The notes beneath the pieces were generated by a model. That model had not been told where the DNA came from, made no database searches, and saw nothing but the letters and a program-made list of their open reading frames with translations. Made by a program: the position numbers and the translations under genes. From Gracilaria vermiculophylla (taxonomy: Eukaryota > Rhodophyta > Florideophyceae > Gracilariales > Gracilariaceae), in NCBI GenBank assembly GCA_019155205.2, contig JAHNZQ020000308.1, positions 4,033,858 to 4,097,857 of the forward strand: a DNA stretch of 64,000 nucleotides, written 5' to 3'. This document shows positions 1 to 64,000 of the stretch, piece after piece; positions within the stretch are counted from its first letter, which is position 1, and each line of letters begins with the position of its first letter.

Positions 1-307
1 GAGACTCCAACCGGAAAATGTAGAAGAAGACTCAAGGGTGCTTGTCTTTACTTCCCCAGAGGTGGAGCTCAACCGGCAGCTTAAATATCTAGCCGGGAGC
101 CCACCTCGGCAGGTCGCACTACTGTGCCAATTACCTGCATAAAATATCTAAAATAAATAATAAATTCTACCGTACCTTAAGGATACTGTAGCGCACGCGG
201 GCAAGATTATGCACTACGTGGCCCAGCTAATAAATTACGAACCCTCCTTAGGAATATTATACCTTAAGGCCAAACCACCATATTTCCGTAGGAGCCACTG
301 TACTACA
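1..307 (-). repeat. LTR copy A1, partial (runs off left edge)
   Basis: Read on the minus strand from 307 leftwards this segment starts TGTAGTACAGTGGCTCC and follows the sequence of the solo LTR at 17624-18177 along its first ~310 bases, including the shared CCTAAGGAGGG block, the AT-rich middle and the GTAGTGAGAC block. The TG end at 307 is the 5' terminus of the LTR; the other end lies outside the window. It is in opposite orientation to the gypsy relic that follows, so it is more likely an independent insertion than that element's own LTR. Whether it is a solo LTR or part of a full element to the left cannot be seen. Confidence 0.85.
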
Positions 308-1262
308 TCCGGGAGATGACCGTCAGACTGGAGGACCCTGAAAGTCTCCTTAGGAATTCTGGCTCCTCTGTGGAGCGTTTCAGGAATCGCCTTCGGAGAG
401 CGCATGATGGGAGGAAAGCGGAATCCCCTGCGGCACCTGTGAAGAACGCTGACATGGATGTTGAAAAACCGCACAGGGCATTGCAGGCACCACCTGAGCA
501 GCTTCCAGAACTGAAACACCTGGAGGCCATTTTTCTCCTGAAATCAATGGCTTCGGGTCTTATAGATTGTCTTTCACATGATCTGGTGGAAAAACTCATA
601 CAAATGTCGAAGCACATTTCGGATCGCTTCACCATGCCCTAATGTAGGCAATCGTCACAAAGAGTGCTCACCGTGTTGTGGATATCTTGCTAGATTTGGA
701 ACCCTTCCTAGAGGTGATCACAGATTTTATCCGTGCGGACGTTCGTCCCCAAACTTCGCAGCTACTCCCCGCAGCGTTTTTTCATATTCATTCTTCCGTA
801 AAAGAGAGGTTTTTTCTATGAACATCTAAGGTGATCCCGGGCAGAGAAGGACAGGATACTGCCGCACCCAATGTCCGAGGAGGAAATGATACTGCGATAG
901 GGAAATGGAAGCACCTCAGGAATATTCATATGCACCGTCTGGGCCTCTCACCGCACGGAGGAGGACGGGATACCGGTCGTACTGATTATGACACCTACTT
1001 GTTGAATGATCACTCCACTCTTTACTACGCGTCGGTCGCCAAACGACTCACGAAGATCCAGTGTCGCATGGACATTAAAATTAAGAAGCATTCCTTCTAA
1101 GGCAAAGACCGCATCTAGGAGTTCAATATTCTCACATGTTTCCTTTCACCGAGTAGTACCAGTTGTATCCATGAAGGTACCGCGGTCTGATGCTTTCAGT
1201 TCTACATCACAGGTCATGTGCACTGGCTGGGGTAGCCACGCCGCATGTAGTAGAGCACCATT

Positions 1263-1756
1263 GTGGATGATCTTGGAACGGAGATCTTGACGAAATACCC
1301 GGAGGTGGTGAATTTCCTCCTCACAAGGTACGCAACGGACGACGTGATAGCCGCTGTTGACGCTGAAGTCACCTCCTATAGGGAGAATACAGGAATGACC
1401 GAGACGGAGTTCTCACAGGAGCTGTTGACAAAGGCTTTACGATGTGGAAGCGTGTACTTAAAAGGCGATTGAAGTCTAAGTTTGTGAAGGGACTCCTTCC
1501 CTCGATCCACGCCAGAGTGCGTAATCATTTGACAGGGCACCGGAACACCACCTATACGGAGTTAGCACATTTCGTGAAATTCTCTGGGGATACTCACCGT
1601 GTTGCTCGTCGCAACAATCCTCCACTTTCGGACAAACCGACGGCCTCAAGGACCCGTCGGGAATCCGCTCTGAAGATGGACTCCAGCACCTCGGAGGAGG
1701 TCGACGAGCTCACGCTCCTAGGAGAGCGAGAGGCCCTTGTCCTCACACAAGCCTAA
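1263..1756 (+). pseudogene. gag-like remnant of element 1
   Basis: Two overlapping open segments (1263-1472 and 1442-1756) read as one protein broken by a frameshift near 1465: the first ends in ALRCGSVYLK and the second continues with RRLKSKFVKGLLPSIHARV. The text resembles the retrotransposon gag capsid region (helix-rich, KFVKGLLPS-type motif) and sits where gag is expected, upstream of the protease. A clear CCHC zinc knuckle was not found; a Cys pair (CRIC) near 1877-1890 is only suggestive. Role if functional would be capsid formation. Confidence 0.55.
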
Positions 1757-2369
1757 TCTCAGGGAGCACCGTCTCGGACGATAAAACCCTCGTCCCTCAT
1801 TTCGTACGTCACGGCAGGATCTTACAAGAGTGTCCAATTTGCGAACCCTCGAGGCTACCCACCGCCTTGCAGGATTTGCTTGTCTCGAGAGCCTGTACAC
1901 TGTACCACTCTCACTCCAGGAATGAAGACCACCATCCTGCAGGCACGGGAGAAGAATCTCCCGGAACTTAAGGACACACCAACGGAGAGCGGAAGTTATC
2001 GAACCACGTATCGTGACATCCGCTTCCCTCAGGGAAACTACGGTTACCGTGCTCCACCAGGAGTGCAGCCTGTCCCACTGTCACTTGCAGTTGCAGTGCA
2101 GGTGCCGGTGCCCAAGCCGGTTGTACCTCAAGGGAACACGTCGCATCGCGATGCACAACCTCAGACGTCGTCTTCGACTGAAACTCAGCCCCTCTCCAAC
2201 CAGGAGAAGCCTCAGAGCCACGCGTAGAGGCTCCGCGGGGCTCCTTACCATCGAGCCTTAACTCCACAGAGTTCGCCTTTAGGAAAGGGGGAGAAGCCGT
2301 CTGCTCGGTCAACACAGAATCGGCGGGCCCCCCAATCCTGTTGGACTCATTCTACACCTTTGCGGATCC

Positions 2370-2954
2370 ACCCCGATGCGCGCTATCCTCGATACCGGAG
2401 CCAGCCCCAATCCGGTGCACGCCGACGTGCTTCCGCGGTCTGCTCTCGGCTCCTTGAGAACTGGCAAGCTCCCTACGGTGCGCGATGCGTCGCGTCGAAC
2501 ATTGACCATTCTCGGTGCAGTCCCCCTGTACCTCTGGTTTGGCTCCTTATAGGTGAAAGTGTGATTCCTCGTGGCTCCTATAGGTATCGTGTCCCCATCT
2601 CCAGGACCGGATGGCAACGCGCGTCACGTGGGTAATCTTCCAAAGGAGACGCAGTCGAATAAGCTCCGAGTGGTGAAGAGCATCGAAATACCAGCAGGGA
2701 GTCAGCCAGAAGTTCCGGTGCAGACCTCTGCATCTGGCCTTTCATTCCTAAAGGGGAGTCCACATTTAATAACGAAGCCGCACTCCGTGTTCACAATCGG
2801 CGTTATGGACAATGGGCAGAACATTACATTTAGGGTTGTGCTTGAAAACCTGAAGAAATCGCCGTTATGGCTCCAGAAAAGATTTGTCGTTGGGTTGGTA
2901 CTACCTGCCACTGCCGGACTGGCTTATCTTCGCCATGCCGGAGACCTTGCGTAA
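2370..2954 (+). pseudogene. retropepsin-like aspartic protease and linker of element 1
   Basis: Around 2380-2405 the + strand encodes MRAILDTGASPNPV, with the DTG active-site triad at 2391-2399 and the flanking pattern of retroviral-type aspartic proteases. The frame then reads through about 2540 before stops appear; another frame (2571-2954) carries the hydrophobic linker typical between protease and reverse transcriptase in gypsy elements. The domain would process the Gag-Pol polyprotein. Several stops make it inactive. Confidence 0.65.
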
Positions 2955-3079
2955 CGCGATGTAGTCGCCACCATGGAGGCTGATGCGACATCAACGACTA
3001 TAGAGGAAGAGAAGCCTGCCACCTGGCAGGAGAAGCTCCAAATTGGCGAACACTACTAAAAGTATCGTCAAAGAATAGT

Positions 3080-3700
3080 TGAGATGCTATCCGTCTCTGA
3101 GAACATGTGGCCTGGTCGCCTGGGTCAAGTTAGCCTGGCCAAGCACTGGATCCAGGTCATTCCTGTTGCCAAACCAGGATACCGACCCCCGAAGAGGGCC
3201 GGACCCCATGGACGCTACTTTGAACGCGAAGAGGTCCACTGAATGCTAGACAAGGGCATTATCGAGCCCGCAGATTCCGAATAGGCCTCCTCTTGGTGTT
3301 TGTGAAGAAAAAAGATGGCTCTTTGAGGTCTTGTATTGACCATAGACGACTAAACGAGGTGATGGCACGCGATTCATACCTGATACCCCGTTAGGATGAA
3401 TGTATTGACACCTTAGGTGATGCGTCCGTTTTCTCCACGCTTGATGCCAACAGTGGCTACTGGCAGATTGAGATGGATGAATCCAATAAGGATAGGACAA
3501 CGTTAACCTCGCACTGTGGAATGTTCAGAGTCCTTAGGATGCCATTTGGATTGAAGAATGCTTCCGCTACGTTCCAACGAGCGTTAGCAATAATTCTGTC
3601 AAAGATGAAGTGGCGGTACGCTCCGGTATATATTGAAAATATCATTTAATCCTCCTGCAGCGTGGAAAAGCACTTTATGCATGTAAAGCACGTGCTCTAA
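3080..3700 (+). pseudogene. reverse transcriptase remnant of element 1
   Basis: The translated text follows the gypsy RT pattern: MLDKGIIEPADSE, then VKKKDGSLRSCIDHRRLNEV, DASVFSTLDANSGYWQIEMD and MPFGLKNASATFQRA. Stops interrupt it, for example before MLDKG, after PADSE and at YLIPR-stop-DECID. The catalytic YxDD box reads YIEN (about 3628-3639), so the two metal-binding aspartates are lost. This is a dead polymerase domain. Confidence 0.85.
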
Positions 3701-3703
3701 CTT

Positions 3704-4490
3704 TTGAACGACGCTAGACTCACCTTGTCGCGGGTGAAGTGTTTCTTTTTCAATTCCTTGGTGGAATTCCTGGGACATTTTGTGCTTCCGGGTCGAGTAC
3801 TGGTTTCCACACGAACTCAGGTCACAATCAAGGAAGCTCACCCTCCCATAAACCATACGGAGCTCCGCTCCTTTCTGTGGTTGTGCAATGTCTTTCGCAG
3901 ATTTGCCCCGAACTTCTCCCGCATTGCGGTGCCGCTTAATCTTCTCTTGGAGAAACAAAAGCCGACGCAATTGGTTATCATGAGGGAAGTGGAGTTCGAA
4001 GCCTTTAACTCCTTGAACACGAGACTAATAGACCCATCGATCCTGGTACTCGCAAAGCAACACGGCCGAATGGTGCTAGACACACCCGCATGTAAATACC
4101 AGGCCGGACGTGCCTTTTTACAGGAACAACCCGAAGGTGGACTTCAACCTTTGGGATACTGGAGTCGCAGCCTCCCACCTACGAAACGGAACTATACCAC
4201 CCCGGAGCGCGAATGTCTCGCCATTATATGGGCGGCGTTGCGTTTCCGCTCGTACCTGTAAAGCGCGCGTCTTACCTCGAGAAAGGATCACGCATCATTG
4301 AAGTGGATACTGGCCTTGAGGGATGCTTCCGATCGCCTGGAGCGGTAAAGACTACGCCTCTTGAAGTTGGGATTCGACATCGTCCACCGTCCTGGCATAA
4401 AACACCAGGCAGTGGACGCACTGTCGCCAATCGTGACCGATGAAGAAGAGAAAACACCTTTTGGAGGACACCATCCCGTGCCTAGTCATG
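3704..4490 (+). pseudogene. RT thumb and RNase H domain remnant of element 1
   Basis: An open segment of 185 residues contains the RT-thumb/connection text (LRSFLWLCNVFRRFAPNFSR) and the RNase H core (LDTPACKYQAGRAFLQ, LGYWSRSLPPTKRNYTTPE, ECLAIIWAALRFRSYL), followed in another frame by GFDIVHRPGIKHQAVDALS at about 4370-4425, the usual end of the gypsy RNase H. The frame breaks after RSYL, so the domain is split. It would degrade the RNA strand during reverse transcription. Confidence 0.85.
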
Positions 4491-4559
4491 GAGGACGCCG
4501 ACAGAAAAAAAAGATCCGATGGAGAATGTTTGGAATGATGTAAACCTGTAGGCACATTT

Positions 4560-5797
4560 ATTGGGCTCCCTGCGGTAATTGACCTTGTTGAGGGGAAAAA
4601 GAATTTCTCCTCATCGTAGTAGCGGAGATTGGGGAGAAGCAAAGTGCAGATGCGTATTGCAAGGAGTGCCTCGCCAGGTAAGGAGTCCAAAATCGTCATT
4701 CGATGTGGACAGAGACGGCGTACTCGTGCGCCACGCTCCTCTGGATGGACGAAGCTCTCGCAAAGGTGGTTCCACCGATCTTAAAGGCAAGGGTGCTGTA
4801 TCTCTCGTACTATCTTCGCCTCGCCGGGCACCCTCGTGGATCGTGCATGTGTTCTACCATGAAGAGAGAGTTCTATTAATCGAACACGGCTAATGACGTC
4901 TTCTAGACGGTGGTGGATTGCCACATGTGCCCCGCCGCTAGGGGGAATATCCGCAGATACCAGACACCGCTCATTCTGTTCCCGCTTTCAGGACTTTTGG
5001 AGTTCTTGGCCATGGATATTTAGGAGCGTCTCCCCAGGTAGGAGAGGGGCTACCGATCTATACACTTGATCACCTATCGGTTCTGAAAGATGACGCGCGC
5101 CATTCCCTTTCGTAGCACCACTGCAGAAGTAATTGCTGACACCTTTCTGAATAATTGGAGCTACCCACATGGGATTCCGTTTGATTTCCTTACGAACAAC
5201 AAATCCCAATTCACGGCGAAGCTATTCGGTGCCATGTCCAGAATGCTGGGGAAAAAGCAGCTGTTTACTATTGCGTATTCCCCCCAAAACAACAAACAGG
5301 CGGAAAGTTGTAACAAAACCATCGCTTCAGTGTTGAAGCACTACGTCGCGAACCACCAGAAAGATTGGGACGCATATGTGGGCTCCTTCATGTGCGAATA
5401 CAACCTGCAGCTGCACCGCTCCACGGGTATAGCTTTTTTCAATCTGGTGCTCTCGCGCATGCCGCCTAGTGCCGTCATTACGGCACGCACCACGGATAAT
5501 CCGGCAGATGGGCCACAGGTACCAACAGCGGCGCAAGCAGAACGCTCCATCTTAAGGCGGTATAAGAGCGCACTCTCTCTTGCAAAGAAGAGACAGAACG
5601 CCTCGCAAAGGAGATATAAACAGGATTTCGATAGGAAGTTGAAAGAAGGCCTTAGCCGGAAAGAAGAATACGAGGTTTTTCTCGACAGACCTGGGGAGAC
5701 ATTCAACGAACTGCCGTACGTCTCGCACACGTTAGCGTCGAACACCTCAGGGCCATACAAAGCCCCGAACACCTACAGGAACACTGTTGCCAATTGA
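4560..5797 (+). pseudogene. integrase remnant of element 1
   Basis: The zinc-binding N-terminal part (VVDCHMCPAARGN near 4910-4940) and the start of the core (FLAMDI-stop-ERLPR) are broken by stops. From 5090 to 5797 the frame is open and shows MTRAIPFRSTTAEVIADTFL, SYPHGIPFDFL and AYSPQNNKQAESCNKTIASV. The usual second catalytic Asp (LTDNG) is Asn here (LTNNK), while the Glu is kept. The tail is Lys/Arg-rich as in gypsy integrases. Inactive by sequence. Confidence 0.85.
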
Positions 5798-6099
5798 GGT
5801 TATCGGTATCCGAGACGTCATCCCGCGTGATGGGGTGATGAAATTCCCGACGCCCAGCCCTTCAGGACTGCCGGCCACCCCATCCCAGGGATCACGCACA
5901 AAACCTCCTCATCTGACCACCTCAAGAGCGACGACACCGCTGGATACTGGAAACCTCATCACACATTTCGGTGAAACATTGATGCAAAGTCCAGGAGCCA
6001 TCGTGACCCCTCATGGAAATATCCTATACGCGCTATACCATATCGTCTCTCTCCAACAAACCCATGCAGGGATACTGTGCCGTGTTCGCTGGTACTGGT

Positions 6100-6480
6100 A
6101 AACCTCCACGGACGAAAGGGAAGAACCTCCGGGACACATTCTGGAGAGTTTTGTTAGAAGATACCACGCCAATCTAGAGCAAAAAAACATCTCCGCATAG
6201 GCATTTCCGTTCAGGAAAAAGGGGGGGGGCCGCAAGCGAAGTTGTTTTTCGTCCCTGCTATCTATCCCAAACCTGAAGTTCTCTTCTTCGCCTCTAGGAC
6301 GCCGTTGCCCGCTTTTTGCACACTTCCGCGGTGGCACTCCGTGTCGCTGAGCGCGCGGGTATGGCTCATTTGTATTGCAACTACCGTTCAAGGAGTTTCT
6401 GCTCCAACACAAGCATCTTTTATTCCGCCACTACCGGGGACTAAATCCCATCGCCGGGGTTTCTTTCACCTACAAGATAC
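6100..6480. other. No gene seen
   Basis: Sequence between element 1 and the duplicated remnants. It holds a short G homopolymer near 6222-6230 and no protein pattern I can support. Confidence 0.5.
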
Positions 6481-7570
6481 CCCGCCGCTTCGCATACTTC
6501 GCTTCAAGGCGAGATTTTGCCGTGAGCGCTTTGTTCTCGAAGACCTTGGCCAGGCTCTCTTTGATGGCCGCCATCGAGGCTCTGTCCGCCCAAGCCTTAT
6601 AAAGCTCTAGGACCCAGATGAGAGCCTTGCACAGAGCCTCCATAGGAGAAGTCTGAGCAGGATGGCCCGTCACCAGGTAGGCCTGCACCAACCCCTAGAG
6701 GGCAGCACCGAGAGCCCCAGAGGACAACCCGCCCGATGTTGCGCCAGAAGCAGCAATCTCCGTCGACGGAACAACAACCGCGACGGAAGGAGTCGCAAAT
6801 GGCAGACCGGCAGGAACAGGGGACTCTTCGGAGGATTCTGCAGGCACTGCCGCGGAGGTCGGTAGGACCAAGGGCGGAGTAGGCGATACCGGAGGTGACG
6901 GCGGTAGGGAGACTGAGACTCTCCTCAAGAGAGGCTGAACAACCAGCACTGGGACGCTCCGCAGTCAGAGTTTCAGCACCAGGGCCGAAGCAGCCGGGAC
7001 AGGAGTAGTCTCGTCCTCTCCCATAAGACACATGGCAGCATCCACCACGGGAGGACCTGGAACCGAGACTAAAGTCTGAGTTCTGACCTCAGAAGGCGCA
7101 GCCACGCCCTGCAACGGAGCTGGTATTGGAAAAGGCGTGTTAGTTGCCAGATCCTCCACCACGGGATCGTGGTCGGAAACGTAGGATCGTAAACGGGAGA
7201 AGTTATTCCAAAGATGTACGTAGTTCGTAGGACGACGACCGAATGTGTCATAGTGCTCGAGGAGATTGACATGGCGCCACTAGGAGAGCGGACCGCGGTT
7301 CTATTCCTGACTGGGGAGGGAGCCCCGTCACGACGCCATAGTGGGATGCGCGGAGAGAGCGGACGATGTGATGTGGAGGAGGTATGGAGCACCGTGGCAA
7401 TGAGAGAGTTCAAGGGAGACGGAAGACGACGGTAGAGAAAAAGCAGAAAATATGAGTGTGTTTTCTCCGGTGAGGACGGACAAGCGTACCCGACACCACA
7501 GGCGTTTTCCAAAAGGGCTCCTCGAAGGAATCGGGATGTCGATCGCTCCAGCACCAGCAATTGGCGCCAA
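6480..7570 (-). pseudogene. Pro/Ala-rich coding remnant, copy 1, unrecognised family
   Basis: Read on the minus strand this region has a low-complexity Pro/Ala/Ser/Val-rich stretch (about 6700-7000) leading into a helical, Lys/Glu/Ala-rich end (EALCKALIWVLELYKAW, MAAIKESLAKVFE; 6500-6660). Upstream is a TTYIFGITSPVYDP segment near 7170-7220. The same three blocks occur in the same order in the copy at 8659-9540, with matches at the protein level in different reading frames, so both descend from one coding sequence since broken by frameshifts. I do not recognise the family; a gag-like or accessory protein of a transposon is one possibility. Confidence 0.5.
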
Positions 7571-7809
7571 GGAGAACTTACGAGGATACTTCGAGAAAAG
7601 CTAAGGGCCTAGCACAACCTCAAATAATATGCACGAGCCCGCGGTCAGTACGCCGGGCGGGAATGGTGAAGTACAGAAGAACGCCTGAAAGAGAGAATGT
7701 ATCACATCGCGACAGGCCACTCTGACATCAAAATCGATAGGAGCCGCCTAAAGACCGAGCTTTGGATAGATGCACCCAGGAAACGTGGTGCAATTCAGGA
7801 AAGTGGGTA

Positions 7810-8599
7810 TGTAGTACATTGGATCCTAACGTGAAATTGTGGTGTGGCTTCACGAAAAGGTATTCCTAAGGAGGGTTCGTATTCTATTAACTCAGTCACA
7901 TCGTGTATCTTTCGGGCCACGTGCGATACACTTCTCGAATGGACTTCTGACACGTTGTGGAAGTTCATCGTTGCGTAGTCAGGAGAGAATGGTTCGCAAG
8001 CAGTCCAAATGGGCAAAGACGTCTATCTCCTGGATCTTTCTGATGTCCAGGGATAAGTAGCGTGCCTTTATGCAGAGATACTTAATGACCTTTGGGCAAA
8101 TGCTATCGTATTACTTGAGATTAAACTAATAGTAAATAGTACGTGAAGATGTACGTCATTAACAACAGTACCCTTGTGGAACGGCATGATCTAGATTTAT
8201 TTTAGTTCATTGTTGCAGGTAATTACTACAGTAGTGAGACACTGCGAGGCAAGCTCCCGGCGTGATACTTAATCTGCCGGTCAAGCTCTACCTCTGGGGA
8301 AGTAAAGCAAAGACCCTTGAGTGTACGTCTATTTTTCCGGATAGAGACTCTCGTCGAACCTCCGTAGGTTTCTAAGCCACAGATCTCAAGGTAGCATGGT
8401 AGCAACACCTGTAGGAGCATTGTCCGCCCAGTCAACCTTCCTCTCCGCTTTATGTTTGCGGATCCCTTTTACGAATTTCCCCGGGTTGTGACAGCGATTA
8501 CCGGAGACAATTTTCAAGAACTGGCATCTTTGGAGTCAACAGAAACTCCTTACAAACGTTGTGCACTACCACACCGAAAAGAGAACTGATGGTACAACA
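7810..8599 (+). repeat. LTR copy A2, long variant
   Basis: Starts TGTAGTACATTGGATCC, follows LTR A3 (17624-18177) through the CCTAAGGAGGG block, then has roughly 230 extra bases before rejoining at GCAGGTAATTACTACAGTAG (about 8215) and staying alignable through GACAGCG, TTTGGAGTCAACA and ACGTTGTGC to a CA end at about 8599. Flanking 5-mers do not match, so the target duplication is lost or the right end is misplaced. No internal retroelement domains adjoin it, so it behaves as an old solo LTR. It sits between the two copies of the Pro/Ala-rich remnant. Confidence 0.75.
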
Positions 8600-8658
8600 T
8601 ACCAGTTGCCGAGTCGCGTCAAATACTCCGCATCCAAGCGAGTCTTCGCTGCGAGAGC

Positions 8659-9540
8659 TTAGCTCTCAATGAACTCCTTTAGGCTCTGCTTCATGGCAGC
8701 CATGAAGGCTCGGTAGTGCCGTGCCCTGTGCAGTTCGAGGACCCAGTCACGAGTCTTGCACAAGGCCTTCACCAGGGAGGCAGGCGCAGGGCGACCGCCA
8801 ACCCCAGAAACGCCTGCACCAAATCTTGAAAGGCGATACCAAGAGCCCCAGGGGACGACCCGCCCGGAGACCCACCGAAAGCGAGAATACCTACCCGCGG
8901 TATGACAGCCGCAACAGAAGAAGTCGCGGATTGCGGACGAGTCGCAACGGTAGGCTTCTAATCGCATGCTGCTGGCTAGTTCGTAGACGACGGCAAGGAC
9001 AAGGGCGGAGGGACGAGCCGGTGGAGGTATGATACACTTCAGGATCGGACGGAGACTTAGGATTATGGGCGGGAGGAGTCATCCCGAAGGTGTACGTAGT
9101 CGGAAAAGTGAAGAGCGATTGCGGGGTAGCACCAGTAGGGAGAAACATACCCAGGGGAGAGACCCGTCGCTATACAGCGGTCAAAGAAAGGAGCCGTGTC
9201 ACGACGCCGTCGAGGAGTACGCGGCGAGGACGGACGCGGAGACGTAATGGAGGCAATGAGCACGATGGCGGGGAGTGAGTTCGATAGAAACGGAGAATGA
9301 CGGCAGGGCAAAAGGAAAGAATATGACTTGTAACGCCTTCGATGAGGATGCGTGAGTGGACAGGACGTCACGGGTGTTTCTGGAAAGGGATCCTCGAGGA
9401 TGTCGGATTCTCGGGTGCTAAAGCAGCAGTGGGACACACCAAGAAGCAGCTGATGAGGCTGGGCCAAGAACGAACAAAGACCAGTAAACCCCTCTGAAGA
9501 GATATGTGAACCCACGGACGGCCCCCCGTGCCCCAACGAA
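8659..9540 (-). pseudogene. Pro/Ala-rich coding remnant, copy 2, unrecognised family
   Basis: Second copy of the unit at 6480-7570, same strand. The minus strand reads KALCKTRDWVLELHRARH and MAAMKQSLKEFIES at 8659-8790, matching the helical end of copy 1, and FTFPTTYTFGMTPPAHNP near 9070-9120, matching its TTY.FG.T.P block. The distal part (9150-9400) also aligns with 7230-7480. Stops and frameshifts show it is not functional now. Function unknown. Confidence 0.5.
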
Positions 9541-10020
9541 AACGTTCATGGGAATCTCTGGAGGAGAGTGATGACAAGTGTCGGGGTCTGCATGCTCGAG
9601 CGCAGGCAAGTATCGCGATCAAAGCGAGTGCGAAAGGTGCGTGCCCGCAGTAGCAGAAAACGAGAACACCGCCTGGCGTCTGCGTCATCCCCAACATTTG
9701 TCGGTGACGCACAAGGGGTTTCTTTTATAAAATGTACCCGTTAGTCGCTTCCTCAGGATGTAACGAAAAGCAGATCGAAACGAACAGGCCCGTACGCGTC
9801 TAGTGCACGGGGTCGTTGGGTTGCGAAACCGGCACGCAAGTATCAAGCAGTTTCCTTGCTGCATTCTGTACGGTACGGTAAATCCCTACGCACGAGACCA
9901 AACTCAAATGCGCATCCATTTGCCCAACCAATAACGCACATTGAGTATGTTAAAATAACGCCTTTTTATTACACATCCAAATGTGAGGACGTCAGTTCAG
10001 AGAGAACTGGTGATAGTGCG
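9541..10020. other. No gene seen
   Basis: Between remnant copy 2 and the end of gypsy element 2. It may contain the 3' untranslated part or LTR of element 2, but no terminal repeat partner was found in the window. Confidence 0.4.
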
Positions 10021-10331
10021 TTACCGTTTCGTGCTGTTCTCTACGACGTCCAACAAGTATTCGCGTATACTGTCAGTGACATCTTCCTTTAGCAATTCCT
10101 ATGGTAGCAAGTCAGGCTCATCAGAATTGAAACCGCGCCACTTGACCCGTAGGTCGATTTCGCCCCGATTACGACGAATGTCCAGAAAGTTTTCGACAGC
10201 CAAAAGCTTGCCGACTGGTATGCAAGGCGGTTGAGAATTTGCCCTGTAACATTGAAGTCTTTATTGCGGAAAAACATGATCCTTCTTCCGTAAACTTCCT
10301 CTGGTTTGCCGTTAAGGAGGCTTTTGATCAA
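10021..10331 (-). pseudogene. chromodomain tail of element 2 integrase
   Basis: The minus strand first reads GKPEEVYGRRIMFFRNKDFN in one frame, then after a frameshift NFLDIRRNRGEIDLRVKWRG followed by FNSDEPDLLP, a stop where Trp is expected, and ELLKEDVTDSIREYL to a TAA at 10021-10023. VKWRGF..DEPDLLPW is the chromodomain core, which in chromoviruses directs integration to marked chromatin. The stop is in the conserved Trp codon. Confidence 0.75.
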
Positions 10332-10560
10332 AAATATGTATTCGCTTCTGTATTGAACACCTCGGAAGGGTTCTGGCCATTACAACGACTGTTTGCGCGT
10401 GCGCTCTTGTTGCGGTATGTCGCGCAGGACGTAGTTGCCCGCGCTGAACATGATAACGCGCACGTGCGTCGCCCGGTTGGGCGAATCTATTGCAGCCTGC
10501 TGTTTCTTTGCCGAACGTTCTGCTACGTCTTTGTGCATTGCTTGCAGAGATTTGACAAGT

Positions 10561-11484
10561 TTATGTTAGGTATTTGCGCTGAGCACAGTCGATGTTTTGT
10601 ATGGAACGAACCTTGATCCCAGATTCGACCTTTTGCGCAATTATGGGTAGCTGTGTGTCATGTGGATGACCCGTGAAAATGTTGAAAGGGCAACAGTTAC
10701 CAAGACGATTGAGGATCGTATTTTTCAGAGAAGACTGCACGATGGGCATGATGCTAGGGCAACACCATTCTTGTAGCTGATATTCTGAGAGTGGCGCACG
10801 TGTTGTTTTTAGTAGCTCGCGATTGACCTCTTTGACGGTACCGTTACTCCAAGTACAGTAGGCGAGAGTGAAATGGTGTCCTGAATTGGTCCTTTCGCGA
10901 AGAAAGCGCATTAGATCGTTCTTGAAATGAGAGCCATGGTCTGATACCCATCGTTGAACCACGACAAAACTAGCAAACCAGATGATAAGGACTCCAGCCA
11001 CGATCTCGGTAGTTGTATCTTTGGTCGGTGTTAGCCACGTGAATCCGCTATGGTTTTCCTTAAAGACAAGCACATTAATGTAATCGTTCTCTCCGTCTGA
11101 CATGAAACAAAAATCGAAATGTAGTAACTTGTTGGGTTCTGTAGCGTGCATAGCGTTACTGGGAGGACGCTGTACGATCCTGCAGGTCTCTGTGCAGAGA
11201 CAATGCAGGCATGAACGTACAGATGACTCGAAGTTGTGACTCATGTTAGCCCATTGGAAATGATCTTGAATAGTAGCAAGAGTGACGCGCCAGATTCGAT
11301 GACCACCGTGTCCTGTATGAGTGACTATCATGACGCGAAGCTTGAGAAGCTCGTCATCTCTTGGTATCCATACGATTCCCTCGTTGCTGTTGATAACGTC
11401 GTTGGTATTTTGGAAAGACGTGTGTGGCTTCTTTTTCAATGCAGACTGCGAGGTTTCGCTTTCCTGTAGATTAGACCAGTCCAA
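10561..11484 (-). pseudogene. integrase remnant of element 2, long open segment
   Basis: A 307-residue open frame carries a complete-looking integrase: the HHCC zinc finger (HTGHGGHR ... CLHC), and the D,D-35-E core as LLHFDFCF, VSDHGSHFKNDL and TVKEVNRELL. The C-terminal part (PIVQSSLKNTI, NIFTGHP) matches the gypsy GPITVFTG-type region. The frame is open but the adjoining RNase H and chromodomain are frameshifted, so the polyprotein is dead; this segment may simply have escaped stops. Confidence 0.85.
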
Positions 11485-11598
11485 CTTTCAATTCAAACCG
11501 GGGTTGATTGGGGCGCTTATGAGCGTTCTGGCTTGAAGAACTTTGGTAGCGTCCACAGATCGCTTGGACTTTACCGCTAAACGTGTGAGAATGTCGGC

Positions 11599-12120
11599 TC
11601 AGACGTTCCGTTCCCCAGGTAGGTGTTCGCCCATGGAACGAAATGCGGAGAGCTTGATTGCCCAACGCATGAGCGTGCTCGCGGTAGGTGCTGCAATTCC
11701 AGGATTCGTGTCACAGGGGCCGTTGAGATACCGGAGGTTCGCGTGGACCATGAACATAGTCACTTCCCGCTCATGAGGAACTAATTCAGACGACACATTG
11801 TTTCCACAAATGCGTACCCTTCCTTCTCAGGAATCGACCAGTTGGTGGCTTATTCGGAAAAAACACCGACCAGGAAATATCGCGGTTCGTGACGCTGTTT
11901 TTCGATGACTTTTGTGCGGTCTTCATCAGGTACTTGGGGAAAATTCGCAGCCCAGTGAGTGTTCTACGCATAGGTAAAGAGAAAAAGGTGGTAGCCGGAC
12001 TTGGGTTGCCCGAGCTTTACAGAGGCAGCGAGTTGTTCCTTGATGTTGGCGTTTACGTTGCTGCTTGGTTAGCTCTAAAGCACGTATGCCAGCAACTGCG
12101 TTCCGATCCCATTTGGCCCT
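11599..12120 (-). pseudogene. RNase H remnant of element 2
   Basis: The minus strand reads NTHWAANFPQVPDEDRT, YFLVGVFSE-stop-ATNWSIPEKEGYAFVE in one frame and MRWAIKLSAFRSMGEHLPGE with RNV in another. These match the gypsy RNase H pattern (F.S..S....W...EKE.YA.V, then MRWAL.L..F....EHLPGE.NVWAD). Stops and at least two frameshifts are visible. Confidence 0.75.
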
Positions 12121-13218
12121 GACTTTATTTAGGCGAGTTATCTACTGTTACATGAACTCTGGCATTTTGTGGACGTCCCGAAAATGGTAGTGGAAATGCC
12201 AGTAGGACCGCTGAAAGTAAAAAAAAGGCAAATACCTTGTTATTTACAACCTATAGACTATTGAGAACTAGAGAATGTGTGGCTCTGACGATATGTATGA
12301 TTTCGCTTTTTGTAGAATTTTCCCCTTGTAAGGGTTACCCGTCTTTTCGTACGGGACGCAGTCTCGTAAGTCAGAAAAAATTCCTTGTAGGGCATGCATG
12401 CTCCATTCGGACGCCCGCCGTGCAGTCGTCGCTCGTTGAAGACGTATGCCATTCGCGGCATCTACAGCCGGCGTCAAATGAATCTTCGCCTAAATGATAA
12501 GACATGGGTACCGTTTTATGAAACAAGTATATTCAGCAATACTTTTTCTGCCATACTCTTTATAAAACTTCTCTGGTTTTATATTGATCATTCTTCATTC
12601 AGTCATAGTAAAGCCGTGCATTCAGTCAAAAACGTTCCTCGCACAGGCAATTATGAACTCGTGGGGAAATAAAACAGACACATCTGTCAAGTATTTTTCG
12701 TGTTTATGTCCCATATAGAATGGAGTTTTGGATCAAACAGTGTCCAGACTGTTCCAAGTAACGTTTTAAGCCAACAACTACATCAAACACATCAGCAAGT
12801 GTAGAATAATTGGAGACAAACGAGGCTTGAAAAACTTGTATTTCGTTTCCTGAATGCCTTCGTACGGCTGCATTGTCTTAATCCTTAAGAATTTGCAACA
12901 GCAATCGCCTTTCGTATCAATGGAAGAGGAAGCAAATGAAAGTTGATATGCCAAACATAATACATTGTACCACGCAAAACTCGCGTATTCTGCATCACAT
13001 AATAATCAGGCTTAAGCAGTGCACTTCTGTGAGAGACCGCGGTTGCCTGCTTGGGTGCTTCAGCTGCGTGACTATGCTCGTGCACTAGTGCAAAATGTGA
13101 GTGTTTAAGATTGGAGCATGTTTGTGGGGTGCATTCTCACATGGCTGCTGATAAAAGCTCGTTATCGTGATAAGGGCTTTATCGTTTGCAGAACGAAATA
13201 GAGTCATGAATGAGAACG
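12121..13218. other. No gene seen
   Basis: About 1.1 kb, AT-richer than its flanks, without a recognisable domain on either strand. It could include the decayed 5' half of element 2. Confidence 0.5.
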
Positions 13219-13510
13219 TATGGTACCGTCACTGTACGTGCGGTACCGTCGGCATAGATATTATCTAGGCCACCGCGCAATAGTAGACAACCTGCCGCGA
13301 GAGGGGCTAGTGTTGCAGGTTTTAGTCTATATGTCGACCGCCGGCGCCTCGATGCCCCCAGTCTCCCCGTAGCATCGAACTCACCCGATCGCCTACCACG
13401 AGCCGACTCACCGCACTTTTCATAAACTTCATTCAACCACCGCCGTTTCGCTTTCATCTCGCCGAGCCTGAAGTCCAAACGCGCACTCGTCCATCCTCGG
13501 ACGATTACAG
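13219..13510 (+). repeat. 5' LTR of element 3 (aligned part)
   Basis: TGGTACCGTCACTGTACGTG and the following ~290 bases align base for base with few differences to 18925-19216, sharing GCATAGATATT, CGAGAGGGGC, GTCGACCGCCGGCGCC and the TCATCTCGCCGAGCCTGAAG block. The LTR probably continues further right, but similarity to the 3' copy is lost, and the first coding ATG of the element is at 13801. Confidence 0.85.
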
Positions 13511-13800
13511 TGATCACTACTCCGCACCCGAGCAGTTGAAACAAGCAAGATCTGTAGGGATATCCGAAACCATCGGACATCCCAAAGGTCACAACGGAAA
13601 CCACATCGTCATCCTCCACGTCTATGCAAACAAGCCTAGGCATCACTTGAACAGCGAAAGTCGACAAAGTCAGTATGGCTACACCGCAGCCTTTTCTGGC
13701 CCATCTCGAAGCTGAGTCTATCCGCGTATTCTTGCGCGCATAAGATGCATAATGTCGCGAGCTCAAGTCGCGTGCAGCACAGCTGGTTCAAGGAGTGTCC

Positions 13801-14859
13801 ATGAGCCTTGAACCAGTCCGTCCCGTGGGTCTTGTGTACTGTGTGGACGCCGAAAAACTCGAGTCCGCCGTGGACCTCGTGATGATCGACGACTGCGTGG
13901 ACATTGCGGACCTTTCGGTCAACATGCTACGCGCCTTCCTCGAGAAAAAGGCCATCGGCTACGCAACGGTCCTGACCGAATCTGACTTAAGCGCCATAGT
14001 TCTCATACATGTGCGCATGGAAATGATTGTCAAGTCCGCTACCGGTCGGATGAAATTGCTCTTCATCGACTACAAGTCACTACTGCGTCTACACGAAATG
14101 GCGTGGGTTTCCGAAACCAACCAAAAGGCAGCCGTGCGTCATATTCTGTCGGTTGTAAAGCCGGCCCTATTCAAGACCAGACTTGATCAAGACATCTCGC
14201 TCTCAAAAAGGCATCTGAAGGAGGACTCAAAGACTTTTCTAAAGCATGCTTTGGACCTTTCAGAAGCTTTTGAGTAACTCGACCACTGGGATCCCCGTGG
14301 CCGTCAGTCCGAAGCGGGAGGTGGCAGCAGAAACATCGGCTCAAAGACAAAACCGGGGAATAAGCCACCGTCAAAGACCACAAAGAACCGTGGAAATAAG
14401 AGGCTCCCGCTATTGCCATGTCTGATGACGGCCTGCGAGGGCGAGAACCGAATGAATCGGGTCGATGATTGCGAGCAAGCATCCGCTCAAGAGAATAAAG
14501 ACTCTAAAGACAAGCCGGCCGCAGCCAGGCCATGTGATGGTCCGGCAGGGTCGACAAGAAGTCCAGTCTTTTCGGGTGGTGACACAGCCTCATCTGCATC
14601 CAGAAGCGTCGGTCGTCTCCGGCAAGACAAGGAAAAGACCAACATGAGCGATGAATCACCGTCGTGCATCATGACAGTATCGGAAACCATGGCCAGTCTC
14701 GACGTCACCGGCCGTTGCGACGACGGCAGTGACAAGACCATTGCGTCGACGACTTTGATCGAGCGGGCCGCACTGAAAGGCATCGGGAAGATCATAATCA
14801 TCGACTCTATCAGTCTCCAAGTCACCCTGACAAAGAAGAACGAGAAGCCGAGACGGTGA
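13801..14859 (+). pseudogene. gag-like region of element 3
   Basis: From ATG 13801 an open frame runs to 14277 (MSLEPVRPVGLVYCVDAEKL...), followed after stops by another open segment to 14859. The first part is a mixed helical protein of the size and place of gag; the second is Lys/Asp/Ser-rich. I see no CCHC knuckle, and the assignment rests on position between the 5' LTR and the protease-RT part. Confidence 0.5.
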
Positions 14860-14943
14860 ACGTTCTCACGAGCGGGGTGCCTGACCACAACGGTCCTGCA
14901 CCGCAACGCTGGTCGCCTCGCGCTTAAAAATATACGGTTTCTT

Positions 14944-16151
14944 GTGGCGGATGATGCAGTGGCCTGTGAGGACTTGCTGATCGGTCGTCCGGTTTTGCTT
15001 CATTTCCGTATGGACACACGTACCCTCATCGAAGATCGCGTGACGACACTCGACGGGAGTGACCGCAGCCCTGAATCACTCCCAGCCGTCAAGGGTGGAC
15101 GCGTCGGCCGCATTATGGGCGCACGACTAAACGGATTCACCAAATACAAAGAGAACAGCTCGCCTGCAGTAACGCCAGACCACCCAAAGGTCAACTACTT
15201 CCGCGCATGCGCGGTAGACGATCCGTTACCGGACCCATACCTGATAAATATCATTGACTCGGATCAGCATGAAGACATCAAGGACGCCGTGGACGATTTA
15301 AGCAGAGCCGCTTTCGAAAATGGCCTTGCAGAGGAAAGGCGTCCGCGCCTCGCCAAACTGTTGGCAGGCCATGTGGACATCTTCCGCATTTCATTCTCCT
15401 CGGGACTCCCTGGGCGCGCCTTCTGCCGTTCAAGATCGAGCTGACCCCTGACGAGAAGCCCATAAAGGTCCGTCTTTGGAAGTACTCTAAGGAGCAACGA
15501 GATTTCCTGGCCACGTGTGTCAAGGATCTCGTCCCTCACGGCCTTGCGTACCCGAACCCGACATCAAAGTGGGCTTGCGCACCCCTTCTCGTGCCTGAAC
15601 CGGGCCTACAGTTTAGGTTTACGTGTGATATTCGCCCGGTGAATTTATACACCATTAAGCACCACGTTCCGATGCCGAACCTCGAACACGAGCCGATCAA
15701 AATGGGGCGGTCGAAGTACTTCGCAAACTTTGACTTCTCACACAGCTATCGGCAGCTGAAAACCGCAAAAGAGTCTCAAGAGAGTCAATCGTTCATAACG
15801 TCTGATGGGATCTTCTCTCAAACGCGTGTCCTACAAGGAACGACGTACTCCGTCACCCACCTGCAGTCATCAATCGCCGGCATCATCTCCGAGGACTTGA
15901 AGCCGTACAGCCTGTTTTGGCTCGATGACATACTCCTGCATGCGCCGACAGTGGACAAACTTCTCAAGTCTATCGAGTCGTTCTTCGCCTTCTGCGTAGA
16001 TTATAACCTCAAACTGCACCCCGGCAATTGCACGCTCTTCGCCACAGAAATCCACTGGTGCGGTCGCCTTGTGTCCTCTGACGGCATTCGCTACGATCCG
16101 GGACGCTTGAAAGGCCTGCTTACGATGGAGCCGCCGACCTCCGGGTCGTAA
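14944..16151 (+). pseudogene. protease-linker and reverse transcriptase of element 3
   Basis: The segment from 14944 reads CEDLLIGRPVLLHFRMDTRT, the linker that follows the protease in algal and oomycete-type gypsy elements. A frameshift near 15420-15430 leads into PFKIELTPDEKPIKVRLWKY, then RFTCDIRPVNLYTIKHHVPM, YFANFDFSHSYRQL and FWLDDILLHAPTVDKLL. The catalytic box is LDD in place of YxDD, usual for this lineage. The last part (CTLFATEIHWCGRLVSSDGI) matches the RT thumb. The frame ends at 16151. Confidence 0.85.
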
Positions 16152-16920
16152 CTTCAATAGTTCGTCTGTGCCCTGCAATGGTTCAAGCAGGGCATTCCAA
16201 ACTTCACAGACCTCGTGGTTCCGCTGCACGAGTTCATGGAACGTGTCTACAGCCATGTGAAAAAGCGCACCAAGCGCGCATTCAGTCGAGTCAGTCTCAT
16301 CAATCTGGGCTGGGTTCAAAACGAATTGGGCGCCTTCGAAGCCTGTAAACACGCCCTTGCCCATCAAGTCAATCTCGCCAATAGCGATGTCAACCAACGC
16401 TTGTGCGTATATACCGATGCCTCGGACACGGCCTGGTACAGGATGGTTACACAAGTCTCACACATTGATGTCCACAAGGCTCACGCCGAGCAGAACCACT
16501 CGCCGCTCGCATTCCTCGCCGGTCACTTTAACGCGACTCAACTTGGCTGGTCAGTCTTAGAGAAAGAAGCCTAAGCCGTATTTACCACAATGGACCGTAT
16601 GTACTGGCTCGTTGCCACTCCCGACGGTTTGAACCTTTACACGGACCATAACAACCTTATCTTTCTTTTCGACCCTCTGTCAGTCGTGCTTGACTTATCA
16701 GCCACATCCATGCCCAAAGTCCTACGATGGGCCTTGCGTCTTACCATGTACCGTTACACATGCTACCACATCAAATGCGATGCAAACGTCTGGGCCGACC
16801 TCTTGTCCCGCTGGACAGCACTGCCCAATACTGTCCGCCAAATTGTGCACTTGTCTGAGCTTCCATCGTCGTCCGCCGCGAAATTTGAGTGGCCGTCCCG
16901 GTCTGTCATCGCCAAAACCT
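16152..16920 (+). pseudogene. RNase H domain of element 3
   Basis: The reading frame is open from 16215 to a stop at 16572-16574 and then to 16920. It shows VYTDASDTAWYRMVTQV (first catalytic Asp), SPLAFLAGHFNATQLGWSVL with EKEA, LNLYTDHNNLIFLFDP, and CDANVWADLLSRW at the end, the classical gypsy RNase H order. One stop falls directly after EKEA. Confidence 0.85.
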
Positions 16921-18824
16921 AGCAGCACCATGCTTTCACTCGTCCTGAAAGACTTCAACTCTTCGATCATGTCTGGACCTACAAGGGTACCGAGGCTGTT
17001 TGGATCCCCAACGACGCTGCCGATCTGCAACTCCGTCTATGTATCACCGCCGACACTGGTCTTTCCAGTCATCGCGGCCATGACACCACTGCGGCGTTAC
17101 TGTCTCAGTGCTTTCACTGGTCAACACTGCACGCGGACGTCCACGTCTTCGTCCGTGCCAGCATTCACTGTCTATCGACAGTTGGAGGGGAAAGGATTCC
17201 ACATCCGTTCGGTCCGGCTGTCTATGAAACCAAGCCCAATGATCTCCTTCAGTTCGACTACATCGAACTTGGACTGGGTAACACGGGGGCCAAGTATGCC
17301 CTCATGCTCCGCGTCGACCATTCAGACTACAAGTGGTTCGTCGTTTACGAAAACACCAACGCCGAAAAAGCAGCTTCCGCGATCATCGACTCGTGCGCCG
17401 CCTTCGGTGTCCCCAATGGCTAAATGTCAGACGGACCCACACACTTCAAGAACGATGTCATCCGTCTGGTCTGCAAGAGTCTCAGGGTGCCGCACCATTT
17501 CACGCTGCCCTACTGCCCCTGGAGAAACGGGGCAGTTGAGCGACTTGAAAAGGAGTTAGTCCGCGTGGCTCGAGGAGTCCTGTCGGAATTGAAAATGCGG
17601 ACCAACGAATGGCCCGACCTCCTTGTAGTACAGTGGCTCCTACGGAAATAGGGGGGTTTGGCCTTAAGGTATAATATTCCTAAGGAGGGCTCGTATTTTA
17701 TTAGCTGGGCCACGTGGTGCATAATCTCGCCCGCGTGCGCTACAGTATCCTTGAGAAACGGTAGAATTATTATTTATTTTAGATAATTTAGGCAGGTAAT
17801 TATTACAGTAGTGAGACCTGCCGAGGTGGGCTCCCGGCTTGGTATTTAACGTGCCGGGTGAGCTCTACCTCTGGGAAAGTAAAGACAAGCACCCTAGAGT
17901 CTTCATCTACTTTTCCGGTTGGAGTTTCTTGTCGATCGACGCAGGTTTCTAAGCCGCCGATCCCCAGGTCGCATCATAGCAGCGCCTGTACGAGCATTGT
18001 CCACCCAGTGAACCTCCCCCTCCGCTTGGTGTTTGCGGATCCCCTTTCAGAATTCCCTAGGCTTGCGACAGCGGAGACCGAAGACCACCTTTAGGAATAC
18101 GCGACTTTGGAGCCAACAAAAACTCCTAACGGACGTTGTGCTTTACTACCTCGTGAGGAGGGCTGACAGTGCCACACTCCTTCCAATCGTTGCTTCGGTC
18201 TTGAACAATACCCCGTCTCCGTCGTACGGAAATGTTTGTCCCATCACGGTCTTTCTAGAACGCAAAGCTACACCACCAATCAGGACTTTCCTCCGCTGGT
18301 TTACGGCAAAGCCAGTCACTCTTACCGTTGCGCAGATGGAGCGCTAGTTAAATGTCGAAAACCTCATCACGATCTCTGCTGAGCTTCACCCGCTCGTACA
18401 GTCCAGTTCGGTCAAAATTCGCGAGCAATCTTGAGCATCTGTCTCACGTGGCAAGGTCCCTAACTTCGAACAGGGAGATTTTCTACTCGTCGCAAGTGAC
18501 GAGTATGGCGCTGGCGATAAGCTGCTGCTTCGCTGCCGTGGTCCCCGTTGGGTCATCAAAGCGGTCAACGACTTCGTATACCAAATTGAAGACTTGGGCA
18601 CAGGCCATCTGAACGAAATACACACGACACGTCTGAAGTTTTACCATGACGACGCGGTAGACAAACGCGTGATCATAGACCACGTGTTGCAATCCGAGCT
18701 GGGCATGCCCGTTACCCGGCTCATGGATTTACAAGACAGCCCTGACGGACTTCAAGTAGTTGTCCGATGGAAGGGCCTTGACAAATCAGAGAGCGTTGTG
18801 AAGCCTCTTTTCATTGTCTTTTAA
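16921..18824 (+). pseudogene. integrase with chromodomain-like end, element 3, split by a solo LTR
   Basis: The N-terminal zinc finger is SSHRGHD ... SIHC, with the first Cys of the pair replaced by Ser. The core is open (LLQFDYIELGLGN; SDGPTHFKNDV; GAVERLEKELVRVARG) except for one stop before MSDGP at 17421-17423. At 17623 the gene is cut by a 554-bp LTR; after it the frame resumes with PIVASVLNNTPSP and PITVFLERKA, exactly where the integrase should continue. The 3' part (from ~18470) reads GDFLLVASDE, LLLRCRGPRWVI and VVVRWKGLDKSES, a chromodomain-like end, to a stop at 18822-18824. Confidence 0.85.
17624..18177 (+). repeat. Solo LTR A3 (554 bp) with 5-bp target duplication
   Basis: The insert begins TGTAGTACAG at 17624 and ends GTGCCACA at 18177, i.e. 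TG...CA ends, and is flanked by CTCCT at 17619-17623 and CTCCT at 18178-18182. Removing the insert and one CTCCT joins the integrase codons for D-L-L-P-I-V in frame. Its sequence is shared with 1-307 (-) and 7810-8599 (+). It carries no coding sequence. This is a textbook LTR-LTR recombination product. Confidence 0.95.
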
Positions 18825-18924
18825 GACGTCCCATTTATGGTTATGCGCTTGCTGGAGAGCAAAAACATACCGGCCAACCTTGATGCGAAGGCTCGAGCCG
18901 CTTTTCGTCTTTGAAAGAGGGGAG

Positions 18925-19320
18925 TGTGGTACCCTCACTGTACGTGCGGTACCGTCGGCATAGATATTGTCTAGGCTATTGCGCAGTAGTGGGAAACCTG
19001 TCGCGAGAGGGGCCAGTATTGCAGGCTTTAGTTTATATGTCGACCGCCGGCGCCTTGATGCCCCCAGTCTACCCGTACCATCAAACTCACCCATTCGCCC
19101 ACCACGAGCCGACTCACCGCGTTTTTCGTAAACATCATTCAACCACCGTGGCTTTGCTTTCATCTCGCCGAGCCTGAAGTCCAAACGCGCACCTGTCCAA
19201 CCCCGGGCGACCACAGAACGAGTGGTACACCTGCAATGAAGGGCAAAAAATACGGTGATCGGGGCAATACCGAGCGATAGTAGAGGTACTGGTGCGGACA
19301 GAACAGTTCTCAATATAAGA
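18925..19320 (+). repeat. 3' LTR of element 3
   Basis: Begins TGTGGTACCC right after a purine tract and aligns to the 5' LTR for ~290 bases. After 19216 it contains about 40 bases not found in the 5' copy and then continues with GTGATC, shared with the 5' copy, into unalignable sequence; a TATAAGAGGGG string lies at about 19314. The right end is approximate. Confidence 0.8.
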
Positions 19321-19704
19321 GGGGCGATTGTTTCCTCCCTCTAAACGAGAGAAAAGTAGAGCGCGTAGCATGGCGGACGCCCATCGTTTCAGAGGTGCGA
19401 GACGGTGAAGCCTGCATCGTCGCTAGCCCCAAAGAAGTCATGCAGCCTTTTAAGTGTAATGAGAACTGCCCTGCAGAGATTGCGTGCATTCTAATCCGTG
19501 TCCAAATAATGAATGTGAGTACACAAATTCCCTCCTACTAAAGTACGTAACACATAACTCTTTATCCATGCTAAAGTACAGTGCGTTTCAAAAACATACC
19601 ACCCCTCAAAAGTGCGCCAAAACTGTACTGTAGACTAGATTTTGCACATAGTCTATGTAGAATCGTTTCAAAAAGATATGTACACCGTCTTCTTTATAAT
19701 AAAA

Positions 19705-20737
19705 ATGGCTCGACGCCCGCCACTTTTCAAGCATAAACAGCTTCAAATCGTTCAGTTAAACGCCAAGAAACATTCCTACAGTGCTATCGCTAAAACAGTA
19801 AAGGGTTCTAGGGTCACAATTGCTACTTTTCTATAAAACCCGACTCTATAGGGCTTAAAATCATCTTCTGGACGCCCAGAGAAGCGCAGCCCAGTAGATA
19901 AGAGAGGTATTAAAAAGGGAGCTGTGCAAAGTAGAAGTATCGTGCAAAACAATTAGAATTAATCTTAATCTCAACGTTTCTAAATCAAATATATGGAGGC
20001 AGATAAACAGCACAAACTTATTAAAATATAAAAAAATGAAAAACACTTTCTTTCTCCAAGACCATCACAAGCCCAAGAGGATTGTCAGGTGTGCTGGAAA
20101 AGCCTAATGGAGAAAAAAATGGGAAAATATTATTCTTAATGATGAAAAAAAGTTCAATTTGGACGGACCAGATTGCTACAAATTTTATTGACACGATCTT
20201 CGTAAAGAACATGATGAATTTTATACCAGGCATTCAGGTAGAGGCTCTGTAATGGTTTGGGCAGGTATTTATAAAAAAAGCTTGACGGAAATTGCCTTCA
20301 TTGAAACAAACATGAGTGCGTAAAAATATCAAGAAGTTCTATAAAGTTATTTTCTACCGCTTGGTTTATGTTTTCATGAACAAATTTTCTTTTTTCAACA
20401 GGATACTGCGCCTGTACACACTTCATCTTTAATCAAAAATTGGCTACAGGAGTCTGAAGTATCTGCTCTAGAGTTACCGGCGCGCGCACCAGATTTTAAC
20501 CCAATTGAAAACGTTTGAAGACTGCTGGCGAGGATGGTTTATGCGCATGGAAGGCATTTTTAGACAGTTTTTGAACTCAAAAACTGTATTAAANNNNNNN
20601 NNNNNNNNNNNNNNNNNNNNNNNNNNNNNNNNNNNNNNNNNNNNNNNNNNNNNNNNNNNNNNNNNNNNNNNNNNNNNNNNNNNNNNNNNNNNNGTATGGC
20701 TGTGATTAGAGCCAATGGCAAAAAAACCAAGTATTAA
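19705..20737 (+). pseudogene. Tc1-type DD34E transposase pseudogene
   Basis: From ATG 19705 the text MARRPPLFKHKQLQIVQLNA and SYSAIAKTVKGSRVTI is the first helix-turn-helix of Tc1 transposases, followed by stops and frameshifts. The catalytic part reads WENIILNDEKKFNLDGPD (first Asp), FFFQQDTAPVHTSSL (second Asp) and PDFNPIENV (Glu), with 34 residues between the second Asp and the Glu, i.e. DD34E. After the N gap the last residues AVIRANGKKTKY end at a TAA at 20735-20737, the usual Tc1 C-terminus. At least four in-frame stops make it inactive. Confidence 0.92.
20594..20693. other. Assembly gap (100 N)
   Basis: Exactly 100 N, the conventional length for a gap of unknown size, inside the Tc1 element near the transposase C-terminus. 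Multi-copy transposon sequence probably blocked assembly. Confidence 0.98.
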
Positions 20738-21433
20738 AGTTGTTTCTATGTTGTTGAATGAGTAAAAAGTTAATTCGTTCGTTTACTTTTGAAGAGCTGT
20801 GAAAACACAATCTTGTTTTTTTTTTAGGCGCTATTGTAGTTTGGAGACAATTGAGGTTGTCGGATATCATCTTAATTGGTAATATATCAAGGAACGATTT
20901 TACGTTGGGATTCATAAACGTATACTCCGATTCGGAGCTTTTTGTGGCCGTACGTATACTTTTGGAGATCACTGTACATTTGGTAGTTTTTTGAGATTTC
21001 ACAGCATGTCGTATGTTTTTGAAACAGTCTGTACCTTATCATGGTTTGCCGTACAAAATTCTAATCTCCGTGGTGGAGTGTACCTTTCTCTAGCGGACAT
21101 ATTTTAGCGATGAGTCGTGTACACTTGTAATCTAATCTCGAGCACAAGACGTTGTCCAACGAGTCAGCAGGGTCTGGCAATGGGCTTTTCCCGAGGCCAC
21201 ACAAAGCGAAGTCATATCCCGCAAGAGTCCTCGAAGTGCTCTCCAGCACAGCTTTAGTTGTTTATATACCACTGCCAAACCGCGGTCAGTCTTTTCTCAT
21301 TCCCTCATTTTCGGAAACGAACGACCAATTTATAATTCATCTGCCCACTAATCCCCCTGAACTTACCCGTCAGAGAACCGGCTCTTATTGCAATACTCAT
21401 TTGTTGCTGGCATACGGCCAGTTCTATGAAAAG

Positions 21434-22471
21434 ATGGCATTTGTGAACTACGCATCTACTAGGCTGTTGCGGTATCCGAGAGTTCAAGCTAGGCAGTGTT
21501 TGTGTCCCCGTCTCCAACGGATATCAGCGTTTAGAATGACTCAAAGCAGGGTGGGTCACGGTTTTGACTTACACCGCTTGGAACCTGGACTCCCTCTAAT
21601 TCTTGGTGGTGTGGAGCTGAAGCATGACAAGGGATGTGCCGGTCACTCGGATGGCGATGCAGTGTATCACTGTGTCGTAGATGCAGTTTTAGGAGCTCTT
21701 TCATTACCGGACATTGGTCAACTCTTTCCGGACACCGATCCTCGCTTCAAGGACTGTGCGTCACACGTATTCATGGAAGCTGCTTATGAACGAATGCAGC
21801 AGAAACGATACAGAATAGGAAACGTTGATGTCACCATCATCTTGGAAAAGCCGAAACTATCGCCTCATAAGGCCGAAATACGAGAAAATATTGCAAGTTT
21901 GCTTCATACAAGTCTGGACAATATAAATGTAAAAGCAAAGACGCATGAGAAAGTTGATGCTGTGGGTGAGAATCGAGCTGTATCGGTGCACGCAGTAGCG
22001 TTGCTAATATCTGAGGACGGGGTCGAAATTCCATCGTCGAGAGAAGCGTTCTCCTCTTTACCTATTGAAAAATCTGGGTCTGTTGCTGATTCGCTGTTGG
22101 GAACGATCAGCCAACGTGTATCAACCATACAAGATATCACAGTGGGGAATGAAACCCAATGTCCCGTTCAAAAGCTTTACGAAAGTGTAGAAGGGCGAAA
22201 GGGGGCAGACCCATCGTCTTCATGGACGGCAAAACTTTTCTCGAAAGGGCATCAGAAAATCGCGCAGAAAGTTGGAGAGGAAGGAGTGGAAGTTGCGATT
22301 GAAGGAAGCGCGAGAAATGTAGGAGGGACAATCAAAGAAAGTGCTGATCTTTTGTATCATCTCATGGTACTATGGTCGGAATTAGGGATACAGCCAAGCG
22401 ATGTATGGTCGGAGCTCGCGAGCAGGGAAGGGACTAGCGGGATCGTTGAGAAAGCTTCCCGTCCAGGATGA
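21434..22471 (+). CDS. ispF-hisE: IspF-HisE fusion: 2-C-methyl-D-erythritol 2,4-cyclodiphosphate synthase / phosphoribosyl-ATP pyrophosphatase
   Basis: One 345-residue frame from Met at 21434; the frame is open further upstream (to 21152), but this Met starts a good plastid presequence (MAFVNYASTRLLRYPRVQAR) and there is no conserved text before it. Residues ~38-195 are IspF: RVGHGFDLHRLEPG with the zinc ligands D45, H47 and H71 (GHSDGDAV), SLPDIGQLFPDTDPRF and KTHEKV. Residues ~246-343 are HisE: LYESVEGRKG, SWTAKLF, the metal-binding KVGEEGVEVAIE, KESADLLYHLMVL and SGIVEKASRP. IspF makes the cyclodiphosphate of the MEP isoprenoid pathway; HisE hydrolyses PR-ATP in histidine synthesis. Both pathways are plastidial in algae. 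No stop, frameshift or intron-like signal separates the halves. IspF is normally alone or fused to IspD, and HisE to HisI. Confidence 0.93.
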   Translation: MAFVNYASTRLLRYPRVQARQCLCPRLQRISAFRMTQSRVGHGFDLHRLEPGLPLILGGVELKHDKGCAGHSDGDAVYHCVVDAVLGALSLPDIGQLFPDTDPRFKDCASHVFMEAAYERMQQKRYRIGNVDVTIILEKPKLSPHKAEIRENIASLLHTSLDNINVKAKTHEKVDAVGENRAVSVHAVALLISEDGVEIPSSREAFSSLPIEKSGSVADSLLGTISQRVSTIQDITVGNETQCPVQKLYESVEGRKGADPSSSWTAKLFSKGHQKIAQKVGEEGVEVAIEGSARNVGGTIKESADLLYHLMVLWSELGIQPSDVWSELASREGTSGIVEKASRPG

Positions 22472-22950
22472 TGTGATCATCTACGCGACTTCTATTTATG
22501 GTGTTTTTCTAGATGAATGAGTTAAAGGACATTACCAGCTTTTAAAACTTAAAAGCAACACAATGCAGACAAGGCTATCGGCCTTCCTGTTCTGCGTTAC
22601 GTTTGGGCTCAGTGACGAGTTTCTTGTAGATAAAGATTGATCCATCAACCTCCTTGTGAAGATGTCCTGGTTTGTGATTGGCCTCATCGAGCTTGAAAGC
22701 CTACCTATGTGTGGCGACATCCGGAGATCTCAAAATCATTCAGAGCAGACGTCATTCGCAGCAGACCTTATCGCGTCAGATAAGAGGCTTGAAATGAATG
22801 CCCGTGATAGAATAGGATGCGAACGGATTCAGGCGGCAAACCCGTGAAGGAGGTCGTCGGCAACCGCGTTCAGAAAATCAGCAACTTCTATTAGATGAGC
22901 ATCAGCCCGACAGATTGTGCAACATCGTTCAGACAGGTCGTGATTGTCCG
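22472..22950. other. Intergenic, convergent 3' regions, nothing else seen
   Basis: Lies between the convergent 3' ends of the IspF-HisE and IGPS-like genes. No RNA gene, repeat or coding pattern recognised. Confidence 0.6.
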
Positions 22951-24051
22951 TTATGTACTCTCTGGAAATGGTGCCCCAAAGTCCCCAGCAAATAAATCGC
23001 CAGCTTCGCGCTTTTGAGAACGAATTTCAGCAATAAAGGTGCGAGGTTGCCTTGTCTGTAACAGAGTTTTCCCCAAGACAACTCCATTAAACCCATGATC
23101 AAGAAACTTCCAGCAATCTCTTGCGGTCATCAAACCACCACCGCCGATGGTCAACACCCAAGGCGGAACCCCCTCTATCAATCTCTCCGCGGTTCCTGGC
23201 ACCAATACGTTTCTGGAACGATCCCAATTTGTTAGAAAGAGTATTGTTGCTCCACAGTCCATCGCGAAGTCTCTTTCTAATTCCGTGTGGCATTCAACAA
23301 CAGACTCAACACCCATTGCCGTTGCAGCATTCATGAGTTCCATAATCTCGGGCAATGCCGCCGCAGCGACTATGTTTACGGCTGCAGCACCTGCGACTGC
23401 AGCCTCTGCAATCTGCACTGCATCAATTATTATATCCTGCCTTGCAATTGGCATACCTGGATCAACATTAGAGGTCCTTAAGACCCCAGTGATCTTCGAT
23501 AATTCTCCAACTTCAACCCCGTAGCGAAGCATATCGGTACAAACCAAAGCTGCATCGACCCCACATACGTTCAGAGCTCTTGTTTCACGCCCAATATCTT
23601 CTAAATCAGCGACCTTGGTTGCTGCTTCTCCTGAACGTGGAAGAAGAAACCTTTTTATAGCAGCAACAATGGAAAGTGTTCTATCTCGTCTTCGCAAGGA
23701 TTTCGAAAATCGATGGGAACTTTCATTGGCATAGAAAGAGCGGCACATGTTGATCGGGTGGTCCGGTCGTTCTTGAAGAGTGGTTTCCATTAGCTCAACT
23801 TCGAGCTTTTTCAGATCCACGGCTTCGCGCAGCAGTCCGCTTGGTTTCCACCCCATCGTTATCGGTTGAGTGCAAGGGATGAACTTCTTCTTGCATGTCC
23901 AACAACGAGGGTTATTGCCAGAACGAAATGTTTCGAAGGAGCTGAAGTTCATGAGATGCAATGATGTAGAGAAGGCAGATAGTGCATGGGCAGACATCCT
24001 ACTGGGTTCAAGGCGCGATTGAGATTGAGGGTCACGATCACAAGGCTTCAT
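22951..24051 (-). CDS. Indole-3-glycerol-phosphate synthase-like (TrpC-fold) protein with altered active site
   Basis: A 366-residue protein with a presequence-like N-terminus (second Met at residue 19, codon start 23997, gives MSAHALSAFSTSLHLMNFSS and may be the true start). From ~residue 95 it follows the TrpC (beta/alpha)8 barrel: RPDHPINMCRSF, SIVAAIKRF..PRSG, MPIARQDIIIDAVQIAEA, AVNIVAAAALPEIMELMNAA, VESVVECHTELERD, GATILFLTNWDRS and the last GFNGVVLGKTLLQ. Only VECHTE keeps the catalytic Glu; the catalytic Lys of the usual KDF motif is Arg (RQD), the usual NNR is TNW, and the ESG phosphate-binding motif is GGGG. So fold and family are clear, but IGPS activity is doubtful. It could be a non-catalytic paralogue or have another plastid role. 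Confidence 0.75.
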   Translation of the reverse strand: MKPCDRDPQSQSRLEPSRMSAHALSAFSTSLHLMNFSSFETFRSGNNPRCWTCKKKFIPCTQPITMGWKPSGLLREAVDLKKLEVELMETTLQERPDHPINMCRSFYANESSHRFSKSLRRRDRTLSIVAAIKRFLLPRSGEAATKVADLEDIGRETRALNVCGVDAALVCTDMLRYGVEVGELSKITGVLRTSNVDPGMPIARQDIIIDAVQIAEAAVAGAAAVNIVAAAALPEIMELMNAATAMGVESVVECHTELERDFAMDCGATILFLTNWDRSRNVLVPGTAERLIEGVPPWVLTIGGGGLMTARDCWKFLDHGFNGVVLGKTLLQTRQPRTFIAEIRSQKREAGDLFAGDFGAPFPEST

Positions 24052-24854
24052 TGTTCAAATTTCTTGGACTGCTCAGACATCTGAAGGAAGAGAACCACTG
24101 TATTCTCCAGATAGACTTCTTTTTCGCTCTAGGGCACTTCAAGGAATTTTCTTCCTCATTCCCGATTTGCGGGCTAGTTGCGCAACTGCCTACATGTTTT
24201 GAGAGTGCACGCAGGTCATGGTGCTCGGAGATTACCACCAGCAGTGTTTTCACTTGAAAAATCAACTGTCCTGAAATTCATGGAAGATTTGTCGTTGAAG
24301 GCGCGGAAGCAGAACCAGATTTTAAGGCGGTGCTAGAACATCAGGGTGCTCATTGCACCTCCTTATGAGCTAACCACGTATGTACCCTCCAATCTCGACA
24401 CGATCTGCATGCACTTTTCGCCCCCTTTTCTCGATATGATCCGTGACGTCTTTTATGCTTAGAATAAGAAGAGTTTCACATGAGGCTTGCGAAATGTAAT
24501 GTACACATTCGGCAAAAAGCGTACCAACATGAAATCATTCCGAACAGGATATATTTTGAAACGTACACTGCATTGCATGACGGACATAGTCTGCTAATGG
24601 CCACGGCAGTTTATGGTATTGACAATCTGGACAAATTTGGTTGATATACATTGTTCTTCGTCCTACTAAAAAAATCTGAAAACTTCACGTTTCTCAACCA
24701 TACAAACAGTGAGCTACCATCTATGATATAAGTGTGCTCTTCCATCCTGATATTTTGCAGGTGGACTGTTTTCTTTCGATAGAAGACACGTATCGTTGTA
24801 CACGGCAATATGTGAGTCAAAGTGTGCTAGAACGACTGATTTCTACAAGCCCGT
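24052..24854. other. Intergenic, nothing recognised
   Basis: About 800 bases between two minus-strand genes: promoter side of the IGPS-like gene and 3' side of the Smr gene. AT-rich after 24400. No coding or RNA pattern supported. Confidence 0.5.
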
Positions 24855-26075
24855 TTACCGGTTTTCGATGTCAACAATGAAGCTGCCGACAAACTCATTG
24901 GCGTCAACAACTTCTTCGAAAAAGTAGTCATTGTCCTGCAACCATTTTTTAACTGCCGGCCGCAATCTTGCTCTGCCAGTGCCCTTTGTGTGGTGCCCAG
25001 TGCCAGTAAGGATCCGAACCCTTCCATGCTTACCTTCTAAAGCAGAGGGCAATCTCTCTATAGCTTCGTTTACATGCAGACCGTGCAGGTCAATGACATC
25101 ATGAACGTGAGGCGGATTTCTAGTGGCAAAAATAGCATTTGCTGCCTTGCGGTGAAGATCTTTCATCCTTTCATTAGCCTCTCTCCCTAAAGCGCCCATT
25201 TTTTTTGCAGTTGCTCCGTCGTTTCTCTTGAAGGCAGCGGCTGCCCTATCAAAGTACTTGTTACGTATGGAGGCTTGTTCAGCCGCCTCAGCTCTCAGTT
25301 CCTCATATAACTCGGCAACACTACGGCCTGTAGACACCCAAACATTACCTACATCACCTGATACAGGCGCGGTTTCTTCCTGTTCTTCTCCGCTTTCGTT
25401 CACGAGTTGCAGCGTCTGAATAATGTTCTTTTGCACGTCCATGTGTTTCTGCCATTTCTCCTTCTCGCGTTTCTCATATTCTATTTCGTGCCAGCCCAGG
25501 GCCTTCCGCAACACGGGCTTCCCTTTATCATCGGGTGAGGTCTTTGAGCCGGGTAGCGGCGGGAATTGACGTTCAAAGTTTTCTACCGCATGTTCAACTG
25601 TGGTTTCAGGGGGAGTGAATTGCGGAGGTGGGTTGTACAGAGGATGGTCGGCCGGCAAAGGTTCCTCTGCGGGCAAGACTGCAAATGAGGGGACAAACTC
25701 CGGGGCGTGAGCGTTAAGAGTGGACTTTGGCGGGGAAGACACAGGGTTTGCCGGCTGGAAGAATTCATGAGATTGAGCATCTGACGGGTGCTGTACGTAT
25801 GAGTAGGGATAAGATTGAAGGGGGTCGTGTGACGTATTGTCAAAGTCCGGCTGCGTGAGCTGTGAGGGTTCGAAGGGGGGGTTGTGGCCGTAAGGCGAAT
25901 ATGTCTGTTGAAGGTTGTTGCAAAACGGGTGTGGGGAGTAGAATGGGTTATCTGCGAACGATAGAGCATTGAAGTTTGATGTGACGTAACTGACAGTTGC
26001 ATTGGCAGTAGCGTTTTCGCTCTGGACGACGGATTTCGGGTGTATGCCACTTTGGTCATGTGCCCCGTGCTGCAT
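24855..26075 (-). CDS. CID7: PAM2-DUF1771-Smr domain protein (CID7-like)
   Basis: 406 residues from the Met at 26075; the frame stays open 125 codons upstream but that part is low-complexity without Met-proximal homology, so the internal Met is preferred. Residues 1-170 are Pro/Ser/Gln/Tyr-rich and disordered and contain a PAM2 motif (STLNAHAPEFVPSF, 118-131), which binds the MLLE domain of poly(A)-binding protein, plus a short FPPLPG motif at 171-176. Residues ~254-318 are DUF1771 (YFDRAAAAFKRNDGATAKKM). Residues ~326-404 are the Smr domain with VIDLHGLHVNEA and LTGTGHHTKG, the DLHG and GTGxHS-type nuclease motifs. PAM2-CUE-Smr proteins such as plant CID7 have the same plan; Smr proteins cleave mRNA at stalled ribosomes or DNA. 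A cytosolic mRNA-surveillance role is inference. Confidence 0.88.
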   Translation of the reverse strand: MQHGAHDQSGIHPKSVVQSENATANATVSYVTSNFNALSFADNPFYSPHPFCNNLQQTYSPYGHNPPFEPSQLTQPDFDNTSHDPLQSYPYSYVQHPSDAQSHEFFQPANPVSSPPKSTLNAHAPEFVPSFAVLPAEEPLPADHPLYNPPPQFTPPETTVEHAVENFERQFPPLPGSKTSPDDKGKPVLRKALGWHEIEYEKREKEKWQKHMDVQKNIIQTLQLVNESGEEQEETAPVSGDVGNVWVSTGRSVAELYEELRAEAAEQASIRNKYFDRAAAAFKRNDGATAKKMGALGREANERMKDLHRKAANAIFATRNPPHVHDVIDLHGLHVNEAIERLPSALEGKHGRVRILTGTGHHTKGTGRARLRPAVKKWLQDNDYFFEEVVDANEFVGSFIVDIENR

Positions 26076-27113
26076 TTTTGCAAGACATACAACGAACAGA
26101 GAAGATATATGACAAGCGCGCGACGCCCCACAAAAGAAAACGAAAACACAGTGTTGTGCCTTGGGTCCTTTTGGAAAACGACGTGAGGTTTTCACGTCTG
26201 GTTTGCACACAGTTATGATGCGTGAGGGAAGTGACAACGTTGTTGGGGAGGAATGAGTGCGGAATGCGAAATGCAGAATGCGGATGGCGAGAGGCAGAGG
26301 GCGGAGGAGAGCTTCGTGGTGGAGCGGAGAAAGAGAAGGCGCGCGATGCGTGCGGAGAAAGGCGGAGCGGAGACGTGAGCGCGCACAATTGCCAAGTGTG
26401 CCATGTTTGCAACAGAGAAAGGCTTTACACAGGGGAGAGCGTGGCGGCACTACTCTTCGGAGGCCGCGAAAAGCGGCGAACCGAAACCGGGCTGGTACGG
26501 GCCCTTTTGCAGCGGCTGCAGCGGGTGGCAGGCGTCCGCGCTGACAGTGCTTTCAGTAGCCTTGGAGGTTCGCGGTGGGTCGCGGCGCAATCTGAATCAC
26601 GGTAATTATTCGTGCGGAAGCGTGGGCGCCAATGGGAGGAGGACAGGTGCTCGCGCAACATGTTTGCCCAGACGCGGCGCTTCGCTTTAATCGCGCCGGT
26701 TGCCGTGCACCCTGCAAGCGGATACTACAACCGGATGCTGCTCACCGCACACCTTCCCACCGTGTGCGCGCTGTATTGCCCAGCGCGAGGTCACCGCCCG
26801 TTGCCTCCAGTGGCTCTGCGGCTGACACGTCACCGCCACAACTTCTTGTGATCTCTTCTGCACAGCAATCCATTGCATCTCAAAACTTCACACCGCAGCC
26901 TGCGCTGGCCGCGACGCCCTGGATTTTCTTCATTCGGTTTCAGTATCGAACCCTCTCTATATGCGTGCCCGACCTGCGTCTCATCCGACCCGCCGCGATT
27001 GCCCTCTCCCTCGCTCCCGCCCTCCCGGCGCAACCTCACCGCAACTTTCCTCCGGCCGCTTGCACCCGCCTCCGTTGTGCGCCTGACTGGAGCCTTTTGC
27101 TTCGCCTCTTGAC
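26076..27113. promoter_or_regulatory. Shared divergent upstream region, GC-rich
   Basis: About 1 kb between the Smr gene (-) and the CBM48 gene (+). It holds a short degenerate repeat of GAATGCG-like units at 26257-26285 and long frames in several phases, which GC-rich DNA gives by chance. No conserved protein was found. It presumably holds both promoters. Confidence 0.45.
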
Positions 27114-28705
27114 ATGGACCTGGAGCATGCTGTTCCCACCACTTTCGAATATATTTCGCAGCAGCATCATGAATCGGTTCTGATTAAGGGGTCGTGGGAC
27201 AATTGGCAGTCCTTCGCTGCGCTTCAGAGAAACGAAAGCAACCCCAATTTGTGGCAAGTATGTCTCACACTCAGCCCTGAAACCGTTCTTTTCAAGTTTG
27301 TTGTGGACAACGAGTGGCTCGCTGCGCCCAACTACCCGCAAATCTCTGATGGATTTGGTGGTCTGAATAATTCACTGGAAATTAAACCCCCAAAAAGCGA
27401 TGCCACCCATGAACGCGACGCGCAAGAAAATGATGACCAAGCTCATGCACCCCACTCCGTTCCATCTGCGCATGCATCCGTGCACCACATCACAGACTTG
27501 CAAATTGATCATGGAAATCCAGAAGAGAAGACAACGAATCCAACAAAAGATATGAACTTCGACTCACGAGAGGGATCTTCAACCCAGCACGCTCGTGCAA
27601 TAAACCGTGATGAATCGGTCTATCCGACTACGAAAGTCACATTATCATATCCGTATAGCAAGCAGGTAAAGAGCGTATCCGTTAAAGGTTCATGGGATGG
27701 TTGGGAAAAGTATTCGCACATGAAACAGGGTGAGGAAAGCGAGAACCTGCATACCATTCTTGACCTTCCAGCGGGAAAATTCATCTTTAAGTTTATCGTC
27801 GATGGCAAGTGGACCCACAGCACGGAACACGAAGTAATATCCGACGGGTTTGGAGGACACAACAATGTTTTAACTGTGAGCGCACCTGATGTTACCACTA
27901 TCGCCACATCAGAGTTTAGCGATACGATCAATAGTGCTTTACCGCCTCACAAAAGTACTGTGCATGAAATGAAAGCTAATCCACAGCAAATTAGTGTTTC
28001 GTCCAGCGAGACAGAAGAAGGTACGTGCAATGGCAAAGAATCAAACTCTTTCTCCCGCCCGACTTCAGCAAACAGCATTTCTGACATCTTCATGCGTTTT
28101 CCTTATGGCAACCAGCTCCAAAAGATAACCACCCCATTGAAAAATTGGCAAGCTGTGAAGACCAAGATTTCTCCGGGAAAGTAACCCCACCTCAAGGAGA
28201 CGAAAGTAGAGGTGAACAAACTAATGTTGTGGAGCAGCCATGTGAGGTCCAAACTGAACCTGAAGAAGACCTTTGTGTAGATCACTATCCGATGTCGGGA
28301 AGTGCCGAAAATCTTAAACAAACATCCGTTTCTCCAAACAGTTTGGAGATGATTGATTGTCAGGAAGAAACGACTGACACTGTATTAAACCATGTATCAA
28401 AAGATAGCAGCCCGAAGACAAGAAGTCCTAATGACACACCCGTCACTCCGAACTCAGAGGCCAATGACGATCAAAACCGTACGCCCACAAAGAATGAAAT
28501 TGGAAATACCGGGGACATTTCTGACCAGGATCCGGATGAATCATCTAATGAACACGTTGACCGAGACGATGAGGAAAAGCCCAAGATGGAGAATTTAAGT
28601 GACGCAGGAGAGAATGATGGCGAATTAACAGCCGAACCGGAAACAAACGACGCAGAGGATGGATTACTAAAGAAGAAGAGTTCAGGAGGGTGTGTCATCT
28701 GCTGA
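27114..28705 (+). CDS. Tandem CBM48 (AMPK glycogen-binding type) protein with C-terminal CaaX box
   Basis: The first frame (27114-28184) begins MDLEHAVPTTFEYISQ and carries two E-set/CBM48 domains: SVLIKGSWDNWQSFAALQR ... FKFVVDNEWLAAPNYPQISD (residues ~10-90) and VSVKGSWDGWEKYSHMKQG ... FKFIVDGKWTHSTEHEVISD (~170-260), both with the Trp and Lys residues that contact alpha-glucan. A third, degenerate start (FMRFPYGNQLQKI) follows. The reading then moves to a second frame ending at 28705, an acidic disordered tail finishing LLKKKSSGGCVIC, a CaaX prenylation box behind a basic patch. The two frames are joined either by an intron (GTACGT at 28021 to AG at 28160 keeps frame) or by an undetected single-base indel. 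Inference: a starch-binding protein tethered to a membrane; red algal starch is cytosolic, and no presequence is seen. Confidence 0.75.
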
Positions 28706-30151
28706 CTCTTTGTACGAAGGTAGATTGAGCGTTGACTAATGTATTTTACTAGTGTTCACTTGATTTGACTCAGCTTTCATTGTTTTGAGAATGTGATATC
28801 ATGTGCTTTGTTGTGTCATTGGCCTCTATACCCTGCCTCAGTACAGAGAGAAAAACTGTGCCACTAAGAATCAAACATGTTGGCTCATCACCATCGATGA
28901 AGTGAATTCAGAGATGGGGTTCACCATTACGGCTTATCCGATCTTGGCTTATTGGAATTGCACCAGTACAGAAATGTATACAATGCAGAATAGAGGGGTT
29001 TCATGACTGCCTTGTCTGTAGAGTTGGAAGATATGTGGATTTTCATGCGTGAGTTGCACAGAGATAGAGGCAAAGGCAGTTCTCTGAGCGCATTTCCAAC
29101 TCCTATCTGGAATGACAATTAATGCCTGTTGGAAAGGAACAGTGCAGCCGCAAACGATAAATAAACGAATATCCACGTAGACTTGGGATGTAAAATCGTG
29201 TCATGATTTAGGTCTCGATTAACCAAAATTTCACATACTGTGAGTAAGGTGGCGACTGGAAGAGATACCGAATACGAAGTTTTGAGGGGGCACAGCAATC
29301 CCATACAGGGTTTCAATCGAAACGGGTAGGACCAAGAGTCGTGTTATCCTGAACCCGAAATGTGCAGCAACATCCGTTAAGGCAAGGCAGTGCAATCGTT
29401 TGGGCTCCTCGACGCCGCTGGGGTTTGCTGTGTAAGAATCGGAACATCTGCCGTTGGCTACGAGAGTTGCAGATTTGCGTCGCTCTTTGAGATTGTCTTT
29501 CAGCCGGTCAAAACAAAGCGCCAAGATATGGGACGCGTGGCATACAAAAGTAACAAAATCGGTCGGGGCCGCAGTTACTGAGCGTGTGGGTGCTGTAAGG
29601 TCTTCCTGGTAGAGGAACGCGCAATCTACGGCTGTGAAATGGACTGTAGCTCATGAGCTCCACGCCACTATCGATGCGGTTCCACCTGTGCAGGCACGAG
29701 AAGGGAAAACTGGCCAGTGTCTGGCCCGTTACGGACACCTTCGGCGATCAGTGCACGCGCGCTCGGGGCACACGATTGCATGTCACGAGGCAGCCCGTGC
29801 TGTGCTCTGCGCTTTTTCGCAACCCTGGCTCGGAAGTTCCCCCCCCTCAGTAGATATCCCTCAGTGCGCATCAGTCCGTTTGCTCGACCGTCGCGCGCAC
29901 TGTTTTTCCGGTAACGAGCCACCTATTGCTGAGCTGGGCCGCACGAAACCTCGTTCAGTTGTGATCATTCGTCGCCTTCCCGTGCTCTACTACCCGGCCG
30001 CTTGGGGGCGTTCGTATCTGGAACGGCCTTGTTTAGGGCGCGTACATGCACAGGTCCCGAGTTTCTCACGCAACCTCGAATTTCTTTCCGTCTTTCACCT
30101 GGCTGTTCCTTTCCTCAGCAATACCTCAATCGCTTTTATTTGAGATTGGTT
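28706..30151. other. Intergenic, nothing supported
   Basis: 1.4 kb between two + strand genes. The last 500 bases are GC-rich and open in several frames, as expected upstream of the CDF gene. A 97-codon frame on the minus strand (29231-29524) has no recognisable features and was not called. Confidence 0.5.
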
Positions 30152-31591
30152 ATGCCTCTACATAACCACTTTTTTGCATACGACGACCAGATTGATGAGC
30201 ACGCTCTAGCGGCTTCTTCTATGACCTTATCACCTTCATCATCCCCACATATGGTGGCGTCCGCCAAAGAAACGGACGCCCTGTTGCCCTCTTCCCACTC
30301 TGCGCACAAGTTGAGTGCAAAAGGTGAAATTCGAACGCTCACATATGCATGCGCCCTCACAACCTTCTTTTTCATTGTTGAGCTTGTGGGTGGCCATCTG
30401 GCCGGGTCGCTTGCCATCATGTCCGATGCTGCCCACCTTCTCTCTGATCTTGCTGGTTTCATGATTTCACTGATCGCCGTTTCTGTTTCTCATCTACCGC
30501 CTAACGCACGAATGAGTTTTGGATTTGCCCGCGCAGAGGTTCTCGGTGCCTTTGTATCTATTCTGTTCATTTGGGCTTTAACAATTGTCTTGGTCATTTT
30601 TGCGATTGAAAGATTGTTAAATCCGACGCCTGTGAATGCCCCCATGATGCTCGGATTAGGAGTCATTGGTCTTTTCGTCAATATCACGCTTGGTTGTGTC
30701 CTTGGTCATGGCGGCCATTCACACAGTCACGGCGGTCATGATCATGATCATGGGCATGCTCATAGTCATGTGGATGCCGATTTTACACCAAACCACGCCC
30801 ACTTCGACGGCGACCTCGAAACTCTTCCGCATGATACAGACTTGGAGAATGGGTACATGTCAACTGTGTTGCGCGCCACCCGAGTTTCTCAACCTCATGA
30901 TGATGATCAGCATTCAGGCAGCGATCATCAAGACCATGAACACGAACATCCACACGAAGATTCAAACAGCAATACGCGTGAGAATGGAACGAACGGGAAG
31001 TCGTCCATCCCTTCTGCTTTGAAGAACTTGATTACATTTGACCATCACGACAAGAAGTCTACCAATATCAGAGCGGCCTATCTTCATGTTCTTGGTGATG
31101 CATTACAAAACGTCGGTGTAATAACAGCTGCGATTGTTATGATCATCAAGCCATCGTGGGCTTTCTTTGACCCGCTGTGCACATTACTTTTTGCAGCCAT
31201 TGTGATGATGACCACTAGAGACCTTGCTAGAGAAACGATGATGGTGCTAATGGAGGGCACTCCAGGATCAGTGCGGCTTGAAGACATTCACGCAAGGCTT
31301 CTGGAGCTTGACGGAGTCAGCAACGTAGGGGATTTACACGTTTGGTCTATAACAGCCAGACGCCCGGCGCTCAGCGTTCATTTATATCAAAAGAATGTAG
31401 CTGAAGGTCACGACGTCGTAAAAGATGCACAGAAGATGCTCGCGAGGGATTTTGGAATTCTTCACGCAACCATACAAGTTAACTGTGAGACAGTCGAATG
31501 CTGTGACGAGGTTCAGCCTTATGAAATGGACTCTTCGAAAAACGATTGTGTATCCTACCGCCCACAGAACGGCTCCAAAGTGACAGGGTGA
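30152..31591 (+). CDS. CDF/ZnT-family zinc transporter
   Basis: 479 residues from Met 30152 (MPLHNHFFAYDDQIDE). The frame is open upstream but that part is GC-rich leader. Six membrane segments are visible: residues ~63-82, 86-112, 128-152, 165-185, 309-330 and 337-353. The zinc site has both HxxxD pairs: H95/D99 in helix 2 (SDAAHLLSDL) and H312/D316 in helix 5 (HVLGDALQN). Between helices 4 and 5 lies a long His-rich loop (186-270), the zinc-sensing loop of ZnT proteins. A cytoplasmic ferredoxin-like domain follows (~365-450), and the tail has a Cys pair (VECCDE). H in place of D in helix 2 points to zinc over manganese. It exports Zn(II) by proton antiport, probably into vacuole or secretory compartments. 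Confidence 0.95.
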   Translation: MPLHNHFFAYDDQIDEHALAASSMTLSPSSSPHMVASAKETDALLPSSHSAHKLSAKGEIRTLTYACALTTFFFIVELVGGHLAGSLAIMSDAAHLLSDLAGFMISLIAVSVSHLPPNARMSFGFARAEVLGAFVSILFIWALTIVLVIFAIERLLNPTPVNAPMMLGLGVIGLFVNITLGCVLGHGGHSHSHGGHDHDHGHAHSHVDADFTPNHAHFDGDLETLPHDTDLENGYMSTVLRATRVSQPHDDDQHSGSDHQDHEHEHPHEDSNSNTRENGTNGKSSIPSALKNLITFDHHDKKSTNIRAAYLHVLGDALQNVGVITAAIVMIIKPSWAFFDPLCTLLFAAIVMMTTRDLARETMMVLMEGTPGSVRLEDIHARLLELDGVSNVGDLHVWSITARRPALSVHLYQKNVAEGHDVVKDAQKMLARDFGILHATIQVNCETVECCDEVQPYEMDSSKNDCVSYRPQNGSKVTG

Positions 31592-31795
31592 CCTCTACAT
31601 TTCATTTACCGGCACAGGATATCCCTCTCACAGGTCATGCAGGTGATGCAGCAGACGACCACTGCAAAATTTTAGATAGCATGCAAGCCGCGGTTATCTT
31701 TGCAACCCACTATTTCATTTCCGTACTCCACGTCGGAAAAAGGCATCACCAGCCTCAAAATGAGAAAAATATATTGACGTGTACAGTCCGGATTG

Positions 31796-34267
31796 TCAAG
31801 TTTCCTCACGGTTCTCCACAAGTTGTCGAAGATCGCAAAGGAATATATCAGGGTCATTCGTCGGTTCTAAACAAACATCACCCGTGTACACAAAAGCCGC
31901 AGTGGTTGTTGAATCTTGCATCATAACTCGACGATCAGGGGAGAAATATTGCAACAGCTTCGTCGAACATTTTTTTAATGGCAGCCTCAGCACACTGATA
32001 TGGCGCGGTAGGCCTTGTGACCAGTATACATCCAATAAATTCAAAGCTTCTTCGTTACTTCCAACCACAACAACTTTTTGTGGCTTTTCTCGGAAAAGAG
32101 GGTAAGCTGATGCGAGGAGCATTGGCATGGCCAGAGGGCTGGTCTCAAAAGTAGCTTTGAAGGAATTCAGTATGCATTTCGCACGACTCAAAAGCTTGTC
32201 ATCTCCAAACAAGGAACCCATACGGACTAGATTTAGAACAGCAACGCTAGATGCTGCCGGCTCAGCGCCATCATAGTCCTCAACCCGTCTCAAAAGGATG
32301 TCCTTGTCACCCTTTACCGCACTACAGTACCCATCATTCTCCCAAAACCGAGCATCCAAGGCGTTTTGTAACTGGCGCGCAAAATGTAGGTAGTCTAAAT
32401 TTCCTGTGACTTCGAAGCAATCGAGGAATGCTTGTGTACCGTAAGCGTAATCTTCTGCAAGTGCTTGTATTATTCCTCGCTTTCCGCGGTATCCACGAGC
32501 CAAGAAGATAGCGTCAGAAACATCATCAACTCGGATTACCATCGTCCGTCTTATCAAACAAGCTGCTTTCTCTGCCACGGTAATGTAGTCTGGTCTGTTG
32601 AGACATCTCCCTGCTCTTATGAACGCGGATATTGCAAGAGACATCCATGAGGTCACAGACAGATCATCTATTGGTGGCCGGGGTCTTCTTTCTCGTTCTT
32701 CAAGAACTTTTGCTAATGATTTGTCCAAAATGCTACGGACGGCCTCGTCTGAAAGATTCAATTCGCGCGCAATTTGCGATATGGGGGAGCTGATACGCAG
32801 CACATTGAGTCCCTCTAGTCCCCCATACTCTGCGTTTGCAACGGCTGAATCTGAAACGTTTCCCGCTGCGGTGACTCCATAACGTTTTTGGAATACTGTG
32901 CTAGCAGGCTCTCCAAGAATCAGCTTCAACTCAAAGGAACTGAACGTGTAAAATGCCCCTTCCGCGACTGTGTTAGTGATGTCATACAACTGTTTAGAGT
33001 CAGCGTGAATAGCACTGTATATCGCACCAGTGTCTTCGTTCCACATTTCTCGCATTACAAAATCCAGAGTTTTGCACACTACAGCCTTCAGCTTTTGATC
33101 ACCAGAAAGTAAATAGGCATGTAAGAAAGCCATCGCAAGCTGAGCTTGGTCTGAGAGAATCTTTTCAAAGTGCGGTACTTGCCATGAAGCATCCATGGAG
33201 TATCTAAAGAACCCCCCACCAATATGATCATGTATTCCGCCTGCGGCGATATGTTGCAGACTATCCACAACCATATCTAATGCTTCCAATCGAATTCTGT
33301 CATCAAGCTGGTCTGACTGATGAACAGAAAGCAGGAATTCGAGTACGGACGGACGCGGAAATTTGGGTGCAGAGCCGAAGCCACCGTTTTCGACGTCAAA
33401 AGTAGCAACAGCTGCATTGAAAGCTTGCAGAATTGTTTCAATGCTGACATCTTGTCGCGATGTTAATTTCCTGCGTGAAAATAAGTCACGCAGCGCACTG
33501 ACAACTTTGCTTCCATCAGCTTCTATCTTATCACGATTCGTTTCCCACCGATCAGCAATGGACTTCACAGCGTTCAAAAGTCTGTCTTTAGGAAGATATG
33601 TGGTGCCGACGAAAGGAACAAGACTTGGGGTTAAGAAGCATGTTAGAGGCCAACCAGTTCTACCTGTCACAGCTTGCACGAAGGAATTATATACTGAATC
33701 GACATCAGGGCGCTCTTCGCGATCAACTTTGATACATATGAATTTCTTGTTTAGAATCTGTGCAATTTCCGGATCGCAAAAGTGCTCAGACATGACGTCG
33801 CACAAATGACAGCTTAGAAAGCCAGAAGATAAAAGAATTGGTTTCTGCTCGTTTCGAGCTGTCACAAAAGCTTGATGACCCCATGGATACCAACGCACCG
33901 CTTCATAAGCAGAATCAGCGAGGTAACGACTGGTTTCGGATATGAGATAATTTGGCTTCTCTGCAGTTGTTGGAACGGTTCGAAGAGCACGAAGAGGCTG
34001 TGCGGGCTCGCTTGACAAGCCTGGGCGACTTGTAGCATTATTGGTGCTTTGGAATGTGTTGGAGACGTCAAATCGATAACGGGCACACCCATTGCTTCGC
34101 TCAAATATAGGATGGAAGCCCAATCTTTGGCGCTGCAGTGGAAGTCGCGTATTGAAGAATGCAGTTGGGAGCAAAGCTGTAGTTTGGGCCTTAAGGTCGA
34201 TAGGAAGTAGGGCCGTAAAAGCAAGATTATTCGAGTCGCACAACTGGTAGAATTCAAGGCGATGCAT
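31796..34267 (-). CDS. SPATA20/YyaL-type DUF255 thioredoxin-fold protein
   Basis: 823 residues. An N-terminal extension of ~110 residues, rich in Leu, Thr and Arg, looks like an organelle presequence. The DUF255 thioredoxin-like domain follows (~120-280): SRYLADSAYEAVRWYPWG, SSGFLSCHLCDVMSEHFCD with the CxxC pair, KFICIKVDREERPDVDSVYN and GRTGWPLTCFLTPSLVPF. The rest is the (alpha/alpha)6 toroid typical of the family (GGIHDHIGGGFFRYSMDASW, VPHFEKILSDQAQLA, LAEDYAYGTQAFLDCFE). Family length is ~700-800, so it is complete. The biochemical role of the family is not settled; redox or N-acylglucosamine epimerase-like folds are combined. It is convergent with the CDF gene. Confidence 0.93.
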   Translation of the reverse strand: MHRLEFYQLCDSNNLAFTALLPIDLKAQTTALLPTAFFNTRLPLQRQRLGFHPIFERSNGCARYRFDVSNTFQSTNNATSRPGLSSEPAQPLRALRTVPTTAEKPNYLISETSRYLADSAYEAVRWYPWGHQAFVTARNEQKPILLSSGFLSCHLCDVMSEHFCDPEIAQILNKKFICIKVDREERPDVDSVYNSFVQAVTGRTGWPLTCFLTPSLVPFVGTTYLPKDRLLNAVKSIADRWETNRDKIEADGSKVVSALRDLFSRRKLTSRQDVSIETILQAFNAAVATFDVENGGFGSAPKFPRPSVLEFLLSVHQSDQLDDRIRLEALDMVVDSLQHIAAGGIHDHIGGGFFRYSMDASWQVPHFEKILSDQAQLAMAFLHAYLLSGDQKLKAVVCKTLDFVMREMWNEDTGAIYSAIHADSKQLYDITNTVAEGAFYTFSSFELKLILGEPASTVFQKRYGVTAAGNVSDSAVANAEYGGLEGLNVLRISSPISQIARELNLSDEAVRSILDKSLAKVLEERERRPRPPIDDLSVTSWMSLAISAFIRAGRCLNRPDYITVAEKAACLIRRTMVIRVDDVSDAIFLARGYRGKRGIIQALAEDYAYGTQAFLDCFEVTGNLDYLHFARQLQNALDARFWENDGYCSAVKGDKDILLRRVEDYDGAEPAASSVAVLNLVRMGSLFGDDKLLSRAKCILNSFKATFETSPLAMPMLLASAYPLFREKPQKVVVVGSNEEALNLLDVYWSQGLPRHISVLRLPLKKCSTKLLQYFSPDRRVMMQDSTTTAAFVYTGDVCLEPTNDPDIFLCDLRQLVENREET

Positions 34268-34811
34268 TTAAGCTAGCAAAACGGCCGTAATAAAAGCCTC
34301 TTCGATAAGCGTCAGACTCAGAAACATGCACGAACCAAAGGTGCTTTGTAAAGATATTTTAGCGGGATGAAAGAGTGCAGAGTGATTTCTGAGAGAAAAC
34401 GTCGGTGCATATGTCACCAGAGCTCGAAGAAACGTAAACTCATTCCGTCGACATGAAGGGCAGGTTATTGTTCTCTAATTTGCAGGGTTGCATAACGTTC
34501 TTGATTAGAATGGTGAAGTGAAACAGAAAAGCATTTCTGCCGAAAACCAAGGACGATGGCGTATGAGTCGAGAAATGAAAGCGGGGTCAAGTTCATGGTA
34601 GACTTAATAAAAGCATTCATGACCATACACGTGGACTGGAGGCAGACTCTTATAGCTTTCACCAAAGGATTCTCTTCGCATTCAACGTGTACGAAGGTAA
34701 CAAGTGTAAATGATTTCTGCAACTTCATTGGTTACCGGCTGTTCAGTGTTTCTTGCAATAATTGTGCTATATATAAAGAAATGAAATATGATGGATGTTG
34801 CAGAGGCACTA
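34268..34811. other. Intergenic, nothing recognised before the tRNA
   Basis: 544 bases between the SPATA20-like start (-) and the tRNA (+). Probably holds the promoter of the former. No coding pattern supported. Confidence 0.5.
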
Positions 34812-34895
34812 GGACCCGTGGCCTAATGGATAAGGTCCAGAGAAGGCGATAGACTTCTAATCTATAGATTGCGGGTTCGAGTCCCGCCGGGTTCG
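34812..34895 (+). tRNA. tRNA-Arg (UCU) with 11-nt insert between D arm and anticodon arm
   Basis: Acceptor GGACCCG (34812-34818) pairs with CGGGTTC (34888-34894), discriminator G at 34895. D arm GCCT/AGGT with loop AATGGATA (34821-34836). Anticodon stem ATAGA/TCTAT (34849-34853, 34861-34865) around loop CTTCTAA, anticodon TCT. Variable loop AGATT, T arm GCGGG/CCCGC with TTCGAGT. All stems pair. Eleven extra bases (CAGAGAAGGCG, 34838-34848) stand between position 26 and the anticodon stem, giving 84 nt without CCA. Red algae are known to hold tRNA introns at non-canonical places, so this may be an ectopic intron. A TTTTT terminator for RNA polymerase III follows at 34904-34908; the B box GGTTCGAGTCC is intact. 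Confidence 0.88.
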
Positions 34896-35125
34896 GAGCT
34901 GCGTTTTTATTTTCGATTTTAGCCGGTTTTTTGCTGATTCTGATAAAAGATGTCACTACGCCGCTTGGTTTCGGCTACCTATCCGCCGACGCGGGCAGCA
35001 TCAGATGTATATCTTTGAGAAATTATATTAGTTGAAAATCTTTATCGCTCATTCGCAAGCAACAGGATCAATACTTGTTTAGTCAGCACGCACCCTGAAA
35101 CCGGTTCTTCGCTTGGCCGAAAAGC

Positions 35126-38077
35126 ATGAGTGTCTCGACGGCTGGCCTTATCGCATCTGCACCAGTAGCATGGGCATCTTCATCACGATACTTAACCGTT
35201 CCATTTGGTGCTATTCTCCGCACATATGACGTTTCGGAGTCACCTCCCAAATGCATTGCCTCACACGTTGGGCATGCTTCCGCAATATCATCAACCCTAC
35301 CGCTGCCAGATATGCGTGTTGCTTCAGCTTCGAAGGATGGTACACTTCGCTTATGGGATCTTCGAACCGGTCAATGCATGCGAACAATTGACGTTGGGCG
35401 CCCTCTTTCATCCATTAACTTTGTCTCTTTTGAGAAAGTAATTGGATACGCAAACAAAGAACTGAATATCATAGATTTAAGCAAACGAGGCAAAGGCGGA
35501 TATCACAAAATCTTGAAGAGCCATGTTCGAATTTTGAGAAACGAGGAAGGCAGGGTCGTGTCCGCACAAGACGGTCAAATAGTTGCGATTATTGAGGGAA
35601 ACGGCCTTCACCTCACTTCAACAGCCAGAAAGCTAGAACCGCTTTTGACGATACCGTACCGTAACATCCTAACATCTGTCGCAGTTACGGATGACGCATC
35701 TAAACTGGCCGTTGGAGACGAAACGGGCGTAATTTGGATTTATCACGACCTTGCGAGAGAGCTCTCACAGTTGAAAAAAGGGAGAAACATTCTTCGACCA
35801 AGTGCTTTAAACGTCTCCAAGCTTCATTGGCACCATTCAGCTGTGCGAGCGCTTACGTTTTCACACCATGGCCGAGTGTTGCTGTCTGGTGGACAAGAAA
35901 CGGTGCTTGTTTCTTGGCAAATGAGCCGGACAAATTTTGGAACCAAGACTTTCGTGCCGAGGCTCAAAGCTCCAATTACTGGAATAGCTGTTTCTCCGGA
36001 CGAGAAGTGCTACGCCACCACGCACTCCGACAATGCGGTTCGCATTATTGATCAGCGTTCAGGTTCTGTGATAGACAGTATTCGAGGCGTTGCATGTCGT
36101 CTTCTTGATGTTTGTTCAGACAACCCCAAACACCTGTTTTCTTCCAGGTTGGACCCTTCCTGTGTAAAACATTTTGCCGCCACGAACGATCGAATGAATC
36201 CAACAAGGCTTTTCTTGACCGGAACGGGGCCGACTATACAATCATTTGAAGTACACCTCGGCGAACAGGTAGCTGAGTTTTCTGTGGCGCCAAAGAATAT
36301 TGTCTATGAACCTATTGAAAAAGCCAAAGCGAGGACACACCCCGATCAGCTTCTCGTCACGTCTATTGCTGTGCACAAGCATAGGAATTTGATTGCTACC
36401 GTCGACCATCAAGACTTAAGAGCAGTAGATACTAGCTTTTACGGGACAAAGAAAGGAGTAACTAATTTGAGAATATGGAACAGAGAAGCGGATGGTAATC
36501 TTCGGTTGATATCCGTGATAAATGAGCCACATGGTTCAGGAAATCCAGTCACAGATATTTCTTTTCATCCTCACTTACCGTGTTTCTCGACAACATCTCC
36601 ATGTGGTACAGCTAGGTTTTGGAGCGAAAATGAGACGGAAAAGAATCGTTGGCGTTGCGAGTCAGAAAAATCGTACAAAGGGTTACCGTCAAATGCCGTA
36701 ACCTTTTCACACGATGGCTCCCTACAAGCAATCGCTTACGGGAATGTTGTAACGATATGGACAGTGGAAACTACAGAAAGTTTAGGAGACACTGAAACAT
36801 CAACGGGTACGAATGAAAACGAACAAGAGACGATGAACCTACATCCACGAGCCGAACTTGAACTATTTCGGGTTCTGGTACATCCTCCGCTACACGAATT
36901 TGTGCAGAGGCTGGCTTTCATTCGTGGAAGAGCGCCGATTCTCCTTGCTGCCACTAAGCACGGCTTGTACGCATGGAATATTATTACACAGGGCATATGG
37001 TGGTCACACAGGTTTTCTTGTGATCCTCGTACTTTAGTGGCAGATGAGAACTCCAACCACTTCGCCATATCCATTCGTATTCCACCTCTTGTACCTTCAT
37101 CGCTTGGGAATTGTTTTGATACTGGCCAAAAAGGGAGGAGGTCAGGGCTCAAATCTGATGATGTGTCATATAGAGAACTGTTGCCTTCAAGTGATAAACC
37201 CCCTTTATCAATGGATGCGGAGAATGATTCCCAACAGCAGAACACGACAAACATTAATCAGCGTGAGAGTGGATTAGGTGACACATCAAATTACAATAAC
37301 ACGCAAAAACCGCAAGTTTCATGTGGCACAAGTCAGGAGAAGGTATACAAAACAGATTGCGCCATCGCTCTCTTTGATACATCTCCAGTGCCAAAAAGTG
37401 TGTACCGTCTTTCTCCAGGGCTTGGTGTTGTTGCACTAGCATTTGTTCAACTTGGGAGTAATAAATCCGGTTCAAATCAATCGCTTGTGTCTTTCGATAC
37501 AAATCTGAAGGTTACTGTGCACAGAAGTCATGATTTAATCGAAGAAACTGGTTCTGCAATCACTACGGAAATCAATTCTCCACCTGTTGACGTGGAAAAC
37601 ACAAAACAACCAGGCCATATTGAGAAGCTTCTTGGAGAGACATGGCAAGACGAACTTCGTGGGTCGAGCACCAAAAATGAAAGCGAAATCAAAATGTCAA
37701 ATATGAACGATGATAGTAATCCAGAGAATGATGTAAATGGAAGCAAACCAGAAGGCTTTGTCGAAGCTATTTCGGAAGCGTTCCAGGGCGCTGTTCATTT
37801 TCAGGGACCCGTTCCCTCCAGACTCCCTCATCTTATGGCTTCATTGCTGCAAAACCGCCGAAAAGGGTGTGAGAGCAAGTTCGTGAGGACCGCCTCTGAG
37901 ATTGGTGAACCAACAAAGTCTGAAAAGTCTATCTCCAGTGTGAATGGCATATCCTCTAACCAACACATTCAACATACGAAAAGAAGGAATGAAACCGAGC
38001 GTCGTTCATTTTGTCGCAGCTTGATTCATATAAATCCTCCACAATCTTCGACAAATGAAGCAAAATTGGAGGGATAG
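35126..38077 (+). CDS. UTP17: WDR75/Utp17 (Nan1), U3 snoRNP t-UTP WD40 protein
   Basis: 983 residues, single exon, start MSVSTAGLIASAPVAWASS. WD40 repeats are visible: VGHASAISSTLPL ... VASASKDGTLRLWDLRTGQC (~50-90), then KLHWHHSAVRALTFSHHGRV with LLSGGQETVLVSW (~235-275), and ITGIAVSPDEKCYATTHSDN. The LHWHH, LSGG.E.VLV.W and TSHSDN-type motifs in this order are characteristic of WDR75. A second propeller follows to ~residue 690, then an acidic, Ser/Asn-rich tail. In yeast and human the protein belongs to the t-UTP subcomplex of the small-subunit processome and is needed for pre-rRNA transcription and 18S maturation in the nucleolus. It starts 230 bp after the tRNA. Confidence 0.9.
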   Translation: MSVSTAGLIASAPVAWASSSRYLTVPFGAILRTYDVSESPPKCIASHVGHASAISSTLPLPDMRVASASKDGTLRLWDLRTGQCMRTIDVGRPLSSINFVSFEKVIGYANKELNIIDLSKRGKGGYHKILKSHVRILRNEEGRVVSAQDGQIVAIIEGNGLHLTSTARKLEPLLTIPYRNILTSVAVTDDASKLAVGDETGVIWIYHDLARELSQLKKGRNILRPSALNVSKLHWHHSAVRALTFSHHGRVLLSGGQETVLVSWQMSRTNFGTKTFVPRLKAPITGIAVSPDEKCYATTHSDNAVRIIDQRSGSVIDSIRGVACRLLDVCSDNPKHLFSSRLDPSCVKHFAATNDRMNPTRLFLTGTGPTIQSFEVHLGEQVAEFSVAPKNIVYEPIEKAKARTHPDQLLVTSIAVHKHRNLIATVDHQDLRAVDTSFYGTKKGVTNLRIWNREADGNLRLISVINEPHGSGNPVTDISFHPHLPCFSTTSPCGTARFWSENETEKNRWRCESEKSYKGLPSNAVTFSHDGSLQAIAYGNVVTIWTVETTESLGDTETSTGTNENEQETMNLHPRAELELFRVLVHPPLHEFVQRLAFIRGRAPILLAATKHGLYAWNIITQGIWWSHRFSCDPRTLVADENSNHFAISIRIPPLVPSSLGNCFDTGQKGRRSGLKSDDVSYRELLPSSDKPPLSMDAENDSQQQNTTNINQRESGLGDTSNYNNTQKPQVSCGTSQEKVYKTDCAIALFDTSPVPKSVYRLSPGLGVVALAFVQLGSNKSGSNQSLVSFDTNLKVTVHRSHDLIEETGSAITTEINSPPVDVENTKQPGHIEKLLGETWQDELRGSSTKNESEIKMSNMNDDSNPENDVNGSKPEGFVEAISEAFQGAVHFQGPVPSRLPHLMASLLQNRRKGCESKFVRTASEIGEPTKSEKSISSVNGISSNQHIQHTKRRNETERRSFCRSLIHINPPQSSTNEAKLEG

Positions 38078-38466
38078 AAGGAAATTGGCCGAACATCAGC
38101 TTTTTGTTTGTTCAAACAAACCCTATCAACAAGTTCGTTTTTTCACAAACCACGTTTGGGGATGGGCGTAGGTCGAGAAAAGATTGGTGGCACACCCTAA
38201 TGAAAAATTCACTAGGCCGCAATATGACACTGAGGTCAACGTCTACGGGAACCCGCTAGAAGAAATGTCTCGTTGCTCTCAAAAACATGCGTTGATTTGA
38301 GCACTAGAGGTATTTCCTTCAACAAATCATCTCAAAAGAACGACAACATCGTTCCATCCCAATACCAATATTCGATTTTCGCCAATGAGAAGAAATGCTC
38401 TTGGTACACAAATGTATTTATTTGTTCTCTCGCCATTTCTGCATAAAGAGGGTGGTTGTCAGTCAA
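38078..38466. other. Intergenic between convergent genes, nothing recognised
   Basis: 389 bases between the WDR75 stop and the TBC-protein stop; 3' UTRs and terminators of both are expected here. Confidence 0.55.
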
Positions 38467-39558
38467 TTATTTTCCGTCATTGTGCGACGAATTTGATGAG
38501 CCATGACCATCTTCAGAAGTTCGCGTTGGTGATATAGACGGAAGAGGGCTTTTCATCGTTTGTACCAAATCGAAACGCTCCATAACGCGCCTGTTAAGAG
38601 ACGGTCCCAGCCGTTGGGAACTTTCAGATTCAGGTAAAGTCACCGAATGTGAAACAAGTTGAGTGTAAAGGTTGGAGTCGAGCTTCCCAACCAAAGGTAC
38701 GGCGCTCGCAAGGACAGTCTCGGCATCTATCCCTAGACCCTGTTCTAGCTCTCGAGTGATCAGCGGTGTGGATGATGAATGACGCGCTGACTCAAATATG
38801 GTTTCGCTCGCCAAGTGTAATCTGGCTAGTGTGAAAAGAATATGCATATGAACGCCGTATGCCAATTGTATATCCCATAACCGAACCGTGTCGGACATTG
38901 GTTGTACACACGCACCAAGCGATGATATTGACGGGAACGCGTACACTTCTGGATTCAAACCACGCTTGGCAAACAACTGGTGTAGCTTGGGGTGGGTTGC
39001 CATCAGACATTTCTCAAGAAGTTCACAGCCATATCGCGCTCCAGAATACCGTTTAACATAAGACGGAACCTTGCGCTCTAGGAAAACCCGAAAGCAATGA
39101 AAAGCATCGGGTTCGGGCATGACGTACAGAAAAGGCGCCGCAAGCAAACTCATGCTTTGTGCGTAGATACCACGTTGATTGTCACATGACCAAACATACG
39201 CATTGAGCACTCGTATTATCTTTTCTGTTGGGACGCGAGTGATGAAATCGTCGCTTTTCGAAAAGGTCCTACGTGCATCTTCTCTGACTCGAGAATCATC
39301 TGACGATGGGCCTTTCCGAACTAGGAAAGCATACTCATTGACGTCGACAACTCCAACTCCCAGCAGCGCTTTCCAAACTATACCTCGAAGGGAGCATCGG
39401 CCAAAATCTGCGGTGTTCAGCTCATTTGCGTCGCTCGGGAGCCCTTCGAGCAATACAAGCCTTCGAAGTGAGTCAAGACTAGTTGGGCCTTCAGAGTTAA
39501 GAATCTCTTCGTAAGGCTTTCGGAGGTTCATGTTTCTCATGCCCATCTTGGGCCCCAA
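38467..39558 (-). CDS. Bub2/Cdc16-like TBC-domain (Rab-GAP fold) protein
   Basis: 363 residues, single exon, starting MGPKMGMRNMNLRKPYEEIL. The TBC domain spans ~45-270: CSLRGIVWKALLGV (R.LVW..LLG), REDARRTFSKSDDF with the Arg of the IxxDxxRT arginine-finger motif, RGIYAQSMSLLAAPFLYVMP corresponding to YVQGMN.L.APFLYV, and PDAFHCFRVFLERKVPSYVK. The APFLYVMPE.DAF.CF run is typical of Bub2/Cdc16, the GAP subunit of the spindle-position/septation checkpoint, rather than of other TBC families. The glutamine finger is kept (YAQ) but its following Gly is Ser. It would inactivate a Tem1-like or Rab GTPase. Confidence 0.85.
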   Translation of the reverse strand: MGPKMGMRNMNLRKPYEEILNSEGPTSLDSLRRLVLLEGLPSDANELNTADFGRCSLRGIVWKALLGVGVVDVNEYAFLVRKGPSSDDSRVREDARRTFSKSDDFITRVPTEKIIRVLNAYVWSCDNQRGIYAQSMSLLAAPFLYVMPEPDAFHCFRVFLERKVPSYVKRYSGARYGCELLEKCLMATHPKLHQLFAKRGLNPEVYAFPSISSLGACVQPMSDTVRLWDIQLAYGVHMHILFTLARLHLASETIFESARHSSSTPLITRELEQGLGIDAETVLASAVPLVGKLDSNLYTQLVSHSVTLPESESSQRLGPSLNRRVMERFDLVQTMKSPLPSISPTRTSEDGHGSSNSSHNDGK

Positions 39559-40563
39559 AAATTAGTCCATTCCTTGCCCAGAAGTCTAGCCTCTAAAGCG
39601 ATACAGTAAGGTGACTTAAATAAGTATGAGCAATAACCAAAAAGCTGCAGGCAATGAAAGATTCTGAGCAAATTAAGCACGAGTTCTGCGGAAGACTGAT
39701 TTGGGGTCCGTACGGGAAGCTGCCAAGCCAAAAAGCGCTCTAGAATTGCACAAGTAGGTTTGACAGATAGAACTTGAGCTTACTTGTAGTGCGGTCTTTA
39801 TCCGCGGTAAGCGTAAAAGGTGAAGAAGGTTTGTGTGGTCGGATTGCCGGATTGTTGAGTTTGATGGGTGTCTTGCTTCACGAGTCAGAAGGGTTCTACA
39901 GCGCGGTACGCTTAACATCTCTATTTCTGCAAAAACCCACCAAATTTCCCAAGGTATCAAAGACATTCCCAACTGAGCACCACGTACTGTAATGAGGTAA
40001 GTATACTGTACACACGTCACGGCAACCCAAATGGTCATGCATCGTCAAACCACGTGGTTGCTGGCATACTCTTTCTTCATAATCATGGTGTCGCGTGTAT
40101 CATCGATACCGATAGAATCTCGTGTTTACTTGGGGTTTGCTTCAGCAAGAGTATCCATATCGCGGGCGACAACTTGCATTTGGTCTGCTGATCTTGTAAG
40201 ACATGTCGCCTGAAACAGAGGGCCAACTTCGGTCAACATGGCTTTACAACTGCCACCATTGAGTAGTAATCTAACCATAGTACTAAACTGTGGCACTGTG
40301 CCTGGTCTAGGCTCTCACACCCGACCTACTGGGTGTCCCACATAAACTAAGATTTTTGAAGCACATCTAAACGAACTGACTGATGCCTTTGTCAACTTGT
40401 TGCATCAAATGAATAAAACTTTTTCTAAATTTTGCTCCACATGAAGTGATTACCGTTCGTTTAACACTTTTCTACGGTCATTACTATGCATCAAGAGGAG
40501 ACAAGTGATGTTCCCCGAGGTGGAAAATTGAAAAAAGTGCCCGCGTTGCTTTGAATTATGGTA
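39559..40563. other. Intergenic, nothing recognised
   Basis: About 1 kb between two minus-strand genes. Some frames of 60-120 codons are open but show no conserved features. Confidence 0.5.
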
Positions 40564-42600
40564 TCAACGCCTTCCTCGGATACGTTTTTGTTCTATTTGA
40601 GCTTTCTGAAATTCTTGCTCCAGAACTTCCTCTCGGGCTATTTGTGCTTCTATTTCCTCAAGCTCTTTTAGAGTGGGCTTTATCTCCCAATATCTTCGAA
40701 ACGCCCATTCAAAGGCAACTCTTCGCAGGGCTTTGCCACTTTCTCCGAGTGCCTCATGAACTTCCCCGATCCAGTACGATTTCGTACGTTCGAAAAAGTC
40801 TTTTAAGGACTCATTGACTAGCGGGGTAAAATGTTCATTCTCCCCACTTTGCACACGGGCGCGAAGCCTTTCACGTCTGCCACCTCTTCGACGTTGCTTT
40901 TCATCTACCTCTTCTTCGTCTTCCACATCCATTTCTTCAGGCATTGAATCGTTGTCATCCTCATTGTCACTTTCCCACTCTTCTTTCTCGTCTTCACCAT
41001 CCGATTCCATCCACTCCAAACAATCCGGGCTCAAGGGCTTCACTTCTCTGTATTCCTCGAGTTTATTGAGATCCACAGCCCAAATATCGTCTAGTGTAAT
41101 CTCCTGTTGCTCTTTTTCAACAACACCACCTATGATGTACATGATATTTTTCTGCACAGCAACAGCTGCATTGAATCTCGGACATGGTGCCGACTCACTT
41201 CGCCCAGACATAAGGGCGGCTTCAAGTGTGTCAGTGTCAAATTCTTTATCATCATCTTCTTCCAAAGTCAGAGAATCATCAATGTCCGTCATTGTCGTGT
41301 CAACCTCTGGAGCCGGACCTGCCTCAGAAGAGACATGTTCATCCGTGCCTTCATCCTTACTACGTCCTTTACGACGTTTCCCCTTTTTGGCTTTCTTTTG
41401 TCTCAAAGTCATGGGGTACCATTTCTTCTTTTCCAGATTCAGAGCAAACAGATCGTTGTAAAATTCGGATGACATATTCTCCTCCATTTCATCATCTTCA
41501 ACGCCTCCAAAAACCACAGCATTCGCCTTATGAAGAACCATAGAGAAACCAGCACGTCGTGAAGGACCATACCCACTTCGCTTAATCTTTGACCATTTCA
41601 TGCTTACCCCAGACAATTTATACATGTCGGAAAGTACCATTCCCTGTGCGACTAGAGATTCTTCAATAGCTGTACCCCCTTTCTTCTTTCCTTTGTGGGA
41701 AACAGCCTTAGCCTTCTTTAGAGCTTCCTTGCAATATCCACCGTACAGTATCACGTCAGTACCGTAAACAACCCATTGAAACCCAGATCTTCTCGATGGA
41801 ACAATGTCAACGGCACTTGTTTCGACTTTCACCCATTTCAGCTCATCCAAAGTCAAATCTATGTAATACATGTCGTTTAGGTATTTGTTCTCGAAGCCCG
41901 TGTCAAAAAAGCCACCAAACACGATCAACCTGTTGTTAGCCACGCACATGCGATGGCCAGAACGTCCAGAAGGTCCACCACGAAGATCAATGCGCTCCCA
42001 ACTCATATCTTCGAGGTCAAGTCGCCAGAGATCACGATAATGACGGTATTGGGTCAAACTTGGATTACTGAATTCACCTCCGAAAATATACATCATGTTC
42101 TTATGAACTGCCGCTGCATGCGAACTCCGCGGTGGCGGCCTATTTGGCGAATCGTACCTGTTCCATGTAGTCTTCAAAACATTGAAGACGAATAGGTCAC
42201 TGAAGAATTCAGCTCTTTCCCCTGTGTATCGCTCACCTCCAAAGAGAATTAGTTCATTCTCGTCTCGAGGATTTGCTACAAGTGTAAAGGCAGCACGTGG
42301 TGACGGTGGTTTAACATCTTGAAGCTCAGCTACTTTCACGGCTTCAGCTTCTTTGGCTAGAATCTCTGCCAAAATTGCTTCAACATCCTGCACATAATCG
42401 TAAAAAAGTGGTTAGAAACGATGAACATGTATTACTTGCCCTTTGGAGCACAAATATCAGGAATTAATGAGATGGCTTTCCATACATACTTCTCCGTCTG
42501 TTTCACGAGCTTTTTTCGCAGCCTTCTGAGTTTTTTTTGCTGCCTTTGCTTCCGTCTTTGCTTTCCCAATACCCTGCTTCTTCTTTCCCTTTTTTCCCAT
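40564..42600 (-). CDS. KLHDC4: KLHDC4-like kelch-repeat protein, two exons
   Basis: Exon 1 is 42600-42490 (37 codons, MGKKGKKKQGIGKAKTEAK..., Lys/Ala-rich), then an intron 42489-42388 (102 nt, GTATGT...GTGCAG, phase 0), then exon 2 42387-40564. The joined protein is 645 residues. After the basic start come kelch repeats: AAFTLVANPRDENELILFGG, SSHAAAVHKNMMYIFGGEFS, GPSGRSGHRMCVANNRLIVF, YLNDMYYIDL, RAGFSMVLHKANAVVFGGVE and FNAAVAVQKNIMYIIGGVVE. The tail is acidic (EEDDDKEF, DEEEVDEKQRRRGGRRE) and ends in a conserved helical region. The MGKKGKK start and repeat layout match KLHDC4. The molecular role of the family is poorly defined. Confidence 0.93.
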
Positions 42601-43242
42601 ATTAAATTGTACCTGGAAGCGCTTTGAAAACGATGACCTCGCGAACCGTATGATTCAAAAGTAAGCTAATGATTGTAATCTTAGGCAGTGGCCAACGAAA
42701 ACCGAAACACCGAAACCTTCGACTGCGACTGTGACACGAGGGATTAGTGGAACTAAATCATTCGATTTCCTAGTTGGTTAGAGTACGTGTTGTTTTGAGC
42801 AACTGAAGCCGCGGAAGCTGGTGCTGTACAGTTTTTGAGATACAGTACCCTTCGTGGCAAGCTTGTCAAATATTTATTGGCCTCTGAACTGGTAACCCTT
42901 ACCTTATATCTGAAGTAAAGGGCTACTGGTCGGGGTTCGGAGCCATACACCCCTCTATCCCGGATACCGGAAGGTAGCCAGATCCGGAAGGATGCAATGG
43001 TACGCTAAAAAGTTTTCAACATTTTTCAGTTCCGAGAGTTTTTCTAAAATGTATTAATTCTACATGTAAACGAGTAAACCTATGCACACTTGTTGAAACG
43101 TAACACATCTAAGAGGGTTCAGGTTGAAATCCTGTACAAGGCGAAAAGAAAAGTTGTTGTGCTTCCCCAACGATGCTCGTGACAGGAGACAAGTACTTGG
43201 TTGTATCGTAAAAAGTTTTGAGATCTAAAGCCGTCAAGAACA
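42601..43242. promoter_or_regulatory. Shared upstream region of KLHDC4 (-) and phosphorylase (+)
   Basis: 642 bases between divergent starts. A TAGTTGGTTAGAG string at 42773-42785 resembles a tRNA A box but no tRNA folds. No other feature recognised. Confidence 0.45.
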
Positions 43243-44013
43243 ATGGGAAAGCTGGGGATTATTGGGGGTACAAGTCTGTTCAAAAGTAGCATGTTCTCAT
43301 CTCTGCATGCGAAAACGGTTAGCACGCCACATGGTGATGTGATTTTGCACTGCGATTCTGAACGTCCTGATTCAGTTGTTTTCCTTCAACGTCACCATGC
43401 GGATGGAGCAGTCGGAAAGGATGTGTACCAACCACCGCATCTCGTCAATTTTCGAGCAAACATGGCCGCCATGGCCGCAGAAGGCGTTGATAAAATCATC
43501 GCTGTGTGTTGTGTTGGTTCCCTTTCAAAACATATTCAAATTGGCACCGTAGTGATTCCTGATGATTATGTCTACATGTCTGGTCCGTCAGTTTCGTACT
43601 ACGATGATGCAAGAGCGCACATTGTCCCAAGCATTGATGTGCATGTCAGGGCGGAGTTGATAGAAATTCTAAATGAGGAAGATGCGTTGAATTTGCGAAA
43701 AGAGGGCGCCGTATATGTACAAACTGTTGGCCCAAGATTTGAAACAAAGGCAGAAGTTCGATTTCTCTCATCACTTGGGGACATAATCGGTATGACTGGA
43801 GCAACGGAAGCAACGCTTGCGAAGGAATTAGCAATTCCTTACGCCATTCTCGCCATGGTTGATAACATGGCGAATGGATTAGCAGAAGCTGAATTATCCA
43901 AAGAGCAGTTTAATGCCGATGTGGCAAGGAATATGAAGGAAGTTGAACGATGCGTGGCCGCAGTCCTGAAACGTTTCGATCCAGGTAGTGTCAAAAACGG
44001 TCTAACCTGTTAA
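43243..44013 (+). CDS. MTA/purine nucleoside phosphorylase family protein
   Basis: 256 residues, start MGKLGIIGGTSLFKSSMFSS. Family motifs: the phosphate loop GIIGGTSL, VVFLQRHHADG (RHG region), PPHLVNFRANMAAMAAEGVD (NYRAN), VCCVGSL, VQTVGPRFETKAEVRFL and IIGMTGATEATLAKELAIPY. Near the base-binding site it reads MVDNMANGL; Asn here resembles 6-oxopurine-type enzymes more than human MTAP, which has Asp at this place, so 5'-methylthioinosine or inosine/guanosine may be the substrate. It would release the base and ribose-1-phosphate in purine or methionine salvage. Length equals that of bacterial and archaeal members. Single exon. Confidence 0.85.
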   Translation: MGKLGIIGGTSLFKSSMFSSLHAKTVSTPHGDVILHCDSERPDSVVFLQRHHADGAVGKDVYQPPHLVNFRANMAAMAAEGVDKIIAVCCVGSLSKHIQIGTVVIPDDYVYMSGPSVSYYDDARAHIVPSIDVHVRAELIEILNEEDALNLRKEGAVYVQTVGPRFETKAEVRFLSSLGDIIGMTGATEATLAKELAIPYAILAMVDNMANGLAEAELSKEQFNADVARNMKEVERCVAAVLKRFDPGSVKNGLTC

Positions 44014-44454
44014 ATATTAAATGGGTATTGGCAGGAGGAAGATGCGCAGATGGATTCGGCTTTGTAGTTTAAATGTGTTGCAGGACACATGTAGGAATTA
44101 AATACCGAAAGGATTGTTAGGATGCTAATAGAATGAGGAGAGATTGCGAGACCTGAAACTATAACAAAGCTTGACAAACTCCTTGGGATGCTGTGGACCT
44201 TGATGTAAAGATGGATTGAATACAAATGTCAATGAGACAATAATCTGCCCAATTTAAACAATCCTCACCGTCTGACAACAACTGTCATGAACAAAATTTT
44301 ATTCGACACTATCACCGTCATCTCCAGTGAATGTGTAACTCTCTACTTCTTCTCATGAGGAATGGTTCTGTGACATAGAGACGTCTTTGATACCACCTTA
44401 GTAAATGCCTCAGTTTGTCGAAGTTGCGTAGCATAGATCCTCGATTTCTTAAAC
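44014..44454. other. Intergenic between convergent genes, nothing recognised
   Basis: 441 bases, AT-rich, between the phosphorylase stop and the ZNHIT3 stop. Confidence 0.55.
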
Positions 44455-45014
44455 CTAATCATCTTCAGACTTTAGATCTTCTAACCTCACCCGAAGCGTC
44501 TCCTCCAAATTATGTGATTCATCCAGCGGTATTTTGCATCCTAAAGCAACTAACACATCGTCGCAAAACTCTAAGAAGGCCGGATCCTTCATTTCGTTTT
44601 CCAGTTCTTTTACTCGGTTGGATGAGGAATCAATTCGCTGTAAAATTCCCAGCAGTCTGTCGTCCCGTAGTTTTCTTTGTACCTCTTTGTCATCATCCAA
44701 GCTTCGCAATTGTTCTGTTCTTAGAAGTAGGAGATCATCTGGCAAGTTTTCTTCTTTTTGTTGTCGTTGCGCTACTTGTTCGTTGACAACTTTCAGTATT
44801 GGAGCTTTGGCCGGGGGCGGTGGAGTGCAGTTTTGCTTGTGGGCTTTGGAACATGAAACCGAACAACTGATGCAAAAACGTTAAGAGTTAGACGTGCTCA
44901 AAAGGATTTGGTTACACTTCAGCGAAATGAGTCAACTCACAATGGAAGAAGACACTTGGGGCATTTGTACTTCGATTGTTGCTTGTTACAGACGAGACAT
45001 GTTTTCTTCCGCAT
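44455..45014 (-). CDS. ZNHIT3: ZNHIT3/Hit1-like zinc-finger HIT protein, two exons
   Basis: Exon 1 45014-44941 (MRKKTCLVCNKQQSKYKCPK then CLLP), intron 44940-44867 (74 nt, GTGAGT...ATCAG, phase 2), exon 2 44866-44455. The join gives 161 residues and restores the zf-HIT treble: CLVC, KYKCPKC, FCSVSC, HKQNC. The remainder (ENLPDDLLLLRTEQLRSLDD, MKDPAFLEFCDDVLVALGC) matches the helical C-terminus of ZNHIT3. The frame is open upstream of the Met without another Met nearby. ZNHIT3/Hit1 stabilises Rsa1/NUFIP1 during box C/D snoRNP assembly, a link to the nucleolar theme of WDR75. Confidence 0.9.
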
Positions 45015-45769
45015 CCCAGACTCGCCGCCGTTACCGGAGCTAATCCGAGTTGAAAGCTGTGCTGCGCTACGACTGCAGGTCTCCTTGTCATACCCTCTAC
45101 CAGCTGCAATGGTAGGTAGGGCACACTACGTTAGCGCACAAGAATTTCAACAAGCTTTCATCTAAGAAGGGTACTTCCACCGGTTTTCGCGTTCATACAT
45201 CATGCTCACTTGCGTCTCGACACCGGTTTAACCTAACGCGTCTTCTTCTACAGATAACGTACGCAGGCATATTGCTCACGGTACACGTGAATGGGCAAGA
45301 TATGGGATCTACTTTACTATGGGTTTTTCCTCATTGGAACGGAGCGAAACCATCGGGGCACATTGGTTGCCAGGGTAAGTCCGTTGTGAAATACGTTACG
45401 TTGTTCATCGACTGAGCAGTTCACCGCATCTCACCGTGTGACAAACGTTTGAATCGTTCTACGAATAAAAATCTAACGATTGACTGTGTGCACATGTCCA
45501 TGTGCACTTTGGATGTGTCGAATCGACTCTGCACTTTCTGGGCCTTACCCAATCAAGAGAACTGGCGTCATTAGCACGAATTTCACACGAACCGCAGACT
45601 TAATCTACAGACCAAAATCCTGAACCCGTCTTGACGCCCTCAAGTGCAATTTCGGTGCAGTTATTGCACAAAAGCGAAATGCAAACAGGCAGGGAATAAG
45701 ACGCATGCACGTGCAAAAAATGTTAGATGACAAGTGGCCACAATGAAGCCGACAAGATTCTTCTATCGA
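45015..45769. other. Intergenic, ZNHIT3 upstream and H2B downstream region
   Basis: 755 bases. It contains the 5' side of ZNHIT3 and sequence beyond the H2B 3' stem-loop. Short open frames on both strands have no conserved features. Confidence 0.5.
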
Positions 45770-45785
45770 GGTGTAAAAATACACC
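45770..45785 (-). terminator. Histone-type 3' stem-loop of H2B
   Basis: On the minus strand GGTGTATTTTTACACC: a perfect 6-bp stem with a 4-nt loop, 48 nt after the H2B stop, preceded by TCAAA. It matches in size and flank the processing signal of animal replication-dependent histone mRNAs and is near-identical to the one after H2A. Confidence 0.85.
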
Positions 45786-45833
45786 TTTGATGTAGGCATC
45801 GATGAAACGTATGTTAAAATCGTAGAAATCGAT

Positions 45834-46208
45834 TTAACTCGAGCTGTACTTGGTGACGGCCTTCGTGCCTTCGGAGACGGCATGCTTGGCCAGCTCCCCG
45901 GGTAGAAGGAGGCGAACGGCAGTCTGAATCTCGCGAGAAGTGAGGGTCTTCGTGTTGTTGTACGATGCCAGCTTCGCAGCCTCCGTAGCAATTCTCTCGA
46001 AGAGGTCTGCGACAAAGGAGTTCATGATGCTCATTGCCTTGGAAGAGATACCTGTGTCCGGGTGGACCTGCTTCAATACCTTGTAGATGTAGATAGAATA
46101 TGATTCACTACGCTTCTTTTTCCTGGTACTCTTTTCGGTGCCACCGGCCATACCCTTCTTGGCCACTTTCTTCTCGGCGACGGGAACGCTTTTGCCCTTG
46201 GGAGCCAT
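45834..46208 (-). CDS. H2B: Histone H2B
   Basis: 124 residues, single exon. The basic N-terminal tail ([18 protein letters not shown]) is followed by the histone fold: [60 protein letters not shown] and the end [17 protein letters not shown], with the conserved ubiquitination Lys in AVTKYSS. Intronless with a 3' stem-loop, divergent from H2A at 46772. Core nucleosome component. Confidence 0.98.
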
Positions 46209-46771
46209 GCTTAATTGACTTTAAATCGGCAGGAAGATACAGAATTGTAGGCGAACTTCAGACGTATCGCAGGATGGACGACAGCCTTGCCCGGCACAGA
46301 GCGCCGCTCGAGTGCTTTAAGTATTCAACGACGGTCTGCTGCAGCATGTGGCACAAACTGCGTGCGCGGTCAGGTACTCATAGTTTCGCGTTATCTTGTT
46401 TGCATGGTTTGGCGCGCAAATGGTGCGTCGCTATTGGTTGAACTTCCGGACTTGACTATTTTAAATTGCACTCTTTCTTCCTGCAATCTCATTGGCTGTA
46501 TTGGGTGTCTCGACTACGCGTGAACATTCTTAGCTGCTCCATGTTGAAATATGATTGGCCCTTTTGCTTGTCCCCAAGCGTTGCGAGAGCCAAGTTACCA
46601 AACTTGTGCTTGTGCGACCAGCATGTTCGTGCGGGGGCGGACGGTCATTGCCAAGTGCATTGACGTATTTAAACCGACGCCCGACCTCCTCCTACGTTCC
46701 TCAGATCATCTCTCACTGCACCTCTTCCGCTTCAAAGTACCTCGTTCTCAAAGTTAGACGCATTCATCCTC
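46209..46771. promoter_or_regulatory. Bidirectional H2A/H2B promoter
   Basis: 563 bases between the two histone starts. TTTGGCGCGCAAA at 46408-46420 is a perfect palindromic E2F-type site. Three ATTGG (CCAAT) boxes lie at 46433-46437, 46491-46495 and 46554-46558. A TATA-like TATTTAAA at 46666-46673 is about 100 bp before the H2A ATG. A TTTGCAT string (46399-46405), part of the histone octamer, touches the E2F site. This composition predicts S-phase expression of both genes. Confidence 0.75.
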
Positions 46772-47140
46772 ATGGCTCCCAAGAAGGCTGCCCAATCTCG
46801 TTCCAGCAAGGCTGGCCTCCAGTTCCCCGTTGGTCGTATCCACCGCTTTCTTCGCAAAGGAGGTTACGCTGATCGTGTTGGTGCTGGTGCTCCAGTTTAT
46901 ATGGCTGCTGTGATGGAATATCTGACGGCTGAAGTCCTTGAGCTTGCCGGCAATGCCGCCCGTGACAACAAGAAAACGCGAATCATTCCCCGACACATTC
47001 AACTTGCGGTTCGCAATGATGAGGAATTAAACAAGCTTCTTGGAAATGTTACCATCGCTAGTGGCGGTGTACTTCCGAACATTCATCAGGTCCTCATGCC
47101 ACGCAAGAAGGCTAAAGGTGATGCTTCGCAAGAGGTTTAA
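46772..47140 (+). CDS. H2A: Histone H2A
   Basis: 122 residues, single exon. [80 protein letters not shown] and [20 protein letters not shown] are the canonical H2A fold and acidic patch. The C-terminus [10 protein letters not shown] ends in SQEV rather than SQE-phi-stop, close to the H2A.X SQE motif but with Val at the end; SQ can be phosphorylated at DNA breaks in H2A.X. Divergent partner of H2B. Confidence 0.98.
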
Positions 47141-47165
47141 ATTTGCTTCACTCTAATCAATCAAA

Positions 47166-47181
47166 GGTGTATCTTTACACC
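47166..47181 (+). terminator. Histone-type 3' stem-loop of H2A
   Basis: GGTGTATCTTTACACC, a perfect 6-bp stem with a TCTT loop, 26 nt after the H2A stop, preceded by TCAAA and followed by TCGAAAG. Near-identical to the H2B element. Confidence 0.88.
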
Positions 47182-47240
47182 TCGAAAGAGAGAAATTTGT
47201 CAGATGCGGTTCCTATTCGATCTCTTTTGGTGCAGAACAT

Positions 47241-49550
47241 TTATTGTATACGTCTCGCAACGGTTAGCCCATCACGGAAGGGTATGAGAACCTGCTCTAT
47301 TCTGTTTTCTTCATTAATGTACTTATTGAAAACGTGCAATTTCTCTGCGGTGCGCCTAACTCTGAAGTTGCTCTGTCCTCGGCAGTCGTTTCCTTGAGAT
47401 TCAGGAACGATGTACGAGGTTTCTGCGTTCCACACATCTGCAACCTCCCCTCGGAAAAGAACGTTGTCGAAGACGAGCAACCCCCCGATTCGCACCAGTC
47501 CGTAATCCAGTAGGTTTTTGGCGTAGTCGCGATACCCCCCTTTATTGGCATCAACGAAGGCAAAATCAAACGGTTCTGTGTTTTCAGCGCGAAACCGTTC
47601 CAAAATGTCAAGGGCGTCTCCACGACACATCCGAATTTTGCCCCGACATTCGCTATTCTTTGTAAACAGTTCCTCGGCAACAGATGCTGCTTGTTCATCA
47701 ATCTCGCACGTGATCACTATCCCGTCTTCTGGCACTCCTGACGCCATTGCTATTGTTGCGAATCCGGTAAAGCTGCCGATTTCCAACACTCGCTTCGCCC
47801 CTGATATCGTAACAAGCATACGGAGTAGCGATGCTTGCGCGTTTGAGCTCATCATTCGTATTCTCTCTGGAAATCTTGTTTCGGTCCGTCGTTTCAACTC
47901 GGCGTGCTCTGGTACAGCAGGGGTGGAGAAGATTTCAGCGTATAGCTCCGAGTTATGCAATCGCGGGGATATACCGCTCGGAACTTCTTCCACCTGCTCC
48001 AACGAGTTACTCAATGCACTGAGGCATGTAGGTGAACATGCACCTTTCATTAGCGCAGCACAGTTCGCACATTGGACAAAGATGCGTGAATCGAATGGAC
48101 GAGGACAATGCACATTTGCACAATCCGTCTGGAAATTGCATGGGTGACCGCAAGTTGTGCATCTGTCAAGCAAATCCGTCGTGATAATTTCTCCCATTCG
48201 ACCATCAAACACATGGTTCACGCCTTTGAAAGTCGACTCGTCCAAACGCCCAGTCTCTCTTAGAGTGCGAGCGTATGACACTATTCCTCCTTGAAGACGC
48301 CCAGTGTTTGAAAAGCCCATCTCTTGTTCAAGAAACGCATTGACTTTCACACATCGGATGCCGCCTGTACAGTACGTCAAGATTCTTTTGCTTCGGTCTT
48401 CGTGGCTTAACCGCTTCTCCAGTTCTTTCCAAGAATCTCGAAAAGTCGACGTGTTCAACAGTTCAGCTCCTTCGAAACGTCCGACGTCGCTCTCATAATC
48501 ATTACGACAGTCAAGTAAAATGAAATCCTCCGCTTTAGATTTTAGAAGCTGGTGCCATTCTTCAGCGGATATCGGCTGTCCAGCGCGTTCCCAATCCAAT
48601 GGTTTTTGAAACCCGTCTGCGAGAATCTTTTCCCGAGGCTTCACTCGCAGCTTTTGAAAAGGCTGGTCATGCTTTTTCACCAAGTTGTCGAAATTCAAGA
48701 AGACACCAACAACTTCTTTTGGGACGATCGCTTCACCACGTTCCATCCAGGCGCCACTCATGGCATCGCGAAAATCTTCTAAGACAGAATGGGGAACAGC
48801 CAGTTGCGCGTTGATACCCTCAGTCCCGACATACACTCTCCCCTTCACGCCTAACCACGACCACACCCTACGCAAAACATGGCTGAATGCTTCAGGCCTT
48901 TCAATATTCACAAACTTGTAAAAGCTTACCATGTTCAGTTGTTCACTAGGATTTTGTTCTGCTATCTGTGCCTTGGCTTTCACTCTCTCGACCCTCTTTG
49001 AAAGCGGTTGCTTCGGGGCTGGGGTATTGTGAGGTATGACTTCGACAAACACAGGCGAGCCGACATTTTCACACTTCTTGATCCCGCGTTTTAGACTCCC
49101 AACGTCTTCAGTCACATCACTACCCCCAACTTTTATATCAAACGCATCAGAATCACGAAGAAGACCGCGCTCTTCAAGCTCTGGAAAAATGTGCACCAAT
49201 CGCGACCTGACGCGCCCTCTAAATACATTGACATCGTTAAGATCGGAATGTTCAAGAAACACCTTTACTCTGGCAAGTTTGGGTGTTAGGGAGCACCTTT
49301 CCCGTACAAACGGAGGTAGGGCAACAATAGCGCCAATAAGATCACCTGATCGTTCTTCCAGTTCGTTTTTTAGTGCTTTGTGTGCATTCAAGCGCGCTAA
49401 TGCCGTTTCCCTCCTTCGATCTCTTGCACGTTGCTTCGGAGCGCCCGAATTGTGCTGCGCGCATGCTCGTATCAGAACGCGGCTGGATCTTGATCGAAGC
49501 AATGAGCTACTTCCAAGTAGAACACGCCCGGGCACGAACAACGCTCCCAT
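47241..49550 (-). CDS. TrhO-type rhodanese (tRNA U34 hydroxylase) fused to COMT-family O-methyltransferase (TrmR-like)
   Basis: 769 residues, single exon. Residues 1-~40 (MGALFVPGRVLLGSSSLLRS) look like a plastid presequence. Residues ~85-172 are a small unassigned domain. Residues ~207-510 are the UPF0176/TrhO unit: MVSFYKFVNI, VKGRVYVGTEGINAQLAVP, the rhodanese core DFILLDCRNDYESDVGRFEG, and the active loop LTYCTGGIRC (Cys394), then a Cys-rich part (CTTC, C471, C477, C482, CANC, C505, C509). Residues ~530-769 are a class I SAM methyltransferase of the caffeoyl-CoA OMT family: VLEIGSFTGFAT (589-599), FDFAFVDANKGGY (metal Asp667), GGLLVFDNVLFRGEV. TrhO makes ho5U34 in tRNA; bacterial TrmR, of this same family, methylates it to mo5U34. 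The two steps thus sit in one chain. Divergent from RbfA. Confidence 0.9.
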   Translation of the reverse strand: MGALFVPGRVLLGSSSLLRSRSSRVLIRACAQHNSGAPKQRARDRRRETALARLNAHKALKNELEERSGDLIGAIVALPPFVRERCSLTPKLARVKVFLEHSDLNDVNVFRGRVRSRLVHIFPELEERGLLRDSDAFDIKVGGSDVTEDVGSLKRGIKKCENVGSPVFVEVIPHNTPAPKQPLSKRVERVKAKAQIAEQNPSEQLNMVSFYKFVNIERPEAFSHVLRRVWSWLGVKGRVYVGTEGINAQLAVPHSVLEDFRDAMSGAWMERGEAIVPKEVVGVFLNFDNLVKKHDQPFQKLRVKPREKILADGFQKPLDWERAGQPISAEEWHQLLKSKAEDFILLDCRNDYESDVGRFEGAELLNTSTFRDSWKELEKRLSHEDRSKRILTYCTGGIRCVKVNAFLEQEMGFSNTGRLQGGIVSYARTLRETGRLDESTFKGVNHVFDGRMGEIITTDLLDRCTTCGHPCNFQTDCANVHCPRPFDSRIFVQCANCAALMKGACSPTCLSALSNSLEQVEEVPSGISPRLHNSELYAEIFSTPAVPEHAELKRRTETRFPERIRMMSSNAQASLLRMLVTISGAKRVLEIGSFTGFATIAMASGVPEDGIVITCEIDEQAASVAEELFTKNSECRGKIRMCRGDALDILERFRAENTEPFDFAFVDANKGGYRDYAKNLLDYGLVRIGGLLVFDNVLFRGEVADVWNAETSYIVPESQGNDCRGQSNFRVRRTAEKLHVFNKYINEENRIEQVLIPFRDGLTVARRIQ

Positions 49551-49736
49551 CGGTTAACAGCGAGTGGAGCTGGCACTATAGTGCTCACGAGCCCGCTGAG
49601 ACAAGTTCTTCAATCCCTGGGAGCATGAAATGATGCAAAGTAGCAGTTCTCATGTGCATCCACGTCGTCGAGGAATCGGGAAAGCATCACGCTTAATTAC
49701 CGCTCACCCGCCCAAGACTTACTTCTCCAGAGGAAA

Positions 49737-50849
49737 ATGCCACCGTCCGTTGACCCATCTGTCTTCTTTGGAAACATCGATTTTCTGGTGAATTGTCTGA
49801 AATTGGGCGACCGGAGATCAAGTGCCATCATTGACAGAACCTTCATAAAATCAGTTCGCTGTGCTCCTGTACCTCCCAGGAGCTCTGCAAGGCAATTATT
49901 GGCGTCTGTGTCTTCTGCATTTCGCCAGTTCGCTCAGTTTGAAAAGCTCGCAAACTTGTGCGGAAGATTAGTCGCCAAAACAGCTGAGTTTGAGATTAAG
50001 GAAGCGGATACGCCTGTGACAACACTCGACTCAGCACTCGCAATGGAGGCTCTCGCTTTCGCTTCAGGCATGGCAGTCATGCAAGGGTTTAGTTCTCTTA
50101 GGAGTTCTTTTACTCAGAATTGTACGGTGCACCATAGTTCTCGCTCTCAAGTCCATCGCACAAAGCTGCGAAGGTGTGATATTTACTGCCGTCGAGGATC
50201 GAAGCATCGAGATCGACGTTTTGGAGATGGACGAAGATCAAATCGTGTATCAGAGCTGGTAAAGCGAGAGATCTCCGCCCTGATTGACGATGGCTATAGA
50301 CGTGCGTTTTTCCACGACAAGAGTGCAGGTCCCTTACTACTGAGCGTCGTTGACGTTCGATGCTCAGATGACTTAAGACATGCGCGCGTGCAAGTTTCAA
50401 TAATGGGGAGCACTGAACAGAAGGATAACACCATGAAGTGGCTTCGCGGCGCAAGAAAAGGACTACGTGGAGATTTGGCGCGTCGAGTTTACCTAAAACA
50501 TACTCCTGAGCTGATGTTTGAAGAAAGCCAAATGGCAGAAGCAGTGAATACGGTGAACATTATAAACGAGATTGCCGCAGAGAATGAAAGAAAGCGTGAA
50601 ATGGCTGACTTTAGTCGAGGAAGCCAGACCAAAGACCTCTACGAGAATGATCTATTCGACAAAGAGCTTGAGCTTGACGCTTCGCTAGATGATGCAATTA
50701 TTGCTGATGACATGGAAGATTATGACGATTCAGGGCTTGTCATAGACGTTGAAGACGCAGACGAAGACGAGGAATGTGATGAAAGCCATGACAAAGATAT
50801 CCCTCGTAGGACACAGAGGGATATGAGCCGAGAAAATCTTATGAGATAG
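49737..50849 (+). CDS. rbfA: Ribosome-binding factor A (RbfA), plastid type
   Basis: The frame is open from 49737 (370 residues), but a better start may be Met 50043 (268 residues), which gives a presequence MEALAFASGMAVMQGFSSLR; the first 102 residues show no homology I recognise. The RbfA KH-like domain is at about residues 175-290: RSNRVSELVKREISALI, LLSVVDVRCSDDLRHARVQV, LRGDLARRVYLKHTPELMFE. The C-terminal ~70 residues are strongly acidic. RbfA binds the 30S subunit and helps mature the 16S rRNA 5' end. It is divergent with the TrhO-methyltransferase fusion, 186 bp away, so both translation-related plastid genes may share a promoter. Confidence 0.85.
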   Translation: MPPSVDPSVFFGNIDFLVNCLKLGDRRSSAIIDRTFIKSVRCAPVPPRSSARQLLASVSSAFRQFAQFEKLANLCGRLVAKTAEFEIKEADTPVTTLDSALAMEALAFASGMAVMQGFSSLRSSFTQNCTVHHSSRSQVHRTKLRRCDIYCRRGSKHRDRRFGDGRRSNRVSELVKREISALIDDGYRRAFFHDKSAGPLLLSVVDVRCSDDLRHARVQVSIMGSTEQKDNTMKWLRGARKGLRGDLARRVYLKHTPELMFEESQMAEAVNTVNIINEIAAENERKREMADFSRGSQTKDLYENDLFDKELELDASLDDAIIADDMEDYDDSGLVIDVEDADEDEECDESHDKDIPRRTQRDMSRENLMR

Positions 50850-50892
50850 TGGGTAATGCGTCAGCGTTAAACACACAGGTTGGGCGATTGGC

Positions 50893-51471
50893 TTACTTGG
50901 TACTCTTGAATGAACAGCCACAGTCGCCCCACCTGGCTTCCAGCGTCTTCATATCGCATGGAAACACCTGTTTGCCCTGCCGTTCGTTGACGGCATTGTG
51001 AGCGCCACAAGCCCATATCATGAAAGACTCTCTGTTGGAAAGGTCCGGGGGTGTGGAGGCGAGATACTTGCTGAAATGGTGGCGGCACCTTTTACAAGGG
51101 TACAACTTTGTCATACTGCGGAGAAAGGCTCTGGCGTGGTGCATTTCTTTCTCGGAAGGCTTTTCTGGAAAGTTGGCGGCGATAGCGTGGATGAGGGTCC
51201 AGCCTGCGTTGCCTATCTCCTTCTTGGAGGGCGGCTGTGGCTGGCGCGAGCTGCTGGAGGACATTCTCTTCACTCCTGTGGGATTCGACATGGTGAGCGA
51301 ACTGGGTGCGTCGGCGTAGAGCTCGCTGAACGAGGGGTAGGCGGTTCGCGACAGAGGGGCGGCGAGCGCTGAAGCCAGATAGGTCGGGCGCATTAACTCG
51401 ACGTCTACATACAGAGATATAAACACGAGCGCTATTCCAACAACTGTAAGCAGCGGTGCGAGAGCCGCCAT
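50893..51471 (-). CDS. Erv/ALR-family FAD sulfhydryl oxidase with N-terminal membrane anchor
   Basis: 192 residues from Met 51471; the frame is open 53 codons further, but that part is Arg/Pro-rich and the internal Met opens a hydrophobic helix (MAALAPLLTVVGIALVFISL). The Erv/ALR domain spans ~85-172: KEIGNAGWTLIHAIAANFPE, the redox pair CKRC (126-129) with HHFSKYL, and CGAHNAVNERQGKQVFPC with the HNxVN FAD motif. A further CGC pair lies at the end (184-186). The enzyme makes disulfides using O2 as acceptor. The anchor suggests the secretory pathway (Erv2-like) rather than the mitochondrial intermembrane space, which is inference. Confidence 0.9.
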   Translation of the reverse strand: MAALAPLLTVVGIALVFISLYVDVELMRPTYLASALAAPLSRTAYPSFSELYADAPSSLTMSNPTGVKRMSSSSSRQPQPPSKKEIGNAGWTLIHAIAANFPEKPSEKEMHHARAFLRSMTKLYPCKRCRHHFSKYLASTPPDLSNRESFMIWACGAHNAVNERQGKQVFPCDMKTLEARWGDCGCSFKSTK

Positions 51472-51758
51472 GCACGCCGGAGCGGTTTGACGCGGTGGAG
51501 CAAAATGGATGCGCGACGCGTGCGGGAGCGCGGTTTGGTGCGGCCGCTCCTTCATGGCGGAGAAAACGCGAATCGAAAGTCTCCACTGGGGACCGTGCGC
51601 GGCGCCATTTCGGGCGCGTGCGCGATACACAGGCGCCGTACGATTTTTGACGGGCCGCCCACTTGCGGGAAAACGACCGCTTCCGGCGTGTACAAGTCAC
51701 CGTGCGGATTGCGCGAGATCCGCTGCCAGCCACTCTGGCATGCGCCGCGCCGTCGAGG

Positions 51759-52283
51759 ATGTCGCGTCAGGGAGGGCAGCAAGCCGATTCGTCGGACGCG
51801 GGCGATTTCGCCGAGGACTTTGCCGTGCTCGAAGCTCGGTGTGACGCGCTGCGCGTTCCATTACCGCTCTCCGCATCGCCTCCGTGTACTGCACGCCCCG
51901 GTCCTGTGCCTCTGGATGCATTCTCGGCCGAGGTGCTGTCATTTTTTTTGCCCGCCCATGCCGTCGAATCAGACGCCGTCGACCCGACGGCTTCTGTCAA
52001 ACGAACGGCCGAGAGGCCTGCGCGGGCGTCAGACGGCAAACCGAAGGGCGTCAAGAGGCAGAAGCGCTTTGTCAGTAACTGGACGCCCGATATGGATAAG
52101 ATAGTCAGAAAGTCCCTCTCCAAGTTTGGCTGGGGATGTTGGGCTCGCATTGCGGCATCAGGAAAGTTGCCGAAAGAGTATACCGCCAAAATGATTGCGA
52201 ACAGAGCAAAATCAATTGGGCTCACCAAAAACATGTTCGGCCCTGCTGTAGCGTCAACCCGAACCAAGGCGCAGTCTCGGTGA
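51759..52283 (+). CDS. Small SANT/Myb-like domain protein
   Basis: 174 residues from ATG 51759 (MSRQGGQQADSSDAGDFAED); an earlier in-frame start would add 32 Arg-rich residues. The first 110 residues are disordered, with a basic stretch (KPKGVKRQKR) that could be a nuclear localisation signal. Residues ~115-165 read NWTPDMDKIVRKSLSKFGWG, CWARIAASGKL and MIANRAKSIGL, with Trp residues spaced as in SANT/Myb repeats. I cannot assign it to a named family. It is divergent from the Erv gene and 49 bp upstream of STN1. Confidence 0.6.
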   Translation: MSRQGGQQADSSDAGDFAEDFAVLEARCDALRVPLPLSASPPCTARPGPVPLDAFSAEVLSFFLPAHAVESDAVDPTASVKRTAERPARASDGKPKGVKRQKRFVSNWTPDMDKIVRKSLSKFGWGCWARIAASGKLPKEYTAKMIANRAKSIGLTKNMFGPAVASTRTKAQSR

Positions 52284-52332
52284 CCCGTTCCCTCACCCGC
52301 TCGTCCTTTGTTTCTTTCCTGTGTGTACGGCC

Positions 52333-52924
52333 ATGAACTCCTTTTATGACAACCATCTCAACTGGGGTTTGGACCCCCTGTTTCATGCGCATGTTAAAAT
52401 GTTCAATAGCATGCTTGACAAGCTAACACGCCCCAAGAGCCATGGCACCAATGCTGTTGCTTTCTACCAGTACGCCCCCAACTTACCAGCCCGCCCTCTT
52501 CGTTTGGTGCGTATAGCGGGCATTGTCGTTTACCTAGCTCACCACACCAAAGTACGTCTCTCTACTGCTCGAGCAGCGAGGAAACCCTCCTGCTCTCACA
52601 AGAACAATTGTCTAATCTCATCGGTGTTTGTGTCCTAAGTTTTCCAGATACCTCGTGGACGATGGCAGTGCAGTAGCCCGTTGCATGCTTTGGAAAGATG
52701 ACACACAACCATCTTCCCCCATAGACCTTGGCGACTTTGTCAACATCATGGGTCGCATTGAATGGCGTCAAGGAGTTTTACTTGTTATTGTTACTCACCA
52801 GCATGTTCCATCTTGGCCATACGAGGAACTATCGTGGTGGGTTGAGGTCCAACAGGCCCACCAGCAAGTTTACTCTGAACCATTAAGCATTACTTTTGAT
52901 CAGGAGTGCAGTCAGAAGTCATGA
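52333..52924 (+). CDS. STN1: STN1, OB-fold subunit of the telomeric CST complex, two exons
   Basis: Exon 1 52333-52551 (73 codons), intron 52552-52639 (88 nt, GTACGT...CTAAG, phase 0), exon 2 52640-52924; 167 residues joined. The start has the STN1 signature LNWGLDPLFHAHVKMF; the OB fold follows with PLRLVRIAGIVVYLAHHTK across the junction to FSRYLVDDGSAVARCMLW, DLGDFVNIMGRIEWRQGVLL, and ends EELSWWVEVQQAHQQVYSEP. It lacks the C-terminal winged-helix part of the human protein, like plant STN1 (~160 residues). CST binds single-stranded telomeric DNA and recruits polymerase alpha for C-strand fill-in. Confidence 0.9.
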
Positions 52925-53101
52925 CGTTAACGAATCGAATATTGAGACTTTGAGGTACTGAGAGCTCTACTCAAAAACCTTGCCTCGGTAGTCGCCCACC
53001 GCATTGCAAAACAAATCTGTACTTTTAATATAAGTACAACTAACCCAACCAACCATTTCATGAAATTAAGAGCTGTTACCCGTATATGTTTACAAATATC
53101 C

Positions 53102-54358
53102 TTAGACGGACCTTTTTGTGTCAGACAACGTCGTTAGTTTTGACTGCCTCTTGATTTCATCTGGAATGAATCGGAATGGTTCCAACGTTGGCGGCTCTAT
53201 ACCGTACTTTTCAGAACGCACATAGTCTCTTATCGACTTTAACCGTCGAACGAGAGCCCCATACGCCGGTGTTGGTAACAATCGTATCTTCTCTGTGAAC
53301 GAGCCGATTTCAGCAATAGTCTCATCATCAAAGTCTGCGACAACCTTTCGTTGAACTTCTGGATCTGCAGACATCAAAATGTCCTGCACTGCCTTTAATG
53401 AGGGACTTAGGTAGTCATTCACGACCTTCAACGTCTTACAGGCATCTGCAGCAAGAGCTAAAGACTTTTGCATATCCACATTCGCGAGCTCGGGATTTTC
53501 CCTACCACGTTCCTCCCACGCGGCGACTGCTGCGAAAATCACAATCCACAGCGAGTCGACTTCTATGGTACTGCTCCCGCAGTATCGTCCAACATCAGAT
53601 TTTATGTTTCCACCTTTTAACACTTTGAGCAAACGTTCTTCGGCCAACTGGACGCCAACCTTGAGCGGAAAATCCAAGCTCCAACAGTGCGCAATAAGAT
53701 CTTTGCGCAACTTCCGCATGTTTCGTGCTTCTTCTTCCTTGGTCTCTAGATCATGGGCTCGTGCTTCAACTTGAAGAATAGCACTTGTGAAACGGTAAAG
53801 GACGTTTTCTGTCACGAAATCTCGATTAGCGACGATCACCTCCGCAAAATCGTCGCGCTTTTGGGCATCTGCAAAATACTCAATGACATCGTCTGAGCGA
53901 GACTTTGGGTCGAAACGAAGGGCCTTGATTTGCTCCTTTGTAAGTACAGGAAGTTCAACCAAGGGCTCTATAGGGGCATCTAACGGATCCTCTTCCGGGT
54001 TCTCCATCTTTCTGAACGAAGGCTCAGTTACTGCCCGATGCGGGGTTTCATCTCCTTGCTCTCCAGACGTTGTCTCTCTTTGCACGTCTTCATCCACTAA
54101 TTTGGCGGTGCTAGATGGTTGTTTTGCAGCAAAACCGCCAGTTTCTGTCGAGGACGTATTCCCTGCAGAGACCCTTTTGCTCTTGGAAGCCCGTGACGTT
54201 CGCTTTTGGTTCGGTGTTTTGCGAGCATTCGCATGGACGCACAGTCCTCTCAGACCTCTGGATGGGTTCGTCCGTGACGGGAGCAGGTTCGGAGCCGTAA
54301 ACGAAGAAAAGCAGATAAACGATGAGAGATCATTTGAGGTCATTGTTGTGTGGTACAC
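53102..54358 (-). CDS. Hypothetical protein, probably plastid-targeted
   Basis: 418 residues, single exon. The first ~45 residues (MTSNDLSSFICFSSFTAPNL from the second Met) are Ser/Phe/Arg-rich with few acids, followed by VHANARK, typical of a plastid presequence. Residues 45-130 are disordered, Ser/Thr/Glu-rich. From ~140 the protein is helical: VLTKEQIKALRFDPKSRSDD, VIEYFADAQKRDDFAEVIVA, a charged coiled-coil-like stretch (EARAHDLETKEEEARNMRKL), LAEERLLKVLKGGNIKSDVG and EIGSFTEKIRLLPTPAYGAL. No catalytic motif or known domain recognised. It is surely a real gene from length and composition. Confidence 0.75.
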   Translation of the reverse strand: MYHTTMTSNDLSSFICFSSFTAPNLLPSRTNPSRGLRGLCVHANARKTPNQKRTSRASKSKRVSAGNTSSTETGGFAAKQPSSTAKLVDEDVQRETTSGEQGDETPHRAVTEPSFRKMENPEEDPLDAPIEPLVELPVLTKEQIKALRFDPKSRSDDVIEYFADAQKRDDFAEVIVANRDFVTENVLYRFTSAILQVEARAHDLETKEEEARNMRKLRKDLIAHCWSLDFPLKVGVQLAEERLLKVLKGGNIKSDVGRYCGSSTIEVDSLWIVIFAAVAAWEERGRENPELANVDMQKSLALAADACKTLKVVNDYLSPSLKAVQDILMSADPEVQRKVVADFDDETIAEIGSFTEKIRLLPTPAYGALVRRLKSIRDYVRSEKYGIEPPTLEPFRFIPDEIKRQSKLTTLSDTKRSV

Positions 54359-55236
54359 TTCTAGTACTCCACGGCAGAGATATTTGGTGACCGAGGTGAT
54401 GATTATTCCAATTCACGCTCAGGACTCGAAAGAATGGGGAAGAAGACGGCACGGAAACTTCAGGGCGAGATGAAGTGATGGTATTGATTCAGATTTCTAG
54501 TTCCTGCCGCAGAAGATCTCGCCACGAGGCGCCCTGCGCTACTGTGCCTTCGTAATAGCTTGCTGCACATTTGACAGCGATGGAAGACATGTGAATATTT
54601 TTCGGTGTGCACTACGTAGACTTAATGCGCGCAAAATCCTACGACATTCGCGAAACTAACTGTCGAATTGAAGTACAAAATCTAAAAATCAAGGATACTA
54701 AGCGAGGGATACCGATAAGCGTGCATAATACCTGAACCCTTTACAAGCCTCATTCTGCTCAATGTCAACCCCGCCGCCTGCCTCCTCTAACTCTGCGGAT
54801 GCCGTTACTTCGAGATACCAGCCTCCAATACGAAGGCACCCAAAGACAAAGGGGTACACGTACGGCCGCACCGATTGAACTCAAACGTCAAGCTGCATAC
54901 AACCCTGTCCTTGTGAAGTGCTGATGTCAACGACGTAATCGCGGAATCGTACTCAGCGTCTCTATAGCGATATTGTATTGGCACACGGTGCATTTCAGAG
55001 TCGTTCTATCTGCTTTCCCACATTGAGTATGGCCTAAAGACCAGATCTCGTTGCTCTAGAGGCGCTGAATACAATTAAGCATTAATTAGACAAAGTGACT
55101 GCACAAGAGACGTCATTCCACACGCCCCCCATCTTCAACTTTCCCTCTTGCCTTTACTCCGGTAATGCAATTCTACGCTGCTGGCTGTACTTTGATTCTG
55201 TCTAGATTTTTTAGCCGCTCAAAGCCGTGAAAAAGA
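54359..55236. promoter_or_regulatory. Divergent upstream region
   Basis: 878 bases between the hypothetical plastid gene (-) and the SUMO protease (+). Short frames only; no RNA gene recognised. Confidence 0.45.
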
Positions 55237-58140
55237 ATGTCGGGCACCCCGTCAGGTGTCAACCCTGATAACGATGGTGTGATTGCACTTGATTCTGACC
55301 CAGAGAGCAACAAACCATTTGCTCGTAGAAGAACAACCTCGCGCTCCATTGCAAGTGATCATGTTGGAGGGAGAATACACGCAGAGCACCCCCCTCGAAC
55401 AAAACTACCAACCCCATCTGTTGACAGCGATGATTCGTCGCATATTCCAGGTCCTTCACGTTCGGACCTGCAAAAGGGAAGAAGGAAGACTACTGTTGTG
55501 CAGGGTTCACGACAAGATCGTCGTGAGAAGCTGAAGGGTACATTTGAGGACGATATTCAGTCGGTGAGTTCTTCATCTGATGTTGAGCAACGTGAGTCGT
55601 CAACCATGATAAAGGTCTCCAAGAGAAAAGAACAAAAGGTGAACGCTAACGCCGCTCATTCGGAAGGTGATGGTGATACCAAATATCAGCAGCAAGACAC
55701 AGAAACAAATTTGGAGGAAAGGGACGTCTCCCAGCGAAAAAGACGTTCTGATCGTAATCTTCGAAGCGCTCCTGTGAAAAGGAGATCTTTGAGGCGACCA
55801 TCGTCTCTCCGTAAAGAAGATGGTCTACATCAAATGAAAGCAGACAGGCAAAAGCGAGAAGCAAACAGGGGCTGCAAATTGAACGATGAGCCTACTTTCC
55901 TGCACCATCGACCAAAGGAAAGATGTTCCGCGCAGCCTATCGATGTTGAGGAATGTGATGAAGGTGGTAATCCAAAATGTGAGGAGAGCAACAACGAATC
56001 TAATCCCGTGAGTGGTGTGCGTCAAATTTCCATGTGTGATGATGATCTACAATTCGTTCCTGAGCCACAAAGAGATAGTGATGTAATCTCAGTGGGAACA
56101 GAGAATGTTTCAACGAGACCTGTGAGATGTATGTCCGAACAAAAAGAAAAACTATCACTAAATCAGCAAGAAGTAGCTGAAGAAGTGAAAGAACTTAATG
56201 TTGATGCACCGTATAAAGGCCCTACGCATCTGATCTTCGAATATCCAAGAGGTCAGAAGGGCAAAATACGTGTTACAGCAGAGGAACGCGGACGTTTAGA
56301 GGAGAAGAAGTATCTTAATGATAGCCTTATAGACTTCTTCTTCAAGTATCAAGAAATAGTACTACAACAACGCGCACCGGAGTTGCAGGTTACTGCCAAA
56401 TTCTTCAGCTCATTTTTTTACGGTCGTCTTCGGAGAACAAAGCCAATTGATTACGAAGGAGTAAGAAGCTGGACGAAGGACGTTGACATCTTTGCGAAAC
56501 AATTCGTGTTTGTTCCCATATGTGATTCGTATCATTGGAGTCTGATCATCATTGCGAACCTACATAACCTAAACGACGTCTTGGACAAAGAAAACGCTGA
56601 ATATCTTGAACACGAGCGCCCTAGAATCGTATACCTTGATTCATTAGATCCCTCTCGTGGTTCTTCTTTCGTGGACTCAATACGTCGGTATTTAGTTGAA
56701 GAATGGCTGTGTCGTAAGAAACAAGAAGTTGTAGACGATGCAAGGAAAAAGGCCATTTTGCAGCGTTTCAAGTCCGCTATACCACTCTTAAAGGCTGAAG
56801 TTCCGCTTCAAACAAATGAATACGACTGTGGTTTATACGTTCTAAACAGCTTACAAATGTTTTTGAAGAATGAGGGGTGTTTTATGGATGCTCTCTTATG
56901 TGGCGATGACCAGGTATCGCATACTTACACTCATGTTGATATTCAGATTCTGAGAGAGACACTTGTGCGTCTCATGAATAATTATGAGCTAGAATGGAGG
57001 GAAAGTACGCGCTCCGCATCTGATGAGGCCCAAGTTAATCCACCTGAAAAAGAGAACGTAACAGATCATCAAAGTGCCAAAATTTTGTCTCCGGATGGTA
57101 CGAACCACCTGGATGCGAAAGCCGAAGAGCATGATGAAGAGTACCTGTTCAATGATGAGAGAATCGGTTCTCGTAATTCGAGTGACGAATTAAAGAGGCA
57201 CACCGGTAACGAAACATATGAGAAATCCAGGGGGCAAGATATTGGAAGAAACAGCCCAATTCATGAAAGCCGCGCATTTACATCTGTTGCGCATAATGAG
57301 ATAGCCAAGGGGAACGTCCCATCAAGAAGTGGATCAAGAAATCGAGGAATACAATCGAAAATAGGTAATGGAATTGAGGATTGCACGAAACCTTTCAGAC
57401 CAGGTGCTATTCCAGCAATTGCGCAAGGATCGCTGGCGGTGGGTTGCCTCCCTCAATGGTCTTTTAAGGGAACTAACGCATGTGAAAGTGAAAAGGAAAC
57501 GACTTCTTTGGGCAAAGAACAAGAGGAACACTGTCTGTTTGGGAAGTGCAATGGCCCTTTAGAAAAAGCAGACAATAATCCGTACAACGACAATGTTCTA
57601 ATGAGATCAACCACTAAAAACCGAGCAAATACTCTTCAAACTAATCACGGTTCTGAATCTGAGAAGGACGAAAAGAATCAAGAGATGCCTGAAGGGTTGC
57701 TCATTAGAAACGATGGGCGAAGTCTGTCGTTCGTGAATACATATTCTGAGCAACTGGATGCGAAGTTCCCAATCATTTCTCATTTATCCGAACGGGGCCA
57801 GCAAGAGATAGTTGGAAAGTCGGAGTCGAACGGATGTTCTCCTCAAAACTCGGAAATACCTATAGAGGTCGGATATGGTGGGAACCCTCAGCATCTACAT
57901 TCGTACATTGCCAGGACTGAAAATCCAAGAGAAAACCTTGATGACTCTAATGCGCACGACGGAGAAGGGATCGACATTTATGGAGACAAAAGCACTGATG
58001 GTCATGAATCTCGCTCATCTTTTCGTCCACACATCATGCAGTCCTCAAGCGATGCCATTGAAAAACTGGACACATATGATCACATTGGCGAAGTAAAGAC
58101 CTACACGAGGCACATTATTTATGAGGCACCGGATTCGTAA
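55237..58140 (+). CDS. Ulp/SENP-family SUMO-specific cysteine protease
   Basis: 967 residues, single exon, start MSGTPSGVNPDNDGVIALDS. Residues 1-~315 are disordered and basic/acidic mixed, with Ser-Asp-Ser and hydrophobic patches (DDDLQFVPEP, SDVISVGTE) like SUMO-interacting motifs. The C48 protease domain is ~325-585: KYLNDSLIDFFFKYQE, FVFVPICDSYHWSLIII (His433), RIVYLDSLDPSRG (Asp468), VPLQTNEYDCGLYVLN (Gln525, Cys531). All four catalytic residues are present. A disordered C-terminal ~380 residues follows. The core resembles the Ulp2/SENP6-7 branch, which trims poly-SUMO chains, but without the long internal insertion. Confidence 0.92.
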   Translation: MSGTPSGVNPDNDGVIALDSDPESNKPFARRRTTSRSIASDHVGGRIHAEHPPRTKLPTPSVDSDDSSHIPGPSRSDLQKGRRKTTVVQGSRQDRREKLKGTFEDDIQSVSSSSDVEQRESSTMIKVSKRKEQKVNANAAHSEGDGDTKYQQQDTETNLEERDVSQRKRRSDRNLRSAPVKRRSLRRPSSLRKEDGLHQMKADRQKREANRGCKLNDEPTFLHHRPKERCSAQPIDVEECDEGGNPKCEESNNESNPVSGVRQISMCDDDLQFVPEPQRDSDVISVGTENVSTRPVRCMSEQKEKLSLNQQEVAEEVKELNVDAPYKGPTHLIFEYPRGQKGKIRVTAEERGRLEEKKYLNDSLIDFFFKYQEIVLQQRAPELQVTAKFFSSFFYGRLRRTKPIDYEGVRSWTKDVDIFAKQFVFVPICDSYHWSLIIIANLHNLNDVLDKENAEYLEHERPRIVYLDSLDPSRGSSFVDSIRRYLVEEWLCRKKQEVVDDARKKAILQRFKSAIPLLKAEVPLQTNEYDCGLYVLNSLQMFLKNEGCFMDALLCGDDQVSHTYTHVDIQILRETLVRLMNNYELEWRESTRSASDEAQVNPPEKENVTDHQSAKILSPDGTNHLDAKAEEHDEEYLFNDERIGSRNSSDELKRHTGNETYEKSRGQDIGRNSPIHESRAFTSVAHNEIAKGNVPSRSGSRNRGIQSKIGNGIEDCTKPFRPGAIPAIAQGSLAVGCLPQWSFKGTNACESEKETTSLGKEQEEHCLFGKCNGPLEKADNNPYNDNVLMRSTTKNRANTLQTNHGSESEKDEKNQEMPEGLLIRNDGRSLSFVNTYSEQLDAKFPIISHLSERGQQEIVGKSESNGCSPQNSEIPIEVGYGGNPQHLHSYIARTENPRENLDDSNAHDGEGIDIYGDKSTDGHESRSSFRPHIMQSSSDAIEKLDTYDHIGEVKTYTRHIIYEAPDS

Positions 58141-58340
58141 AGACTGTCGACAAATAATGCAGTAAAATGAGTTCAAGCTAACTTTGGACCACGAATAACT
58201 TTAGAAAGAAGACATGTCTGATACATTTGAATCCCTAAGACGCGTGTGCATTTCCACATTATGCACGTAATTTGTCTCTAGCGTTTCCATTGATTCTGTT
58301 AATCGACTTCCGCCCATATACTTTCTTTCTGCATGCCAGA

Positions 58341-58721
58341 TCAGGAGCCGCGATAAGTACTGTAACCAAAAGGACTGAGAAGAAGAGGGACGTGATAATG
58401 TTCGGAGAGCTCTTTTACCACGAACGTAATATCTACGTGAGGATAGAAACTTCTTTGTCCTTGTCCTTCATAATATTTGGCAGTTGCGAAACGCAATCGA
58501 TATGTACCGGGGATCCATAACTGAGGATCAGACATCAAATCGTTTACGCGACCATCTCTGTCGCACACTTTCGATGTGATGAGGGTCGCCTCATTTTCTG
58601 ACCATATGCGAAACAGTACAACTTCAAGACCAGCGGCTGGCTTTCCCAACGATGTATCCAACGCGTGAGTTGTGAGGGGGCTTTTGCTCATTTTGGAAAA
58701 CTCCAATCCGTCCGTCTGCAA
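58341..58721 (-). CDS. 5-hydroxyisourate hydrolase (transthyretin-like)
   Basis: 126 residues, or 116 from the second Met (MSKSPLTTHALDT). Family motifs: LTTHALDTSLGKPAAGLEVV, CDRDGRVNDL, GTYRLRFATAKYYEGQG, SFYPHVDITFVV and the diagnostic C-terminal YRGS (HYHVPLLLSPFGYSTYRGS). It hydrolyses 5-hydroxyisourate to OHCU in uric acid breakdown to allantoin. Catalytic His and Arg of the family are in place (H in THALD, R in YRGS). No clear peroxisome PTS1 at the C-terminus; the short N-terminus could not be assigned. Single exon. Confidence 0.95.
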   Translation of the reverse strand: MQTDGLEFSKMSKSPLTTHALDTSLGKPAAGLEVVLFRIWSENEATLITSKVCDRDGRVNDLMSDPQLWIPGTYRLRFATAKYYEGQGQRSFYPHVDITFVVKELSEHYHVPLLLSPFGYSTYRGS

Positions 58722-60061
58722 GCAATGAAGACCATGTTTTTCGAATCAACCGAGCGCGTGGGCTGGCTCGAGAACGGTCCTCCGCGATTTAACGTTGGAG
58801 CTTCTGAATCACCAACGCTAAATCGCGATCTTACCATAACGTATTTGTTTATTCATGAAATGAAAAACACAAAATTTTCCAGTCACGTTGTGGGGGAGTT
58901 TTGAGATGCTGCTCTGCATTCTCTGCAACTATCGTCGATATCTTCTTCCCAATCTTGTATACATTGAAAAGTTATTTATCCTTGGAGCGGTGCAGCTGCA
59001 GGCCATTGAGGTATAATCGCACAGATTGCAATCAAAGACTTCTCTACTCGGGTACGATGGCAATCCGATGCGGCGGATTCTAGCAATTCTGCCATCAGAT
59101 TGCACGTAAATTTATAGGGGAAATTCGTATTGGGTATATCATGTATCGCAAATGTTACTACCAGTTCAGAACCAAAAACTGGACGATGCAGGAAGTATTT
59201 GAGGCATGAGTATTTTTGAGGGTTAACGCAAGGTTTGAGGATAGGAAGTTACGAAGGTCTTTGTAACTATCAAATGAGGTCTTTTCACCTTAGTAATTTG
59301 AACGGACTCCGCAATACATAAAGAATATTGCAATTAGATAAATGGCCCGCTCAAATTTTCTTATGGCCATCAAATTGGTGACTGGAAACCCCAAGGAATC
59401 CAGAATTGCATGATATTTTGCATTCCCCCCCCCCCGTTCCTAACAAATTGGTCCCACCTCTGTGGATATATCAATGAGAAGTTCGCGCAGTGCTCTGCAC
59501 TGGCCAGCAGTTTGAGGCGTTGACATCCGTTGTCTTATGCATGGTTGGTCTCTTTACGTTGTTCCAGAGAGCTGGTCTGAACGTCAGACTTTGAATGCGC
59601 GAACATCCATTCAATCTTGTCTGCGTGCATTGTGAGAAATACTGTTGAGTGGAAGCTGATACCTTACGATGTCCCCCTGTTGCGTACACGAAACAAACAG
59701 TTGTCTGGGGTGGCAGGTAAGGGGGGAAACGTCTAATTAGGTTTGCTCTAGTCATCCTCGCATGCTATCTAAAATCTCACGTGTCGGCCTGGTTCAGAGA
59801 GTAGAATAGACAGCTGCGTGACTTTACAAAGATCGTGATAAGCAACTGCTGCGCTGTACATTGCGTTGTGAGTCAGCGACTCTTCCAGGAATCTACGATT
59901 CGCGACCATTTCTGTATTCGTGAAGAGGATAAAAAGCTTGTCGTGGTGACCTAAGACCGATTTCATGCGTTTTAAACAAGAGCAGCTGCAGTACGAGCGT
60001 ATTGAATATCGAGCGGCTAAGAGTTATTCGTGCAGTGACTCTCCAATCTTCAAAAACGTAA
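58722..60061. other. Intergenic, nothing recognised
   Basis: 1.34 kb between divergent genes. It contains a C homopolymer of about 10 at 59427-59436. No coding, RNA or repeat pattern supported. Confidence 0.5.
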
Positions 60062-62533
60062 ATGGTGAACTATAACATGACATCTGAATGCCTATTCTAT
60101 AATCCTGATGATGACAGTTATTCGCAGAGAGAAGCTGAGAAGTTCCGACGTTGGTCCGCGTTGTTTGCTAATGTCCTGAGCGGCGTCGTTAGAATTGGTT
60201 CAAGAACTCCGATTCGAAACAAGCCCATATTCCTTACTCCTGAAGTTCTTCCAGGCGGGTTTGCCAGTGGTCGTTTTTCAGCGGGAGGAAATCTTGCTGA
60301 TTTCGAAAGGGAACTGGTTGCCAAAAACCACTTGGAAGTTCGAACCTCCGTAAATGAACGAGACGTTTGGCTGCAGAATTCACGAAAATCTTTGAACTTG
60401 CATTTTTTGTCTGCAGAGGGATTGCGTGAACTGTACCAATTTCTCGAGTCTGGAAAGTATCATTGCGTGTATCCAGAAGAAGCTGCTCTCCTTGTCGTGG
60501 TATGGATGCTCAAACGTGGGGACGCAGAGTTGGCTCGTGGTTTGGTGAACACCATCATGCCGTATTTTGGAGACGTTCGTTTTTACCCACGACCTTCATC
60601 GGCACCTATAAGTTTAGATTTGAAGTGCAGTTTGCTCTCTGTCGGCGCATTTAAGAGAGAGATTTCTGATATGCGAATATCGAAAGGTAGTTTTTCGTAT
60701 GCTGTGAACAAACTAATTGTCGAGGACTTCGCCCCCAACTACGATGGACTTCTGTCATTGTTGCTAGCTACTTGCAATAGTGATCTGATTCCTTTCAAAT
60801 CTCGACTTTCAAATAACATGGTTGCGGCCTTCACAACGCTTTTCAAAAACTTTGAGCAAATTCAGAGAGTGTATAATGCTTTCTTTGATATGGCAAAGCG
60901 TCCAAAAAGGGAAATGAAGCAGCTTGGAGACTCACGGAATTGCGGTAAATTGTTGAGAATTACGAAGAACCTTATAGAAAGCAAATCAAAACGGCTTTCA
61001 AGACAAGACAAGATTGTGGCGCATCAGATACTGGTTCAAATTCGAGATGACTCAAGGCGAGGACTGCCTTGCGAATGGGTGCCGGGTGAGAACTTCGAAA
61101 ACGGGGGGTTAAGTTTGGATAAACTTCCGAGAAAACTAAAAACCTTCAGAGCGAATCAGAGAAAGACTACTCAGGCGGAACATCAGTTGGTTTCACGTAA
61201 CTGGAAAAAGCTCTCGGTAGACCGAGTTTCCAAGGTTAGTATAGATGATCAAACTGGAGTTGATGATGTTCGGTCATTGACCCAGCCCGTTTTTCGGAGT
61301 GAAGCAGAGCGCTATGGAGTTAAGCGTGGCAGCACAGTGCCGCTATCAATTTCTCGACTCGCGACAAAGCTCGAGAGGAAACCTATTGAGAACATGTTTG
61401 AGGAAGGATTGATACCTTCAATGGAAGCCTTAGCCATGTTGTTCGATCAAATTATGGGGTCTGTGCAGACACGATGGCCGGGGCCCATTGAGATGAGGCA
61501 ACTATATGCATCACTTTTTGGAGCTTTTCGTCGCCGCCGATCTCTTCTACTACTAAATTACCAGTCGCAACTAAGATTTGAAGAACTTCCGTGGGTGCAT
61601 CATCTCGAAGAGGTTCGGCGCAAACAAATTGGAACATCGAGTGACCACAACCTTGATATCTTCTGCGATTTGATCCGAAAATGCATTTCTAAATGGCCTG
61701 AAGTCATGATTCCGAACAAGATGGTCACCGCCCTGGATCACATGGCTAGAGATTACGGAGTATCAACTGCGAAAGGCCCGTGGATTGGACTACTTCCAGA
61801 GTTAGCAGCGGATATTTTTATGGGTGGATTCACCTCGAAATGGTACGACCATGCTACCATGGCAAAGAATATGATGTCGTCCTTGCTCTACGGGAAATAC
61901 TACGCGACTGGAGCTGAAGCCTCTCCCTGGAATGAAATGACACGATCGCCGCACGAGACCGATCCACAGAGCAAAGGAGTGCAATTTTCAACCTTATGTG
62001 CAAAACGCGCTGAGCGTCTTAAAGTAGAGGGATGGGTAGCTCGGAATGGAGCCGTTATCGAAGAATCTATGATTCTTACCGGCCAGAATTATCCGTACCT
62101 TTTGCAAGTCTTAAAGTTCTATGGGAAAAACTTTAGCAGCACAGAAGTGAAAGGGATAAGTGTTAAATGTTTCCATCGTTTAAAGAAGATGTCGAAGCTG
62201 GCACTGGACGACAAGAACCCCTGGCAAACAAGACTGCAGGTCACAAAAAATGTGGCTTACGGTTGGCGTCAAATGGTGGCTTTGGTTTCCATAATGGATC
62301 AAACAGATATAGAGCATTTTTTCCGCCAGACGGCTTCCCTGAACGAGGCCGCTGGTGGGTGCACTTTGCAAAGGGCTCTGGTGGACCTACGAGCTGCATG
62401 GATAGCATCGCAGAATGAAAGCCCCGTTCGCCGCCGTCCATGGAAGCCGTTGAGAGGGTGGCACAGTGGCAAGCACGGTCTCTGGGATAAATCATGGTGC
62501 GAGAAGATGAAAGCAATGGTAGAGCATTCATAG
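60062..62533 (+). CDS. Large hypothetical protein, unrecognised family
   Basis: 823 residues in a single exon, start MVNYNMTSECLFYNPDDDSY; a second Met lies at residue 6. Well-ordered, mixed alpha/beta composition with Trp, Phe, Cys and few repeats: ALLVVVWMLKRGDAELARGL, IMPYFGDVRFYPRPSSAPIS, MRQLYASLFGAFRRRRSLLL, FEELPWVHHLEEVRRKQIG, MAKNMMSSLLYGKYYATGA, LTGQNYPYLLQVLKFYGKNF, NPWQTRLQVTKNVAYGWRQM. No signal peptide or membrane segment is evident. The last ~50 residues are basic and Trp-rich. I do not recognise any domain or catalytic motif. The uninterrupted length makes it a real gene. Confidence 0.8.
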   Translation: MVNYNMTSECLFYNPDDDSYSQREAEKFRRWSALFANVLSGVVRIGSRTPIRNKPIFLTPEVLPGGFASGRFSAGGNLADFERELVAKNHLEVRTSVNERDVWLQNSRKSLNLHFLSAEGLRELYQFLESGKYHCVYPEEAALLVVVWMLKRGDAELARGLVNTIMPYFGDVRFYPRPSSAPISLDLKCSLLSVGAFKREISDMRISKGSFSYAVNKLIVEDFAPNYDGLLSLLLATCNSDLIPFKSRLSNNMVAAFTTLFKNFEQIQRVYNAFFDMAKRPKREMKQLGDSRNCGKLLRITKNLIESKSKRLSRQDKIVAHQILVQIRDDSRRGLPCEWVPGENFENGGLSLDKLPRKLKTFRANQRKTTQAEHQLVSRNWKKLSVDRVSKVSIDDQTGVDDVRSLTQPVFRSEAERYGVKRGSTVPLSISRLATKLERKPIENMFEEGLIPSMEALAMLFDQIMGSVQTRWPGPIEMRQLYASLFGAFRRRRSLLLLNYQSQLRFEELPWVHHLEEVRRKQIGTSSDHNLDIFCDLIRKCISKWPEVMIPNKMVTALDHMARDYGVSTAKGPWIGLLPELAADIFMGGFTSKWYDHATMAKNMMSSLLYGKYYATGAEASPWNEMTRSPHETDPQSKGVQFSTLCAKRAERLKVEGWVARNGAVIEESMILTGQNYPYLLQVLKFYGKNFSSTEVKGISVKCFHRLKKMSKLALDDKNPWQTRLQVTKNVAYGWRQMVALVSIMDQTDIEHFFRQTASLNEAAGGCTLQRALVDLRAAWIASQNESPVRRRPWKPLRGWHSGKHGLWDKSWCEKMKAMVEHS

Positions 62534-62960
62534 CAGTTGCATGAATGCTTTTATTCTGTAAATATTGAGCGCATTTTCGAATGAAAAAAGCTTTGATTGT
62601 GATGGCCTTTAAGTACAGATGTCTCTTACAAAATTCATTTGTTTAGTTACGGCCATACCCCAGACAGAGTTGAATGGCAGGAGCACAGGGAGCGAGAGCA
62701 AGAGATGCAAAAAATTGGTGGCGAGGCGGACTCAACTGGGATCACTGCACTCAGTCCTTATTACTGGTTTCTTCTGCATGTCCCAAGGTACAAATGGCGC
62801 TCAAAATTTTGGCACATTGTACTTTTTTGACTCGCATGAAATCACGTTAATCACATGCATGATCGTTTAAAGCTTACGAGCCTAAGGCTGATCTCCCGAA
62901 ACGTAGACTGAAAGAAAAGTTTTTGGGATCCCTATCGTGGTCATCCGCTGTTCGACAAGC
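62534..62960. other. Intergenic, possible small exon
   Basis: 427 bases. A 63-codon frame at 62639-62830 (SYGHTPDRVEWQEHREREQE ... HVPRYKWRSKFWHIVLF) has protein-like composition and a TTTGTTTAG acceptor-like string just before it, but no donor with a sensible first exon was found. Confidence 0.35.
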
Positions 62961-64000
62961 ATGAAGTTGAAGTTGAAGACCTGTTTCATTTGTCCAACAG
63001 CCTCCGCTTTTAATATACCGCTTCGAAAAGTTGCTGTTTCCACAGTTCTAGCTGCCGCTTTATATTCTTTACCTGCTCACCCTGTCCGAGCTGCACCAGC
63101 GATAGACGTTGTACGAGACACTGAGCATGAATTTGCTGAGCAGGCATGGAAGTTTGTCAATGACTACTACCTAGACCCCTCCTTCAATCATTTAGATTGG
63201 CAAAGCCAGCTTGAAAAGCTTCTCAATGCGCCACTGCCTGATCGAGCTTCCACATACAGAGCTCTGCGAAAGGCCGTTGCAAGACTGGACGACCGCTACA
63301 CCCGTGTGTTGGACCCCAAACAAATGGAACAGCTCCGAAAGTTTGACATATCTGGTGTTGGGCTACTACTGAGCAACGACGCGTCGGGCCGTCTCATCGT
63401 TGCGACTGAACCGCCGAAAAATACTGCTGCCGCCAAAGCGGGTGTCAAGCGCGGTGATCAGGTTTTAGAAGTTGAGGGTCGAAATGTAACCGATGTTTCA
63501 CCGTTTGAAGTTGCCGAATGGATGCAAGGACCAGACGGAAGCGCTATGCAGATACGTTTTCGAGATCGGGGCATGACAACTCTCACGCGCAAGTATCAAG
63601 CAGAAAGCTCGCCTGCAGCTGTAACCAAGGTTGCAACTGTCAATCGTTCAGATGGACGAATGGGATACATTCGCCTGTCTGAGTTCAGGGCGTCCGGCCG
63701 TACAGAAGTTTCAAACGCGTTACAAAAGCTTTTGGCGGATGGTGCTGAGTGGATTGTCATCGATTTACGAGGAAACCATGGTGGGGTCTTTGAGGGTGCC
63801 TTAGAGATCGCTGGGTTGTTAGAGGGAGATGGTCAAACCGTGGCTCGAGTAAGCGGTCGAAACACGCGCGCTGGAGGTTTGCAAGAGTCATACAAATCCC
63901 GTTTTGTCAAAGGAGAAAACTTTATTGATGACAAAATCGACCTTGCTGTGCTAATCGATAATGAAAGTGCAAGCAGCAGTGAGGTATTGGCTGGGGGCCT
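62961..64000 (+). CDS. ctpA: Plastid C-terminal processing peptidase CtpA, 5' part (runs off right edge)
   Basis: From ATG 62961 the frame is open to the window end (346 codons, no stop). The start MKLKLKTCFICPTASAFNIP then VAVSTVLAAALYSLPAHPVR-A is a bipartite presequence: a stroma-targeting part plus a hydrophobic lumenal signal with an A-x-A-like cleavage end. Next is the S41 cap (AWKFVNDYYLDPSFNHLDWQ, LDDRYTRVLDPKQME), a PDZ domain (GVGLLLSNDASGRLIV, AGVKRGDQVLEVEGRNVTDV), and the protease core (RMGYIRLSEFRASGRTEV, WIVIDLRGNHGG, VLIDNESASSSEVLAGG) with the catalytic Ser region at the very end. The catalytic Lys lies beyond the window. CtpA cleaves the D1 precursor of photosystem II in the thylakoid lumen. 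Confidence 0.95.
   Translation, partial: MKLKLKTCFICPTASAFNIPLRKVAVSTVLAAALYSLPAHPVRAAPAIDVVRDTEHEFAEQAWKFVNDYYLDPSFNHLDWQSQLEKLLNAPLPDRASTYRALRKAVARLDDRYTRVLDPKQMEQLRKFDISGVGLLLSNDASGRLIVATEPPKNTAAAKAGVKRGDQVLEVEGRNVTDVSPFEVAEWMQGPDGSAMQIRFRDRGMTTLTRKYQAESSPAAVTKVATVNRSDGRMGYIRLSEFRASGRTEVSNALQKLLADGAEWIVIDLRGNHGGVFEGALEIAGLLEGDGQTVARVSGRNTRAGGLQESYKSRFVKGENFIDDKIDLAVLIDNESASSSEVLAGG

What the first reader, a model, noticed from the sequence alone, without database searches (positions are those of the whole stretch)
47241..49550. One polypeptide joins both enzymes of a two-step wobble-uridine pathway (TrhO + TrmR-like), apparently plastid-targeted
Seen: an uninterrupted 769-codon frame with a presequence-like start, a TrhO/UPF0176 rhodanese unit with TYCTGGIRC, a Cys-rich stretch, then a COMT-family methyltransferase with LEIGSFTGFAT and FVDANK. 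Established: TrhO hydroxylates U34 of tRNA to ho5U, and Bacillus TrmR, from this methyltransferase family, converts ho5U to mo5U. Inference: the alga makes 5-methoxyuridine at plastid tRNA wobble positions by a fused, channelled enzyme. I know of no described TrhO-methyltransferase fusion. The neighbour RbfA is also a plastid translation factor.
Basis: partly seen in the sequence, partly recalled or inferred. Interest (0 to 1): 0.92.

Follow-up and report, generated by a model that had tools for sequence, protein, structure and literature searches.

The report
Red-algal fused tRNA wobble-uridine enzyme
A red-alga gene joins, in one protein, an enzyme that adds an oxygen to a key tRNA letter and one that probably caps it with a methyl group; the same joined protein occurs in many algae with red-type chloroplasts, so it may explain an unidentified chloroplast tRNA modification.

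Summary
The frame is real: 769 codons, 47241-49550, minus strand. It encodes a targeting-like N-terminus, a beta-grasp domain without a Pfam match, a full TrhO unit and a COMT-fold methyltransferase. TrhO membership is firm: NCBIfam equivalog above cut-off, and the six residues reported to matter in E. coli are kept. The fusion is not local: 139 of 162 listed relatives hold both halves, among them red algae from Gracilaria to Cyanidiococcus, ochrophytes, Vitrella and Eimeria. Nor is it undescribed: Sakai et al. 2019 report it in a sentence and a legend for two Phytophthora species and Phaeodactylum.

The methyltransferase is not shown to be a TrmR orthologue, but joining it to the SynOMT/SAR11 clade is rejected (p-AU 0.018), joining it to TrmR is not (0.24). 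Support for ho5U methylation: a methyltransferase gene lies directly before trhO in 14 of 14 SAR11 loci; a basic residue beside the likely metal ligands is common to the fusions and TrmR, though 3tr6 has it too; this genome shows no CmoB or TrhP family match. Plastid targeting is likely, not proven.

A review calls the U34 modification of several chloroplast tRNAs unidentified; 5-methoxyuridine made by this enzyme is a testable candidate, at least for red-type plastids.

The parts
47241..49550 (-). whole 769-codon gene for the TrhO-methyltransferase fusion, no intron
   Evidence: the ORF listing; full-length relatives
49443..49550 (-). residues 1-36, targeting-like N-terminus (MGALFVPG..., Phe at position 5)
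   Evidence: pLDDT under 50 in the model; F near the N-terminus as in own PsbO and 3 LHC-family proteins; motif discussed in PMC2222254 (passages)
49026..49340 (-). residues 71-175, beta-grasp (PB1/ubiquitin-like) domain, no Pfam match
48624..48935 (-). UPF0176_N domain of TrhO, residues 206-309
   Evidence: Pfam PF17773, 63.5 bits
48633..48641 (-). K304-P-R306, equivalents of E. coli TrhO K112 and R114
   Evidence: alignment with E. coli TrhO; mutant data in PMC6599085 (passages)
48270..48566 (-). rhodanese domain, residues 329-427
   Evidence: Pfam PF00581
48351..48371 (-). active-site loop CTGGIRC, residues 394-400
   Evidence: equals E. coli C200-C206; loop present in 137 of 139 fusions
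48024..48227 (-). Cys-rich Rhodanese_C, residues 442-509
   Evidence: Pfam PF12368; 8 nearly invariant Cys
47247..47903 (-). COMT-fold methyltransferase, residues 550-768
   Evidence: Pfam PF01596, 163.7 bits
47760..47786 (-). LEIGSFTGF (SAM-binding motif by family knowledge), residues 589-597
   Evidence: translation
47541..47570 (-). FDFAFVDANK with the likely metal ligand D667 and K670
   Evidence: translation; nearly invariant
47448..47468 (-). DNVLFRG: likely metal ligands D695-N696 and the basic residue R700, also basic in TrmR 5zw3 and 8k1f
49551..49736 (.). 186-bp gap shared with the divergent RBFA-domain gene
49737..50849 (+). neighbouring ORF with an RbfA domain
   Evidence: Pfam PF02033, 70.5 bits

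Best explanation
The gene encodes a nuclear, organelle-imported bifunctional tRNA-modifying enzyme. Its TrhO half uses O2 to convert U34 of four-codon-box tRNAs to 5-hydroxyuridine (inferred from family membership and conserved tested residues). Its methyltransferase half then uses SAM and a divalent metal to make 5-methoxyuridine, mo5U (inferred). The most likely compartment is the plastid (inferred from the N-terminus and the lineages that carry it). The beta-grasp domain probably mediates assembly or substrate contact (guess).
For: TrhO half: NCBIfam equivalog above cut-off; 37% identity, 192 bits to E. coli TrhO; C200, T201, G203, R205, K112, R114 all kept; top fold match is B. subtilis TrhO with tRNA-Ala. 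Methyltransferase half: likely SAM and metal residues nearly invariant; K or R after DNxL[FW] in 131 of 141 fusion methyltransferases (this one and the 140 rows of P0001-0162 with a stretch of 170 residues or more) against 2 of 80 bacterial loci, and in 3 of 4 TrmR or TrmR-like structures. Linkage: in 14 of 14 Pelagibacteraceae loci (13 distinct methyltransferase sequences) a methyltransferase gene lies directly before trhO; in L055, the one read in detail, the order is gatB-methyltransferase-trhO with a 1-base overlap and the methyltransferase is PF01596. Elimination: no PF08003 (CmoB) and no PF01136 (TrhP) match in this genome, though both families ring in the E. coli and Synechococcus controls; the only other PF01596 protein found is fused to a dehydroquinate-synthase domain. 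Lineage: named carriers are red algae, ochrophytes, Vitrella and Eimeria, which have red-derived plastids (recalled). Plastid: F[VI] start like own PsbO and 3 LHC-family proteins.
Against: No enzyme activity or mo5U was measured. The methyltransferase scores lower to TrmR than to 3tr6, 3cbg and CCoAOMT, and TrmR forms its own 100/99 clade. The basic residue is no clean mark: 3tr6, of the SynOMT clade and the best sequence match, has R there, TrmR-like 3ntv has H, the close relative P0002 (Gracilaria domingensis) has H and both Eimeria rows have L. The SAR11 methyltransferases beside trhO sit in the SynOMT clade and lack it, so they are not the same lineage. A second, stand-alone gene of this genome also scores above the TrhO cut-off (201 bits), so the fusion need not be the only ho5U source. 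Sakai's Phytophthora carriers have no plastid (recalled), and several unnamed non-red fusions have mitochondrion-like starts by eye. 22 of 52 rows (this protein and P0001-51) lack the relaxed F motif, in part because the models are truncated. The one mitochondrial control has an F near its likely start too. Per passages, mass spectrometry found no xo5U in the green alga Chlamydomonas, and tRNA-Thr(UGU) has unmodified U34 in the organelles sequenced (PMC3499367).
Confidence: 0.6

Rival explanations
1. Same chemistry, different place: the enzyme works in the mitochondrion, or in both organelles.
For: The fusion is reported from Phytophthora, which has no plastid (recalled). Several non-red fusions start like mitochondrial proteins by eye (P0055, P0058, P0077, P0084, P0086). 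The part of the mitochondrial genome read also has U34 tRNAs for Ala, Pro, Ser, Leu and Gly, so tRNA sets do not separate the organelles.
Against: This protein starts MGALFVPG like own plastid-protein controls; 20 of 52 rows (this protein plus P0001-51) have F[AVIL]P within residues 2-12 against a background of 0.0023 per 11-mer; 25 of 84 fusions outside that set start with a signal-peptide-like stretch by a crude rule, against 2 of 51 inside it, fitting complex-plastid import.
Confidence: 0.2
2. The methyltransferase half acts on a small molecule (catechol-like or a mycosporine precursor) and is unrelated to the tRNA step.
For: Closest solved relatives by score are 3tr6, 3cbg and other OMTs including CCoAOMT; 3tr6 shares the basic residue.
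Against: Grouping with the SynOMT/SAR11 clade is rejected, p-AU 0.018; the clade with the own MysB-like enzyme excludes the fusions at 98/97; long-term retention of the fusion across red-plastid lineages. CCoAOMT and COMT were not in the tree.
Confidence: 0.12
3. The methyltransferase half no longer methylates and mainly helps tRNA binding or stability; the product stays ho5U.
For: In Tribonema (P0098) and the unnamed P0099 the C-terminal half is kept in length but gives no methyltransferase match; Eimeria rows have DAEK and lack the basic residue.
Against: In this protein and most relatives aligned the likely SAM and metal residues are nearly invariant (77 of 83 rows tested).
Confidence: 0.06
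4. Gene-model artefact: two genes read as one.
For: No RNA-seq of this species was available.
Against: One open frame without a stop or intron; full-length relatives include transcript-derived ones (P0003, P0042, P0043, P0066, P0074); TrhO precedes the methyltransferase in 148 of 148 rows with both matches.
Confidence: 0.01

Closest known systems
TrhO-TrmR fusion of Phytophthora sojae, P. ramorum and Phaeodactylum tricornutum (Sakai et al. 2019, PMC6599085)
   Same: TrhO and a COMT-family methyltransferase in one gene (section 8 and its legend read).
   Different: There a comparative-genomics clue, the species called bacterial; no red algae, plastid ('plastid' and 'chloroplast' do not occur in the text) or beta-grasp domain in what was read. 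No row labelled with those species was among the listed hits, so identity was not compared.
E. coli / B. subtilis TrhO (tRNA U34 hydroxylase)
   Same: The six residues reported to matter, fold, NCBIfam equivalog.
   Different: Stand-alone in E. coli; here fused and with an N-terminal extension.
B. subtilis TrmR (YrrM)
   Same: COMT fold, metal residues, basic residue after DNxLF, sister position not rejected.
   Different: Outside the TrmR clade, weaker score than to other COMT-fold enzymes, longer loop after DN.
SAR11 methyltransferase-trhO gene pair
   Same: A PF01596 methyltransferase tied to TrhO.
   Different: Two genes; the methyltransferase is of the SynOMT clade.

Membership tests
TrhO (tRNA U34 hydroxylase) | score above the curated NCBIfam equivalog cut-off | tested here: met
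   181.5 bits against 170
TrhO (tRNA U34 hydroxylase) | residues reported to matter in E. coli: C200, T201, G203, R205, K112, R114 | tested here: met
   C394, T395, G397, R399, K304, R306
TrhO (tRNA U34 hydroxylase) | O2-dependent ho5U34 formation | not testable with these tools
   needs assay
TrmR (ho5U methyltransferase) | position inside the TrmR clade | tested here: not met
   the four TrmR or TrmR-like rows form a clade of their own, 100/99; fusions plus TrmR as one side is not rejected, p-AU 0.24, so TrmR as sister stays open
TrmR (ho5U methyltransferase) | COMT fold with likely metal ligands D, D, N | tested here: met
   D667, D695, N696 nearly invariant; fold
TrmR (ho5U methyltransferase) | basic residue after DNxL[FW] (empirical: 3 of 4 TrmR or TrmR-like structures; not exclusive, 3tr6 has it) | tested here: met
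   R700 here; 131 of 141 fusions
TrmR (ho5U methyltransferase) | methylation of ho5U34 in tRNA | not testable with these tools
   needs assay
SynOMT-type O-methyltransferase (3cbg, 3tr6, SafC) | position in that clade | tested here: not met
   excluded at 98/97; joining rejected, p-AU 0.018
caffeoyl-CoA O-methyltransferase / COMT | position in that clade | not tested
   no such row in the trees; scores 88 bits (1sui) and 36 bits (COMT) against 110 for 3tr6 and 58 for TrmR
MysB (mycosporine O-methyltransferase) | grouping with the own MysA-MysB-like protein | tested here: not met
   own copy falls inside the bacterial clade, apart from fusions
PB1 / ubiquitin-like domain (residues 71-175) | fold match well above unrelated rows | tested here: inconclusive
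red-algal plastid-imported protein | Phe motif close to the N-terminus | tested here: met
   F5 here; own PsbO F5 and three LHC-family proteins F4, F4, F4, counted from the likely start; specificity against mitochondria not established

The most novel reading that the evidence does not exclude
Plastids of red algae and of the lineages that took plastids from them (ochrophytes, chromerids, coccidia) make 5-methoxyuridine at the wobble position with one ancestral two-step enzyme, whose methyltransferase evolved apart from Bacillus TrmR; this, or an unfused counterpart, is the unidentified U34 modification of chloroplast four-codon-box tRNAs. SAR11 would be a separate case, with a SynOMT-type ho5U methyltransferase.
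Probability: 0.4. Interest if true: 0.78.

Novelty: new variant of a known kind. Interest (0 to 1): 0.6.

Why it matters
[quoted passage not shown] A fused hydroxylase-methyltransferase kept across red-type plastid lineages gives a concrete candidate, mo5U, with a single gene to delete and a mass to look for. It would help explain how a compact plastid tRNA set reads whole codon boxes, and the SAR11 gene pair suggests a second kind of ho5U methyltransferase in ocean bacteria.

Tried and rejected
Considered and rejected: (1) the methyltransferase is the own MysB: the genome has a separate PF01596 protein fused to dehydroquinate-synthase domains, which falls elsewhere in the tree. (2) A bacterial fusion: a 598-codon TrhO frame in a Rhodococcus contig overlaps another long frame in its upstream part and by eye holds no methyltransferase; among listed rows whose source names an organism no bacterium appears, but many rows name none, and only 120 of 128 and 120 of 227 hits were listed. 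(3) Gene model of two genes: see rivals.

Weak or uninformative: co-occurrence with TrhO in bacteria, 32 of 50 genomes searched (50 of the 80 behind the loci; 10 of 10 Pelagibacteraceae, 22 of 40 others), does not prove linkage, and none of the other 66 loci has TrhO within the fetched flanks of up to 6 kb. tRNA sets do not tell plastid from mitochondrion. The mitochondrial N-terminus control (citrate synthase, compartment assumed) was unclear. Whether all fusions form one clade: without TrmR they lie, with 8 other rows, on one side of a 98% branch; with TrmR added they are not recovered as a clade (12 of 21 join the bacterial clade at 93/93), while one clade is not rejected, p-AU 0.126. The program warned of long branches (TrmR 8k1f) and two unfused eukaryotic rows (Amorphochlora P0166, fungal P0176) also lay outside the bacterial clade. 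The AU tests were named after the tree was seen. The beta-grasp domain has no clear closest family. The phage and plasmid collections gave only partial matches or other OMTs. Paper searches: TrhO with plastid gave 0 papers; 5-methoxyuridine with chloroplast and wobble gave 4; some searches gave listings; passages were read from PMC6599085, PMC10298058, PMC7694415, PMC10531406, PMC6543040, PMC2222254, PMC8877259, PMC8394491 and PMC3499367, and one whole section of the first. The TrmR paper (Ryu 2018) is not held, so TrmR's tRNA contacts were not checked.

Full report
Observation. The frame at 47241-49550 is on the minus strand, runs from ATG to stop over 769 codons and has no intron. The longest stop-free frame in 500 base shuffles of the 3-kb region was 316 codons. 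Pfam places UPF0176_N, Rhodanese, Rhodanese_C and Methyltransf_3 in this order. The window lies in a 44.8-Mb assembly of 27 contigs; two nearby ORFs are histones, so it is eukaryotic. The closest named relatives are Agarophyton chilense (73% over residues 150-769), Gracilaria domingensis (71%) and Gracilariopsis chorda (63%).

TrhO half. NCBIfam calls it the TrhO equivalog, 181.5 bits against 170. It is 37% identical to E. coli TrhO over 329 positions, 192 bits. Sakai et al. found C200, T201, G203 and R205 essential, G202 and C206 not, and K112A and R114A failing or nearly failing (PMC6599085, passages). The six that matter are kept here. In seven other fusions aligned, the loop residues and R114 are kept in all seven; K112 is K in one and R in six. 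The loop is found in 137 of 139 fusions. This genome has a second, stand-alone TrhO gene, 201 bits in the same model, 26% identical to this half, with R and C where E. coli has K112 and R114. So the fusion need not be the only source of ho5U in the cell.

Methyltransferase half. It is a COMT-fold enzyme. The best solved matches by sequence are 3tr6 and 3cbg (110 and 98 bits), with CCoAOMT 1sui at 88 and TrmR at 58; a profile of seven fusions gives 181, 173 and about 103 bits for 3tr6, 3cbg and TrmR. In a 112-row tree, 28 fusion rows and 8 other rows, at least one of which (P0183) carries a Rhodanese_C domain, lie on one side of a branch with 98% SH-aLRT. With four TrmR or TrmR-like structures added (57 rows), TrmR forms its own clade (100/99); 30 rows with 3cbg, 3tr6, SafC, SAR11, the own MysB-like protein and Bacteroidota form another (98/97); the fusions lie outside both, unresolved, 12 of 21 of them joining the bacterial clade at 93/93. 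Plant CCoAOMT and animal COMT were not in the trees. AU tests: fusions as one clade not rejected (p 0.126); fusions with TrmR on one side not rejected (p 0.24); fusions with the SynOMT/SAR11 clade rejected (p 0.018). After the likely metal ligands DN, K or R stands before the next G in 131 of 141 fusion methyltransferases, 2 of 80 bacterial loci, 16 of 120 rows of the methyltransferase search, and 3 of 4 TrmR or TrmR-like structures; but also in 3tr6, and not in Gracilaria P0002 or Eimeria. It is a suggestive, not a clean, mark, and its role was not tested.

Linkage to TrhO outside the fusion. The scan of bacterial genomes with the methyltransferase profile returned 80 loci. In 14 of 14 Pelagibacteraceae loci (13 distinct methyltransferase sequences) a TrhO frame follows directly on the same strand; in 0 of the other 66 does it lie within the fetched flanks. 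In L055, the one read in detail, the order is gatB, methyltransferase, trhO, the last two overlapping by one base (gatB named by eye); that TrhO scores 267.6 bits in the equivalog model and the methyltransferase 204.6 bits in PF01596. These methyltransferases belong to the SynOMT clade, so they support the pairing of functions, not common descent with the fused half.

By elimination. This genome has no six-frame match to PF08003 (CmoB) or PF01136 (TrhP family), both found in the E. coli and Synechococcus controls. Two PF17773 and two PF01596 genes were found; the second PF01596 gene is fused to dehydroquinate-synthase domains and looks like the mycosporine MysA-MysB fusion (name recalled). So the cmo5U branch is not seen here, and the fused methyltransferase is the obvious candidate for capping ho5U.

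Distribution. Searches list 162 different relatives; 139 of 162 hold more than 60% of both profiles, and in 148 of 148 with both matches TrhO comes first. Named ones are Agarophyton, Gracilaria, Gracilariopsis, Chondrus, Porphyridium, Rhodosorus, Pyropia, Cyanidiococcus, Phaeothamnion, Triparma, Ochromonadaceae, several diatoms, Vitrella and Eimeria; one row carries an Alexandrium sample label. Many rows name no organism. P0003, P0042, P0043, P0066 and P0074 come from transcript collections, which argues for one transcript. Tribonema P0098 and the unnamed P0099 keep the length of the second half but give no methyltransferase match.

Location. The N-terminus MGALFVPG resembles those of own PsbO (F at 5) and the three best of ten LHC-family matches (F at 4), counted from the likely start. 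A paper on cyanelle import describes the N-terminal Phe requirement and notes the similar motif in Porphyra precursors (PMC2222254, passages). Strict F[AVIL]P within residues 2-12 occurs in 20 of 52 rows (this protein and P0001-51, most of them unnamed and taken as red by similarity), against a background of 0.0023 per 11-mer; a relaxed motif occurs in 30 of 52; the 22 misses include truncated models and some that look genuine. Of 84 fusions outside that set starting with Met, 25 begin with a signal-peptide-like stretch by a crude rule, against 2 of 51 inside it, as expected for complex plastids; some of the 84 are truncated models and one is the red alga Cyanidiococcus. Against: Phytophthora carriers, mitochondrion-like starts in several rows by eye, and an unclear mitochondrial control.

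tRNAs. In the 210 kb read of contig C17, which holds a plastid and a mitochondrial stretch (taken as this alga's) with three N gaps, 28 plastid tRNAs were found, with Ala-UGC and Leu-UAG the only ones seen for their boxes, and both GNN and UNN tRNAs for Val, Thr and Gly. The set is incomplete. The mitochondrial part also has U34 tRNAs.

Known and new. Sakai et al. 2019 state that yceA is fused with trmR in Phytophthora sojae, P. ramorum and Phaeodactylum tricornutum (section read). So the architecture is in print; its red-plastid distribution, the extra domain, the separate methyltransferase lineage and the plastid link were not seen in the searches made. A review says chloroplast U34 of several four-codon-box tRNAs is modified in an unidentified way, while Gly and Leu(CUN) are plain, and that no xo5U was found in Chlamydomonas (PMC8877259, passages); another paper gives plain U34 for tRNA-Thr(UGU) in organelles (PMC3499367, passages). 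A coconut survey lists two TrhO homologues, one predicted for the chloroplast and one for the nucleus (PMC10298058, passages). The best reading is a plastid mo5U synthase, confidence 0.6.

Noticed in passing
L055:4401-7439 (and 13 other Pelagibacteraceae loci): SAR11 bacteria carry a PF01596 methyltransferase directly before trhO, in L055 behind gatB: a likely ho5U methyltransferase of the SynOMT clade.
   Followed up: partly
L003:1-2073: Dehydroquinate-synthase domains fused to an O-methyltransferase in the same genome, probably the red-algal mycosporine MysA-MysB fusion.
   Followed up: partly
L002:1468-2409: A second, stand-alone TrhO gene (313 aa, 201 bits in the equivalog model), with R and C at the positions of E. 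coli K112 and R114.
   Followed up: partly
window 49026-49340: A folded beta-grasp domain without any Pfam match before the TrhO unit.
   Followed up: partly
P0098 (Tribonema minus), P0099: The second half is kept in length but no longer matches a methyltransferase profile, as if it had decayed.
   Followed up: partly
P0166 (Amorphochlora amoebiformis): A stand-alone PF01596 methyltransferase with the DNVLFRG motif in an alga with a green-derived plastid (recalled); it too lies outside the bacterial clade.
   Followed up: no
window 49737-50849: The divergent RBFA-domain ORF may really start at an internal Met (MAVMQGFSSLRSSF...), which looks like a plastid presequence.
   Followed up: no
G000 contigs C2, C19, C20 and C17:3.02-3.23 Mb: Four rbcL-bearing places, plus plastid and mitochondrial sequence inside the 5-Mb contig C17: the assembly seems to hold other organisms' organelles and a scaffolding error.
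   Followed up: partly
L118: A record deposited as an Enterococcus phage looks like a bacterial chromosome contig and carries a methyltransferase closest to TrmR.
   Followed up: no
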